Positions 1-64,000 of a DNA stretch of 64,000 nucleotides are shown piece by piece. Source of the DNA: Diplolepis rosae (Eukaryota > Arthropoda > Insecta > Hymenoptera > Diplolepididae); contig JAPYXD010000308.1 of NCBI GenBank assembly GCA_030998225.1, forward strand, positions 8,938,001 through 9,002,000, given 5' to 3'. Made by a program: the position numbers and the translations under genes. Within the stretch, counting starts at the first letter, position 1. Every line of letters begins with the position of its first letter. The notes beneath the pieces were generated by a model that saw only the letters and a list, made by a program, of their open reading frames with translations, did no database searches and was not told the DNA's origin.

Positions 1-272
1 ACATAATTGAACACGAAATAGGTACAGGTATCGCAGGAGTAATTGGAAAATCCTTTATTTCTAAATTGAATCTGCCTATTCCGGATTTAGTCAAATAGAC
101 AAAATTGATAAAAGTAAACTTGTAATTCACATTCAATTTTAGGCCCAAAAATTTCAAAAATAGAAATTTGAATTGAGCATTAAATACAGACGTCAAGATT
201 ACATCAAAGATAATAATAGTGTCAGTTCAGAGCACTCATTGATAATTTTCAAGCGTTAAAAAAGCCACCAAC

Positions 273-967
273 ATGCCTAAAGACAGCATTCAATCAGACA
301 AGACCGGAGCAACCGATTTTACCGGCAACATTTCGCGTACCTTAAACGACGCAATGGTAACATCCATGGCAGAATGTTTTGATATTCAACAAGGCATAAT
401 GAATGTGCCGATATTTAATGGTAAAAATATGCCAGTAAGAGACTTTATTCAGGGCGTGATAAACGGAGAAGCCAGCATACCTGCCAACTGTGAAAAACAA
501 TATATCAGGGCGGTTCTGTCCCGACTGAAGGGAGCAGCAAGAGATAGCACACATGGAAAAAGTTTTTTTCCATGAAGGACTTGATTGACCACCTCAAGCA
601 ACGATTTGCTCCACACAAGTCATACACGTGGTACACACACGAAATTTCGAACATCAAAATGACCCGTAACGAAAGTGTAAGTGAATACTACGATCGCCTT
701 ACATTATTAAAATCTGGTGCGCAAGCCGCACTAGAAGATAAATACGATAACGCGGATCTATTATTGGCCCCTCTCAACGATTGTGCGTTCGAATATTTTA
801 TTCGTGGACTTCCAGATGGACTCTCAGGAGTAGTAGAAAGCCGAAATCCAAATTCAATAGAAGCAGCTCTAAAATATGCCATAGAATACGAATCAAGACA
901 TCAATTAAACCCTCAATCCCCACATAATAACTTTTATGACAGAAATTTTGCTCAACCTGCTTACTAA
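273..967 (+). pseudogene. gag (capsid-like) of retrotransposon A, frameshifted
   Basis: The first part starts at ATG 273 and stops at 573-575. The second part continues in the -1 frame from about 572 and stops at a TAA (965-967). Together they read as one capsid-like protein, with FIQGVINGEA early and YYDRLTLLKSG, FIRGLPDGLSG and AIEYESRHQ in the second part, as in Gypsy Gag proteins. The junction lies in a run of seven T inside a perfect hairpin (CATGGAAAAA/TTTTTCCATG, 545-573). Loss or gain of a T is the simplest explanation; programmed slippage is possible but unusual within capsid. Gag would form the particle that packages element RNA. Confidence 0.75.
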
Positions 968-970
968 GGA

Positions 971-1396
971 ATGCGTGAGCGCAGCCCTGGTCCGCACGTC
1001 CGATTTTCGGTCTCTCCAGAAAGAAATAGGCCGAATGAAGATAGGCAAAATTCACCTAGATTAAATAGACGAAACCATTTCCCAACAGAACAAAACTACC
1101 CCAGTAGTTTCCCCCACCCCTATCCATACCCCCCATATCCACCCTATCAGCCATATCCTTATTACCCAAATCACTCTATTCCATATCCAAACCCAAACTA
1201 CCCCTATAAGAACCCCACCAACCCCCCTCGTACGCCATCCCCATCTCCATCAAACACAGAACATTTAAACTCCAGCCTTGCTCGCCGAGAGGACGCGACG
1301 ACGAGCACAGACCAAAAAGAGCGTCAAAGCAGGGTGAGGATATTAATGCAGCAAAGAAAGTCCTGTGTACAAAATTTAGAAGAGAATCACCTGTAG
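971..1396 (+). pseudogene. Proline/tyrosine-rich Gag tail of retrotransposon A
   Basis: This is in the same frame as the second gag part and separated from it only by the TAA at 965. It encodes a basic, then strongly Pro/Tyr-rich stretch (repeated PYP/YPP around 1110-1230), followed by a Ser/Thr/Arg-rich end. No CCHC knuckle is visible, which is notable because the knuckle occurs instead in the last gene of this element. It ends at 1396, overlapping the protease, which is read in the -1 frame from about 1390. Confidence 0.55.
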
Positions 1397-1923
1397 TAGA
1401 GATCAGCTCACCCAGTTTTAATGAAAACAAGGCCCAATTACTAGTCGACACTGGAGCAGACGTAAACATAATTAAGCTAAGCTCACTCGACGAAGACATA
1501 ATAGTATCACACAATAAAGCAATTGAAATAGCCGGTATAACCCAAAACAAAATCTCAACCCTTGGAACCGTTCAAATCAAAATCAAAAACTCAATAGTGA
1601 CCTTTCACGTCACAGAACCAGATTTTCCTATCAACACCGACGGAATTCTAGGAAGAGAATACCTCCGACAAGAAAAGGTAGAGATTTCATTTTGGCACAA
1701 CACAATCGTCACTCATTCCAACCCAACCAAACCTGTACCATTTGTAGACGAAGAATTCAAAATAGACAAGGAAAATATGGAAGGCTACAAAGGGACATCA
1801 TTAGGACCTATCCAGATCAAAGCCAGAACTAAACGAGTAATCCCCGTAGAAGTCACTAGTGGGCGAAGCAGCTGTAACAAACGCAAACGGAATTTGCCAC
1901 GTATTAGCAATCAACACAACTGA
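1390..1923 (+). pseudogene. Aspartic protease region of retrotransposon A
   Basis: Read in the -1 frame relative to gag, this encodes a retropepsin-like domain. The catalytic motif LLVDTGADVNIIK lies at about 1438-1476, and the conserved hydrophobic GILGREYL, equivalent to the flap-following ILG motif, at about 1640. It would cleave the Gag-Pol polyprotein. The frame runs on to 1923 but homology passes to another frame at about 1860 (GEAAVTNANGICHVLAIN), so an indel separates protease from reverse transcriptase. Confidence 0.8.
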
Positions 1924-4900
1924 AAAAGATTTAAGCATTGAAATACCCCCACAAGAATTAATACCCTTCGAATGTTATAATTTACGAGGAGAAGATTCAG
2001 ATGAATATTCTTTAGCCGAAAATTTTAAATTTGAAAGAGACAAAATAGAAGAAGTAATTGACAAATTACAGTTAGATCATCTCAACCAAGAAGAAAAGGA
2101 GCACGTTATAGAAATAGTACGAGAGTTTCCAGATAGCTTTTATCTACCTGGGGAACCGCTAATCTCAACACATCTGGTACGACATAAAATACATACAACA
2201 GACGAAATACCGATAAACACCCGCCCTTACCGGGTTTCACCAGCTCAGAAAGATGAAATAGAACGCGTCATAACTAAAATGAAAACTGAAGGAGCCATTC
2301 AAAATTCAAAATCACCCTACAACTCTCCATTACTAATTATACCTAAAAAATTGGACCACACCGGAAAAATAAAATGGAGAATAGTGATCGACTTCCGCCT
2401 TCTCAATGAAAAGACGATTGGCGATGCTTATCCTCTGCCAAATATTTCCGAAATTCTTGATCATTTAGGTAGAGCCCAATATTTTTCAGTATTTGACCTT
2501 GCGAGTGGATTTCACCAGATAGAACTAGACCTTGCGGACAGACCTAAGACAGCTTTCTCATCATTAAATAGGCATTATGAATACGTCAGAATGCCCATGG
2601 GATTAAAAAATTCACCAGCCACATTCCAACGACTAATGGATCAAGTGTTAACTGGACTGCAAGGAACAGAACTATTCGTATACCTAGAAGACATAGTTGT
2701 ATACGCAAACAATCTAGAAGAGCACGGAAAAAAGGTAAGGAGACTCCTGAAACGATTAAAAGAAGAAAACCTGTCACTGCAACCCGAAAAATGTGAATTT
2801 CTATTTAAGAAAATAGCTTACTTGGGTCACATCATTACCAGTGAAGGTGTAAAACCCGATCCAAAGAAGATAGAGGCTGTACAATGTTTTCCGCAACCCA
2901 AAAACCCTAAAAATATCAAACAGTTCCTAGGGCTAGCAGGATACTACCGGAGATTCATAAAAGACTTTTCCGCAATAGCAAAACCCTTGACGAATCTTTT
3001 AAAAAAAGAAGCAGTATTTAAATGGGGAAAAGAAGAAGAAGAAAGTTTCAAAATATTAAGACAAGCCCTATGTAATAGCCCCATCTTACAATATCCAGAT
3101 TTTAATAAACCGTTTACGGTAACGACAGATGCATCAGGTTTCGCAATTGGCGCTGTATTAAGCCAAGAAGTCCAAAATATGGACCTACCAGTAGCGCACC
3201 TATCACCAGCACTAACTGGACCCGAGTTAAATTATTCAACCACTGAAAAAGAATGTTTAGCAGTGTTATATGCTATAACAAAATTCAGATCCTATTTGTA
3301 TGGAAGAAAATTCACTCTTATGAGCGATCATGAGCCACTAAAATGGATAGACTCAGTCAAAGACCCAGGGCAGAGACTGATTCGATGGCGATTAAAGTTA
3401 CAAGATTACGAGTACACATTTAAGCATAAACCGGGCAAACTAAATATTAATGCCGACGCCCTCTCTCGAAATCCCGTAGAAAATAACGCAGCAGCATTAA
3501 AACAGATACGAGAATTACCCACCAGAATAATGCCGATGTTCACTCGACAGTCTAAAAAAATAGAATCCAGCACTAACCCTCAAACAAAAACCTCAGTCTC
3601 TGGCCTACTGAACAAGCCCTCAATTTTCACTAGAAAGGGAGTGAAGCCAAAAGATGAACTTTCAAACCCATTTACTTCAAAGCAGCTCAACTCCACTCTA
3701 TCTCGATCTAAATCCAGTACCTCTACTTCAGCAGAACTACAACTAGATAAAACTACCATCAGTAACCGACTGATCCGTCGACGAGCAGAAGAACAAAGAA
3801 CCAAAATAAGGCCTGACTATAAAGAAGACAGTAGCTCTGATGATACAGAAAAAGACTTGGAACCACCCCCAATTCTCCGAAAAAGAAAAATTTTACTACC
3901 AAGTTTAGATCTATCCCCTGCAGCATATCCACCCTCAACTATACCTAAAAGTGCCCCAGCAAATGTACCACAGGCCGAAACTGAATTCCCTTTTGAGGAA
4001 CAAGAAGAACCAATTCATACAATAGAACAACAAGAAGGACCTATAAAAATCGTGAGTCCACCTATCAGCGATAGTGAAGATAGTACTACAGATGATGACA
4101 ATAAGCGTACAGAAGAAAGTAAGTGCAAGCCATCAAAAGAGAGCCTGGAAAATTCATTTTTATTGTTTGAAAAATCTTTAAAGGCTCGCGAAGATTAGCT
4201 AGACGAAGAAAACACTGAAAAAGATGCCCCTATCCTCGAAATCACAGCCGTCTCAGAAGGAGAAGACAATCAGGAACTCCTAGAGGCCATTGAAGAACTA
4301 GAACCAGAAAGTGAGACTGAATTTGATAACCGAATCAAAACAGCAATTGAAACAGCACAGAAATTGATGAACGAAACACAGAAAGTGGGAAAGGAGGTGA
4401 ACCCAGAAATAAAGGAAAATTTGGACCCTGGAATTCCATCTTCTGATGAAGAAGATCAACCTACCCCCAATCCATCTCTACGGACCCGGAAAAGAGTAAC
4501 TTTTGGACCTGAGATACCTGCAACGCCAGACATGCTAGAAAACGTTACTCCTTCAACATTCAAAGAACCTAAAGCGATATCAACCCCATATTCAAGTAAT
4601 AAAGAAGACCACCCCAACACAGTAACTTCATCTACTAAGTACAATCCACGCAGAATGGACATGGGAATTCCTCAATTTTCGGAAAAACTCTCTGAAAACA
4701 CATCTAATGACAAGACTAAAAACACTTCTAAGCTTATCACCAGCATCCCTCCAGAATTACCCACCGGTTGTAGCTCAAACGCCCCTACTACAAACTTCAA
4801 AGTTCTTAGCTGCAGAGAAAACTTAACATATTTAAGGAATAATTACGTACATTTTCTTTCTGCTGACGTTGAAGTAACCACCCCTGTAGGAAGATTACTA

Positions 4901-4990
4901 ATCGACATCGGAGCAATAGACCCACAGGAATTAAAAAATAAACAGCCAAAAATAGGAGAAGTATTGATTAACCCCAGAGGACATATATAA
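1859..4990 (+). pseudogene. Reverse transcriptase - RNase H - acidic linker (pol part 1, retrotransposon A)
   Basis: The frame is open to a TAG at 4196-4198 and then open again in the same frame to 4990. RT shows SPYNSPLLIIPKK, VIDFRLLNEKT, AYPLPNISEIL, FSVFDLASGFHQI, MPMGLKNSPATFQ and LGHIITSEGVKPDPKK. The catalytic box is YLEDIV (2681-2698) instead of YxDD: codon GAA at 2687 puts Glu where Asp is required. RNase H follows (TTDASGFAIGAVLSQ, STTEKECLAV, MSDHEPLKWI, NADALSRNP, about 3123-3474). Then comes a linker of some 500 residues rich in Ser/Glu/Asp/Lys, longer than in many Gypsy elements, ending in a compact segment (FLSADVEVTTPVGRLLIDIG) before the integrase. Confidence 0.9.
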
Positions 4991-5127
4991 TGTATATTCA
5001 CTGATAATAAAAAACCGACATTTCGACGACATAGATAAAAACATTCTCCAAACAGCCCTCCATAATTTAAGAGTGGCCCTATTCAGAGAAAAATATCACC
5101 GAATATCGTATTTCGCGACAAGGAAAC

Positions 5128-6276
5128 TTGACAGACGACCTGACGAAGGAAGAACTGCTCAAAATGATAATCAGCGAGTTTGAAAATAGTAACATAAAGA
5201 TAAGTATATGTTACGGAAATGTAAGTACGCCTCCTGAGGAGTCACGTCTAGAAATAATTTCTGAAAACCACAATAGTAAGATCGGAGGTCATAAAGGAGT
5301 AAACAAAACATACCAAAGAATTCGAGAAAGGTACTTTTGGCCAGGAATCAAAGAACAAGTCACTGATTTTGTAAGAAAGTGCAAGGTCTGTCAAGAACAA
5401 AAAATTGTAAGAAACAAAATTCATGAACCCATGTTGATAACAGATACACCCCTGAATACCTTTGATAAGGTTTCTTCAGACACCGTAGGCAAATTACCAA
5501 CTACCCCAGATGGTAATAAGCACATACTAACCATGCAGGATAACCTTCCAAAATACTGCATAGCAGTACCAATTTCAGACATCTCAGCAGCAAAAATGGC
5601 CCATGCATTAGCAAAAAACCTTATTTCGCAGTAAGGAGTACCAAAGGCAATTCTCACCGATAAAGGAAAAGGATTTGTGAAAAACCTGTTGAGTAATTTA
5701 TCAAAAATATTTGGGATGAAACAAATAATCACCTCAGGCTATAGGCCACAATCTAATGGTTCACTAGAAAGGAGCCATGCCGTACTAATGGATTATGTTA
5801 GAGCTTATGCAGAAAATTATGACAATTGGGATCAACTTCTGCCCTTCGCCATGTTTGCTTATAACACATCTGTACACAGTGCAACAAAATTCACCCCATT
5901 TGAATTAGTGTTCGGAAAAATAGCTCGCACCCCTAGTTCATTCCCCAGTTATGAAAAACTAGAGACCTATGGTTCATTTTTACAAAAATTAATTTGCAGA
6001 TTAACAGAAATTAAAAATATGGCAGCTGATAATTTGATAAAGGCAAAACAAAACTCCAAACTAAATTACGATGCTAAAGCAAGATCGTTCCTTGGAAAAG
6101 TAGGAGATAAAGTCTATGTAAAAAAGGAAGTAAAAAAACACGGTAAATTAGACAGCAAATATTATGGACCTTTCGAAATTGTGAACCTCTTGGATAAACA
6201 CACAGCGATTTTGAAAGACAGAAACGAAACCCTACTCCAAAAACACGTAGACAAACTCAAAATAGCTTACGAATAA
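5128..6276 (+). pseudogene. Integrase of retrotransposon A
   Basis: This is a GPY-type Gypsy integrase in one frame, cut by a TAA at 5632-5634. The HHCC zinc finger is visible (HNSKIGGHKG ... CKVCQEQK, about 5269-5400). The catalytic triad survives: Asp in SSDTVGKL, Asp in AILTDKGKG and Glu in SNGSLERSH (about 5770). C-terminal motifs include NWDQLLPFAMFAYN, FTPFELVFGK and YYGPFEIV. It would insert the cDNA into the genome. It is separated from the linker by a shifted stretch at 4991-5127. Confidence 0.9.
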
Positions 6277-6312
6277 TCACTTAATATTAGAAACTAATAG
6301 TCTTTTTATTAT

Positions 6313-6314
6313 AG
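6313..6314 (+). promoter_or_regulatory. Possible splice acceptor before the last gene of retrotransposon A
   Basis: A pyrimidine-rich run followed by AG (TCTTTTTATTATAG, 6301-6314) lies just after the integrase stop and 8 nt before an ATG at 6322. In errantiviruses the third gene is made from a spliced subgenomic RNA; the 54-61 kb element has a comparable acceptor at 59961-59962 before its env. Assignment by position and sequence only. Confidence 0.4.
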
Positions 6315-6321
6315 GAAGGAC

Positions 6322-6915
6322 ATGTCTGGTCTCACCACCTTGGACTCACCACTCCCCACAGGACAGATCTACCCCAAATACATACACCCCAAATGAGATG
6401 TGGAACACCTCAAAAATCCAAAGGGAGCGTTGGAAGAACTATCAGCCGAATACGGATTTACCAAACCCTCTTATATCCTAATAAAATCAGAAGGACCAGC
6501 TCATAATAGGACTTTTTACGCATCATGTACTATAAAAGATTGTAAACGTAATAGGATTTTTTCAGAAAGTAGCAAAGGCGAAAACAAACTTAAAAATGCT
6601 GAACACGAGGCAGCAAGGAAAATTCTAAAAAACCTAGAGGATAATTATTATTTTAGTGAAGAGCGAAATGTTAATAATGATGTAGAAGATATTTTTGTTT
6701 TGTGTCAAGACAAAGAAAGTAGGATGCTCATTAAACTATATAAGTGGGAACAATGTTGCGAATATTGTTACTTACGAGGACATAAAGTAGAAAATTGTTC
6801 ACGAAAAATAAAACGTAATAAAAATTTTAAAGAGAATTACACTGTTACAGAAGAGGATTTTTGGGATCCTGTAAATAACACTAAAAATCCGAATTTAATT
6901 TATATCACCCAATAA
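6322..6915 (+). pseudogene. dsRNA-binding domain + CCHC zinc-knuckle protein in env position (retrotransposon A)
   Basis: An ATG at 6322 is in frame with the main open stretch (6400-6915), but a TGA at 6394-6396 lies between them. Counting from codon 6400, residues 6-80 match a double-stranded-RNA-binding motif: NPKGALEEL helix, KPSYILIKSEGPAHNRTF with the hallmark GPxH at 32-35, and KLKNAEHEAARKILKNL for the Lys-rich AA helix. Residues 120-133 form a perfect Cys-X2-Cys-X4-His-X4-Cys zinc knuckle. No signal peptide or membrane segment is seen, so it is not an envelope. dsRBD proteins bind A-form RNA duplexes. A role in RNA packaging, reverse transcription or protection from Dicer is inference. 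The stop could be a disabling mutation; initiation downstream of it would need a non-ATG codon. Confidence 0.75.
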
Positions 6916-6971
6916 ATGTCTCACACACTATTAAAGGTTTATTAGGCACATTGTAATAGGCATAATATCCA

Positions 6972-6972
6972 T

Positions 6973-7005
<33 letters not shown>

Positions 7006-7020
7006 GTATATATGTATACA
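6972..7020. repeat. (TA)n microsatellite
   Basis: An alternating TA tract with a few C/G interruptions follows the last gene of retrotransposon A. Beyond it, to about 7740, the sequence is AT-rich with poly-A/T runs and I see no gene in it. Confidence 0.9.
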
Positions 7021-7745
7021 TGTGTGTTATGGGGTCATCAACTATATATTGACGAGCTCATATCCAAAAACAAAAAAGCATCAAATTTAGAATTCAGAAA
7101 TAGTAAATAATCGTATAATTAATCTTAATCTGTTGCAAATTATATTCAAGTTTTTTCGGGCAATGTTAGGATGTACGATTTGCAAAATCAATGTCATCAA
7201 TGACGTTTCAAGGTCGCGAGTTTTTTTTTTCGTCTTCAGAAGTAAAATTGAAAAGTCAAAACATGTATCTTCGAAATTAAAAAAAAAAATTGAAAATCTA
7301 TTCAGTAGATTCTCCGCAATTCATTCCCCAAAAAACCGCTCAATTTCAGGCCTCGAGAGTAGAGGACCCCCTTAAACTAAAGGAAAAGGTAAAATCAAAG
7401 TACAATAATGAAAGAGACTGGCAGAAGGGGTTTCCTCATTAAAGAAAATAGGATTAAGGATGAAATAGCCGCATCTACCAGCCTCTTAGGCAATTGTTCA
7501 TTTTTTTTGTTATCTAATGATATAAAATAAGGATGAACATAAAATGTTTATACGGTATATAAAAATATAGAAGAGTATATAAAAGGAATGCATATAATAT
7601 GTATAACTAGAAGCTAGGTATTTACAATAAAACTAAATAAGTATAAGGCGCAGCTATAACAATATCACAACGCTTTTTAAATAATTAATACTAGCTACAT
7701 AGAGTATAAATTTTTTTAATTACACTAATAATATTCCCCTAAGGA

Positions 7746-8423
7746 ACAACCCTCTTCAGCAGACGTCCAATCATCGTCTGGCTGCGTTTCTGCAAAATTA
7801 ATGGAAAATATTAAAAATTAGGAAACCTTTGGGTTCACGACTTTCGCTTCCTGAAAAGAAACAACAGTTTGTACCTACCAGGAAGGATCACCGGGCGTGT
7901 CCCGCACCGACAGGGGAGACCACGCCTGCGTGGAGAAATTTTTCACAAGGTCAAATTCGCCCCGCTGCTCCGGGATTCCTGTAAACAAACGAAAAATAAA
8001 TAAATTATAGCATCAATACTACACCAGAATGTAAAAATCTGGAAAACACTTCACATAAGAATACACAAAAATACCCCATCCAAACAGAAGATGAAGGAGG
8101 CAAGTGATAACATTCATGCGCCTCGGGCGCGGCCACCTGTGCGTCAACGAGCGACAACTTCGCCGCTCGCTTGCCAGCAGTCTCCTGGTATGTCTCTATG
8201 TCAGTCTCTATGGCTGCCTGCTCTGTGGACGTCAAGGATTGGGGCCCAAAACCATCATTTCGGGACCTGTCCCGGCCCCGAACTCCAAAAATGCCCCGGG
8301 CACGCCTGATGCGAGCTGCTTAAGAAAAGGTGGTTGACAACTTCTGTGGCCAGCAGTAGGACCTTAGCCAGGAACAGCCCTGGGGAGCACCGCAGCTGTC
8401 CGCGAGGTCAGCCATGCATTTCT
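7746..8423 (-). other. Candidate coding exons, unassigned
   Basis: On the minus strand this GC-richer block has intron-like borders: acceptor-like TTTGTTTCAG before 8421, TTTGTTTACAG before about 7978 and TTTTGCAG before about 7789. Between them are open stretches, one rich in Arg/Gly (RIRRARGIFGVRGRDR) continuing to SLTSTEQAAIETDIETYQET, and an acidic end (TQPDDDWTSAEEG). I could not join the pieces in one consistent phase, so this may be a decayed gene or part of an element next to the LTR at 9689. No family recognised. Confidence 0.25.
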
Positions 8424-8756
8424 GAAACAAACAAACCAAAAACAACAGGAGATTAATACCGAGAACAACAACAAGAAAATAAATTCCTAAAGCAAGACCA
8501 ATTTTGAGTCACGAGCTTAAGCACACACCTACGCGATATCCACAAAATATCCGCGCATTCTAAACATATCCTTAGCCGCCAGCATTTGACGTTTTTGGAC
8601 GATCGACTTTACACGCAGTAAAACTCCGTATAGTCAGCGATCCAGGTCTCTTACAAACATGGAATCAGTTTTCCCAGCCCGCAAACCTAGTTCTCCACGA
8701 CACAAAGAGACTGTTAGGGCTATCGCGGCACTGGGGGAAGCCCGCGCAAACGCGAG

Positions 8757-9238
8757 CTAGTGAACATCCAAGAGATCTTGAATCTCCGAGATATGAAGCT
8801 TCATGCCATCCTGAACTAAAGTTGTTCCGCTTGAGACAGTCACGGGAGCTGCTTCAGCCAAGGGTGCGACTTCGACAACCGGCGCTAGCAGTGACAAATG
8901 AAAATCGGATACACCCTCGATAACCGGTTCACAAGAAAGGTCTATCAAACTATCACTGTTATTCGCCGAAGTGGGAACATCAAAACAATCCGCTAAAAAG
9001 GCATCAAACGAGTCGGCCCGCTTTAAGGGACACGAAATCTTGCGAAACACTACCGATAGAGAGTCTGGATAGCACCTAGTTAGATTCGCAACACTTCAAA
9101 GAATGAACAAAGGTACTCACCACCAGTCTCGGGCACAGAAGAAGATCCTCTTTTTAGAGGAAGGAGGTGGCCCTGGTCGATGTAATAATCCTCGTAAAAC
9201 ATGGTGACAGAGCTGAAGCTAGATGAATCGCTTTCCAT
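8757..9238 (-). CDS. Possible two-exon gene, 141 aa, unknown family
   Basis: Exon 1 runs from ATG 9238 to 9121 and ends at a strong donor (GTGAGT, 9115-9120). Exon 2 runs from 9064, after CCAG, to a TAG at 8757-8759. The phases agree (1 then 2) and the joined frame has 141 residues. It starts MESDSSSFSSV, has an aromatic/acidic patch (FYEDYYIDQ), and a hydrophobic/acidic centre (PVVEVAPLAEAAPV), ending HISEIQDLLDVH. No signal peptide, membrane segment or recognised domain. The intron would be only 56 nt. It could be a host gene, or an antisense gene of the retroelement whose LTR-like unit lies just upstream at 9689. Confidence 0.35.
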
Positions 9239-9675
9239 GATTACCAGAAAACTGACAGCAGAAACCAGCAGATGGTACTGCATCCAACACATGACATCAC
9301 TATAAAGCCCTGGCATCAGCCATAATCCCCCCCTGAAACGACAGGATAAATCACACGTGCACTGAAACGATGAACAAGACATCAAGGTAAGAGGCAAAAC
9401 AGAAAAACGCTGTGTCCAATTAGGATGAAAATTATATCATCCGATAAAGCCATCTTTAAGCAGCTGCAGTATAACATTACTAGCAATGAAAATAAAACTA
9501 ATATCCTTTTAATAGCTGAATAAATGAGCGGATCTAGTACACTTACCTGAGATGCCTGGAGCCTCTACGAGTCACCATTGGACTTCAAGTCAAGAAGCAA
9601 TCACTAATCGAACACAGGGTGAGCTTATCAACCCAAAAAACTCTTATAATCTTCATCGAGGACGATAATTGATCT

Positions 9676-9688
9676 AAGGAGGAAGGAC
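9676..9688 (+). promoter_or_regulatory. Polypurine tract before LTR-like unit
   Basis: AAGGAGGAAGGAC abuts the TGTTAC start of the LTR-like unit. A purine run immediately 5' of an LTR primes plus-strand synthesis, which suggests the unit is a plus-strand 3' LTR. Confidence 0.4.
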
Positions 9689-10815
9689 TGTTACATCCCG
9701 GTAACTTTAAAAACTTCTATTATTGCTCCTGTATAAGAGTAATACGACACACACCAATTTAAATAATTAGTAAATATTCTTTAATTAAAATTAGTCTTAT
9801 GGTAATTACTATCTAGACCAGGTAACTGTTCTACAAAGGTAAACTAATGCACTATCTCACATCGATAGATCGGTTTGACACTTGGTAACAAGTGATAAAG
9901 AAGAGCATCGCTCGGTTTATATAGTAATTACGCACACGGTAATGATTCAACGCTGGAGGTTTTTCATTAAGTTCCGATCAGTTGTACGGTCGACTTGATT
10001 CATTTCAGACCATTAAGTCAACGTCGTGAGCAGACCTTTCGATACACGTAAGTCTTATCGGTTTCTTTGAGCAAAATTCTACCTTCCGTACTTGGTAAAT
10101 ACAATCCTTGGTCCTTAAGTGGTGCAAGTCTGGAAACAGTAGTGCTATCTAGTTCCTTTGGATTACATGTATGGTCTTATTTAGTCGTGTTCGCTTAATA
10201 GTGATTCAATTCTAAAATGGGGACGAACTAACCTATTTTGTTAACAAGTGCATGCCAGATTCATTTCTCGCGTACTTAGCAAGATACGTAAGCGGATAAT
10301 TGATCATGCGAGTTAGTGAACTTGCATCCCTTACACCAAACTACCTCCTGCGGAATTTATCGTTGTTTTGCTACACACGGAGATTTAAACGGAAACCAAA
10401 TACCTCCTACGAAATTTATTGCTGTTTCACTACCTCACGGAGACTCAAACGAAACCAAACTATCCTGCAAGACTTTGTGCCGTTGGCTTGCAACTATAGG
10501 AGTAACAAATGACAATTCTCTCTTATGCCCTCTAATCTAAAAGGTAGACAAGTAAGTTACCACATATGTATCGTTCCTTGTGTAAATCTATCGAACATCT
10601 TATTTGTTTACTATATAATAAATTGTCACATACATTTATAAATTCAGTGTCTTATTATCATTGTGAACATCTCTGGGCTCATAGACCTGACAAGTGAGAA
10701 CGTACCCACAAACGAAAATACATTATCAGGCCTTACCAACCTTATATAATCAGCTAACCGCCTCCCTTACATCCAAAAATCCAAACTACCCTCGCCTTTT
10801 GCTCGGGACGTAACA
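9689..10815 (+). repeat. LTR-like unit (solo or 3' LTR), about 1.13 kb
   Basis: It starts TGTTACATCCCGG and ends CCCGGGACGTAACA-like (CTCGGGACGTAACA), so the termini are inverted copies of TGTTAC[A/G]TCCCG. A polypurine tract precedes it. The flanks (AGGAC and GTATT) do not match, so a solo-LTR target duplication is not visible. Internal 60-bp repeats lie at 10337-10510. No partner LTR is seen in the window. Confidence 0.5.
10337..10510 (+). repeat. Tandem repeat, three degenerate units of about 60 bp
   Basis: Successive units begin CAAACTACCTCCTGCGG, CAAATACCTCCTACG and CAAACTATCCTGCAAG. The first two share CACGGAGA(T/C)T(T/C)AAACG and the third is more diverged. They lie within the LTR-like unit and resemble the repeats often found in LTR U3 regions. 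Confidence 0.6.
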
Positions 10816-11206
10816 GTATTGCGGTTTCGTTGAGATTTCAAATGTCGCGTATCAATATATGATGCGTTTTTTTATTATCAAAATTTTTTTGAAATTGAAA
10901 TCATGAAATTCCAATCAAATACAAGTGTTCATTACAGGTGTTTTTTTTCAGAAAAGAAGGGTGCTCTGTGTGAGCGATTTATCGGGGCTGCATTTTTTGG
11001 GTTTATTGCTGTAGTCGATTGCCTACTATGAGGCTGAATCGTGATCGGTTAAGGGTTTGATACAGGTAAATTTTATGCCAAACTAGGGAACAAGAGTTTC
11101 TCCGTTTGAAAGGGTACAGTTTATTGCTTCTATTATCTTATATTCTATAATAAAATTTGTTTTGCAAATTTTTCTTTAACAATTTGTCACAAGTTTGGGT
11201 GCCGAG

Positions 11207-12212
11207 GGCTGCATGGCACCAGAGAGTGATGTCTTCTACGGTGTCTCCAGGAAACCAGGTCGCCTCTTGGAGTATTCAGACCTTACCTCTGCATGCGGTG
11301 CCCTGCAAGGGTGGATCTTATACTTCCCTAGCTGATCGTGGGGATAATATGGAGAGAAATGTTTTAGATAAAAGTATGCGCGAGGGATTGTTTAGAAGAA
11401 AGTTGGACGTAACGGTGGTGTCCGTCTGGCGCGAGACGGCAAAAACACTGCTTGTACGGGACACTTCAGATTGCGATGAAACGCATTTCAACGATTGAGG
11501 AAATGGTTCAAAAGATGGATGAATTTTTCAGGATAAAAAAAACATGTTTCTGACAATTATAGAGGGTATTGCGGAGGTGTTGCACGAATTGAAGCAACTC
11601 CGCAAAGATACCGAATACACAGAGGACTGGGCCAAATCATTATAACACCAGCTGGGAAGAGCTCGTGGTATGGAGGTGAAACTGACACAGGCCCAAAGTT
11701 TTAAGAGCGCCAGGGATGAGGACTGCCAGACAACCCAACAAACTGTAGCGAGCGGTACTCCGGACTTGCGAAAACGGCCGAGAGAGACACCGTGAGCCAA
11801 CGGAATACTGCAGCTAAAAAACCGGCGGTGCAGAGGTCCCAACCAGGAAGAACATTTGGAAGAAAAAGCCTAAACCGGACGCTAAAAATTCGGAGTGGCC
11901 AAAGCATTCTCGCCCATAAGCGGTGATAATAAAGCTCGCTGGAAGAGGGAGCTACGCGGCCATTTTAAAAGACCTCAAAAAGCGTGTCAAACCTGACGAA
12001 CTGGGCGTCACAGTCCAGGGAATTAGGGAAATGCAGTTTAAGGACCTGCTGGTGGAACGGAAATGCTCCAATGAACGCAGAGGGCTGCTAGATACCGCCT
12101 TAAAACAGGCTATTGGTCCCCAGGATCGAGGTTGAGATCGCGGACATAGAACCCAGCATCGAAGCCGAAGATGTCGAAAATGCTGTAAGAGGCTTTTTTT
12201 ATCATGGATCGG
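11207..12212 (+). pseudogene. LINE ORF1 (gag-like) remnant, R1-like
   Basis: Pieces in shifting frames read as the ORF1 of an R1-type non-LTR retrotransposon. At about 11940-12130 are YAAILKDLKKRVKPDELG, VTVQGIREMQFKDLLVE and KQAIG, and in the next frame RIEVEIADIEPSIEAEDVENAV. This is the esterase-free, RRM-like region that precedes the zinc knuckles in such proteins. Stops and frameshifts occur every 100-200 bp (for example at 11496). No reverse transcriptase follows: the fragment ends near 12212. ORF1p binds element RNA. Confidence 0.6.
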
Positions 12213-12479
12213 AGTTAGAACTCAAGGTATCTCTAACTTTTTTCTCACAGAAAAAATTGTTTAAATATGTATTGAAAATTCCATCTGGTCTTAAATGACC
12301 TTAATTCTAAATCTAGGTTGATAAGGTCGATATGGCAGAGTTCAGTTATCATGGTGAATGATACACTCTTCTAATTATCGACATAATCGACTGAAATGAT
12401 TTAGAACAATTTGTATATAGTTCATAATATATCCGTGGCCAAATTGGCGTAAATAGATTCTGTGAGAAAAGTTTTGTGG

Positions 12480-12600
12480 AACCTCCGTAGCTCAGATGAT
12501 AGAGCATTCGACCGGCAATCGAAAGGTCCTGGGCTCGATACCCAGCGGAGTGGAAGCGTTCCTTTTTTCACAAAAAAAATTGTTTAAATTGCCTTTTCAA
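12480..12600 (+). repeat. tRNA-derived SINE head (copy 1)
   Basis: A tRNA-like fold is readable: D arm GCTC/GAGC, anticodon stem TTCGA/TCGAA with loop CCGGCAA, and T arm CTGGG/CCCAG with CTCGATA loop. The acceptor stem pairs only 5 of 7 and position 33 is C rather than U, so I do not call it a working tRNA gene. A similar head and tail (CGTTCCTTTTTTCACA) recurs at 45712-45790, which supports a SINE family. Confidence 0.6.
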
Positions 12601-12690
12601 TGTTCAACAATAATCTGCTAACATATTCATATCCCACCTTCCCTGATACCTACGTTCCATTTCCTTTATGTCTTGATGGAATGGAATTGA
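12592..12690 (-). pseudogene. Fragment of an element-borne gene (minus orientation)
   Basis: The minus strand reads PFHQDIKEMERRYQGRWD followed by MNMLADYC, a stop, then TLKR. This is the C-terminal part of the same protein whose middle part lies at 13001-13500 on the opposite strand. The pair suggests an inversion or two independent truncated insertions. Confidence 0.55.
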
Positions 12691-13000
12691 TTGGTCAATC
12701 AGAACTCTAAAGGCTGTATTTCTCCATAATACGAATTAGTACGCTTCTGTTCCAATTGCGCGCTCAGTGAAAATGAAAGAAAAATACAATACAATAATTG
12801 TATGTACAATAATTGCAGTATTGTTAAAACGAATTGACTACAACAAATAACAGTGGAAAATTTGTGGAGATTTCAAGATTGTAACTATAATCTTAGGCAG
12901 CAATCTGGTTTCACAAAATTCCCATGATTTTTATATCTGTGGGATAGCAGAGACCGTCAGTCATTATAAGAGAAAAATCTGGCTGGAAAGAAGAGAGCTT

Positions 13001-13560
13001 ATGCAAGAAACAAAGAATGTTGTCCAGAAACCTTTAGTTCCAAAATCTGAAATTTTATCACCCTCACTTCACATCAAGCTTGGATTGATGAAGCAGTTTA
13101 CGAAAGCACTCTACAAAAATGGACAATGTTTTCAATATATAGCCAACACTTTTCCCACAATTTCAGATGCTAAATTGAAAAAAGGTGTTTTTACAGGACC
13201 AGAGAGTAGAACTTTGTTGAAAGATCAAAAATTTACGTAGTCAATGAACAAAGTCGAAAAGTCAGCTTGGACGAGTTTCAAAAATGCGACAGAACATTTT
13301 TTGGGAAATAAGAGATCCGATGTCTACGAAAAAATTGTAGCTAAAATGGTATGCAGTTTCAACAAATCAGGATGCTTAATAAATTTGAAATTGCATTTCC
13401 TTGATTCTCATACCGCCTACTTTCCGGAAAACTTGGGTGACTACAGACACGGAACGTGGGTATAAAGGAACATGGGACGTGATTATTGGAACCTCAAAAG
13501 AGATTTACCTGACAAAGAATTGAAATGCAAAAGAAATCCTCTACGCAGGTCTTTTGAAAA
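13001..13560 (+). pseudogene. Fragment of an element-borne gene of unknown function (plus orientation)
   Basis: Two open pieces (13001-13240 and 13244-13465) are in the same frame, separated by one TAG at 13238-13240. They read as one protein, with LHIKLGLMKQFTKALYKNG, FPTISDAKLKKGVFTGP, EKSAWTSFKNATEHFLGN and LKLHFLDSHTAYFPENLG. The region after 13465 drifts out of frame (RDYWNLKRDLPDKE). I recognise it as a type repeated many times in arthropod genomes and probably transposon-linked, but I cannot give its function. Confidence 0.55.
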
Positions 13561-14426
13561 CAAACAAAAAAAACAATATTAAAAAAAATCCAAGTAAAAA
13601 AACGTCTCCAAAAAAAATTCACAATAACATGCGCAGAGCATTTACTTTCGAGTGAAGAAAATATAAATTTATTAAAACTGATATTTGCATAAAGAAATTC
13701 AATCTTTGTATTTCTCAAAGTATATTTCTCGAATGTACGTTCATACATAGACATTTTTGCAACAGATTTATTCAGAATCCAATTAGCAGTCGACAGAAAG
13801 AAAATCGATAGTATTGTTACGTCATAAATTCATTGTTAATAACTTTCAGAAAAAAATTTTTTTTGAGACCGAAACTCGGGAATATCTTTTTTGACATGAA
13901 AGCTATGAAAAATTTCTCTGAACAGCTTGAAAAAACAATTATATACGCTTAGTAGACAACTTAGAAAAATTCAACCTTGACTGAAAATTCAAAGTCGAAT
14001 AAAAATAAAGTGGTAAGCAGAAAATTTCAAAAATTCGGGTTTCGACTAATCTCGATCAATAATACTACAACGCTATGTAGGTCGCTTATTTAGCTCCGCA
14101 CACTTTTTTTGTGTGCCTGTGTTATGATAGAATTACAATTTGATAGTGTTGGTTATGTAAAAATAAAAGTTAGCAGAAATTGTATTTCTTTTTCTCATAA
14201 ACGAGTACAGTATAAAAAAAATTCTGCATATATTTTTTATCCAATTATCATTTCTATTGTCCGAGCATGATGTGATAGAAAACGTATTTTATAGAATGAT
14301 AATTTATTTAAGATACAACGTTTAAATTCATTTCATTCATAATATTAACAATATTAATGCATTATATTATAGCTGAATTCTCAAACACCTAAGAATGAGA
14401 CAATAGACTTTATCGGCTTTTACTAC

Positions 14427-14432
14427 TTTATT
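14427..14432 (-). terminator. Polyadenylation signal of SF3B2
   Basis: AATAAA on the minus strand lies 24 nt after the SF3B2 stop codon (14456-14458). No other signal is as close. Confidence 0.6.
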
Positions 14433-14455
14433 TAAAAAATAAAATGAGCGAGTAT

Positions 14456-14524
14456 TCAAAATTTGAATTCCTTGTATTTCTTTGAAGATTTGTTGTCCGT
14501 GTTTTGCTGGCGTTTTCGCTTGCT
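14456..14524 (-). CDS. SF3B2: SF3B2 coding exon 5 (last)
   Basis: 23 codons including the stop, after acceptor TTCACAG. It encodes the basic tail ending KKYKEFKF, the invariant C-terminus of the family. Phase 0 matches the donor at 16183. Confidence 0.92.
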   Translation of the reverse strand, partial: SKRKRQQNTDNKSSKKYKEFKF

Positions 14525-17500
14525 CTGTGAACAAAGAATTATTATCATGAACTAAAAAGATCGCATTTTCCTGTATTGATTTAAATCTTATTATTATCTT
14601 AAAAACATTTTTAGAAACGATAACAAAAAGTAGTGATAAGAAGTTTAAAACAGATATTAAGATCAGAGCAATTCGTAATCAAGAAATGCTTTGATTGAAA
14701 GTACCATAATTTATATATTTTTCTAGTAATTCTTGATGAGCAATGTAGAATTAAAGATAACATTTCTTTTTTAAGAATATAATTATAGCAAGTTTTTAGC
14801 ACCTTTCCCAAAAACTATCCAATAACTGATGTCTCTTATTGTGCATTAACATTATTTTACATTAATGTAAGTAAAAAATTCAGTAGTACCCATTCCTTAT
14901 TTTTAATAATACAAGGGTTGTTTGAAAAGTTCCGGACTCGAAATAGAGATGGCGTTAGAATGCTCAATATTCCGATAGTGTCGCGTGCTTTTATCCTTCA
15001 GATATCTCTAACCCAAACTTTAAGCCATACGGTTGTTTATTAAGTGTTCAACAGCCGTCCAAAGTAAGCATTTCAAGTGATTTGAAAAAATGGATGAATT
15101 GGAAATTCGTGCTGTGATTAAATAACTTTTATTTGAAAGGTTCATCTGCAGATGAAGTAAAAAGTGTGTTCGATTCAACGTTGAAAAAATCATTATCGTC
15201 GAATACAAGGGTTAATCGATATGTTTCGAAATTTAAAAAGGGACACGCAAGCACCAGTAATGAGCCACACAGTGGACATCTGAGTGATATGACAAATCTT
15301 GGAATGATGAAAAAAGTCTACAAAATCGTTATCGGCGGCCGCATAAATAAAGTACGCGGGATAGCGGAGGCCGTAGGCATCTCATCTGAATGTGTTGACA
15401 TCTTACATGAAAATTTAGGTATAAAAAAACTTTGCGTGAGATAATTGCAGCGTCTGCTTAAATTTCGACTAAAGACAGCATTGTGATGCTGTTTTAACCG
15501 ATTGTTTATGGATATAAGCGATATTTGTTGATAAGCGTCTTCCAGTCAAATTTTCGCGTCTATTTATAACCGTTAATAAGACTTCGGTTCATTACTACAC
15601 ACCTGAGACTAAGGAATAGTGGAAACAATGAAACCCAAGGCAGAGTGGTGCACCAGCTAATAATCTTCATAGATCACCTTAAGAAACGAAAAACAATCAA
15701 CAGCGAGTATCATGCCAATTTACGTTTGAAGCAAATTGAAACTTCGTGAAAGAATTGAAGCCTTTGAATAATAAAATTAAGAACAAGCGCCTGGTGTTAA
15801 AAATAAAGTTCTGTTTTGTCACGACAATGCACCAGTTCATACCTCTCTCATTGCGAAGGACAGAATAAAGGAATTAAAATTCGAATTGCTGTCTAATGAT
15901 ACCTAGCGGTATTGGTTCCATGAGACTTTTATCTGTTCTTAAATCACAAAAATGTCTTGAAAGTAACAAATTTTCAGACAATACTGTGGTGATCGCCGCT
16001 GCAGATGGATATTTTGAGAATCTCAACAAATCCTTTTACTAAATCATCACAAAAGCCCTGGAATATCGGTGGGCCGAGTGTATAGAGCTAAAAGGAAACT
16101 ATATAAAAAAATAATTGTTTCTTGTCCAGGCTCGGAACTTTTCAAATAACCCTCAAAGTTCTTATGAGATTGTAAAATGAAACCTTTTGTCTCTGGACGT
16201 GATCCTGGAGCATGTCAGATAAATCTTCTCGTCTATGCCCTTGCTTCGACCGCATCGTCTCCTCATAACGTGAGGCCATTGTTTCAGAATCTAGATCCAA
16301 TTCACTAGGATCCAAAGCGAGTTCTACGGTCCCATCCTTTTCCCTAGTATCAGTGGAAGCACCACTCATACCACGTCTTGCTGCAATAACAGACGGCGGT
16401 GCCTGACCACCAGCACCAGTCATATCGTATACATGGGTGCTGCCCATCATTGAATTTCCCAGGCCTTCAGTCCTTCTTTCTTGAAGAACTGTGTATAGTG
16501 CAGGAGTATCTCCACCCTCCATTTCGCTTTCAATTTTTTTCTTACGTAATTCAATGGTCTCAGGTGTCTCAATACCCGCAGGGATAGATGCTATTCCACT
16601 CGGGGTTATCAGCCCCTCTGCACCCGGGGTAACGAGACCACTGGTATCACCTTCTCCTTCTTTTTCTTCGCCGTCACCCTCTCTATCTTCGTCGTCTTCA
16701 TCTTCATCTTCATCGCCTGACGATTCTGATTCAGGTTCGCCCCAAAGTCCACGGTCAACGTCTTCATCTAAGGCGTCGGACCCTGGTGCACGGGCTATTC
16801 CAAATACGTCACCATAAAGAGGTCGACCGCTTTCGTCAACTGGTGGCTTTCCCCAACCTCCAGCGTGGTAACCAAAGGCACAACCTTCCGGAATTGGAGC
16901 ATTTAATCCTAAAACGAATGCATTAAAAGTAAAATTTTTAATTGATTCCTCTTTTTACTCTTTTCCATATTCAGAATTATTTAAAATTAATGTATAAATA
17001 TATCCTTATTTAAAAACATTTGGAAAAATTTAAAACTAGTGATTGCATGAATAACTATTTACAATATTCATCATAAATTATATAAAAAATAATGATAAAA
17101 TAGCTTTTAATTTATAATTGTTAAAACTGAGTGTCAAATAGATTTGGAAGAATTTAGCATTGCTTCAAAAATGGGCTTTAAGACTTTTTCTAAAAATTAT
17201 TAGAATAATATTAACTCTGGAGCCAAACATGGTACAAAAACTTCGTAACATTTCAAATAAAGACTGTACTTGTGACGCTGCTATTTCTTGTAGGCCAGCA
17301 ACGCCCACTTCGGTACCGTATTTCTGAGATCCACAAAAAAAACAAAATTATATTCCAAATTTCAAAACAAACCCTCAGGGCGCCAGACCTTTCTTGGGTC
17401 AATGTCACACTCATGAAAGGGGGTGGGGGGGGGGGGGGGACTTCTCTCCTCAGGGCGCATCGCAAACAAGAGCACGACAAGTACCAACTTAAATTCCTAT

Positions 17501-20500
17501 ACCCCGGGCACAACGCATCGCGAGACTATAAGCATTAACAAAACTTAACCTCAAAATAAATCAAGACTCAGAAATACAGTATACCGGGCATAATCGGTCT
17601 AGCTCAGTCCCGAATTCTGGATAATGGTGGAGCGCGGGGTTCGTGCGCGGTAGGGAAAGTAAAGGCTTCAATCCCACAAAGAAAAAAAATAAAGAAGTTG
17701 AAATAAAATATAATAAAATTCTATTTATTTATAATTAAAATCGCTGTCCATCGACATTTATAAATTTCAATAACACAATGATAAACGAACCCTAGTTCGA
17801 ACGGCAATACAATTGTAGTAATTCAGTACCGAGCCGGCCGCGCCATCTTGTTTCGCTAGCTCGCAAGATCTGCCTTGGTCACCAGGGTAGATTCATTAGT
17901 TCGACTTCAAAGTTCGATAAAAACTCGATCCGCCACTTTTATTCTAATGAACACACAATTTTTCTTGATCCTAACCTCATTCGCAACGATAGAGCCCACT
18001 CAATACAAAAAAAAACTAAAGTCCAACGCGCATACTCGATAACCTACTCTAAAGACGCCATTTTGTTCGCCAGATTACACTACCTGAAAGAGAAAGTTCC
18101 CGGTCGCACAAAAAAAGAACTGTAAGGTTCGCCTGAACCTCAAAATATACGCAAAATAATGATCTCAACATACCGCAAAACAAACGCCATTAGTTCGCTA
18201 ATTCGCCGCAAGGCGAGTTAGTCAGTCGAAATTGCTTTTAATTAATTTATTTTAAACATTCCAAAAAAAACTACTCCTGTAAAAATCTAAGATGTCAATC
18301 TAACCTGTAAATGGTCCCGATATCACTAACTAACCCGACTTCTAGGTTAGGACTTCCACTCCTCTCATTCCACAGCCATTACTCAATCTCAAGCTATTAC
18401 TGTGACAATAATAATAATAGCATTCCAAGATATACAATAATTACATGCCATAAATTTTTAATAACAATAATCCTAACATGAAAGCTCGTAAATCGCACTC
18501 TACACTTGGTCAAAGCTCGATATATATATAAAACAGAAAAATATTAAATCCTCACTCGTGCACTATTTGTCAAAAATCTCGAAATTACTCTACAATAGTT
18601 CCATAAACCCGATCGCTAAAATTCCGGAGCACGTGTGAGAATTCAACTACTCAAAATCGCAATTACTCCGCGAGATTTCTCACGTAGTCTCACCATTAAT
18701 TGGCTGAGGATTCCATTACGCGTCACCACGTGCAAGCCTCAAGCTCAAAAGCAAGATCCTTGTTACTACTCGAAATCACTAATATTACGCGACACTATTC
18801 TCAATTGATAAAACACACAAAAATCTTCAACCCCACAAAATACGCGACTTATTGAAATTTCCCTCACAATATTCTCTTAGCACAATTTTACTTGGCGCCT
18901 GCACGTGGCGTCTAAACTCAAAAAAATATATCCTCTCGCCAAATACAAAAGACCTCACTATCACAACTTATTCCAATGCCGAACGCCACTCCTTGCTATC
19001 TCGTCTCGCCGCAAACAGCTCGAAAATCGCCTCCTTTTCCTTCGCAATCCAACGGACACTTTTGCCTCTGGCCGACCCTCGACGTTACTCTCTCGAAGTC
19101 CCACTAGAAGTGTCTCCTCTTTCTCTCGACCTCTTCCGCTTCGTTGTTTCAGCCCGCCAAAATTCTCTATAGGTGTCGCTCCAGTCGCCACTTTTGCTGT
19201 CTTCCGCCCGCTACTAGTGGAAAAGAGGGAGCCACCATACAGATGCAGTAATTTATTTAAATACAGGAGCGTAATTAGTCCTGGTTTACTTCATTCAATC
19301 ATGACAGTGGTCTTACTATTTATAGTAATTTAATCTATTTATAGTAATTAATCCATTCGTAGTAATTAATTATTCATAATAATCAATTATTCATAGTAAT
19401 CAATTATTTTTAGTAATTAATTATCCTTAGTAATTAATTATTTTTAGTAATTATTTATACGGAAGATGTTAATTTGACGTCTTTCCTCTCCGTTGGCATC
19501 CACGAAGTCAGTTTCTGGCCCCCCATGCTCATCTGTACACGCTAGGAGTCTTGCAGGGAGCTAGCAGATGAAATGCGGTATGTTACGGGCCTGAGCCTAG
19601 AGGTCCCACGCGATATACCGGGGAGCGGCGCCAAAATCTTCTTTAAGGATACTTTATGCCGATAGGTCCATCCAGCATCCAGTAGTTAATTAATGCTCCT
19701 CTGATTCTGGTGTTATTTTGCTACACATTTTTAAAATGTTAATTATTTTTAGAGTTATTAATATTTTCCAAAAATATCTAAAGGGCCTAGGGGGGTATGT
19801 ATGCAAAAGTTGCCCCTGCTCGTATCCGGTTGATATTAACACCATAGATGGGTATCCGTGTGACATGAAATTTCAAAATTATAAAAAGTATAGGCTCCAT
19901 TTGAATGCAATAGTTTATAAAATAGATTCAGTTTTATATAAATAACAATAAGAACGGTTTTTTAAATTGATCACTGAAAAATAAACAATTTCCTTTCTTT
20001 AGAAGTATGGGGAATCTAATGAAATCAATTTCAAATTCTTTAAATTTGAATTTAATTTGCATTTATTTGCGATATAAGAGTTTGAAATTGTCTACGGGGA
20101 CACCTGCCGGCAACGTATCCTATCTGATACGCGACTAGTGATCCTCCAATAATGTAGGCAGAGGCAGAAACTTCAAACTCAACTAATTAATTTTACAATA
20201 ATTTTATTTGAATTGGCATTATGGTAATAAAATGAATGATGACCAATATTAAAGTATTGGAAAATATTATCTCAATTAAATTATGTGCATTATTCGTGAA
20301 TATTGAAAATATTAAACACTGTAAAAGTAAATAAAATACATGAAATGTACGTAGTCATTATAACACATTATTCTTTATCAAACCGAAAAAAGTGAATGTT
20401 TTCTGAATTGAAATTAAACTATAGCTCTAAATTATCCAGACACCTGTTGTTCGAGCCATTGTCGAGGTGTCTTAATTTTTATAAAATAAGTTAAATTATT

Positions 20501-23500
20501 TTTCGATAATAATATGAATGTTGATCAAATTTTGCATCCAATGGTTCCAAGTTGAAGGCAAAATATTAATTTTATAAAAATATATTACAAAAACTGTCAA
20601 AGGGCCTAGGGGGGTATGTATGCAAAAGTTGCCCCTGCTTGTATCCGGTTGATATTAACACCATAGATGGGTATCCATGTGACATGAAATCCCTCCAAAG
20701 GAGAAAGTCCAGTATTCATTTTTGAGGGAGTTATGGAGGGGGTAAGTAAAATCGAAAAAGTCATTTTTCTCGAGAACGGCTTGACCGATTTGGATATGTT
20801 ATAGACACTATCAAGACCTTTTAGAGGAAAAAGTTTCAATTTTTTCCCGCGAAAAATAGAGGTAAAAAAATGTTTTGAAGTTCCCCTTCAACATATATTT
20901 TTCCCACATTTTTAGTCATGGTGCGTCATGGCTCAAAAACAGAAAATCTTGCAGCGAGGTGCCATACACCTACGTAGTCCTGATTAACGACCCAAACGTA
21001 CACATGATGCAATTCTTTTTTGAATTCTGTGAATGCAGTCGAATGTTTCCATGACATGTTATAAGTCGTTACGACATTGAAGCTCTGCTCCCATGATTCG
21101 ATTGTTTTGAGACGATAAATGCTTTCATGACATTTCATTGTGTACTACGATGCCAACTTGATGATATTCCACATTCATTTGTTTCAAACTAATTGACGAA
21201 TGTTCTTATGATATCTCTTTGACTGCTGCGAATGCAACTCGCTGATTTCGTTATTCAGTTGTTTCGTACCGACAGTCAAATGTTTTCGTGATATTCCATT
21301 GTGCATCGGGACATAAGCTTTCTTATTCTGGTTTTCTGTTATTTCGAACGAGTTCTTGAATGTTCTCTTGGCAGAATACTCGTTGCCGCAACTTTAACTT
21401 GCTGTTCCTGTTCTTCTTTCGTTCAAAGTGATCGTCAAATATTTTTATGTTCTCTTGTTTGCCTTTGCGTTACTAACTGTCCTTCATTCATCCTATTCTA
21501 AACCGCACTGTCAAATGTTTCTATGACAACTTATTGGTGAATTGTCGACTCTTAGAAACGAAAAGATCAACTCATGCTCGGAAATATATAATTGATTCTC
21601 TTCTTTTGACTTTATGCTACCGCAATAATCGATTATACTTTGGTAAGAGTATCGATTGAACTATATACTTATGATTTAATAATCTTCAATCTTTGATGCA
21701 ATAATGAACAAGCAAAAAATTAATGTCACATGTGCTGGTTGCGATGTTTTCCTGAGAAAGAGGAAAGGTAAGAAAAAGGTGATGAAAAACGTAACAGAAG
21801 CAAATCATTTTTCACTTGCTCTGAAACGAATAATAGATGTTGATGACATTTTGTGTAATAGTTGTCGACTTTCTGCGTACAAAAAGAATCTGAACAATGA
21901 CTCATACTAACCTCGAGAGCGCCTCTTCTTCCGACAATGAATCAATCAGCATTAAGGATCCATCGTTTGAAGTTAAACTATAAATCGAATAATCAAACCC
22001 CTCATGTTGAAGGCATTGAACTTCATATTCAGCGGACTATTGCGACTCATAAATATCGTTGCCTCTGTTCTTCTACGACGAATTTGACTACGATTCCGGA
22101 AGATGCTTGAATGCAGTCTTATATTCAGAAAAATATATACATACCACAGGGAAATCGATTCTGTCGAATTCATATCATCAAGAATCGTTTTTTCGAAGAA
22201 GATCTCAAACTTCTGAAGGTACATTCTAATACAATGAGTGTCATTGCATTGGAGTTATCTAAAGTAATGGAAACCCTCTCTATGAGGTGTGATTCAAGTT
22301 TATTTGTTAAAATAGGGGAATATAGTCTTCCCGAAAAAGATTTGAAAGTGTTCACAGGATTAAAATGGGAACAACTCAATTCTCTGAATGATATGTTGAT
22401 TTCCTTGCGAACAGCTCCCCTCAACTCTAATGGAGGAATATGAAGAATTATGATTATTATTTTCGGCGTAGTACAAGTTGCGGCCAACTGTTGGCGCTAC
22501 GTGTCGGCCCCGCTGCACCCCACCCCGCTCGCCTAAGTGTGCGTCTGTCCTCGCATATCATCGTTTGGTCCTCGTTGCACTGCGTCGCACAAACGTGAAA
22601 AACAGCAAACAGTGAAAAATGAATTCAATGAAGGTGATGTTAAATAAACGGAGGTGTTGTGTTGTTTCTGGGTGTGCCTCGTCTCGTCACGCGAAGCATC
22701 ACCAATTCCCTAAGGACGAAATCAGGGTTTGTTGTGGTTAGAGGCAGTGTCAAACCCACTTCTGAAGAACCTACTAGTTGTAACCTTTTAGTCAGCACAA
22801 TTAATAGGATTTCTCTGAGTGTACACAAAAAATTTCGAATAAATAAATATATTTTTATTCATATGTATGACTTCTGATTTCAATAATATTATTTTTAATA
22901 TAATTATTCCTATATTTTTAATTATATTACATTGTCTTATAATTTTAAAAATTGACTCTAATAATCAGTAAAATGTATAAACTAAGTGAAAAAATGTATA
23001 AAAATATCAGAAAATTTATTTCTTAAACTTTCTGTATTTTTATACGTGTTTTTCACTTACTTTATCTATTTTACTGATCATTATAGAAAATATTAAAAAT
23101 TCTAACACATATACAATCCACAATAACATACATACGTCACACATTGATACTTTTAGTTCAAGTTGCGGCCAACTGTTGGCGCTGTGCTTCTTCATATTTC
23201 TACCATTGAGTTAAGAGGGCCTGCTTGCGAAACAGCCAAACTCGTTCTGCGATCCAAGCACTCGTAGTTTTCTTGTTAAAATTACGCAGTGGAAACTCTA
23301 ATAAAATGCTTTCTTCTATCTTACAATTGGAAAACGAACACAATGTTTCTGATTATTGTGATGGTTCCGCTTTGCAAACCGTTCATTATTTGCACGACTG
23401 ATGGCTTCATTGTTGACATGCTTGGACCATATCTTGTCAATCAAAATGATGATGAAATTTTGAAGAGTATTGTTGAAGATCCACATGGTTTACGCAGATT

Positions 23501-26500
23501 CCTCAAAGAAGGTGATGTTTTCGTCCTTGATCGCGGTTTCCGAGATGTAATAGAGAAGTTAGAAGAACAAAATTTCAAAGTTTTGATGCCTGCTTTGAAA
23601 GGAAAAAGAAAACAACTGTCTGCGGACGAGTCCAACGAATCTCGTTTCGTTACGAAAATCTATTGGGCAGTTGAATCAGTCCATGGTGTATTTAAACAAA
23701 AGTATCGTCTTTTGGATCACAAAATTGACAACAAATTGATACCTAAAATTGGAACATACTTTCGGATCGCATCATTCCTCAATAACACTTTCGGAAAAAG
23801 ACTCAAATCCGATGTAGACACTTTCGATGATATATTGCAGAGAATGCATAGTCAGAGAAACGTGCAGAATACTCTGGCTACTAAAGTTGAAGAAAAAGGA
23901 TGGCTTCGTCGGAAACTTCCTTTCAAAAGTGTCACATCGGACGACATTTTGGATTTTCCGGAAATGACTGAACGAGATTTAAAAATTTTGTTCACTGGAA
24001 CATACCAACTGTCTCAAGCTGTATCGTATTTAGCAGAAATGGTCGACAAAGATGATAAGCTGAAGATTGAATATGTAAAAGATGAGTCAAATGTACTCAA
24101 AATAAGAGTTTCATCTCGTCACATCTCTCGTACAACTTATAGATGTTTTTTGAGGTACAAGCCAAATAGTGTTGGAATCTCTGGATTGACACATTACTTT
24201 TGTGAATGTGCTAATGTTCAACGAACTGTTGGTTGCTGTTCATACATTGCTGCAATTGTGTATTATTTATCACATGCCAGGTATTTGTCAAGAATCTTCA
24301 GACCTGCAGAGATACTCAGTGATGTGTACAAAAAGAGCGACTACGTTCAAGTGAATGAGAGTGACAGCGATAATGATTAAAATGATGAACGACTTAGAAT
24401 GGTGAGAGGCAAGGGGACTCACGTTCAAAAAGCACCTCGAATTGTGACAGCCGAAAGTTCCATGTAGATCTGTGATGTTCCAGTCCTTGAGAAGATGTTA
24501 CAAGTCATACCCATTACCCACATGGCACCTCGCTGCAAGATTTTCTGTTTATGAGCCATGACGCACCATGACTAAAAATGTGGGAAAAATATATGTTGAA
24601 GGGGACACTTCAAGCAATTTTTACACGAAAAAATTAGAGGTGTACCTCTAAAACATAACCTAAAAAAAAATTTTTGAAAATTTCAAAACATTTTTTTACC
24701 TCTATTTTTCGCGGGAAAAAATTGAAACTTTTTCCTCTAAAAGGTCTTGATAGTGTCTATAACATATCCAAATCGGTCAAGCCGTTCTCGAGAAAAATGA
24801 CTTTTTCGATTTTACTTTCCTCCTCCATAACTCCCTCAAAAATGAATATTGGGCTTTCTCCTTTGGAGGGATTTCATGTCACATGGATACCCATCTATGG
24901 TGTTAATATCAACCGGATACAAGCAGGGGCAACTTTTGCATACATACCCCCCTAGGCCCTTTGACAGTTTTTGTAATATATTTTTATAAAATTAATATTT
25001 TGCCTTCAACTTGGAACCATTGGATGCAAAATTTGATCAATATTCATATTATTATCGAAAAATAATTTAACTTATTTTATAAAAATTAAGACACCTCGAC
25101 AATGGCTCGAACAACAGGTGTCTGGATAATTTAGAGCTATAGTTTAATTTCAATTCAGAAAACATTCACTTTTTTCGGTTTGCTAAAGAATAATGTGTTA
25201 TAATGACTACGTACATTTCATGTATTTTATTTACTTTTACAGTGTTTAATATTTTCAATATTCACGAATAATGCACATAATTTAATTGAGATAATATTTT
25301 CCAATACTTTAATATTGGTCATCATTCATTTTATTACCATAATGCCAATTCAAATAAAATTATTGTAAAATTAATTAGTTGAGTTTGAAGTTTCTGCCTC
25401 TGCCTACATTATTGGAGGATCACTAGTCGCGTATCAGATAGGATACGTTGCCGGCAGGTGTCCCCGTAGACAATTTCAAACTCTTATATCGCAAATAAAT
25501 GCAAATTAAATTCAAATTTAAAGAATTTGAAATTGATTTCATTAGATTCCCCATACTTCTAAAGAAAGGAAATTGTTTATTTTTCGGTGATCAATTTAAA
25601 AAACCGTTCTTATTGTTATTTATATAAAACTGAATCTATTTTATAAACTATTGCATTCAAATGGAGCATATACTTATTAAAATTTTGAAATCCTACACAA
25701 AGAAATCCTACACTGAAGAAAGGAAGTTGTTTATTTTTTAGTGATCAATTTTTAAAAAATGTTCTTATTGTTATTTATATAAAAATGAATCTATTTTATA
25801 AACTAATGCACTCAAATGGAGCATATAGTATTTAAAATTTCAAAATCCTACACAAGCCTCTGTATATTTCACCGTTGGCCACTGTGCCAATTTTGTGACC
25901 TCAAGAATTTTAGACTCAACCTATGGTCGTTTCATGCTCCTGCTTAGTGACTACTTCACATAATTTATTTTCTTAGATTTTTGACCTATTTAAATGTTTA
26001 CCATATAACTTCATATGTTGGGAGATTTGGGGTAGGGAGAAGAAAATTCAAAGGAGGCATTTTCTAGTAAACAGATGAACCGATTTGATTAACAAAAAAT
26101 ATATGTTATAAAGGTCAGTAAAACTAATAAAAAAATCGGCCTCATTGCATAGTTCTAATGAGAACATGTAGACTTCATTTAATTTTATTTAAAAAATGAG
26201 ATTTTTGAATTTTAATGGTATTCTTTACAAATAAAACGAAAAATATACTCATTTTTCTGTACTTCAAACTATTTCAACAGTGAGCTTTATTCTTTTTTAA
26301 GAAGTGCAAGATACCTTATGGTAATTTCGATAATTTTTTTTCCCTTTCAGAGCGGGAGCTCTAAAAATGTGTCCAACAATTAAAGACAAACTACCAATCC
26401 AAATCCAACTAAAACGCATTTACCTCGATTTCTGTGGTGGCACGAAGTGTAGACGGAATAATATAGTATTTTTATGTCAATTTTACAAAAAACAGATCCT

Positions 26501-29500
26501 TGAGCTAATAAAACAAGTTGCAAATCGAGCATAAAAACTTCTTTTTCCAGAGACTGATTTTTGGCATGACGACTACCTTAAGTTAATGACAGATCAAAAC
26601 AGACTAGAAAAATAATAAAGAATTAAATTGTAATTTCATGATGATAGTTTTAGGTACTTGTTGAGTAAATAAATATTAATTGTTTATTTTCAGATTCGAA
26701 TTCATCATGGATAAAATTATTAAAACAGGTTTTCAATCAATTAAACATACAATAGAATTTCAACCACAAACGAAAATTAAAGGTGAAAATCTTGTTCTAG
26801 CAGAACATGTACGAGATGTCCAAGAGTTCCGTAGAAATAATAACTTTTGCCTTCTTACTGCAGCTAACCACTTATTCCTTTGATTTATTTTCCATTTAGA
26901 CGTTGGAAATTTAAAAAATGTACACTCACTTTTCCTGCTTGTATTTTTACAATTCACAACACAACAACTTCGGTGGCTTATTTCTTATATATTTTTTAAA
27001 TTAAAACAAAATTTAGATTTACACATGTATTTTGATTGCTCGGAAATATAAAACAGCCTCCTTTAACGCCTAAATTATCCACTGCGTGCGCTGGCGTCGA
27101 TATAACTCTCCCTACCATGACTTCGCACGGTGCCTATAATATAGTTGAAAGCCTCCTGATCAAAAAGTCTTTATGGGTGCCAGTCCAAAAAATCAAAACT
27201 TTTCAAGATAGGTGGGGTTGAACGCGAAAAATATGATCACAAGCGAATCTAATGTCCCGCTTGAAACTCGAAGATGAGTTGCAGATTTAAAATATAAGAC
27301 GATCACTCACATTGTCATTTGTTTCTGAATTTCATGTACTTGTAAGACGATCACTCACATTCCATTCGATTTTGAAATTCGCTGTTCCTACTTTTTCATT
27401 ATTTGTATACATTTAAGGAAATGCTTAGTTTCATTTGTTCTTATTCCTCAATATAGACTACTTCGCAATAGATACATCGTACAATAGATACATGCGTCTA
27501 CATCACATATGTTAACCTGTGGATGTACACATAAGTTTTTATGTTTGCATAATACGTGTGCATAATACGTGTGCATAATACTTGCTGAATTAAAACTAAC
27601 ATGTCAGGACGAAATAGAATATATAGTAATGTATGTGATCTTTGATTAGAACCTCGCGTAATGGTTCGTATTTCTGAAGAACTGGATGCGCAAAAGTGTC
27701 AGATTGCAATTCTTCGTCGTGATAATCTTAATGATCCTCCTTAAGAGATACAAGATAATACTCGTATATGTGTAAGTTGCAATCGAAGTATTAACGCGGA
27801 AATACGTGAAGTAGAGCAGAATGAAGAATATTTAAGACTAAATGTAATGAAGCAGAAAAGGCATGGTTCTTGCATATTTTGCAATCGGTTGGAAGATTTT
27901 ATAAGACTCTCTGCCGAGTGCAGGGTTAATATTTTTATTATAAAAAATATCTACGTCCTCGAATCAGCTCGCTGCTACTTCCAGCATTTAGACACTAATG
28001 GCTTTATAACGCATATTTTATTGGATGGTTTACATTTCGTAAATAGGCCTTATCGTTTATTCGGCACAGAACTACACAATTTCTTGCAGAGTTTACGTCA
28101 ATCAGCCATAATTGATGAGCCTGATTTTAACAATGAAGAAAGCTTTTGAAAAGATGATTACAGAGCCATTAGTCTAATAACACGAGATCAGTTAAGAGAG
28201 CTGTACACATATTGTGATCATGTGCCTGAACCTGGTGGTAAAGTTCGTTATCTGAGAAAAGAGGATCACCTAGCATTTTCATGTAAAATGCGTCAAAACT
28301 TATCAAATGATTTTTCAAAAGTTCTTTTTCGATTTAGTAGTAGGCAAGCTGTTAGTCTAAGTATTACGACGATCCAAAGATCACTGATGTTACCTTTTGT
28401 TCCTCACAATATTGAATTAAATGCAATTACAAGAGAGCAATACATAGAAAGACATGTGACAAATTTTGCAAATAGGCTCTATAATCCTAACCCTAATGAT
28501 CCTGTTGCAATTGCATACATCAATGGAACTTATGTATATATGCATAAATCCAGTAACTTCAGAGCACTAAGACAGTCATACTCAATGCATAAGGGACGTC
28601 ATGTAATTAAGCCAGCCCTTGTTGTAGCTCCAGATGGATATATACCAGATATCCATGGCCCTTATTTCTCGGACTCCAGAAATAATAATGCATCAATGCT
28701 TGAAAACGAATTTCAGATGGATGCTGCAGATCTTCGAAAATGGTTTCAAAATGGGGACATATTTATAGTGGATCGTGGCTACAGAGATGTTTTACCATTA
28801 CTAGTAGAGGCGCGCAATGGTCATATAAAGTCCGTTTTTAATTCTTTGAAGGAACTGTTTCCATGAACCATGCCATCAACATCGGAGACTTATTAACCGA
28901 ATTGCCGGTGGGATTCTCAATAAATGTCGAGAGTCAATCGTTATGGAGGAAATAACTGCTGAAGTAGCGGAAAGAATGTTAGAAAAGTCTCGAACACCTA
29001 ATGTAATTCAAGCACGAGAAATGCTCGGTGGGCTTAATTATACGCAAATGATGTACCCTACTTTCCAAGACTCGATTTCAATTATTTGATGGACCCAACA
29101 ATGGGAACATATCAACTAAATCTTGCACTTGCTTACATAAAAGACAAAGTTCAAAGAGAAAAGGCTGAAGAATTTCAAATATCCGAACTATTGAATGAAC
29201 GTGGACTCATTAGAGTTCGAATGTATTCCCGATTCAGAAATGTTACCAAATACCAACTATCTTAGGGTATTATTGCACACGTAAAACTGGAGCTAGAACA
29301 CTTAGTTCACGTGCCCACATTGCGAGCATATTATGGTATTTAGGGTATGCACGACATCAGCTTCAAAGGATCAAATATCCTACGACAGTATTGCTTGAAA
29401 ACGTCATTGTTGCAGGTCACAGACATTAACAAGCCAAAGCGCATTGCGAAGCCTGCTTGCATAAAAAGCCCGGCTTAGACATGTTTTTTTTAACTGACTA

Positions 29501-32500
29501 GACTATTAACATGTTTTGCCTCTGTTGATTAGACAGATCTGTAGCCTTGTCTTAATTGGCTGAACTACCAATGTGTCTTGCCTTTGTCAGTAGGACTGAT
29601 CTATAATCTTGTCTCAATTATCCGGACTTCTAAATATCTTTGGAAGTCCAGAATGTCTTTTGCTTTGATTATTTTGAAAAATCTTCACATTTCCAAGGCA
29701 GTTTAATAGCTATACTGTCTTTTCCTTTGATAATAATTGGACTGATCTACAGTCTAACATTCATTGACTGAACTGTCTTCCATTTTCAATATAATATTTC
29801 GAACAGTATTTACTGGTCTTGCCAATGTTTCTAGTGTTGTCAGTAATTGTGCTGATGACATTTTATTGAAAAATCTGCAACTCATCTTCGAGTTTCAAGC
29901 GGGACATTAGATTTGCTTTTGATCATATTTTATAGAAGTTGTCGGTAGCGCAAAGGTTGTAAAATATCCACCCAATTTGAAGGTTTCTTATAGGTAAAGC
30001 TTATCTCAGGCCAAGGGTGCATTGGTTTCAGAATTTGGATAAGGTTTCATTTATTGATACCATTCTTTACAGCTGCTACCCGACCTTGGAATGATTTTTT
30101 CCTTACAGGAGAATTTACGTCTGAATATTTCGTTTAAAAAATCATCTTAAGTTTGGACATTAGACTTCTCCTTTTGCACGCAATAAGGATTAAAATACAA
30201 CATATCAAATTAATTTATTCTAGCAATTTGCAATTTAAAAAAATTATATTTAAAATATACATTTTCTAAAAAAAATATTGCGAGTCAAATTTATAAATCT
30301 TTTTGTAGTAAACAAATTTGTACCATAACGTTTTTTTCGTTCCTCCTATAGTTTAACTGGAAAATAGAATTTTGATATTGAATTCTTTTAAGTTATAGTA
30401 TACCGTAACTTTTTTAATTTTGATTTAATCGAAAAATGATATTAGGATAATTGGTAGATATTTATGAGCACTATCAGAAATCAATATTGCAATTGTTGAT
30501 TTTTTCAAATAAAAAAAGGGCTCTTAAATTGACGATTTCAGTCGGATGTGGCTGGTCAACAAACTTGTCCTTACTTTTTGGGCTCCCATAAAGTATTCCA
30601 AAACTCAATTCAAGCAGATGATTTTTTCGAGAGTTGATTGATGTCACTTTTTACAACTATTCATTGTAATTTTTTCTTGTGATAATCTCAATTACACAGA
30701 TAAACTTGAGGTAAATTGAAGCTTTAAAGCATTAAACTCAAATGTGTATTCAACAATTCTGATGAAGGAGCGAAAATTATCTACTGAAATGTGGTCAAAT
30801 GATGTATTTGTTTATTAAATTTGGTTAAATAATACAAAATTGTTGTCCAAAAGTACATTACACAGGTCTGCAAGGTTTTGTTGTTGAAAAGCTATGGGTC
30901 ATTTCCGGAGTAATTTTTGACGTAAAATCTGAATCCGAAATCAGAATCAGCCTATCACGTCAGGATTTTGAGATATTTGAGGTTATGTTCTCGAAAAATG
31001 GTGTTTTTCGCTACTTTTGAGGTTATGTACAGGGCACAAGAAATTTTTTTGGTTTTTTTCTCAAATGTCATAATTCAGCACTACTCTGTCCCTTCAAAAT
31101 GAGCTATTAAACAGTCACGAGCGATTTTTTTTCACAAAGATACGGCCATATCAAGCTTTGACATTTATCCGAACAACCTTATAAGCATTCACATTGACTC
31201 TTTGGTGTATACCATTCTGCATTCGAAAATTTGTGCTTGCCGGTTTTGATGGTCTGTGAATAAGAATTTACAGTCAGAAAATTGGCATTTCCATTTCTAA
31301 GATGGCGGATCGAAATTTACGAAATTAAATGATTTCGCTCTCTAAAAATTTTCGGACCCTGAAAAATTTAAGGTTGTTCATGCTAGACCAGTAAATTAAC
31401 TCATGAAAGTTGACCTTCGTAATACACAGAAAAAACTTCGCGTATTGTACACATGCATTCGTACTCAGTGACTCAAAAAACTGTCAAGTACAGAATTTTA
31501 GAGACCAATATTGTTTTCCCCGTAAGTTTCAGTTCACTATTTTAAAAAAGCCGGCCATCTTGTAAATGAAAATGTCAATCTTGCGACCCCATTTTCGTAA
31601 TCAGCAATTCCGCAACCCCCAAGTAAGAGTTTTTAAAGAGCGAAATCGTTTAATTTCGTAAATTTCGATCCGCCATCTTAGAAATGGAAATGTCAATTTT
31701 CTGACTGCAAATTCTTATTCGCAGACCATCAAAACCCGCAAGCACAAATTTTCAAGATAAATTTTCGACTGCAAAATGGTATGCACCAAAGAGCAGGGTT
31801 GCGCAGTGACGCGTCACTCGAGGTTTTTTACGTAAATTACCTGAGTGAGGTATTTTACGTAGAAAAACGGTAAAATACCTAATAAATTACGTGCCAAGAT
31901 GGCGGCCTTATAGAACTGTATAAAACCTCACTTTTTCAAAGTTCCGTTCCCGAAAAGTTTGTTTTAAACGTGAACATTGTTAATTAAACAATATCAACAA
32001 TGTCGACTAAAAATAAATGGGGAAAAATAAAATCCCACTTCGGGCTTCCATATATTCAATGGAATAAATTGAACTTTCTGCGCCTGCAAGAGAAAAATAA
32101 AAATGTTGCAAAATGTTTATTTTGTAGTAAAGTGTCAAAAAATGTTGGATATAATCGCCTTTTGGGACACTGGTATGTAGTTGTAGAGGTAAACAATTGT
32201 AGAATATTGTTATTTTGGTTCATTCAAATATTTGTGCGATTATGTATTAATACAATTTTCTTGACTATACTGGTTAATATTCTAACCTAAAATTCGTAAA
32301 TTTTTATAGAGTTTCGAGAGTTTCTTTGCATTTAGTGTATCTCCGTTTTACCTGTGGTTGAAAAATATTTTTCATGATCATACTTTATTATTATTGTAAA
32401 ATGTTGTTTAATATATGAAACTGAAAGCTGTTCATATGTTTTTTTATTCATATTTTAGAGAAGTTATATTATATATTATTGCACACAGAACAACACTGAA

Positions 32501-35500
32501 AAATTCAAACCCAATGGAATTTCAAGCAACTAATGCTGAGAATTTCTAAATAATAATAAAAAAACCCTTTCTTTTTTAAATGACGACAAAAAACGATAGT
32601 AAATATTTTCCACTAAAAGACGAGAAAAAAATAGGAGAACCCAGCTTCTAACAGGACATGGAAGTCTGAGGTACCATAAATGGAAGTGGGCTTGAGTCAA
32701 TCAGCGGAATGCCGATTCTGTGGGAGGGAGAACGAGGCATCGAAGCACGTGCTCTGCTCTTGTCCCGCTTCGATCTGGATCAGATTGGAGACACTGAGAT
32801 ATTTCTTGAAACCAGAGCAATGTAAACTGTACCAGTCTCAGACATGTCGTTGAGTGAAGATAAGTATAGAGGAGACATCGAAGGCGAAATCGAAACTTTT
32901 GTTGGTAAGTTTGCTGTATTCATGATGGGTGAGGTAGTCCTCGTCAATTCAACCCTAGCTTGTCGGCAGAATTTTACAACACAGATTTTTCACTCTTTTC
33001 CTTCTACTTCGCTTTTTACTAGTCTTTTCCTAAGATCGTATTTATATTTTTAAAAAGTAAAGATATTCAAAAAGAACCATGTCTTGAAATAAAAACTAAT
33101 GTCTTCGAAAAAAATAAAATCCTGCTCGAAAACCGTAAAGAACAAGTTACATTAAATAGACTGAGAATTGGACACTCCTACTTGACCCACTACAATCTCA
33201 TCTCAAAACTAGAACCAGCTAAATGCGATGTCTACTAAGCAGCCCTATCTATCAAACATGTATTGATAGAATGCCCAGAATATGAACACCAGGGAAGAAC
33301 CCACAATCTGCCAAACGAACTGAACAAGCTGCTCACCGAACCTCCAGTATTTCAAGAAGTTCTACTTTCTTTTCAGGACGTTAAGTTTAAGGACACAATT
33401 CAGTACAATAAACGAACAACCAAGCATACAGTGAAATCTAACAGATCAGTGTAAAGAAGTTATAAACACAGTCGTCACTAATGACCTTGTAGTCGATCCG
33501 ACATTAAGCCTTCAATAAAAATAAATAAATAAATAAAACCATGTCTTGAAATTAACAATTTTAAAAAAAAATTTATTACATATTTATTGACAAATTGTTC
33601 TTAATATTCTTACATTATCTTGATTATAATAATATAGACATATAGAAAAAGGGAAAATCTTTCAAAATATTATCATTGATCATTTAATATTCATAAAATA
33701 TAATTTTCGTTTATACAGTAAGGTTACAAAGTCCTACAACTTACTTCTTATCCGTGAGATTTTTACGACTTTCGAAAGTGTCGATCGCCGTGTTGGGTTT
33801 TGGCACTTAACCTAACCCTGGCGTCTTTCCCTGCAAGGGCTGGGACATTCAATCGCCTTCGATGTCTCCTGTATACCTATCTTCACTCAACGGACATGTT
33901 GACTTTCATAAGTCCATAAGAGATGAGGGAACAGTAGGAAAAGTGGGGGCAGTACAATGGGCGCAAGTCTAAGTGCCAAACAAGGGATTACGAATTCCCT
34001 GACCTCCAGAAATATTATCTATCTAACTAAAACAGATCTCTTGTCCTCTGAATTGACTTTTAATAATCCAACATTTTAAGTGGGATTGAAATCGAATAAA
34101 GTTGAATCTGAAACTGATATTATTAAAATTAAAATTCAAAGGACTGTCACTATCTATGAATACTGCTATTTTTGGTTTACTATGAAAAATTCAACTGTTA
34201 TTTCCGAAAAAGCGCATACGCATTCTAATGTTAAAACGAAGATTTGTATTTCACCTGAGAAACAATATTGGAATAACAAATCTTATAAAAAATCGAATAT
34301 ATGAATAATATCTTGAATTCTTAAAAGTACGCTTTAATACAAGAAAACCGAGCCTTTCCGAGTTGTCCAAAGTGTTCGAAACTATTTTTGTGAAATACAA
34401 TTTGACATTACTTGAAAAAATCGGTGAATTCAGTCTTTCTGAAAAACAAATTTCTCTTCAAACTGCGTACAACTTATTTTTTATTTGTAACGGTCCCTAT
34501 GCGCGGCATTAGAAGGATACAAACAATAAATATCAGAGAAAATCTTTTTCTGGTAAAAAAAAAAGTTCCCCTGTCCAAGGTTTTTACCATTTGTACAACT
34601 GATGCTTATGTTGTAGATATACTTAGGCCATATCTCGCAAATAAAAACGATGCAAAAATCTTGAAAACTATTATTGAAGAATTAAATAGTTTAAGTTAGC
34701 TTCTGAACAAAGACAATATTATTGTTCTTGATCGTGGTATTAGAGAAATGCAAAAATATTTGAAAGATGAAAATTTGAAAGTACTGATTCCCGCCTTAAA
34801 AGGTAACATAAAGTAACTCTCGACAGAAGGATTCATTCGGTTCGGTCCGAAAACATCCGCCGAACAAAATAGTGAATCATACCGCAGCGCTGTGTCGCCA
34901 AACCGATTTTTTTTTTACCATGTTTCACTGCTTCAAATAATTCTATAAAAATATATGTTTTAGAGAAAATTGAAAAAAAATGTACACTCGAGATTCCTTC
35001 CAACGAGAAGCTCGAGCTTCGGAGTGTTTTCTACAACGAGCGCGAGAGAAAACCCTTCCATATCCTACTTCTTATGCGCGTTACTGTTTCAAATTTGATC
35101 GCACTTTATCCCACAGTAGTGGGGAGAGAGCTGCTCGTTGTAGGGAACGGTGACGCGCTTGTATAAGGGTGCGCTTGTTGGAGGGAACCTCGGGTGTATT
35201 TCTATTTTTTCAAAATTTTTTTTTTTTTGAAAATTGTCCCATTAATATTCATTTTGTTCATGAAAATCGGCATGCCATTTTCGATAAAATTAAATTTTTT
35301 CTTTCCCCTGCAAATTTTCTAAAAAATGAAGATATCCAGTTGTTATTTGCGGAAATTTTACATTACACTGATGATTTTTGGCATGGCTCATCATTCATGG
35401 CATGAATTATAACGCCGACAATAAGTTAGCTACTATTTCACTAAATGTTTAATTGGAATATAAAATGATGAAAAGTGACTGACCTGGAATTTTGAGATTT

Positions 35501-38500
35501 GGATAACTGGGCGGAGGACCATAACGCTGCATAGCAATTAACCAAGGCGGTGGTACTTTATGGCAATTAGGACCAATTGGCATTCCCAAAGCAGTTCGTA
35601 ACTCGTCAGACAATTCTCCAGGTTTCTTTTCCTTCAGTCGCGTTTCGAATTCTTTTCCTTCGTAATACAAATCACCGTGGATAGTCATTCTTGGTTTCGT
35701 CTGCCATTTAAAGAAAGCATCATGAAGTTTCTGATAATCAATATCTATTTTCCCCATCTTTGGTCTCGCACGTTCTCTCATTTTTGCCTTTAAAGTTCTT
35801 GTATCGTCGCGTTCTTGTAAACTGGCACGCATTTCAGTAATTCCCGTCCGTTTTATAAAATCTGGCAAATCGAACGGTGGTTTTTCAATACCTCGTTTAC
35901 CCTGGAGATACTTTCTCTTAAAGCACCAGTGTCGTGGTACAGGTACTGTGTTTCTGTGTGCTTTTAGTTGCACCAAAAGTTTAGGATCCCTGAAAAAAGG
36001 TTGTATAAAACCAGGGAATTATTTTTCAAACGCTGAAGTATATAAACAATGTAATTAAGTTGGTTTAGAAAATTAAAATTTTTTAAATTTCAAGTTTTTC
36101 AACTTATTGTAATGCAAATATAATTTATAAATGAACGTCGGAAAATCCACTTTAAAATGAAAGACTAAATACCTTGCAGTAACGTCATGCATTTCGACAA
36201 CGTCTGGTCGTCCAACAAGTTGTTTAAGTTCAGCAACGCTGAGTCTCGTCAACCTCTTCAGTTTTCTTTTCGATAATCTTGGAGCTCCATTTTCTCCAAC
36301 GCCCTGTTGCTGCTGTTGACCACCACCATCTTCGTCAAATTCATCCATAGGAGGAATCTTATTTGGTATCAAAGGAGTAGCCAGAACAGGTGGATATTGA
36401 TCGATAGGTTCACCTTTATCTTCTAAAGAACGAGGCTCGGGCTCCGTTAGTTTAAAGGCCTCAAAAACTCTAGCAAACTGACGATACATTGGCTCCAAAT
36501 CATTCACACTAGGAATTTCTTGCACATACTCAATTTCCGGAACATTTTCCTTTGAATTAAATTGATATAAAGATTCTTTTCTACTTTTCTCTATGTCTGT
36601 CTGATCACTGGAATGCTTCTTCTTCTTTTTCTTTTTCTTCTTCTTCAAGTTGACAGATCTTGAGTCTATTTTGTCGGAAACTTTTTCTGGTTCAGGAAGT
36701 ATATCATCCAAACTAACATCTTCTGAAGTATTTGTTTCACAAGAAGTTTCAGTATTTATTTGATCATGTGAATCAAATTCTGATCGACCGACTTCTTTCG
36801 CTCTTTCGCTCTTGAAAGCAAGAGCCTGCTCGAGAGCTGCAGGTAACTTTATATTCAATAGATCCAATCCCTTTTCTCCCTGGTCGGTTTGATTAGGAGT
36901 GGGCAAATCTGAGGGAGGTGCTATTTTTAAAGTTAAAAGGCTAGGCAGAGAAGATTTTGGCGGTTCAATTGGAGGAGGAAAACTGTTTGGGTTCGGCAGC
37001 GGAGGTGGTGGCATTCCTATCATCTGAGAAGGTGACAGATTTATTGGAGATGGTACACTTGCCAGTTGTTTTTGAATTTCTTGTTGCTCCATTTTGCGTA
37101 GCTGTTGCGAATCCAGCATCACTGTTGGTTGTCCACCCTGAAAAAAAATTGTTCAAAATGATTTTCTGCAAGTTTTCAGATCTAAGATAAAATTTAATTT
37201 ATATGCATTAAACAAAACAATTTCCTTCATTTTCTCTCAGTCAATATCTAGGAGAACAGATATGAGAACTTTAATAAAAATCTGTAAAAACAGATATCTC
37301 TATGAATCACGGTCGACTGTAAATTCGCAATTTAGCCAATAAAATCGAATTTTTAAACCACGTGAAGTTAAAATCGAATGTAATAATGCATTGTATTATT
37401 CTGTGAAAAGACAGAGCTTTGTCAAATGACTACCTATTAAGATAGAAACTATTTGACTCATATAAAACATTATAATTTTACAAGACTCTGACATTTCTCA
37501 AAATAAGACGAAGCATTATTACAGTAAATTGTTGATAAATACTTGTTTACAGTGAAGCTTAAATATGCAATGCAGAGAATCAGATCAGAATCAGATTTTG
37601 CTAAAGTTAAAGAGTCCCATGCTGACACTCATTCCAAAGAAAACATCGCAGCTCCAGAACATCTACAACGTTTTCACAGGAACTTTAATCATACTTTACA
37701 AGAATTCGAAGAGATATAACCATGTTTGAGACATTGATTCTCAAAACTCAAGTTTTTTAAGGAAGTTGGTTATCAGAACAGCAAGATTTTAAAATCGTAT
37801 CTGGATACGGAATTATCCGTGCTATATTTGCAAGCCTTCGTCTATTGTGCGGTTATGGCGGTAGTCAGAACGTTAGCAGAAATCATCCGCTCACACACAA
37901 AGAATTATCCGCCATGGAAGATTCGTATTCAAAACGAAGTCAACAAATTAAAATGCAAACTGGGCCGTTTAAATCAATATAGGAGAGGTGATACAATGAT
38001 GGTGATTAAAGCCATGTAGAACTTATCCGATCCCTACGTTACCGACATTTTTTTTCGCCTTTCGCATTTCTACAATAATTGAGATATCTAGTTGAAACTT
38101 TGAGTAATTAAGTAAAAGGCAATAAAGAACGCTTATTAAGGCTTAAATTTTGATCATAAAAAAAAATTTCGAAAACTAAATTTGTTTATAGTTATATAAA
38201 TGTTTAGGAGCAAATACATATTCTTTAGTGCGCTTTACTTGATTACTCAAAGTTTCAACTCGATATCTTAATTAATATAGAAATGCGAAGGGCGAAAAAA
38301 AATGTCGCTAAGGTAGGGATCGGATAAGTAATGCTTGAAGCAATCACGTATATGCTTCTAAAGAAACCAGGTGCCTATAGTCTTTCAGACTTTAGACTTA
38401 TAGTCTGTCTTCCGACTATTTACAAACTCCTCACTGCTGTAATCTCTGATAAGGCCTATGACATCTGTGAGAAAAATAACATCCTCACAGAAGAGCAGAA

Positions 38501-40387
38501 GGGCTGCTGCCGAAACTCCTGAGGTTGCAAGGATCTGGTCACTATTGACAGTGTCGCTGTGTTGCAAACCAAAGAACATCAAAGTAACTTGCATATGGTG
38601 TATATCCAATATAAACAAGCTTTTCCTTCGATTTCTAGCGATTATCTACTTGAAATCTTTAAGGCATACTAAACCCGTTGGATATTCAGCAACACGTCCT
38701 ATGGCTATAGTGTGAAAAGGGATGAGGGTGAGTATTAACATTACATGGATTACTTGATGTTGTATTTAAACTAAAAAACGAAACTGCAGAGTGTTCTTAA
38801 TATCACTCTGCAGTTTTCCATTCATATCGTTATGGAATTTAGGCTGAACAAGTGTCGAAAAGTACACATGATGAGGGGCGAGGTTGACATGCAAATGGTA
38901 CATGTGGATCAGGCTTTCATCGAAACGATGGTAAAGGATGACTCCTATAAAAACTCAGGTATCTTGTAGTTGAGGGGCCCCCTTCAATCTGCAACGAAAG
39001 GGAGTATTTTGAAGTCCACCTCTAAATACTTATCCTTAATTTTAAAAACTAGTTTCAATTCAGTCAATCAAGACTATTAACAACTATGCAATCCCCCTTT
39101 TCACATGCTCTTTCGGGATCAACAAATGGTCTGAGACCACTCTTGAGAGTCGACATCACCAAATAAGAGTAAGGAGACGGAACTATAATGGGAAACATTT
39201 CTCATTTTAATTGAAATTTCGGGATCGAATTCAGAAAGAAACCTTGTTGTCATAGCTACTGCCCAATGAGCAGACGATATTAGAAACGTTTATGTAACAT
39301 TCTACAAACGTTCTAAGAACATCAGAATGTCCAATGTGCGAAAGACGTTCCAAAAACGTTCTAAGAACGTCTTTCGGACATTGGACATTGGGATATTCCT
39401 AGAACGTTTGTAGAATGTTACATAAATGTTTCTGATATCGTGTGCCCATTGGGTGCATATGAAGGGCTAGCGGTCAAAAGAAGTTTAAGGCACAACATTT
39501 TTAAAGGCGTTTTTTCACATTTTCGAATTCCCCTAACTAATCTATAAATTTAACCGTAAACAAGCATGAAATCGATAGTTAAAAAAAAAAGTGTTGAAAT
39601 CAGGAGAAGCTATCGGAACTTGAAAAATGCGAACGTTTTTTCCCTTCATATATTTTCATCTTTCTCGTACGTAGGTCATTTCGCAAGTAAGAAAAAAATA
39701 AACCTATGTAATGTAACATACTAAAAACAATCTCCTTGCTATGACTTCGTGGTTTACACTAGTTAATTAATTTTCATAATTTTGTGCTCCAATTTCGAAG
39801 TATCGATCTCAATCTGGGTTACCCACTAAGTAAACCCAATAAAAAGGTTTAAACAGAGGAAAATTTAGATTATTTAAATTTAGCATCCAAATGAAGATTA
39901 TTCAAATAGTTCCAAATGCCTAATTTTTTAAAAGGCTGAAATCCACTAGACACGAATAGGTTATCTACGGAAATTATTCTTTGCAAGTTCCATAGCGACC
40001 GTCAAACCTCTGAGGGTTGTTTTATTCCTATAAATATGAAGATATCTTCAATTTATTTAATCTATTCTATTTGGAGCACATACTTAAAATTTGTTTAATT
40101 ACTCATATTCCGTTCATGAAATACATATTTGTACTCAGTAGAGAAAATAAAAATTCAATTCCAAATTATCACACACACGTACTTATATATATAATGAAAA
40201 GAATAAAAAAAATTAAAATAACTAAAAATGCTTTCACCCTTTTGGAATTAAAATAACTCCATAGCCGTAGCGATCTACCTGGTCTAAAGCTAAATAATTT
40301 ATAATAAAGATACTAAAACGAAGTTTTGTTTTACAAAGAAAAATAAAAATCTGCGTAACTAACCTCATTTACAGGTGATCCTTCCAT
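14456..40387 (-). CDS. SF3B2: Splicing factor 3B subunit 2 (SF3b145/SAP145), five coding exons
   Basis: SF3B2 is a core protein of the SF3b complex of U2 snRNP; it contacts the pre-mRNA near the branch site and binds the RRM protein SF3B4 in the nucleus. Coding exons are 40387-40364, 37137-36173, 35989-35484, 16908-16184 and 14524-14456. All junctions are GT-AG and in phase, giving 2289 nt or 762 residues. The N-terminus is Pro-rich, followed by a Lys-rich tract, then the conserved core TRLSVAELKQLVGRPDVVEM, RHWCFKRKYLQGKRG, KMGKIDIDYQKLHDAFFKWQ, KVPPPWLIAMQRYGPPPSYP and GCAFGYHAGGWGKPP. The PSP-domain region is followed by an acidic run, and the protein ends KKYKEFKF as in animal orthologues. 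It lacks the N-terminal SAP-domain region of the human protein. Introns are stuffed with mobile elements, the largest about 18.6 kb. Confidence 0.95.
14912..16155 (+). mobile_element. mariner-type transposon inside the last SF3B2 intron
   Basis: Terminal inverted repeats are about 28 bp: left starts CAAGGGTTGTTTGAAAAG, right is its near-inverse ending CTTTTCAAATAACCCTCA. A TA precedes the left end, as expected for Tc1/mariner. Its right end is 26 bp from the donor of the last SF3B2 intron (16182-16183), so it is inserted almost at the exon edge without disturbing the splice site. Confidence 0.85.
15090..16040 (+). pseudogene. mariner transposase, broken
   Basis: ATG 15090 opens MDELEIRAVIK and is followed by a TAA. 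A long piece at 15133-15444 has the N-terminal helix-turn-helix region (SSADEVKSVFDSTLKKSLSS, VYKIVIGGR, VRGIAEAVGIS). The catalytic half is shredded; only short traces such as FCHDNAPVHTSLI (about 15813) survive, with the mariner second-Asp motif context. It would have catalysed cut-and-paste transposition; this copy is dead. Confidence 0.8.
16184..16908 (-). CDS. SF3B2: SF3B2 coding exon 4
   Basis: A single 725-nt exon after acceptor TTTTAG. It encodes GYHAGGWGKPPVDESGRPLY (most of the PSP-type region), an acidic Glu/Asp run, VTPGAEGLITPSG, PETIELRKKKIESEMEGG, the conserved MMGSTHVYDM and a C-terminal helix ending DMLQDHVQRQK. Donor GTTTCA is weak. Confidence 0.95.
16909..19867. other. Intronic sequence without a recognised gene
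   Basis: This is part of the large SF3B2 intron. It holds a poly-G tract at 17423-17442, a GC-richer patch at 17580-18020 and 18600-19230 with open but unconvincing frames, the tandem array at 19316-19456 and a GC-rich patch at 19480-19680. I see no domain, splice pattern or element terminus that I can defend. Confidence 0.6.
19316..19456. repeat. Tandem repeat, about 17-20 bp unit
   Basis: Eight or more degenerate copies of TTTATAGTAATTAAT(C/T)-type units, core TAGTAATTAATTATT. Simple minisatellite. Confidence 0.8.
19868..20964 (+). repeat. Left inverted arm of DDE/SWIM transposon 1
   Basis: Inverse of 24523-25697. Shared landmarks are GGCCTAGGGGGGTATG, CACCTGCCGGCAACG, the small hairpin ACACCTGTTG...CGAGGTGTC and CAGCGAGGTGCCA at the inner end. 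Both arms keep a matching open frame (20606-20839 minus, 24674-24955 plus), which I take as a consequence of arm identity rather than a gene. Confidence 0.9.
21041..21540 (+). repeat. Degenerate array of about 79-bp units upstream of the transposase
   Basis: The motif (G/C)AAATGTTTTC.TGA.ATTCCATTGTG recurs at about 21041, 21118, 21198, 21277, 21357, 21436 and 21512, a regular 77-82 bp spacing. Subterminal repeats of this kind can be transposase-binding sites; that role is inference. Confidence 0.6.
22413..23224 (+). mobile_element. P-element-like THAP transposon nested in the transposase of copy 1
   Basis: The target frame (ISLR / LRNSQ) is split. Left flank TTGCGAAC (22405-22412) and right flank TTGCGAAA (23225-23232) form an 8-bp duplication with one mismatch. 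Termini are imperfect inverted repeats of about 35 bp (left AGCTCCCCTCAACTC..ATGG, right inverse GCAGGCCCTCTTAACTC..ATGG). An 8-bp duplication, roughly 31-bp TIRs and a THAP exon are the signature of the P superfamily. A palindromic motif (GTTGCGGCCAACTGTTGGC) occurs near both ends, at 22479 and 23163. Confidence 0.7.
22619..22740 (+). pseudogene. THAP-domain exon of the P-like element
   Basis: From ATG 22619 the frame gives a basic start, then RRCCVVSGCASSRHAKHHQ and FPKDE: the first Cys pair and the FPKD motif of a THAP zinc finger (C2CH). The C-x2-H half is not found in frame after 22740, so the exon is truncated. In P elements this domain binds transposon DNA. Confidence 0.55.
24523..25697 (-). 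repeat. Right inverted arm of DDE/SWIM transposon 1
   Basis: Inverse of 19868-20964 with only scattered substitutions over about 1.1 kb, plus an extra internal stretch of about 70 bp that includes a GAGGTGTACCTC palindrome. High identity implies gene conversion or recent formation. Confidence 0.9.
25870..27220. other. Intronic AT-rich sequence, one weak exon candidate
   Basis: At 26680-26883 a plus-strand frame (MDKIIKTGFQSIKHTIEF ... NLVLAEHVRDVQEFRRNNN) follows a good acceptor (TTTATTTTCAG, 26683-26693). The wording LAEHVRDVQEFR resembles the segment before SWIM fingers in transposon proteins, but the evidence is thin. The rest has no recognisable gene. Confidence 0.35.
27601..29420 (+). 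pseudogene. DDE_Tnp_4-like transposase with SWIM remnant (copy 2)
   Basis: It begins MSGRNRIYSNVCDL (27601) with early stops at 27643 and 27742. A Cys-rich N-terminus (RICVSCNRSI, SCIFCNRL) is followed by the main piece 28222-28866: SLSITTIQRSLMLPFV, AIAYINGTYVYMHKS, VVAPDGYIPDIHGPY, DIFIVDRGYRDVLPL and VEARNGHIKSVF. The first catalytic position reads INGTY where copies of this type have Asp, and about 50 residues are missing between DRGYRD and VEARNG. Downstream, GYYCTRKTGARTLSSRAHIA is a SWIM finger that has lost two Cys. It is clearly dead. Confidence 0.8.
29495..29865 (+). repeat. Subterminal degenerate repeats, about 62-65 bp unit
   Basis: Units share CTATTAACATGTTTTGCCTC-like, then GATTAGACAGATCTGTAGCC-like words; five or so copies are recognisable before the right TIR of transposon 2. 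They parallel the 79-bp array of copy 1. Confidence 0.5.
29934..31194. other. Intronic sequence without recognised genes
   Basis: AT-rich, no convincing open frame, terminus or repeat boundary seen. Confidence 0.6.
31195..31794. mobile_element. MITE-like element with about 155-bp inverted repeats
   Basis: Left arm 31196-31355 (TCTTTGGTG ... GATTTCGCTC) and right arm 31634-31793 are inverted copies at roughly 90% identity, containing AAGATGGCGGATCG. The centre (31356-31633) has no coding sequence. Confidence 0.75.
31795..32172 (+). pseudogene. hAT-type transposon 5' end with BED-finger exon
   Basis: CAGGGTTGCGCAGTGACG at 31795 has the hAT terminal consensus. ATG 32000 starts MSTKNKWGKIKSHFGLP, then NVAKCLFCSKVSKNVGYNR and LLGHW: a BED-type zinc finger (Cys-x2-Cys ... 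His) as at the N-terminus of hAT transposases. The exon ends at a donor GTATGT (32173). No catalytic domain or 3' end was found. Confidence 0.55.
32640..32890 (+). pseudogene. LINE reverse-transcriptase C-terminal fragment, R1-like
   Basis: Frames read LLTGHGSLRYHKWK, LSQSAECRFCGRENEASKHV and LCSCPASIWIRLETLRY: the Cys-rich C-terminus after the RT of R1-like LINEs. The 3' part (GTTGAGTGAAGATAAGTATAG..GGAGACATCGAAGGCGA) recurs inverted at 33848-33905. Confidence 0.55.
33091..33537 (+). mobile_element. 5'-truncated LINE insertion with target duplication
   Basis: The insert is bounded by a 15-bp direct repeat, ACCATGTCTTGAAAT (33076-33090 and 33538-33552), and ends in an (AAAT)n tail, the standard marks of target-primed reverse transcription. 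It encodes LNRLRIGHSYLTHYNLISK, a stop, then SIKHVLIECPEYEHQGR, the C-terminus of a Jockey/I-type LINE ORF2. Confidence 0.85.
33770..33930 (-). repeat. Inverted LINE 3' fragment
   Basis: The minus strand repeats the GTTGAGTGAAGATAGGTATAC..GGAGACATCGAAGGCGA segment found at 32848-32892, continuing into CCCAGCCCTTGCAGGGAAAG. It belongs to the same LINE family in opposite orientation. Confidence 0.6.
34078..34825 (+). pseudogene. DDE_Tnp_4-like transposase remnant (copy 3)
   Basis: Pieces in several frames match copy 1: RTVTIYEYCYFW (N-terminal zinc region), KYNLTLLEKIGEFSLSEKQI-like wording, KVFTICTTDAYVVDILRPYL, then a stop, IIVLDRGIREMQKYL and LKVLIPALKG. Homology ends abruptly near 34825 at unrelated sequence, a truncation or chimeric junction. 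The catalytic-Asp segment DRGIRE has also drifted. Confidence 0.7.
35484..35989 (-). CDS. SF3B2: SF3B2 coding exon 3
   Basis: 506 nt after acceptor TTTTTTCAG, donor GTCAGT at 35482-35483. It encodes the most conserved core: KLLVQLKAHRNTVPVPRHWC, KRGIEKPPFDLPDFIKRTGI, KMGKIDIDYQKLHDAFFKWQ, HGDLYYEGKEFETRLKEKKP and the start of the PSP region. The next exon is 18.6 kb away. Confidence 0.97.
36173..37137 (-). CDS. SF3B2: SF3B2 coding exon 2
   Basis: 965 nt after acceptor TTTTTTTTCAG, donor GTATTT at 36171-36172. It starts GGQPTVMLDSQQLRKMEQQE in phase 0 with exon 1, has a Pro-rich part (MPPPPLPNPNSFPPPIEPP), a run of ten Lys and the FARVFEAFKLTEPEP and LSKRKLKRLTRLSVAELKQL segments. Confidence 0.95.
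37600..39000 (+). pseudogene. LINE reverse-transcriptase remnant, R4/Dong-like
   Basis: Broken plus-strand frames: KNYPPWKIRIQNEVNKLKCK (about 37900), then after a MITE AYSLSDFRLIVCLPTIYKLL, ISDKAYDICEKNNILTEEQK and DLVTIDSVAVLQ (38360-38560), then MVYIQYKQAFPSISSDYLLE where the RT motif DYKKAF is altered, and EFRLNKCRKVHMMRGEVD (about 38835). These are RT domain motifs of site-specific R4/Dong type. Stops and shifts abound. Confidence 0.65.
38027..38330. mobile_element. MITE with about 90-bp TIRs, inserted in the LINE remnant
   Basis: Left TIR ACTTATCCGATCCCTACG... and right inverse copy ending ...GTAGGGATCGGATAAGT; shared CATTTTTTTTCGCC(T/C)TTCGCATTTCTA and GTTGAAACTTTGAGTAAT. About 300 bp, no coding capacity. 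It splits the LINE coding sequence, so it is younger than the LINE. Confidence 0.8.
39261..39453. mobile_element. Fold-back MITE, 193 bp
   Basis: Nearly the whole element is one hairpin: left GCCCAATGAGCAGACGATAT ... GAAAGACGTTC, right its inverse ending ATATCGTGTGCCCATTGGGT. The centre is CAAAAACGTTCTAAG. It lies in SF3B2 intron 1. Confidence 0.85.
40364..40387 (-). CDS. SF3B2: SF3B2 coding exon 1 (start codon)
   Basis: The minus strand reads ATG then EGSPVNE, followed by donor GTTAGT (40358-40363). Phase 0 joins exon 2. The start is chosen because it is the first ATG after an upstream in-frame gap and yields a clean donor; exon 2 has no ATG before its conserved start other than MLDSQQ. Confidence 0.75.
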
Positions 40388-40605
40388 GATTGTAGGAATC
40401 AAACATATCTCAATAAAAATGAAATTAAATGAAAAAATTAATTGTGGTTAGGATTATACTTTTTATAGTGATTAAACAAATGATTTCAATATTTTCAATT
40501 GGTTTGTGATGTTTCTCAATGTTTCTGAAGTTTATGCCCTAGTGTCACGGTCGTATACACAGGTCTGAACGGTAGCAAAGATATTACGGTAGGTATACAT
40601 TGTAC
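40388..40605 (-). promoter_or_regulatory. SF3B2 5' leader / proximal promoter remnant
   Basis: 218 bp lie between the SF3B2 start codon and the hAT-like insertion at 40606. No TATA box stands out. The sequence that originally continued upstream now lies beyond 47683 and contains AAAATGGCGG, a Pho/YY1-type motif typical of housekeeping promoters. Confidence 0.4.
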
Positions 40606-41339
40606 CAGAGATGAGTTGGGAGATTGCTAAAGTAATGTATTTAATTTCGAGTGATTTTCCGCAGCGCGCCCTATTGCGAAATGCTGTTGGGAACTAAAAT
40701 GAAAGGTTCATGCTACTACTTGAAGGGTAAAACAGAGCTACTGTTTATCACTTTTGCAGCGCCTCCAATTGCGTACAGCTTTTTCGGATCTTTTTCAAAC
40801 TAAAATTAAAGGTCCGCACTGCTACAATAATATGTGGGAGCACACACAATGAAGCGCGTTATGTCAGTGTATCCCCACTAACTCGCTTCGATTTCACGCT
40901 GTCGGTTGTCGAGTTAAAATCAGAAATTGTATTTTTCTCGACTTCATGCAAAGGAGGCGCGAAATAGACGCAGAATTCAAAATTACGGAATATAACATTA
41001 AAAAAATTACACTTTTTTTCTATATACTTTGAAAAATATTGATCTGAAATAAGTATCCAAAAGATTTTGTGAAATTTTAAGATGATTTAAAAACTTGAAA
41101 AATAATTTTTTAATGAAATTTAAAGTCAATAAATGCTTAAAGATTCGAAACAAAATATCGATTTCAGCATTTTTTTTAAATTATGTAGAGAATATTTTAT
41201 AATAAGATATCATTCAAGATGAAATACAAGTTTCAAAAATGAAGGGTTTGAACATTTTCGTAATAGGTAACATCTTTGGTATGAAAATTTCGATAAATAA
41301 ATGTAAATGAAGTGTTTGCTGATTTCAGGTAGTTCATCC

Positions 41340-41985
41340 ACAAAAATTAGACTTCAGGCAAAAATAGATAAATTTTTTTTCAAGAATAGCAATATTATTA
41401 TTGAAGAGATCATTTGGAAGAAAAGAGATTAGTTTCCAAGAAAAAAAATTAAAACATAAAAAAATAATGCATTTAACAAATTTTATTTTTACCCGGACTT
41501 GTTTTCTTATCCCTTCATACCAAATTTTAGAAAATGATGTGATTCTGTGAAATCACTTATCATTTTTTCAAGAAAAAGGCTTTCTACAACTTAACCGTTT
41601 CCATTTTTTGGAAATTATAATAAATTCTTTAATGGCTAAAAGCATTAAAAATAAAATTTCCAAAACAAAATTCTTGTAAAAAAATTACTGAATTTGGTAA
41701 AAACTTATTCATTTTAGAAATATGGAAACGGCTAGGTTGTATTAGGTCTTTTTCCTGAAAAAACGATTCTTGATTTATTTGAATCACATCATTTTTTTTA
41801 AAATTTGGTTTGAAGCGATAAGAAAAAAAGTTCGGGGTAAAAATAAAATTTGTTAAATTTATTTTTTCTTATGCTTCAAATATTTTTCTTGGAAATTAAT
41901 CTCTTTTCTTTGAAATGATCTCTTCAATAATAATTTTTCTATTTTTGGAAGCAAAATTATCTTTTTTTACCTAAGACATATGGCA
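41340..41985. repeat. Long hairpin, arms about 300 bp
   Basis: Left arm (GGCAAAAATAGATAAATTTTTT ... ACCCGGACTTGTTTTCTTATC ... CCGTTTCCA) and right arm (its inverse, to GCAAAATTATCTTTTTTTACC) meet near 41675 with a short centre. Identity is about 85%. The word AATGTAAATGAAGTGTTTGC occurs directly on both sides (41299 and 41999). No coding sequence. Confidence 0.8.
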
Positions 41986-42125
41986 ATTTCAATAGATGAA
42001 TGTAAATGAAGTGTTTGCTGATTTAAGAAAATACATAAATTATATGTGAATTTACACCTCAAACTTTTCTTGATATGAAGCTAAGTCGACAAACGGTTAC
42101 TAAAAAATAAAATACATTGAATACA

Positions 42126-42416
42126 ATTTTTTGGAATTTAACATCTTTTACATGACAATTCGTATGTATACATATATATAAACTACCATCGGAAATTACA
42201 GATTGACCTGGAGTTTCAACTTTCGTCGAAGTGTTTTATTTTATAGAAAGATATTACAAAAGAAATTTTAATTTAGATTTAGATTTCAAAAGGTTTTTTC
42301 AGTATGTCTTCATAGTGATTTCTTAACCTAATCAAAATATTTTTAGAAATTCTTTTCTGGATTCTATCTTGGGGTTGAACAGAATTCAAAAAAGTCATGC
42401 AATTTTTAAAATATGT
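42126..42416 (+). repeat. Inverted repeat partner of 46265-46600
   Basis: Landmarks AAACTACCATCGGAAATTAC, GACCTGGAGTTTCAA, CTTCATAGTGATTTCTTAAC and TTGGGGTTGAAC all recur inverted at 46265-46600. The 3.8 kb between holds further repeats. Confidence 0.8.
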
Positions 42417-43773
42417 AGCTTCTTCAAGAAGTTTTTAAAAATCGATGTATATCATATTTTAATAAATTTAGAAATTTTTATCAAAATATTGATAGTTTGG
42501 ATTTTTTGAATTCTGCAAATGAATGTAGTACAATCATCATTTGAAATTTGATGATTTTTCATTACCATCTTTGATTCTAGAGCAGAATCTAGCAGAAAAA
42601 TTCCAAAAACATCTTAATTAGTTAGAAAAATACTATGAAAACTTACCATTGAAATGAGACTACAGACATTTCACAATGTTAATTAATTTTAGAGTTATTA
42701 ATATTATTAAGAAAGATCTACATTTTATGTCTTTTAGATTCTCATCATATGAGAATTAAAGTTTTGGTTTTATGTGAAAAATCATTTTCGGAATTTTTGT
42801 CAAATCTTTACGTTTTGAGATCCCTTGAGACAGAAAAAACGGTTTTTACGAAAGTGTCTGTCTGTCTATCTCTCCGTCTGCAGTAGTAATAGGTCATATA
42901 CTCAATAACTCTGAATAGAAAAAAATTGTCGGATTGAATTGAGCTTATGCATACATTATTGCAGCTGAAAAAGTAAAGGCAAGTTCGTTAACCAGCTATA
43001 CATCCGACAAAAATTGTCAAAATAGGAGCATTTTTTGTGTTTTTGAAAAAAACTTTATGAAAAAATCAAAACTTTTAAGACTGGTTTCTGATAATTCTCG
43101 TAAATCTCTACTAATTATCCTGATAATATTTTGCAATTAAAATAAATTTAAGAAAGTTACAGTATATTAAAACTTGAAAAAAGTCAATATCCATTTTCCA
43201 GTTAAATTATACGAGATACGAATAAAAGTTATGATAAAAAATGGTTTACTACATAAAGATCTACAACAGTAATAACTGTAAAGTGACATGTTTGATGACA
43301 TGTCTGCTATTATATTGACCCAAAATTCACAGAAATTTTGTTAATTTCTCATTTTTTTGGCATTGGGTCAGCCTCTTTTTATTTTCTTCTATTAATATTA
43401 TCAATGCTACTTACGATAAAAAACGCAAAAAAAAAGAGAAGGCAAACGTTTCGGCCACATATGGACGCCCTCTTCTGTGCCATAAATTAAAAGATTAATT
43501 CAAAATTTTCGTAAAAGATAAAAATGTAGAAAATAGTTAAAATAAGGATAATAATGAAACTCAAAAACTTATCTCATTGCTTGCAATTCAAAATGAAGAA
43601 GTCCAGTAAGCAACAACACGAATTGGAAAAAGTATGTAGAATTCACTGTATATAGAAAACCGGATAAAATGAACGAAAAACTTAGAAATTTGTAAACAAC
43701 AGGCTAGAATTTTTGTTTGTTTTTTTCCTTTATAAAGAACGGATGACCATTTCTTCGACCGTTATATTATTAT

Positions 43774-44400
43774 ATCATATATAGGTTTGGTTACGTCGGT
43801 CTTAGGGTCAATAAAATAACATTAAAGAAAAATTATTGAATCAATTTATATCAATAAAAATATTAATATTTCAATAAATTGTAAGGCTGAAATTATGAAT
43901 ATTAATCGAATTTGCCATGGCATTATTTAACATATGATTTTCAAATTTGTGTTCTCAAGCTTTAGCACGCTTTTCATTGGTGAATTTAATTCAATTTATC
44001 GTATCTTCGTCTCTCTATCCTACAGTTTGCGTTGCTTCATCGGATTGTACACACCGTATTATAATGTAATTTTAAATTATTGAAGCCCTCAATCTTTGAG
44101 GCTTTAATTTTAATAACATTTTCAAGAATAAGACTGAATCTTCATGTGTGCTTTCGTTTTTTTGTAATTTATGTAAGTACTTATTTATTATATCAACACA
44201 ACATATAAAATAGTTCTCTTTGGAAAAAGAAATTTGATGGTAAATTGCTTTGTTCAATTTTTAGTGACATATATATTCCTTGAAAAAGACCCGCAGTGAC
44301 GTTGAAACATAGGAGAATTTTTGACCAAATATAATGAAGGAGTTTTTTATAGAATGTTGTTTTATTGACCGCAAGACCGACGAAACTAAACCTATATGAT
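43774..44400. mobile_element. MITE-like element, 627 bp, about 50-bp TIRs
   Basis: Left ATCATATATAGGTTTGGTTA..CGTCGGTCTTAGGGTCAATA; right is the inverse ending TAAACCTATATGAT. No coding capacity. The nearby sequence (43440-43480 and 44281-44316) has GAAAC/GTTTC motifs discussed under findings. Confidence 0.75.
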
Positions 44401-45318
44401 ATAAAGATCTACAAGTTTGAACTGCAACATTTTTTCATATGATGTATATTTTTCTTTTTAATTAAAAAAAAAATACCATTGAAAATCCGAAATTCAATTT
44501 CTTAACTAAAATATGTGAAATACGAAAAAACATAAGAATGGAAAATTGTTCGTTTCAATAATATATACAAATATTTTCAGATATAGTTTCTAATAAAACG
44601 TATATTTTTCATTATAATTTAAAAAAATACGATTAAAATTCAAAAATTCCATTATTTGAACAAAATATGTGACATACGAAAAAAACGTTGAGATAGAAAA
44701 TTATTTGCCCCAATGAGGTCTACAAATTCTCAGTAGGGCATTTTTTGACAAGATATATATTTCATGTTTTGGTTTTAAAAAATACAATATTGAAAATAAA
44801 AAATTCCATTTTTGAACCAAAATATGTGTGATACAAAATAAGCGATAATACATAAAATCGTTTTCTCTAAAAGAGTCTATGAATTCTCCTCCTTTTTTAA
44901 ATATTTGGAAGAAAATAGATTTTTTGTAATCTTGTAAATTATTAGAAAGTTACAGAAAAGTATACAGAAAATCGAGCGCGAAGCGCAAGTTTCATGATAA
45001 GAATGTGTTCTTTAAGGCTGATAGAGCTTTAAGTAAATTGAATTTCTTTTTTCATTTGAAATCAAAAACAAATTTAGTAACTTTGAGAAAATGTAATTCA
45101 CATCGATAATATTATAAAATTGACTTGAACTTAAGTATCAAATTACAAGTAATAAATTTAAATAATAATGAAACAGGACTTATATCGGCCCTTAGTATTA
45201 ATATTCAAATATTGTTCCTGTTTTTAGTTGGCTTTAGGGTCCGAAGAATATATAAGACCGAGTGCGACGATCGAATCGCGCGTCCCAGGCGCGCTCAAAC
45301 TTGCAAGCGAAGCGCGCC

Positions 45319-45350
45319 ATGAGAATGTGCCCACGAAGCGGGCACATTTT
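45319..45350 (+). repeat. Small perfect hairpin TGTGCCC/GGGCACA
   Basis: TGTGCCCACGAAGCGGGCACA followed by TTTTTT. It closes a short GC-rich patch (45262-45318) with repeated GCGCG words. The sequence that follows (45350-45500) is a diverged copy of 24970-25115 in the arm of DDE/SWIM transposon 1. Confidence 0.6.
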
Positions 45351-45524
45351 TTGTAGTATATTTTTACAAAATTAATATTATGCTCTTAACTTGGGCTTAT
45401 TAGAAGCAAAACTGTGTTAACTTTTATTTTAGCATCATGAAAAAATGTGAACCTTTTATTATAAAAATTAAGTTACTTTAACAATAGCTTAAATAACATA
45501 TGAACCTCTAATTTCCGATGGAAG

Positions 45525-46262
45525 TGTCTGTGTAAAGAAAGGTTTTAAATATTACAAAAAAAGCATAAATTGTATTTGAATTCGCATGCGATCTTGCACT
45601 TTGAGATTTATTCGGTGTGAAGTAAATTCGACAAATCATTACTATAAAGTAAAATACTTGGAAAAACATTTTCAAAATATTTAATATTTTTACACGAATG
45701 TACATACAGTCTACCGGCAATCGAAATACCCGGGCTCGAATCCCGGTGCATTCGAAAACGTCTTTTTTCCACAGAAAGATTTTCAAATTCTTTAAACTTA
45801 AGTATGTAACTATGAACGTATTAATATGTTTAATGTTTTTAAATTATTCAATGTTTTATTAAAACAATTAAAATAGTAAATTGTAATGACCCTTGATTTA
45901 ATTTATAATAGACTTCTTCATTTATGGACCCTAAAACCAATGCAATTTATTAAAACATTTTGAATTCAAAATAATTCTGAATGTTTGAGTATAAAAGGTT
46001 TAAATATTTGAAAAATACATAAATTATATCAAAATTAGCACACGAAATCGTACACTAACTTTAATTTGGTATGAAGTAAAATTGAAAATAAATCCTTTAG
46101 AATAAAACATTTTGAAAAAACTTTCAGAATACATAACATATTATAAATGAAAATTTCAATATATAAGTATAAATAAAAGGTTTGATTATTTGAAAGTAAA
46201 ATATATTATATCTAATATTTTATCGAACAGCACACTTTAAGATTTCATTGGTATGGGGATAC
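45525..46262 (+). repeat. Degenerate direct repeats, about 200-bp unit
   Basis: Three units share AAAGGTTTAAATATT.GAAAAA, ATAAATTATAT, CACACGAAATC(G/T)TACAC, GGTATGAAGTAAA and AAACATTTT; related wording also occurs at 42005-42125. They are strongly diverged from each other, so the array is old. Confidence 0.55.
45712..45790 (+). repeat. tRNA-like SINE fragment (copy 2)
   Basis: GTCTACCGGCAATCGAAATA and CCCGGGCTCGAATCCCGG give an anticodon-side stem and a T arm with a B-box-like GGCTCGAATCC, followed by ACGTCTTTTTTCCACAGA, as after copy 1 at 12540. The 5' half (A box) is missing. Confidence 0.5.
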
Positions 46263-48236
46263 ACATTTTTAAAATTACACGACTTTTTGTAACGTGTTCA
46301 ACCCCAGCATATAGAATCCAGAAAAGACTTTCTAAAAATATTTTAATTAGGTTAACAAATCACTATGAAGACATACTAAAAAAAATCTTTTAAAATTTTA
46401 ATTTTTTTACATACTTATTAATTTCCTTCAAAGAGATCTAAATTAAAATTTCTTTTGTAATATCTTTCTATAAAATAAATCACTTTAACGAAACTTGAAA
46501 CTCCAGGTCAACCTCTGTAATTTCCGATGGTAGTTTATATATATATATATATACAAATTGTCATGTAGAAGATGTAAATTCCAAAAAATGTTATAGTTAC
46601 AAAGCTTCAAAATTTTGTAATTAAAATTTTAATATAAAACTTTAAGCATTTATTGACCTTGAATTCCATTGGAAAATTTGTTGTTTATTGTTCAAATCTT
46701 CCTCCGATTTCAGAAGAACAGACAAATTAAAAATTACAAAACATTTCATTAAAAAAATTGAACTCGTCCATATGATCTTGTCATATTGTAACAAGATTTG
46801 AACAGTTCGGACAAAAATTTTTGTGTAAAATTTAATATCGATAAATATTTACATGTTCATATGAAGATAGTAATGAACACATATTTTAGCTTCTTAATTT
46901 ATCCACATCTGTTAGAAAATTTTTCCTTTCCATAGACCATTTCATTTTTTTAATGAAAAGTCTGTGCTTAGGCTACAAAAATGTGAGATGAAAATATTGC
47001 TAACATAAAACTGAGAATGTAAATTTTAAACTTGAATTTTATGTTTATCTCTTCTTAATAGAAAATATCTCTCTAACTGAAAAGTTTTTAAATGCACAAA
47101 ATTGATAAGAAGTATGGAAATTTGAATAGGAAAATATATATTGATTCAAATTTGGAACATTTATTGGCATCAAATTTTACTGAAAGTTTATTTTTGAAGT
47201 GTTTAAATGCTTATAAAATTTTACACGATATTTCAGATTTTTATTTTAGGCAGATTTTTTCCAAAATATCGGAAAAAAAGTGTTGTCTCTTAAATAACAT
47301 ATTTCGTAAATTTGAAATTGTCGTCTGCTTCGCGCCTCTTTTGCACGGTTTCGACAGAAATACACAATTCTCAATTCCGACTCGATAACCGAAAGCGCGA
47401 AATCTAAAAATAGCATTGCATGAAGGAAGCGAGGAGAATAAGGAGAAGAGGGACGTGTCCTTCTCGCGTGCAAGAGCGACGAGGAAGAAACAAGGGCAGC
47501 GCGCGCCGCTGCCCCTCCATAGAAATTCTGATGGTAAATCATTTCTGGATTTTCTAACTTTCATTATTTACCGACGCGCAAAGTACAACTTTTGCGCAAC
47601 GCGTTCAGAGGGCGCGTTTATCAGCCCACTTTTGTGAAATTCTCTTATTCCATTACTTTAGCAATCTCCCAACTCATCTCTGATTGTACCAGCCCTGTCC
47701 GACTAAAATCAAAATGGCGGTTCCTTAGTGATTATAGTTTCTATGTGCGAAGTTTTCTCACCAGAGCTGCGCTGCACGCGGCACGCTCTACAAAAGCATC
47801 GTACTAATAGACAAATATTTAAAAAATTTTAAATAATTAAGTTTCTGAACAATAGGAAATGAAAAAATGTTCCTAAAATGATTCTGGGACATAAAATACA
47901 CTTCACTTCACCATTTTTTATTGTTTTTTATATCCTTACACCAAGAAAACTATTCACTTTACTTTTTCAACAAAAAACACGATAAAAACACTACTAAATA
48001 TCAAAAAACCTCAAATCTTTACTGTTTTGCCATGCATTTAACATTTTGTCGGCCCTAAAGATTATCAGCGCCGCGCTCGGTCACATTAAGTACTAATGCC
48101 CTCGCCAGTCAAAAGTCAGCCCACTTTTAGTTCTAAGTTGCAGAGGGCTGACTGTAATCATACTGTTTAGATAAAACTTTTGTGAAAATGATGTTCATTG
48201 TATTTATGAATTGATATGCTGTTTTTTTAATTTAAA

Positions 48237-48809
48237 ATGCCTTCAGCGTGTATTATTCCTAATTGTAAATCGCGCAAACTCCACAAATTGGACAATAATT
48301 CAGTTTCTGTATTCAAAGTTCCAAAGGATGAAAAGTGCAGAAAAGAATGGGAAGAAGCTATTCGTAGTGTGATACCTACGTTATCAGAATTAAAACCTAG
48401 GAAAGTAGTTTGTGAAAAACATTTCAAAAAATGTGACATAAAAAGCAGTCTGAAGAAGTATGACAAATTTGGAAATGAAATATTGAATGTGAGTATAGAA
48501 CACTTACCTGATATATCATATATAAACAAATATTTTTAAGAACTTGAGGGATATTGGATCTTTGATATTATTTTATATATTTTTTTCAAGGTACCATTTA
48601 AGAGACGTTATTTGAAAGATGAAACTGTTGTTCCATCAATTTTCATTGAAGACAAAGTACATTTATCAAGAGATTTGGAAGTAAATGGTATTCAATGCTC
48701 TACCATTGATTGTAAAAACGATGATAAATTGGACAAATGCATTGGAGGGGAAATTTTCTTAAATAATATATCATCATCATACATACCAGGACCATTGAGA
48801 AATGATTGA
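48237..48809 (+). CDS. THAP-domain protein, two exons, 156 aa
   Basis: Exon 1 is 48237-48488 (donor GTGAGT), exon 2 is 48591-48809 (acceptor TTTTTTCAAG); the joined frame is phase 0. It starts MPSACIIPNCKSRK, with FKVPKDEKCRKEWEEAI and KVVCEKHFKKCDI giving the C2CH zinc ligands plus the invariant Pro, Trp and Phe of THAP domains. After the junction, VPFKRRYLKDETVVPSIF is the conserved AVPTIF-like end. THAP domains bind DNA through a beta-alpha-beta fold. The remaining 50 residues are acidic/Cys-containing with no known domain. It may be a host gene or a transposase remnant; the proximity of a second THAP locus in a transposon favours the latter. Confidence 0.7.
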
Positions 48810-48910
48810 GAATAGACAAAAGGAGACAAAAGTAGTGTAACCGGTGAAAATCAGTTAATTCTACTCGTAAGCTAATAGTTACGAAACTTCACGATTATGG
48901 TGCTAGTGCT

Positions 48911-49731
48911 GCACAGCCCCCTGCATTTCTGAGTTGAAAATGACATGAATTGTGACTGGCTTCCATGGTGGCGCTGACTGTTCATTGGGCCGATTTACAC
49001 GAAAATCACATTATAAAATGTAGTTTTTTTAAGCTTTTTCCTGTAAATTTTCAAATTTTTGCGTTCTTGAACGGTACTAAGATAAATTCCGCGAGTCTGG
49101 AAACAAATTTCTATAAAAACTCTGGCAAAAAATCGTGAAATGTGTATGTTTTGGGTGTAAATACGGTTATAAGTCTTGCTCCGATAAAGTTCGTTTTTTC
49201 ATTGTACCGAAGGATGAAAATACAACAAAATGACGGCAAACTGCTATCCTTCGGGATGATATGAAATTAAAAGCAGGTCATGCGATTTGCGAAAAGCATT
49301 TTAATCCAGAAGATATTCTTCAAGAGTGGTTAACCTATGCACCCGATGGAGTAACAGTTTTAATTGGGAAGAGTAAGTACGTCGTACATATTGTATAGAT
49401 TAAATTTTAATAAGTTAAAGGCGCTCATGATAAATAAACCACAAAACAATGCACTTTTTCAGAGCATTGCGTGTAGCCTGTTTTGCAACCTACAGCAATA
49501 AATTTCCGCATTTTCACTTAAATTTTTATATCACCGATTGTTAAAACCATTCCAATTTACCTAAAAAGCACACAAAAGCACTTCAGACACCAATTTTTCA
49601 CAAAAAACGTTAAATTTAAATGTTCTATAATGCTAATCTGTATAAGGTCGGCCTCATGAACAGCCAGCGCCACGGTGGCCAACGGTCAACATCTGTGACA
49701 TTTTCAACTCCAGAGATTCCGGGGGCTGCCC
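48911..49731. mobile_element. THAP-bearing transposon with about 86-bp TIRs
   Basis: Left 48911-48996 (CACAGCCCCCTGCATTTCTG..GAGTTGAAAATGACA, then GGTGGCGCTGACTGTTCAT) and right 49645-49731 are inverted copies at about 80% identity. They enclose a THAP exon. The word TGGCGCTG is shared with the P-like element at 22413-23224. The target duplication is not clear. Confidence 0.6.
49138..49376 (+). pseudogene. THAP-domain exon with one stop
   Basis: The frame reads KCVCFGCKYGYKSCSDKVRF, FIVPKDENTTK, a TGA (49231), then RQTAILRDDMKLKAGHAICE and KHFNPEDILQEW: the Cys pair, VPKD and C-x2-H-F of a THAP domain. It ends at a donor-like GTAAGT (49372). No ATG is visible at the start, so an upstream exon or decay is likely. 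Confidence 0.6.
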
Positions 49732-49749
49732 AAGAGTAACGAAAATGGC

Positions 49750-51330
49750 GATTGGCGACAGTAAATACCATAGATCTAACAGGAAAATACATCGAACCAG
49801 ACTATTTTCTCTGAAAATGTGCTAAAGAGTGATTGAGAACCCTTGAGGACATAACAAAACGGAGCTTGAAGAATATATTTTAAATGCTCGTAAATGCTCA
49901 GAGCACAAAAAGGTCGAGCATATTCTCGTGCTCTTGAGAAATTCTCCGAGCATTTAAAACTTTTGGAACAACACGCAATAGGGGCGCGTGAAAGTGGAAG
50001 CGTCCGATCGTTAGAAAGAGACAGAAAGTGAAGTTGATGAAAATCTCTCACTCTACTGGCGCATGCGCAGTTCTTGTTTACATTCCTAAGGTTGGGACAG
50101 ATTAGGTTGCGTATTCTTGTTAAGTCGTTCGCACTTGCGTACACTTTTTGTGGCTCATCGCATCGCTGCGAATCATGGGTATGCACATGGTATGCATCAG
50201 CCCGTATTTCACGATTCTAACTTGACCACGTTAATGTCACGAGTTGCATTCTTAAATTAATTGACCTAATACTCGCGGGCGGCACTAACTGTACCATTAC
50301 TCCCGGTTTTTCTGTATTTCTTTATGGGCCAGGTGACGGTTTTTAATTATTTTTTAAATGAAAGAGGAAGATAAATGTAGCAAAACGTGAAAAAATTAAG
50401 TGATGTCACTGAAGGCGGCTTCAACTGCTCTCACTAGCATTTTGCGCGCTAAATTTAAAAACAGAATTATGGATTGAAAAATGCAAATGTGTAAGATAAA
50501 TGAATTTAATAATGAACTTTACGTGATAAAAGTTGCTGAAATTAATTCAAGTGAATAAAGCATGAATAATGTAAAGTCTCTGTCATCAATTGTTACTTTT
50601 TACTTTTATGCATGATGCGAATTTATGGACCACAGTAACGAATCATAAAAAGTATTTTCTAAAGAGTATTAATAAATGATTTGGGAACATGCATATTACA
50701 AGGAGATATCACATTAAATAAGATTTTTATTCACATAATTGCCTATTTTTACAATAAAGCTTCAAAATATAAAAATAAAGTAAATATATGTACATATCTT
50801 AAAATTATCGTACTGGTAAAGAATTTAAAATATGCACAAGTATCCTGGTACAATTTTAAATTTGTTGACTCATGGATAAGAGAAACAATATTTATAATTA
50901 GACAGTATTTACATTTGCATCAGTTTGAAAAATACTACCTTTAGTATACTGATGTATATTCAATTTTAAGAACTTGAGTGCATGAAATTAAAACTAATAC
51001 AATTGCGTATATTAAATTGAAAATCATGTGGACATGTAGAATGCAAACTTGCATATAAATCTGATTTTGAACTGAAGATAGATTTACTTAAATGAATTTT
51101 TTGCACTAAAATTCTTAAAATTTGATAAACATCTGTATATAAAAATTAAAATTGTTTTGGAGTATGTAAATACATAATCCATGGAATTATAAATACACTT
51201 TATCTCATTTAGAAGTCGATACATATATATCGTAATGTAATTTTTTAATAAGAAAAACTGTACTTATAAATACACAGTATTTGTATTTGCATTATTTTTG
51301 GTGATAATACCTCCAATATACAGATGTATA
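49750..51330. other. AT-rich intergenic sequence, no gene recognised
   Basis: 50681-50944 is an open frame rich in Ile/Tyr/Lys with no domain and is probably chance. A 60-bp word (CAGTATTT..ATTTGCAT ... ACTGATGTATATTCAA) occurs at 50901 and again at 51276. Confidence 0.5.
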
Positions 51331-51331
51331 T

Positions 51332-52463
51332 CCAATAGACCTTTTTATCCTGAAAGGCGCTGGTGCGCATGTGCCAAAATTTGACGTAATTTCCGGATTT
51401 TTCGTCAGGTTTTGTATAGAAAAACGATATTTACTGTTATAAATTAATATACTAAATAAATAAAAAAGCATAAATATTAGGAGAACGAAAGAGGCGAAAA
51501 TCTACAACAAATTGAAAAAAAATCCGGTGAAAAAATAGTAAAAAGTGCGGTTAAATCGTGAAATAGGTGCGAATGTTTACATCTGTCATCGATTGACCCC
51601 GTTGACTGCTGTTGACAAATGCATTTTTCGTCAAGTCTTGTATGCAGAAAAGATATTTAAAGTTACTTTGGAAAATAATCAATTCAAGTTTTGTACTATA
51701 TTAAAAATTTATTAAATACGATTAATTTTATAACCATAACATAAACATTTGAAACAGAACTTCTACCATACAATACTTTTATATCCGTCAGTATCACATT
51801 GCAGCACATTTTTAAATGTACTTTTTCATTTTTACATTTTGACATTCATTTATAAAAACAACCTTTTACTATACTATGTAGAAGTAAATACCTCAATAAT
51901 ATTAAAAATAACATCTTTGTAACTCTTTAAAATGAAATAAACTGAATGTTTGACATGTTTTTTCTTACTTTTACTATAGCCTGCAGTAATAAATAAGTTA
52001 ATAATATTGAGAAAATTTTTGTAACTACAGCATAGTATTTCACTGTAGTATGTAGTAATAAATATCTGAAAATTAAAAAATATTTTGTAGCTTTAACAAA
52101 AAAATTAAAATATACTTTTTTAAACATGTATTTTGTAATTTCTTAAGTTTAATGTAAATTTCTAAAAACTAGTGAAGGAATGTACGTAACGCAGGTACAA
52201 TATTTATCAAATTCTACTATAACGTGTAGTAAACATTCGCACCTATTTGACGATTTAACCGCACTTTTTACTGTTTTTTCACCGGATTTTTTTTCAATTT
52301 GTTGTAGATTTTCGCCTCTTCCGTTTTCTTAATATTTATGCTTTTTTATTTGTTTAGTATATTAATTTATAACAGTAAATATCGTTTTTCTATACAAAAC
52401 TTGACGAAAAATCCGGATGCGCACATGCGCACCAGCGCCTTTCAGGATAAAAAGGTCTATTGG
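51332..52463. mobile_element. MITE-like element, 1.13 kb, about 235-bp TIRs
   Basis: Left arm from CCAATAGACCTTTTTATCC (51332) to about 51575, right arm about 52230-52463, inverse copies at over 90% identity. They share CGCTGGTGCGCATG, AAAATCCGGTGAAAAAA and GGTGCGAATGTTTAC. The centre is AT-rich without an open frame of interest. Confidence 0.85.
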
Positions 52464-53175
52464 AAGAACTTAAGGTCATGTATCAACCAGTACAGCTGGC
52501 TAAATCAATAATATCAGTTTCCCCCCAGGATTTTCCCATAAAAATGAATTTTGTCATTTGAAAATTTAGGACATAATAAAGGTCATATTAGCGGATGACA
52601 GTAGACTTTAATTACTTTTAAACAATAAAAAATAATAATTCCTGTTTTACCGACACTAAAACTTATTTAATTGTTCAAAACTAATTAAAGTCTACTGCCG
52701 TCCGCTAATGAGTCCTTTATCATGTCCAAGAGTTTCAGCTGAAAAAATTCATTATTGTTTAAAAATCTTGGGGAATTGATATTATTGAGTCAATAGCAAA
52801 AAAAAGTTTTTCTATACAGAATTATGTCGAATTTGCAAAAGAGCATGGTATACAATTAAAATGAATATAAGTGCGTCTCCTAGCACTAAAATCATATAAA
52901 TATGCAATTATACATACAATATCATTCAATACGAGTAGAGTTATGTTATTTTAATTAGGAGATGATTGTGAATTTATATATTTTATTTGCTATGTACATT
53001 TTATTCAAAAGTAAATTTCCCATTGATTTAATAAAATTAAGTTCTCACATCAAATTGATTCTGAATCTAATTCCAAATAAAATCTATATTACAAATAAAT
53101 TATATAAATTCACAATAATTATAAATAACTGGCTTTTATCGAACCTCAATAATGTTAATAGATAGATGATTTTTT

Positions 53176-53265
53176 ACTTTGGCTTTAGGGTCCAGAAATA
53201 ATGTCAACTCAGGGTTTCATTTTTTCCTGAAACGTTTCGACTCAGATTGGAGTCCTCATCAGTCA
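53176..53265 (-). ncRNA. Hammerhead-ribozyme-like motif (Penelope-type repeat?)
   Basis: On the minus strand CTGATGA (53262-53256) is followed by G, a perfect 5-bp stem GACTC/GAGTC with a 6-nt loop, then GAAAC (53238-53234). This is the order CUGAUGA - stem II - GAAA of hammerhead ribozymes. A stem III (GTTTC/GAAAC) follows, but the cleavage triplet NUH after it is not clean (reads CCT). Penelope-like retroelements carry such ribozymes. Likely a degenerate or inactive copy. Confidence 0.4.
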
Positions 53266-53744
53266 AATTTATTTCTATAAAAATGCAAAGGAAGAAAAGA
53301 ATAAAAAATTGCACGTGTGACGGATAAACACTGTGTTGACAAACGATATAAATGAATTGCACTTGTGAAACTATAAAATAGGTCTAACTAAATTTACGAA
53401 TAAAAATTGAAAATTGTACAAAATTTGCTATAAAAATACATAGGGAAGGGACTTCAAAATTTACACGTGTGACCGATAAACACTATGATAAATCGATATA
53501 AATCAATTGCACATGTGCAACCATAAAATTAGTCTAAATAACAAATATAACAATTAAGATAAAAACCTTTTGTATAGTTTCTTTCGTAAATTCAGTTATT
53601 TAGACTAATTTTATAGTTTCAAACGTGCAATTCTTTCATATCATTTTTACTATAATATCTATCCATCACATGTGTAATTTTTAAGGTTCTTCCTTTGCAT
53701 TTTTTATAGAAAAATTTTGCACACTTTTTATTTATTTTTTGCGA

Positions 53745-53815
53745 GGTCATAGAACGGTCAGAGAACGGTCGGAGAACGGTCAGAGTATTCTATGACCGTT
53801 CTCTCAACCGGGTCC
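53745..53815. repeat. GAACGGTC tandem repeat with inverted partner
   Basis: Three direct copies of (A)GAACGGTC(A/G)G at 12-bp spacing, then TCTATGACCGTTCTCTC in inverse, forming a hairpin with TCATAGAACGGTCAGAG. It lies just before the mariner at 53951. Confidence 0.7.
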
Positions 53816-54078
53816 GCTAGGGTAGATAGCTCCAGCAGTAAGTGCTGGTCGATTTTGACATATCCAAAACGTCATGAACCAAGCTTAGTCATATGGTAAA
53901 CAAATCGTTTTGACATATTAGTGATTTTGTTTGCCTTCATATACTTTTGGTTGTGTGAAAATGTCTGATTTTGTGCCAAATAATCGTCATTTGCGGGAAG
54001 TGTTGATTTTCTTCTTTCATTCGAAGAAAACGGCGGCTGAGGCACAACGAGAGCTCCAAAAAGTTTACGGAGATGCTG

Positions 54079-54301
54079 TGTTACCAGGCCAGATGATGAC
54101 CTCCTTCCCCCAGGTTTAGTTATCCATATATGTAGAGGTTGATGACCTCCCCCTCCTAGGTTTAGCTGTCTATATATGTAGAGGTTCAGGCAGGCCTCGT
54201 CAGTTCTTCTCTAACATCTCTCAAGAATAAAGACATACAAAGTGATATCAGTTTGATGTCACTACCTTTAAAAATTAGAAAGTTTAGTTTTCACTATAAC
54301 A
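54079..54301 (+). repeat. 5' LTR of retrotransposon B
   Basis: 223 bp. U3 has two direct repeats of about 50 bp (GATGACCTCC ... TATATGTAGAGGTT). A TATA-like TATATATG and an AATAAA (about 54229) are placed as for U3/R. Same sequence as the 3' LTR. Confidence 0.95.
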
Positions 54302-54304
54302 TTT

Positions 54305-54320
54305 TGGCGATCCTGCCACG
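54305..54320 (+). promoter_or_regulatory. Primer-binding site of retrotransposon B
   Basis: TGGCGATCCTGCCACG starts three bases after the 5' LTR. PBSs begin TGG because they pair with the CCA end of a tRNA; which tRNA I cannot say with certainty. Confidence 0.6.
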
Positions 54321-55143
54321 ATCCGCTTAAGTTCTCGGTTTTTAATTTCTACGAAAATCCACATAGAACGCGGACCTGTGCGAGACTTGGAATCCACGGA
54401 CCCAAGAAGCTAAAGAAACTTTACGAAGTTTTAAAAATAAGAAGAACTCCGGACTTCACTACGGTAAGCCCGAAAACAGGAATAAGTAGCTGATAATAAA
54501 AATTAGTTGGTGAATTTAGTAGCCACTATACCACGTAAATTATCAGTGAAAGATTCCATTAAAATTGAACGAGGCCCGCAATCAGGCGGAAGACGCATCT
54601 GCGTAAGTAAGCAGCCAACGCCCAGCCAGGCAACCGGTTCTCAACAGTAAGCTGACTCATCTCTTCGACACGTCAAGGAAGGCAGGCGGTCTACGGATCC
54701 CACATCAGGCCACGAGTAGCACAGTAAGCATTACTTCTAGAAAGTGAAAGTATTGTAAACATTTCTCAATCGATCTTGGGCCTTAGAGTATAAATCCTCT
54801 TTACGTACGTTGCACGGCGACTGTACTACGGTACAGGTGAGGTAAAGTTGAGGCAAGATCGGGTTGGCTATACTCTGTGTGTTCACAAGCACTGGCCACC
54901 CTTAACAAATTAAGTATCACTACCTCAAAATCAGTAGCAGTTTGTAGCAACTTATACTGCATTTTGTTGTATTAAAAAATAAACATTTAAAATTTTACCG
55001 CGACATTCTACACCCGAGTCACAAACAATAGATAAGTAGGTACACTGGCGTTTGATAAACACCGAGATAGCACGCTCTATCAAACTGACTCATCCTACGA
55101 TACGGACTCATCCTCTTTAAATTTCCCAATCACAACCACTCTC

Positions 55144-56431
55144 ATGTCTCGAGCACAATCTCCCGTCAGGGCCCAGTCCCCCTCTTACACCACTGACGAA
55201 TTACTAGTAAGGGTTCTCAGCCAAATGGAAACTCTGACTATCTCATTCAACGCCCTGAAAAAAGAAAACGAAAATAGGATAGATGAAATTTCAAGATTAT
55301 CAAAGAAATTAGGAGGAGCAGGGACAGTAGAAACAGATAGTGAATCCCAGCAACGACCAGAAGCGACAGACGACCATTCTTCGGTCGAAGAAAAAACATT
55401 CCAAAGAAAAGAAACATTTAGACCAAGACAGGAAAATATTTACGGTCAATCACAATTTTTCCCAACAACTGTCCCAACAGCACCACACGAGGAACGGAAA
55501 ATGGGAGCCAAGTTAGCAACTGAAACGATAAAGCCAATTAACGGTCAGGACGACATGGGAGTAGAAGATTTTATAAAAACGGTAAAGAGAGCTAGAATAA
55601 GATGCGAAGAACCAGAAATTCTTCTAGATTTAATTTTAGCAAAGAAAATTACACACGTGGCAGAAAAAGCCATTAGATATATGCAAATAAACTCCTATGA
55701 AGATTTATACGCGGCACTCAGACAAAATTTGAGACAAACCAGTTCATTAATTTCATTAAAATCTAAATTAGAAAGCTGCAAGCAAGGCTTAACAGAAACG
55801 GTTCAGAACTTCACGACGAGGTTTCGACAAATAACAAATGAAATAAATTACCTAGTCCAATCCCAGCACGTAAACCCCACTAAACGAAGACTTAAAAATA
55901 GAATTGGAAGAAGAAGAAGCCGTTAACCGTTACTTATTAAATTTAAAAAGAGAAATTGGAATGCAGGTACGTCTGTTAAAACCGAACACAGTAAACGAGG
56001 CTCAAGCATTAGCCATCGAAACTGAAACATGGTTAAAAGACAGCCAACCTGTCAGACAAATTATCAAACCACCAGTAAAAATATGGGCCAAATCACCCGG
56101 ACCACCTCGACTCAGTGCAAATACTACACCTAGAGCACAGAATAGTACCACACCACTGAGTGACAGATTTAAAATGAATTGCTTCAAGTGCGGCAAAATA
56201 GGTCATATATCTTCACAGTGCCAAGTGAAGCAGGGTTTTCCCCCAGGCCATGGTTTCAAGCGACCACCTCCGGTAAGAGCAATCCAAGAGGAAGAAACAG
56301 AAGCGGAAAACATGACAGAGGAAGAAATAACGGAGCAACTGATCTTCGAGGAATCAGCCGAATTTCTTCCATATGCGGAAGATTACGAACAATCGATGCC
56401 AGAAGAAAAACTGGAAGATACAGATTATTAG
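55144..56431 (+). pseudogene. gag of retrotransposon B, one frameshift
   Basis: From ATG 55144 a Ser/Glu-rich N-terminus leads to a capsid-like domain (KPINGQDDMGVEDFIKTVKR, DLYAALRQNLRQTSSLISLK, VQNFTTRFRQITNEINYL). A +1 shift at about 55880 moves to the frame LEEEEAVNRYLLNLKREIGM, then a zinc knuckle CFKCGKIGHISSQC (Cys-x2-Cys-x4-His-x4-Cys, about 56184). It ends at TAG 56429-56431 and overlaps pol, which is in the -1 frame. The leader 54321-55143 has no long frame and would hold packaging signals. Confidence 0.85.
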
Positions 56432-59106
56432 TAGACTCAGGAGCTGCTATAAACATAATCAAAGAAGAAATATTGGATGATAGAGACGAAAGGAAATCTA
56501 CCCACAAAACATTCCTAATGGGTAACGATCGGCTTATCTCTAAATATTCTACAAAATTAAACTTTTTTGGACAAGAACACGTTTTCTACATAGTACCCAA
56601 CGATTTTCCCTTACCAGAAGGAGGTATAATTGGAATTAAATTCTTTGAAAAATATCCAAGATATGCGATCACGAACAGTCACCTCGTGCTAAATAAGGTA
56701 AAGCTACCTTTGCACCTAAGCAATGATTTCATACCAGGAAAATCCGAAAAGATATGTACCATTTCAACTGACGCAGAAGATCAAGATATTATCATTATAG
56801 ATGATAAGGAAATCCCCGACGGACTCTACACTATACGAAACGGACAAATAAAAATCCCATTGAAAAATAATGAGGATTACCCTAAAGAAGTAAATCTCCA
56901 GATTAGCTACGAACCTATATTAAAAATAATCACAAATGAAAGTAATGGACCTCAAATGACATTTCGACTAAATGAATTATTGAAAGCTTCAAGATTAGAT
57001 CATTTAGAAAAAGACCAGAGAGAATTCATCAAAAAAATGATAGCCAGATACTCGGAAGTTTTCACGTTAGAATCAGACCCACTTCCATGTACTAACCTTA
57101 CCGAACATCAAATAGTACTTAAAAATGGAAAAATAATCAATCTAAGATCCCACAAATTACCCGAAAAACACCGACAGTTTGCCGTAGAAGAAACAGAGAA
57201 GTTACTAAAAAAGGGAATTATAAGAGAAAGCCAATCACCATACAACTCACCTTTATGGATAGTACCGAAAAAAGGAAATAAATTAAGAATGGTAATTGAC
57301 TACAGAAAGATTAATGAAGACACGGATCAAGATGCTTACCCATTACCAATGATCGATGATATACTAGATCACTTAGGAAAAGCTAAGTTCTTTTCTGCCT
57401 TTGACCTCTCAGCTGGATTCCACCAAATCCCGATGAAGGAAGAAGACAAAAAGTACACTGCGTTTTCTACAACCCAAGGACATTTCGAATACAATCGCAT
57501 GCCTTTCGGTTTAAAGAACGCACCAGCCACTTTCCAAAGAATGATGGATAATGCATTCAGAGGATTAATCGGAACAAAATGCTTTGCGTACATAGATGAC
57601 ATTGTGATATTCGGAAGCTCAATTCAGGAACATAATGAGAACTTAGTAGCAGTCATGGAAAGAATCTACCAGTTAGGACTAAGATTAGAACCGAGAAAAT
57701 GTGAATACCTTAAACCAGAACTAGAATACCTTGGACACATAATAACCAAAGAAGGAGTCAAACCCAACCCTGAAAAAATAAACTGCATAAAAGAATTCAG
57801 ACCATTGAAAACTGTAAAAGATGTGCAATCATTTTTAGGACTTGCAGGTTACTATAGGAAATTCATCAAGAATTTCTCTACTATAGCGAGACCCTTAACA
57901 AAGCTAACTCAGAAAGAGACAATATTCGATTGGACCCCAGACTGCGAAAAAGCATTTTACGATTTGAAGAACGCATTGGTAATCGCACCAGTTTTAAAAT
58001 TCCCTGATTTTTCCAAACAATTTATACTGACTACGGACGCATCCAACTGTGGATTAGGAGCAGTATTGAGCCAAGACGGGCACCCTTGTCTTTTTATATC
58101 AAGAACATTGAACAAAGCGGAAGAAAAATACACCACCTCTGAAAAAGAATTTTTAGCAATTGTATGGGCTATGAAACACCTCAGACAATATCTTCTCGGA
58201 AAGAAATTCAAAATTCAAACAGACCACCGTGCTTTAGTTTGGCTACACAATGTGAAAGACCCTAGCTCAAGACTTTTACGATGGAGACTTCGTATGGAAG
58301 AATACGAATACGAAATAGAATATGTAAAAGGAAAAGAAAATAAAGTAGCGGATTGTCTATCCAGACTTTTTCCCATCACTAAGGACACATTACAAGAAGC
58401 AATGGAAAAAACCGGAATTAGTACTGAAGAAGAAGAACCAAGCTTGGAAGACCAGTCACCGGAAATAGAAACATTCGACAAGCCGCGAATAACAAATGAC
58501 GAAATATTAAAAGAAAAAATTAAATTAACCGCAAGGCGAATGAGAGAACCATCAGAAAATGAAACCACAGAAACGGAAGAAGAAATCACGGAAACACCAG
58601 GAGACAATACTAATTTATATACGGATTTTATAAATTGGAAACTACAACCAGTCAAAGGCAAAATTAAAACAAAGCCTAACCCTATCGGCAAACTTTGGAA
58701 AGAAATAACTAAGGATGAAATGCCTATGTACAACGAAGAAGATTGGCTGTATAAATTAAGTTGGTTCATCGAAGAATTCGTTAACAGGAAACTTTCAATT
58801 GTTAGATTATCCTTTGGAGATCCTCTATTTACATTTCTGGAGCGAGAAGTAATTCAAGAAATAATGGAATTCCTATCAAACTATTATCCAGATAAGAATT
58901 TCCACATTTGTTTCTCTACAACCCGAGAATTAACTAAGGAAGAACGAAAACAAATTATTAAAGAAGCTCATAGGGACCACACTGGAGAACAAAATACTAT
59001 CGAAAAAGCCAAGAGAATCGGAATTTGGACCAACATGGACCAAGACATTAAGGACTATGTCAAAAAATGCCCTATATGCCAACTACAAAAAGACCACGCG
59101 AATTAA
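56179..59106 (+). CDS. pol of retrotransposon B: protease, RT, RNase H, start of integrase
   Basis: Open for 975 codons; real pol begins near RYRLLVDSGAAINIIK (about 56414), so the ATG at 56179 is not the biological start and expression would need -1 frameshifting from gag. RT has SPYNSPLWIVPKKGNK, VIDYRKINEDTDQDAYPLP, FSAFDLSAGFHQIP, MPFGLKNAPATFQ and an intact catalytic FAYIDDIVIFG. RNase H has LTTDASNCGLGAVLSQDG, TTSEKEFLAIVWAMKHL and IQTDHRALVWLHN. After an acidic linker comes the integrase HHCC finger (HRDHTG ... CPICQ). The frame ends at 59106, where the integrase core shifts frame. Confidence 0.92.
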   Translation: MLQVRQNRSYIFTVPSEAGFSPRPWFQATTSGKSNPRGRNRSGKHDRGRNNGATDLRGISRISSICGRLRTIDARRKTGRYRLLVDSGAAINIIKEEILDDRDERKSTHKTFLMGNDRLISKYSTKLNFFGQEHVFYIVPNDFPLPEGGIIGIKFFEKYPRYAITNSHLVLNKVKLPLHLSNDFIPGKSEKICTISTDAEDQDIIIIDDKEIPDGLYTIRNGQIKIPLKNNEDYPKEVNLQISYEPILKIITNESNGPQMTFRLNELLKASRLDHLEKDQREFIKKMIARYSEVFTLESDPLPCTNLTEHQIVLKNGKIINLRSHKLPEKHRQFAVEETEKLLKKGIIRESQSPYNSPLWIVPKKGNKLRMVIDYRKINEDTDQDAYPLPMIDDILDHLGKAKFFSAFDLSAGFHQIPMKEEDKKYTAFSTTQGHFEYNRMPFGLKNAPATFQRMMDNAFRGLIGTKCFAYIDDIVIFGSSIQEHNENLVAVMERIYQLGLRLEPRKCEYLKPELEYLGHIITKEGVKPNPEKINCIKEFRPLKTVKDVQSFLGLAGYYRKFIKNFSTIARPLTKLTQKETIFDWTPDCEKAFYDLKNALVIAPVLKFPDFSKQFILTTDASNCGLGAVLSQDGHPCLFISRTLNKAEEKYTTSEKEFLAIVWAMKHLRQYLLGKKFKIQTDHRALVWLHNVKDPSSRLLRWRLRMEEYEYEIEYVKGKENKVADCLSRLFPITKDTLQEAMEKTGISTEEEEPSLEDQSPEIETFDKPRITNDEILKEKIKLTARRMREPSENETTETEEEITETPGDNTNLYTDFINWKLQPVKGKIKTKPNPIGKLWKEITKDEMPMYNEEDWLYKLSWFIEEFVNRKLSIVRLSFGDPLFTFLEREVIQEIMEFLSNYYPDKNFHICFSTTRELTKEERKQIIKEAHRDHTGEQNTIEKAKRIGIWTNMDQDIKDYVKKCPICQLQKDHAN

Positions 59107-60006
59107 GAATCAATCAGAAAGTATAATACCCGACATACCACTCAATCCAAATGATAAAATAGCACTGGATATTTTTGGACCGTTATCCACTACACCTAGA
59201 GGTAACAAATACATACTTAGTATTCAGGATAGATTGACCAGATACACCACTTTAATACCATTAGAAAGTGAAACCTCAACAGCAATAGTAGAAGCTCTGA
59301 TAGAACAATATATTTACATTTATGGATCCCCTAAAACTATTCTCACTGATCAAGGGTCTAACTTTCTATCTGAGTTAATGGACCAATTTGAGAAAGCTTT
59401 GAAAATCAAACATATTAAAACTACAGCATTCCATCCACAATCCAACGGAAACATTGAAAGAATGCACTCAACCCTGAATAATCTGATCAAAACTAGCATG
59501 GCAGAAAATCAGAATAACTGGGACGAAAATCTAAAATATGTAACATTCGCAATAAATTCAACAGTAAATCAAACCACGGGATTCACACCCTTTGAACTCA
59601 CGTTTGGAAGATTACCAAATATACCATCTCAAATTGAAAACTCACCCAATTTAACCCATCAAGATCTGATTAGAAAATGGAGGAAAAACACGAGGAAAAC
59701 ATCAGAAAAGCTAGAGAGAGAATCCAAGTAGAATTAGAAAAAACTAAGAAAAGATTAGATGAAGGAATAATAAGAACACATCCTTTATACAAGCCTGGAA
59801 GCCTAGTCAAAATCCTTAACAACACCAAACAAAACAAATTAGAACAATCCTGGAAAGGTCCTTACGAAGTTATAGATTACCTAGATAATAATAATCTACG
59901 CATTAGGAATAAAGATAAAATACTGAGAGTACACATAGATCAGTGTATGCCTTATTTTTTAGATGAGGACTCTAGTACTTCTAATAGCGGCAATGGCCAA
60001 CTGTAA
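59057..60006 (+). pseudogene. Integrase core and C-terminus of retrotransposon B (two frames)
   Basis: The core at 59107-59731 carries Asp in KIALDIFGPL, Asp in TILTDQGSNF and Glu in SNGNIERMHS, a complete D,D-35-E triad, then FTPFELTFGR. The C-terminal GPY-type part is in another frame (59677-60006: PLYKPGSLVKIL, SWKGPYEVIDYL). Both breaks fall in A-rich runs (about 59090-59100 and 59685-59695). The last codons overlap the env start. Confidence 0.88.
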
Positions 60007-60945
60007 AGCCAACTACACCTTACAACCGTCAAAATTCCCATTATAGAACAGGAAGAGGGTACCATCAAACATATTATACCTATCCCTTATCCTATCCAAA
60101 ACCTATATTTTGCAGTAATTCCCGACCATTACTATTTAATAAAATTTAGAGACTCATATGTAATTACTGACAAGGAAACAATAAATAAATGTACGACGAT
60201 AAGCGAATATAAAATTTGCGAAAGAAGCCAACCAAACCTTAGGCTGACTGACAGTGAAACATGCGAAGCTACGATATTCAAGCGATACTCAGAGAACAAA
60301 TGTAAAACTTCAACTTTTGCTTTACACAAAGAAACCTTCATACCCGTACTAAACGGATACATAATAGTACTAATGAACGAGGTATATTTAGATATTAGCT
60401 GCGAAACAGGAACAGAACACCTAAAGATTAAACAACCCTCACTACTAACGGGCTCAAATTGTAAAATCTATAATGGAATGGACGCACTGTACCTTAGCAA
60501 AAAACTAAAGGGACAATTTTACAACGAATTCAATGCGACCTACAACATTAGTTACTCTAACGACGATCTAAAAACCTTAGAAAGTAAATTAATACGTCTC
60601 CCTAAAATCATAGATAACAATAAATTACGACAAGCCAAATTAAGCCTAGACGATGCAGAAAATATGTTAAAATCAATAGCCATTAACAGAAGACTAAGAA
60701 CATGGAGAGAAACAACTATGGATTGGTTAAGCTATTTAGGTTACGCAGCGCTAGGATTAGGATCAGCCTATGTTCTGTACAGATTAGAAATACTCGAATT
60801 CATACAAAAGTGTATGCCCAAAAAACTCTGTATATTCTGTGTAAAAACAAAGGTAACAACGCCGACGAACGTCGTCACGTACAATTCTAGCTTGCAACCC
60901 TTGGTGATCACCGAAATACCAAAAGTAAGGAGGGTAAGAATTTAG
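59963..60945 (+). pseudogene. env-like gene of retrotransposon B, short and frameshifted
   Basis: ATG 59963 directly follows an acceptor-like TTATTTTTTAG and encodes a signal peptide (MRTLVLLIAAMANC). A frame break near 60030 precedes the main part, open to 60945 in another frame. Regularly spaced Cys (INKCTTISEYKICE, SETCEATIF, ENKCKTS, DISCETG, GSNCKIY) match the C-terminal ectodomain of insect errantivirus / baculovirus F-type envelope proteins. A membrane span follows (WLSYLGYAALGLGSAYVLY, about 60724) and a basic tail. No furin site or fusion peptide is seen, so the N-terminal half of a typical F protein is absent. Such proteins mediate cell entry when complete; this one is truncated and broken. 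Confidence 0.7.
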
Positions 60946-60970
60946 TAAATTAAGAGACTAATTTATGTCT

Positions 60971-60981
60971 AAAAAGGGGAG
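60971..60981 (+). promoter_or_regulatory. Polypurine tract of retrotransposon B
   Basis: AAAAAGGGGAG immediately before the 3' LTR; plus-strand primer site for reverse transcription. Confidence 0.85.
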
Positions 60982-61204
60982 TGTTACCAGGCCAGATGAT
61001 GACCTCCTTCCCCCAGGTTTAGTTATCCATATATGTAGAGGTTGATGACCTCCCCCTCCTAGGTTTAGCTGTCTATATATGTAGAGGTTCAGGCAGGCCT
61101 CGTCAGTTCTTCTCTAACATCTCTCAAGAATAAAGACATACAAAGTGATATCAGTTTGATGTCACTACCTTTAAAAATTAGAAAGTTTAGTTTTCACTAT
61201 AACA
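60982..61204 (+). repeat. 3' LTR of retrotransposon B
   Basis: 223 bp, no difference from the 5' LTR seen on reading. Followed by target duplication GCTG. Confidence 0.95.
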
Positions 61205-61811
61205 GCTGCTCTAAGTCAAATAACATGCCGTGATTGGTTCCGTCGCTTCAAAGACGGTTATTTCGATGTTGACAACCGTCCACGTGAAGGAAGGCCAAAA
61301 CATTCGAAGACGCTGATGTTATTTATTATGAGCTGTTGAAACCGAACGAAGCCATCACTGGGGAACGGTATCAAAGGCAATTAATGGGTTTCAGCCGAGT
61401 ATTGCGCGAAAAACGGCCACAATACGAGAAGAGGCACGAAAAAGTGATTCTACAGCATGACAATGCTCGGCCTCACGTTGCCATATCCGTTAAAACCTAC
61501 CTAAACACGCTCAAATGGGAAGTCCTACCCGACCCGCCCTATTCTCCAGATATTGCGCCGTCCGATTATTACTTGTCCGTTCGATGGCACATGGTCTGGC
61601 TGATCAGCAGTTCCGCTCATATGAAGACATCGAAAAATGGCTTGATTTGTGAATGGCCTCAAAAGATTTATACTTTTACCGTAACGGTATTCGAACTCTA
61701 CCGGAAAGATGGGCAATACTTTGAATGATATATTTTTAACCATTTTTTCAAAATAAAGTTGCATTTTGATAAAAAAACAGCGGGAACTTAGTTGCGCACC
61801 TAATAATAAAT

Positions 61812-62275
61812 CGTAAAGTAGCATTATAACTCATGAATGAGGAAAAATAAATATTCAAAATGTTTTTATCCTTATTCTACGTTAAAAATAACGTTAAAAG
61901 GTAATGGACATATGCAATAATTTTATTTATTAACGCTAAAAATTAAAAAAATAAAATATCTGTCCTTGAAGGCAGTGCAGTGGTTCTCCTTTTGTGGAAC
62001 GGTTAAAGTTGATCATTGGTTGGAGTGAGACACAACTATACTTTCATCTCACTCTAACAAATAGTCAATCCTGACGGTGAAGACATGGAAAGTGATGAAC
62101 CACTGCACTGCATTAAATGACAGGTATTATGTTTTTTTTAATTTGTAGCGTTAATAAATAAAATTATTGCATATTTCAATTACCAGTTAACGTTATTTTT
62201 AACGTAGAATAAGGATAAAAACATTTTGAATATTTATTTTTCCACATTCATGAGTTATAATGCTACTTTACGATA
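61812..62275. mobile_element. Fold-back element, 464 bp, about 175-bp arms
   Basis: Left TCGTAAAGTAGCATTATAAC ... GGCAGTGCAGTGGTTC, right the inverse ending GTTATAATGCTACTTTACGA. The word AACGTTATTTTTAACGT appears in both arms as a palindrome. It lies at the right end of the mariner. Immediately after it TTACGATAAC(T) is repeated three times (62270-62300). Confidence 0.85.
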
Positions 62276-62484
62276 ACTTTACGATAATGTTACGATAACT
62301 TTACGCTACAGCGTAAAGCTATCGTTCAGCCAGTTCGCTAGGGAGCAGGTGAGCAGATGCAAACAGATGCAAATTGACAAAAAACAAGATAGCACTTGCA
62401 CTTCGAGTATGAGTCTTGTGCTCAATAAAAGTGATATTTTTTCACAAGAAATAGTGCTGTTAAATATTAACAATAAAGTAAGTC

Positions 62485-63241
62485 TTGTGTTTAATTGGTG
62501 GCCCCAGGGAAGCCAAGAGAAGGGTGGTGGCCAGCGTGGTAAATTCGAAGCTGCTTTACGCAGCTCTGGTCTGGACAAGTGCCCTTAACAACCATGTTAT
62601 GCCAAAAGAAGAAGCTGTTCTCGGCACAGAGAGGTGTGGTGCTGAGAATTGTCTCAGCATACCGAACTGTGTCGACGAGCGCTGTTCAGGTCCTGGCGGA
62701 GGAAAGGAAGGAGATCTTTCAGCTCCGTCTGGAGCTCACCTGCTTAACAAACCTGCAGGAAAACGCTCGCGCGAAGGAGGCAATTCGGAAGGATGGAAGG
62801 TGCAGACTCGTCGAGAAATGGCAGACGACATGGCATGGTGACCAATCCGGGAGATGGACACACCGTCTGATCCCGGAGCTCGCCATCTGGCTGGATAGAA
62901 AGCACGGCCAAGTCGGCTTTTACCTGGCGCAAGCACTTTTGGGCCATGGTTGCTTTAATGCGTACCTGAAGCGCTTCAAGAAAAGAGACGATGAGTCGTG
63001 TCGCAACTGTGGATCCCTTGTGGAAAATGCGGAGCACACACTCTTTGTCTGTGGCAGGCGGCGTGCGGAAAGGGAAGCCATCGGTCGGGCAGTGGGCGCA
63101 CAACTCACTCCTGACACGATGGTCTCTCTCATGCTCCAGCCTGAACAGATATGGATGCTTATCGAGTCATTTGTCACCCTGGTGATGAAGACGAGGGAGT
63201 TCGATGGGCGTGCAGAGCGCAGCAACAACGGCGGTCAGTAG
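62485..63241 (+). pseudogene. LINE ORF2 C-terminus, R1-like
   Basis: The first piece (REAKRRVVASVVNSKLLYAA / LVWTSAL) continues after a one-base shift into 62579-63241: VVLRIVSAYRTVSTSAVQVL, RLELTCLTNLQENARAKEAI, WLDRKHGQVGFYLAQALLGH and the Cys-rich CRNCGSLVENAEHTLFVC. This is the region after the RT of R1-clade LINEs. GC content is visibly higher than in the surroundings. It begins abruptly after AATTG at 62500 and ends with TAG 63239; no poly-A tail or target duplication recognised. Confidence 0.8.
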
Positions 63242-64000
63242 AAATCGTATCGGGGCCTGCACATACTTTCAAACGCCCCCGAGCAAGAAATTTTAAGTCA
63301 AAAACCATTACAAAAGATATCGAAATTAGAGAGATTAATAATGTATTCGAATTCTCAGAATTCTTTGAACAATTGTTAGATATCACAGAAAAATTTCTTT
63401 AAAATAAACGTTCTCATAAATATGAAAAAAGAAAAATCGAAGAAACTTTCACTGAATCTAAACCAGGAAGTTCTCAGTTAAGAAGTTCTGAGCCAGAATC
63501 AATAAATAATGAAACCACCCAAACTTTATCTCCAATAATTGAAATATCAGATGGCAGTTCAGATATTGACCCCGAAACAAATAAGAACATTTCTAATTCT
63601 CGCGAAAGTATTGTTCCAAGTATCGAAAATTTTAATATACATTTTAATATATTCAGATCTAGGATCGGAAACAGAGACCGAAAAACTTATTTTTGCCTAT
63701 AATAAAAATTTCTGGTCTAGAATAACAGATATCCGTTGTGACGTGACGATCACGCCGTGATCCTAGCTCCCTCCTGATCCTGAAAAGAAACAAAGAATAA
63801 TTAAATAAAATGAACGGCATGCTGTCCGGAAGGGACTCACTGATTATTCACTATATAATATTTATTAAACCTTTGGACATTATATTATAAATGTACGGAT
63901 ACCTTAGTATAGAATAGAATAGTACATAGTTTAGATAATCTATAGAATAGTTTATAGAATACAAGTGTAGAGGGTTAGGTAAGAGTGTTAGAAACAAGAA
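63242..64000. other. Unassigned sequence at window end
   Basis: A plus-strand frame with stops (RPRARNFKSKTITKDIEIRE, then SSQLRSSEPESINNETTQTL, SPIIEISDGSSDIDPETN) resembles an acidic linker of a retroelement polyprotein, but no domain is present. 63780-64000 is AT-rich with TATAGAATAG words. Nothing firmer can be said. Confidence 0.4.

Follow-up and report, generated by a model that had tools for sequence, protein, structure and literature searches.

The window analysed here, a stretch of 64 kb, contains a Ty3/Gypsy-type element on the plus strand, with recognised parts between positions 273 and 7000 (Table 1). Reverse transcriptase (RT), RNase H and integrase stand in Ty3/Gypsy order, both in the window copy and in the relatives fetched for comparison, and the integrase is followed by an accessory gene encoding a double-stranded-RNA-binding domain (dsRBD) and a zinc knuckle.

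Table 1 Features of the window element and of a second dsRBD-bearing element
Feature	Position	Strand	Details
gag region	273..1396	+	split in this copy over ORFs 273–575, 572–967 and 971–1396
pol: reverse transcriptase, RNase H	1859..4198	+	RVT_1 5.5e-34, RT_RNaseH 7.3e-36
Integrase	5128..6276	+	zinc-binding part 5128–5634; core and C-terminal part 5677–6276
Splice-acceptor-like site, AG 6313–6314	6300..6324	+	ATG of accessory gene at 6322
Accessory gene, N-terminal part	6322..6399	+	read directly; frame broken by an in-frame stop in this copy
Accessory gene, remaining open frame (171 aa)	6400..6915	+	ORF list; public and own-genome relatives
dsRBD	6418..6636	+	PF00035 (dsrm), aa 7–79 of 6400–6912
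Zinc knuckle CX2CX4HX4C, CEYCYLRGHKVENC, then basic tail	6757..6798	+	read directly
Break point	6985..7000	+	homology to relatives stops at about this point, at a TA repeat
Element L058, L052, L059	G000:C21:305000-312300	minus	full order read at one locus only

Layout of the window element

Gag is a single 380-amino-acid (aa) frame in the relatives L035 and L040; in the window, Retrotrans_gag on ORF 572–967 reaches E = 9e-5 and 23.1 bits, below the Pfam cut-off of 24.1. The integrase matches Integrase_H2C2 (1.9e-22), and rve_3 (0.036) and SH3_Tf2-1 (6.2e-4) both fall below cut-off. The 3′ part of the pol frame 1859–4198, after RNase H, has no retroviral Pfam match. The window copy lacks env and the 3′ end of the element: its tail matches tabulated relatives for 46–85 bases past the accessory stop (mostly 72–85), and the relatives continue into env. 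A convincing pair of LTRs was not found in the sequence stretches examined (the window and the fetched relatives). The first test returned no repeat of 60 bases or more; the others gave one 113-base pair (80%) within L041, one 225-base match between different loci and otherwise at most two matches, 24 and 33 bases long.

The first-pass annotation had stated that the Gag tail carries no knuckle, and this holds: CX2CX4HX4C occurs in none of the three forward frames of window positions 1–2400 and in neither of the 380-aa Gag frames of L035 and L040.

Upstream of gag, an ORF of ~120–134 aa is common to the two families of the element described below (~75% DNA identity over ~265 bases; L049 from 3195 into window positions 1–95, L050/L040 and L051/L035). 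By eye it resembles the end of a retroviral protease, with DPN or DPT replacing the active-site triad, and the cut pieces tried gave no significant Pfam match. Elsewhere in the window, positions 55144–60945 hold an apparent second Gypsy-type element (B), judged from its ORFs. Its Gag has a knuckle at 56180, and a 190-aa ORF without significant Pfam match starts at 60373.

The accessory gene and its domains

The accessory frame opens with an ATG seven bases after the acceptor-like AG and is interrupted in the window copy by a TGA at 6394, as had been read at the outset. The N-terminal part ahead of this stop is open in most of the best 30 own-genome relatives and in public relatives such as P0001. 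There is no stop within the match in 26 of these best 30 rows, and the open frame in most is 204–216 codons long, compared with 172 in the window.

The first-pass annotation described a textbook dsRBD. The domain itself is borne out: the frame 6400–6915 matches Pfam dsrm (E = 9.7e-11, 42.5 bits, above the curated cut-off of 23), and its best matches among the sequences of solved structures are TARBP2 and Loquacious (Loqs). For P0001, a full-length public relative, AF2 predicts the dsRBD stretch as a helix, three strands and a helix, that is, the α-β-β-β-α fold of a dsRBD (pLDDT 65–88 as a block over residues 41–110, low elsewhere, mean 54). Foldseek places Loqs dsRBD1 (1.8e-5), TRBP2 (2.4e-5) and the dsRBD–dsRNA crystal structure 1di2 (2.8e-5) at the top ranks.

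The word textbook does not survive inspection of the positions that we take to contact RNA, namely the helix-1 Glu, GPxH and KKxAK. All 46 loci keep the helix-1 Glu. At GPxH, 30 of 33 first-family loci have GPAH, and the motif is missing from all 13 second-family loci. The last Lys of KKxAK is replaced by Glu in 45 of 46; KKEAK is found in two distant genes of the same genome (L048:105-494 and L053). Because the contact residues are partly lost, binding of dsRNA by the accessory protein is plausible but not certain, and its domain may possibly be a protein-binding dsRBD.

The Cys-X2-Cys-X4-His-X4-Cys knuckle reported in the first-pass annotation is present in the window and its motif recurs in 44 of 48 fetched loci. 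The Pfam zf-CCHC model, proposed there as a check, does not match the window protein, P0001 or P0011; zf-CCHC_3 matches the distant L048 gene at 5e-4, below cut-off. Because no Pfam knuckle model matches, we base the knuckle call on the motif and its recurrence in the loci.

The acceptor-like site has a counterpart in 43 of 48 loci, where AG, seven bases and an ATG stand at the matching place (29 of the 30 best own-genome loci, 12 of 13 second-family loci (L031–L043), and L044 and L045). No such AG is found at the matching place in L041 or L046, and L028, L047 and L048 match elsewhere; within this set of 48, one copy is represented twice, by L028 and L048, and L001 is the window copy itself. 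A pyrimidine-rich tract precedes the site in the second family. No splice donor was identified in the loci read. The Env of Drosophila errantiviruses is described, in the portion of PMC12992720 available to us, as typically made from a spliced subgenomic RNA, and by analogy the accessory gene is probably translated from a spliced subgenomic mRNA of its own.

Copies, families and gene order

A search of the same genome (757.7 Mb, 428 contigs), in which 150 of 1918 candidates were scored and which therefore sets a lower bound, returned at least 150 matches to the accessory gene, mostly in two families. Members of the first are ~88–99% identical to the window (full-length rows, with a few at 72–82%) and those of the second ~45–52%. 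Each of the 18 fetched 9.5-kb loci has an integrase match just upstream on the same strand; 14 of these loci also have RT or linker matches farther upstream, and L043 to L046 have integrase only. The search downstream of integrases that the first-pass annotation suggested gave relatives within this genome: the accessory gene follows within 1.5 kb in 46 of the 49 best integrase rows, most often at 126 nt. It follows in 25 of the next 40 rows (second family), among the matches listed; in 7 of the 15 second-family misses, an integrase-to-env gap of 1253–1310 nt leaves space for a gene outside those matches. The last nine integrase rows (~60% identity) have no accessory gene among the matches listed, which comprise only the two families, and other dsRBD genes could follow these integrases. 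A captured exon unique to the window copy is excluded by the 150 or more matches together with the 18 loci and the 46 integrase rows.

Relative to the window, the second family is ~82% identical in RT (range ~69–85), ~70% in the integrase core and ~50% in the accessory protein. By these identities the accessory gene evolves faster than pol, yet it is retained.

In the relatives, a long open frame follows the accessory gene. We read a putative F-type fusion motif in it, and L035:7884-9500 matches Baculo_F (PF12259) with E = 2.6e-43. By coordinates and among the matches listed, an env hit lies within 2.5 kb downstream in 41 of 74 second-family accessory rows, and an accessory row lies upstream of 25 of the 41 best env rows. 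The env ATG stands 261 and 285 nt past the accessory stop in two family-1 loci, and 502–693 nt past it, after an acceptor-like site, in five family-2 loci; no ATG opens the env frame in L003 or L034. The accessory gene sits between pol and a Baculo_F-type env, that is, it is an extra gene. Its earlier description as the third gene of the element, in the env position, is ruled out by the env further downstream in these relatives. In one copy (G000:C154:3972222, L028/L048), the accessory gene lies inside a 1798-codon open frame and the C-terminal part of the integrase is missing.

Selection on the accessory gene

The accessory gene is under purifying selection near the level of the integrase and is intact in many copies. 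Its dN/dS (pooled pairwise NG86) is 0.276 over 33 first-family loci and 0.178 over 13 second-family loci, values that may be lowered somewhat by the choice of loci by protein similarity. Calculated instead as a ratio of means, with the duplicate L048 included, the values are 0.253 and 0.155; the integrase core, also as a ratio of means, gives 0.283 (22 first-family loci) and 0.137 (9 second-family loci). For the first and second families, respectively, the dsRBD segment gives 0.33 and 0.23 and the knuckle segment 0.35 and 0.09. A stop falls within the region in 6 of 33 first-family loci and in 0 of 13 second-family loci.

Other dsRBD genes in the same genome

A scan of the genome with dsrm returned at least 149 matches, including a high-copy family with frames mostly of 244 or 262 codons. 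The protein encoded by L052 (G000:C21) is 243 aa long, contains two dsRBD stretches (1.7e-12) and has a CxxC stub at its C terminus; its AF2 model has a mean pLDDT of 35. This two-dsRBD gene has at least 150 matches at 85–100% identity, and in 46 of the 60 top rows it is followed after 99–103 nt by another gene, whose product matches the dsRBD weakly (E = 0.0027, 18.7 bits, below the cut-off of 23) and has a CX2CX4HX4C knuckle. Both dsRBD genes of this element are high-copy, many copies being 97–99% identical. At G000:C21, the integrase is followed in turn by a 99-aa ORF, the gene for a Monjiviricetes fusion glycoprotein (5.2e-217), the two-dsRBD gene, the dsRBD–knuckle gene and the start of a Baculo_F-like frame (sub-threshold match, 2.4e-4). 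The public protein P0056 fuses the end of the glycoprotein to the start of the two-dsRBD protein, which supports the junction between these genes. A 2023 survey (PMC10084718), in the portion available to us, reports Gypsy fragments adjoining Jingchuvirales glycoproteins, two cases being in complete transposons, and finds 'no clear evidence' of capture by Gypsy. The 99-aa ORF between integrase and glycoprotein (L058:1817-2113, minus strand) gives a sub-threshold match to CARD (PF00619; E = 0.0012, 19.2 versus 23.9 bits); a retroelement with a death-fold accessory gene would be remarkable.

Two further families of dsRBD–knuckle genes are present among the matches listed, including L048:105-494 and L053. 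No integrase was found directly upstream of these two genes in the 0.7–0.8 kb read at one locus each, and no env match was found downstream of L053 or between the L048 gene and the next gag. Cys-rich ORFs (L062:126-470 and L060:3-527) lie directly upstream of the two distant genes. We considered whether the L048 gene is part of the neighbouring family-1 element and rejected this, since the intervening ORF is truncated.

Relatives and origin

The window protein has 18 public relatives; one further row, P0019, carries the name RNase III (E = 0.61). A profile search gave 61 public rows at E ≤ 0.01, the final four being RNase III-like by name or domain annotation; the remaining public relatives derive from ENA contigs no longer than 12 kb and are not evidence that other species have the gene. 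A scan of viral contigs yielded 40 pattern stretches and no relatives.

The element types, together with Loqs/R2D2-like and Staufen-like exons, suggest an insect host; a DNA search that passes over simple repeats returned no array of the telomere repeat TTAGG. Eight host dsRBDs from four loci were compared, the names Loqs/R2D2-like and Staufen being our interpretation of the sequences. In a database of 18 domains, the host domain closest to the window family is the second dsRBD of the Loqs/R2D2-like gene (36% identity over 69 aa, E = 4e-11). Slightly better matches come from the dsRBDs of the two distant knuckle genes (6e-13 and 2e-12); of the two-gene element, one gene's dsRBD matches much worse (0.004), and for the two dsRBDs of the other gene no match to P0001 is listed. 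That the domain was captured from a Dicer-partner gene is no more than a lead.

In a viral structure library, two small DRBM proteins head the list: one from an iridovirus (173 aa, E = 2.2e-6, with poor superposition outside the domain) and then one from a nudivirus. The seadornavirus dsRNA-binding model matches at 4.3e-8, far below cut-off, and RNase III does slightly better.

Accessory ORFs in LTR elements are already known, as the available portions of two reports state (PMC5408684, PMC7264820). In the titles and abstract starts that our searches of open-licence papers listed, no dsRBD gene is described in an errantivirus, and within these limits the content and position of the accessory gene appear to be new.

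Function of the accessory protein

Our best explanation, in which we place about even confidence, is that this is a probably spliced accessory gene of an errantivirus-like, Baculo_F-env-bearing endogenous retrovirus, encoding an RNA-binding protein that blunts the siRNA defence. The gene may thereby help the element to cope with RNA silencing by its host. A spliced subgenomic mRNA would yield a protein of ~197 aa with a Loqs/TRBP-like dsRBD, the knuckle and the basic tail. This protein would bind duplex or structured RNA of the element or, alternatively, would bind Dicer in place of the host's Loqs/R2D2-like partner; either kind of binding would blunt the siRNA defence during infection or transposition. 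Three observations lead us to favour an RNAi antagonist: the domain belongs to the Dicer-partner type, other repeats of this genome contain different dsRBD genes, and the iridovirus and nudivirus DRBM proteins rank first and second among the viral structure matches. Suppression of RNAi has been proven for a dsRBD protein from an iridovirus. The altered contact residues, however, count against simple duplex binding, and resemblance to Loqs and TRBP is expected for many dsRBDs of this general type. Against an antagonist of RNAi also stands the stronger constraint on the knuckle than on the dsRBD in the second family (0.09 versus 0.23), which fits an RNA chaperone equally well. Both functions proposed in the first-pass annotation, an RNA chaperone and a shield for duplex RNA, are possible.

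The main rival, which we rate as distinctly less probable, is a nucleocapsid-like helper that supplies in trans the knuckle missing from Gag and acts as an RNA chaperone in packaging, dimerization or reverse transcription, the dsRBD serving to hold structured genomic RNA. The recurrence of the knuckle across the loci and its strong constraint in family 2 agree with such a role, as do the knuckle-free Gag frames examined here and the knuckle in the Gag of element B. Errantivirus Gags usually lack a knuckle, however, so there is perhaps nothing to replace; moreover, the two-dsRBD gene of the G000:C21 element ends in a CxxC stub only, although its neighbour has the full motif. An improbable reading is that the protein regulates RNA export, splicing or translation in the manner of Rev or Rex, binding structured element RNA and favouring export of the unspliced form. 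The gene has an acceptor-like site and, in family 2, another stands ahead of env, which would then imply regulated splicing; the basic tail after the knuckle would fit as well, but we know of no dsRBD protein with such a role in errantiviruses. That the gene is a captured host exon or a passive, functionless remnant seems to us very improbable: its dsRBD does resemble those of the host and some first-family loci carry a stop within the region, but its dN/dS is near that of the integrase, the second family shows no internal stop, and two families ~50% apart keep the domains, the acceptor-like site and the position.

Invertebrate retroviruses are usually described as having gag, pol and env only. 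We put forward, tentatively and with less confidence than the role of the single gene, that a lineage of insect endogenous retroviruses is armed with dedicated mimics of the RNAi pathway, that is, Dicer-partner-type dsRBD genes with spliced mRNAs of their own, that the high-copy elements with two dsRBD genes and a glycoprotein belong to the same picture, and that this amounts to an invertebrate arms race through accessory genes in the lentiviral style. If so, a conserved, selected accessory gene of RNAi type would be a counterpart of the accessory genes with which vertebrate retroviruses fight host defences, and one could then test whether errantiviruses take active measures against small-RNA silencing or merely hide from it.

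Comparison with known systems

Among LTR retrotransposons, those of bdelloid rotifers resemble the present element in carrying a captured extra gene after pol, reportedly expressed from spliced messages, but their ORF3s are described as env-like, GDSL esterase, DEDDy exonuclease, coiled-coil or TM, and neither 'double-stranded RNA' nor 'zinc' appears as a term in that text (PMC5408684). Loquacious, TRBP and R2D2 share the fold and sequence of the dsRBD; unlike them, the accessory protein has a single dsRBD joined to a knuckle, is borne by a retroelement and has partly lost its RNA-contact residues. The DRBM proteins of iridoviruses and nudiviruses and the dsRNA-binding proteins of seadornaviruses are likewise small proteins with a dsRBD, but they are not retroelement-borne and, to our knowledge, have no knuckle. 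Errantiviruses of the gypsy and ZAM type share with the present element the order RT, RNase H, integrase and the Baculo_F-type env after pol with an acceptor-like site; the element described here differs from them in its short ORF before gag and in the extra dsRBD–knuckle gene between pol and env.
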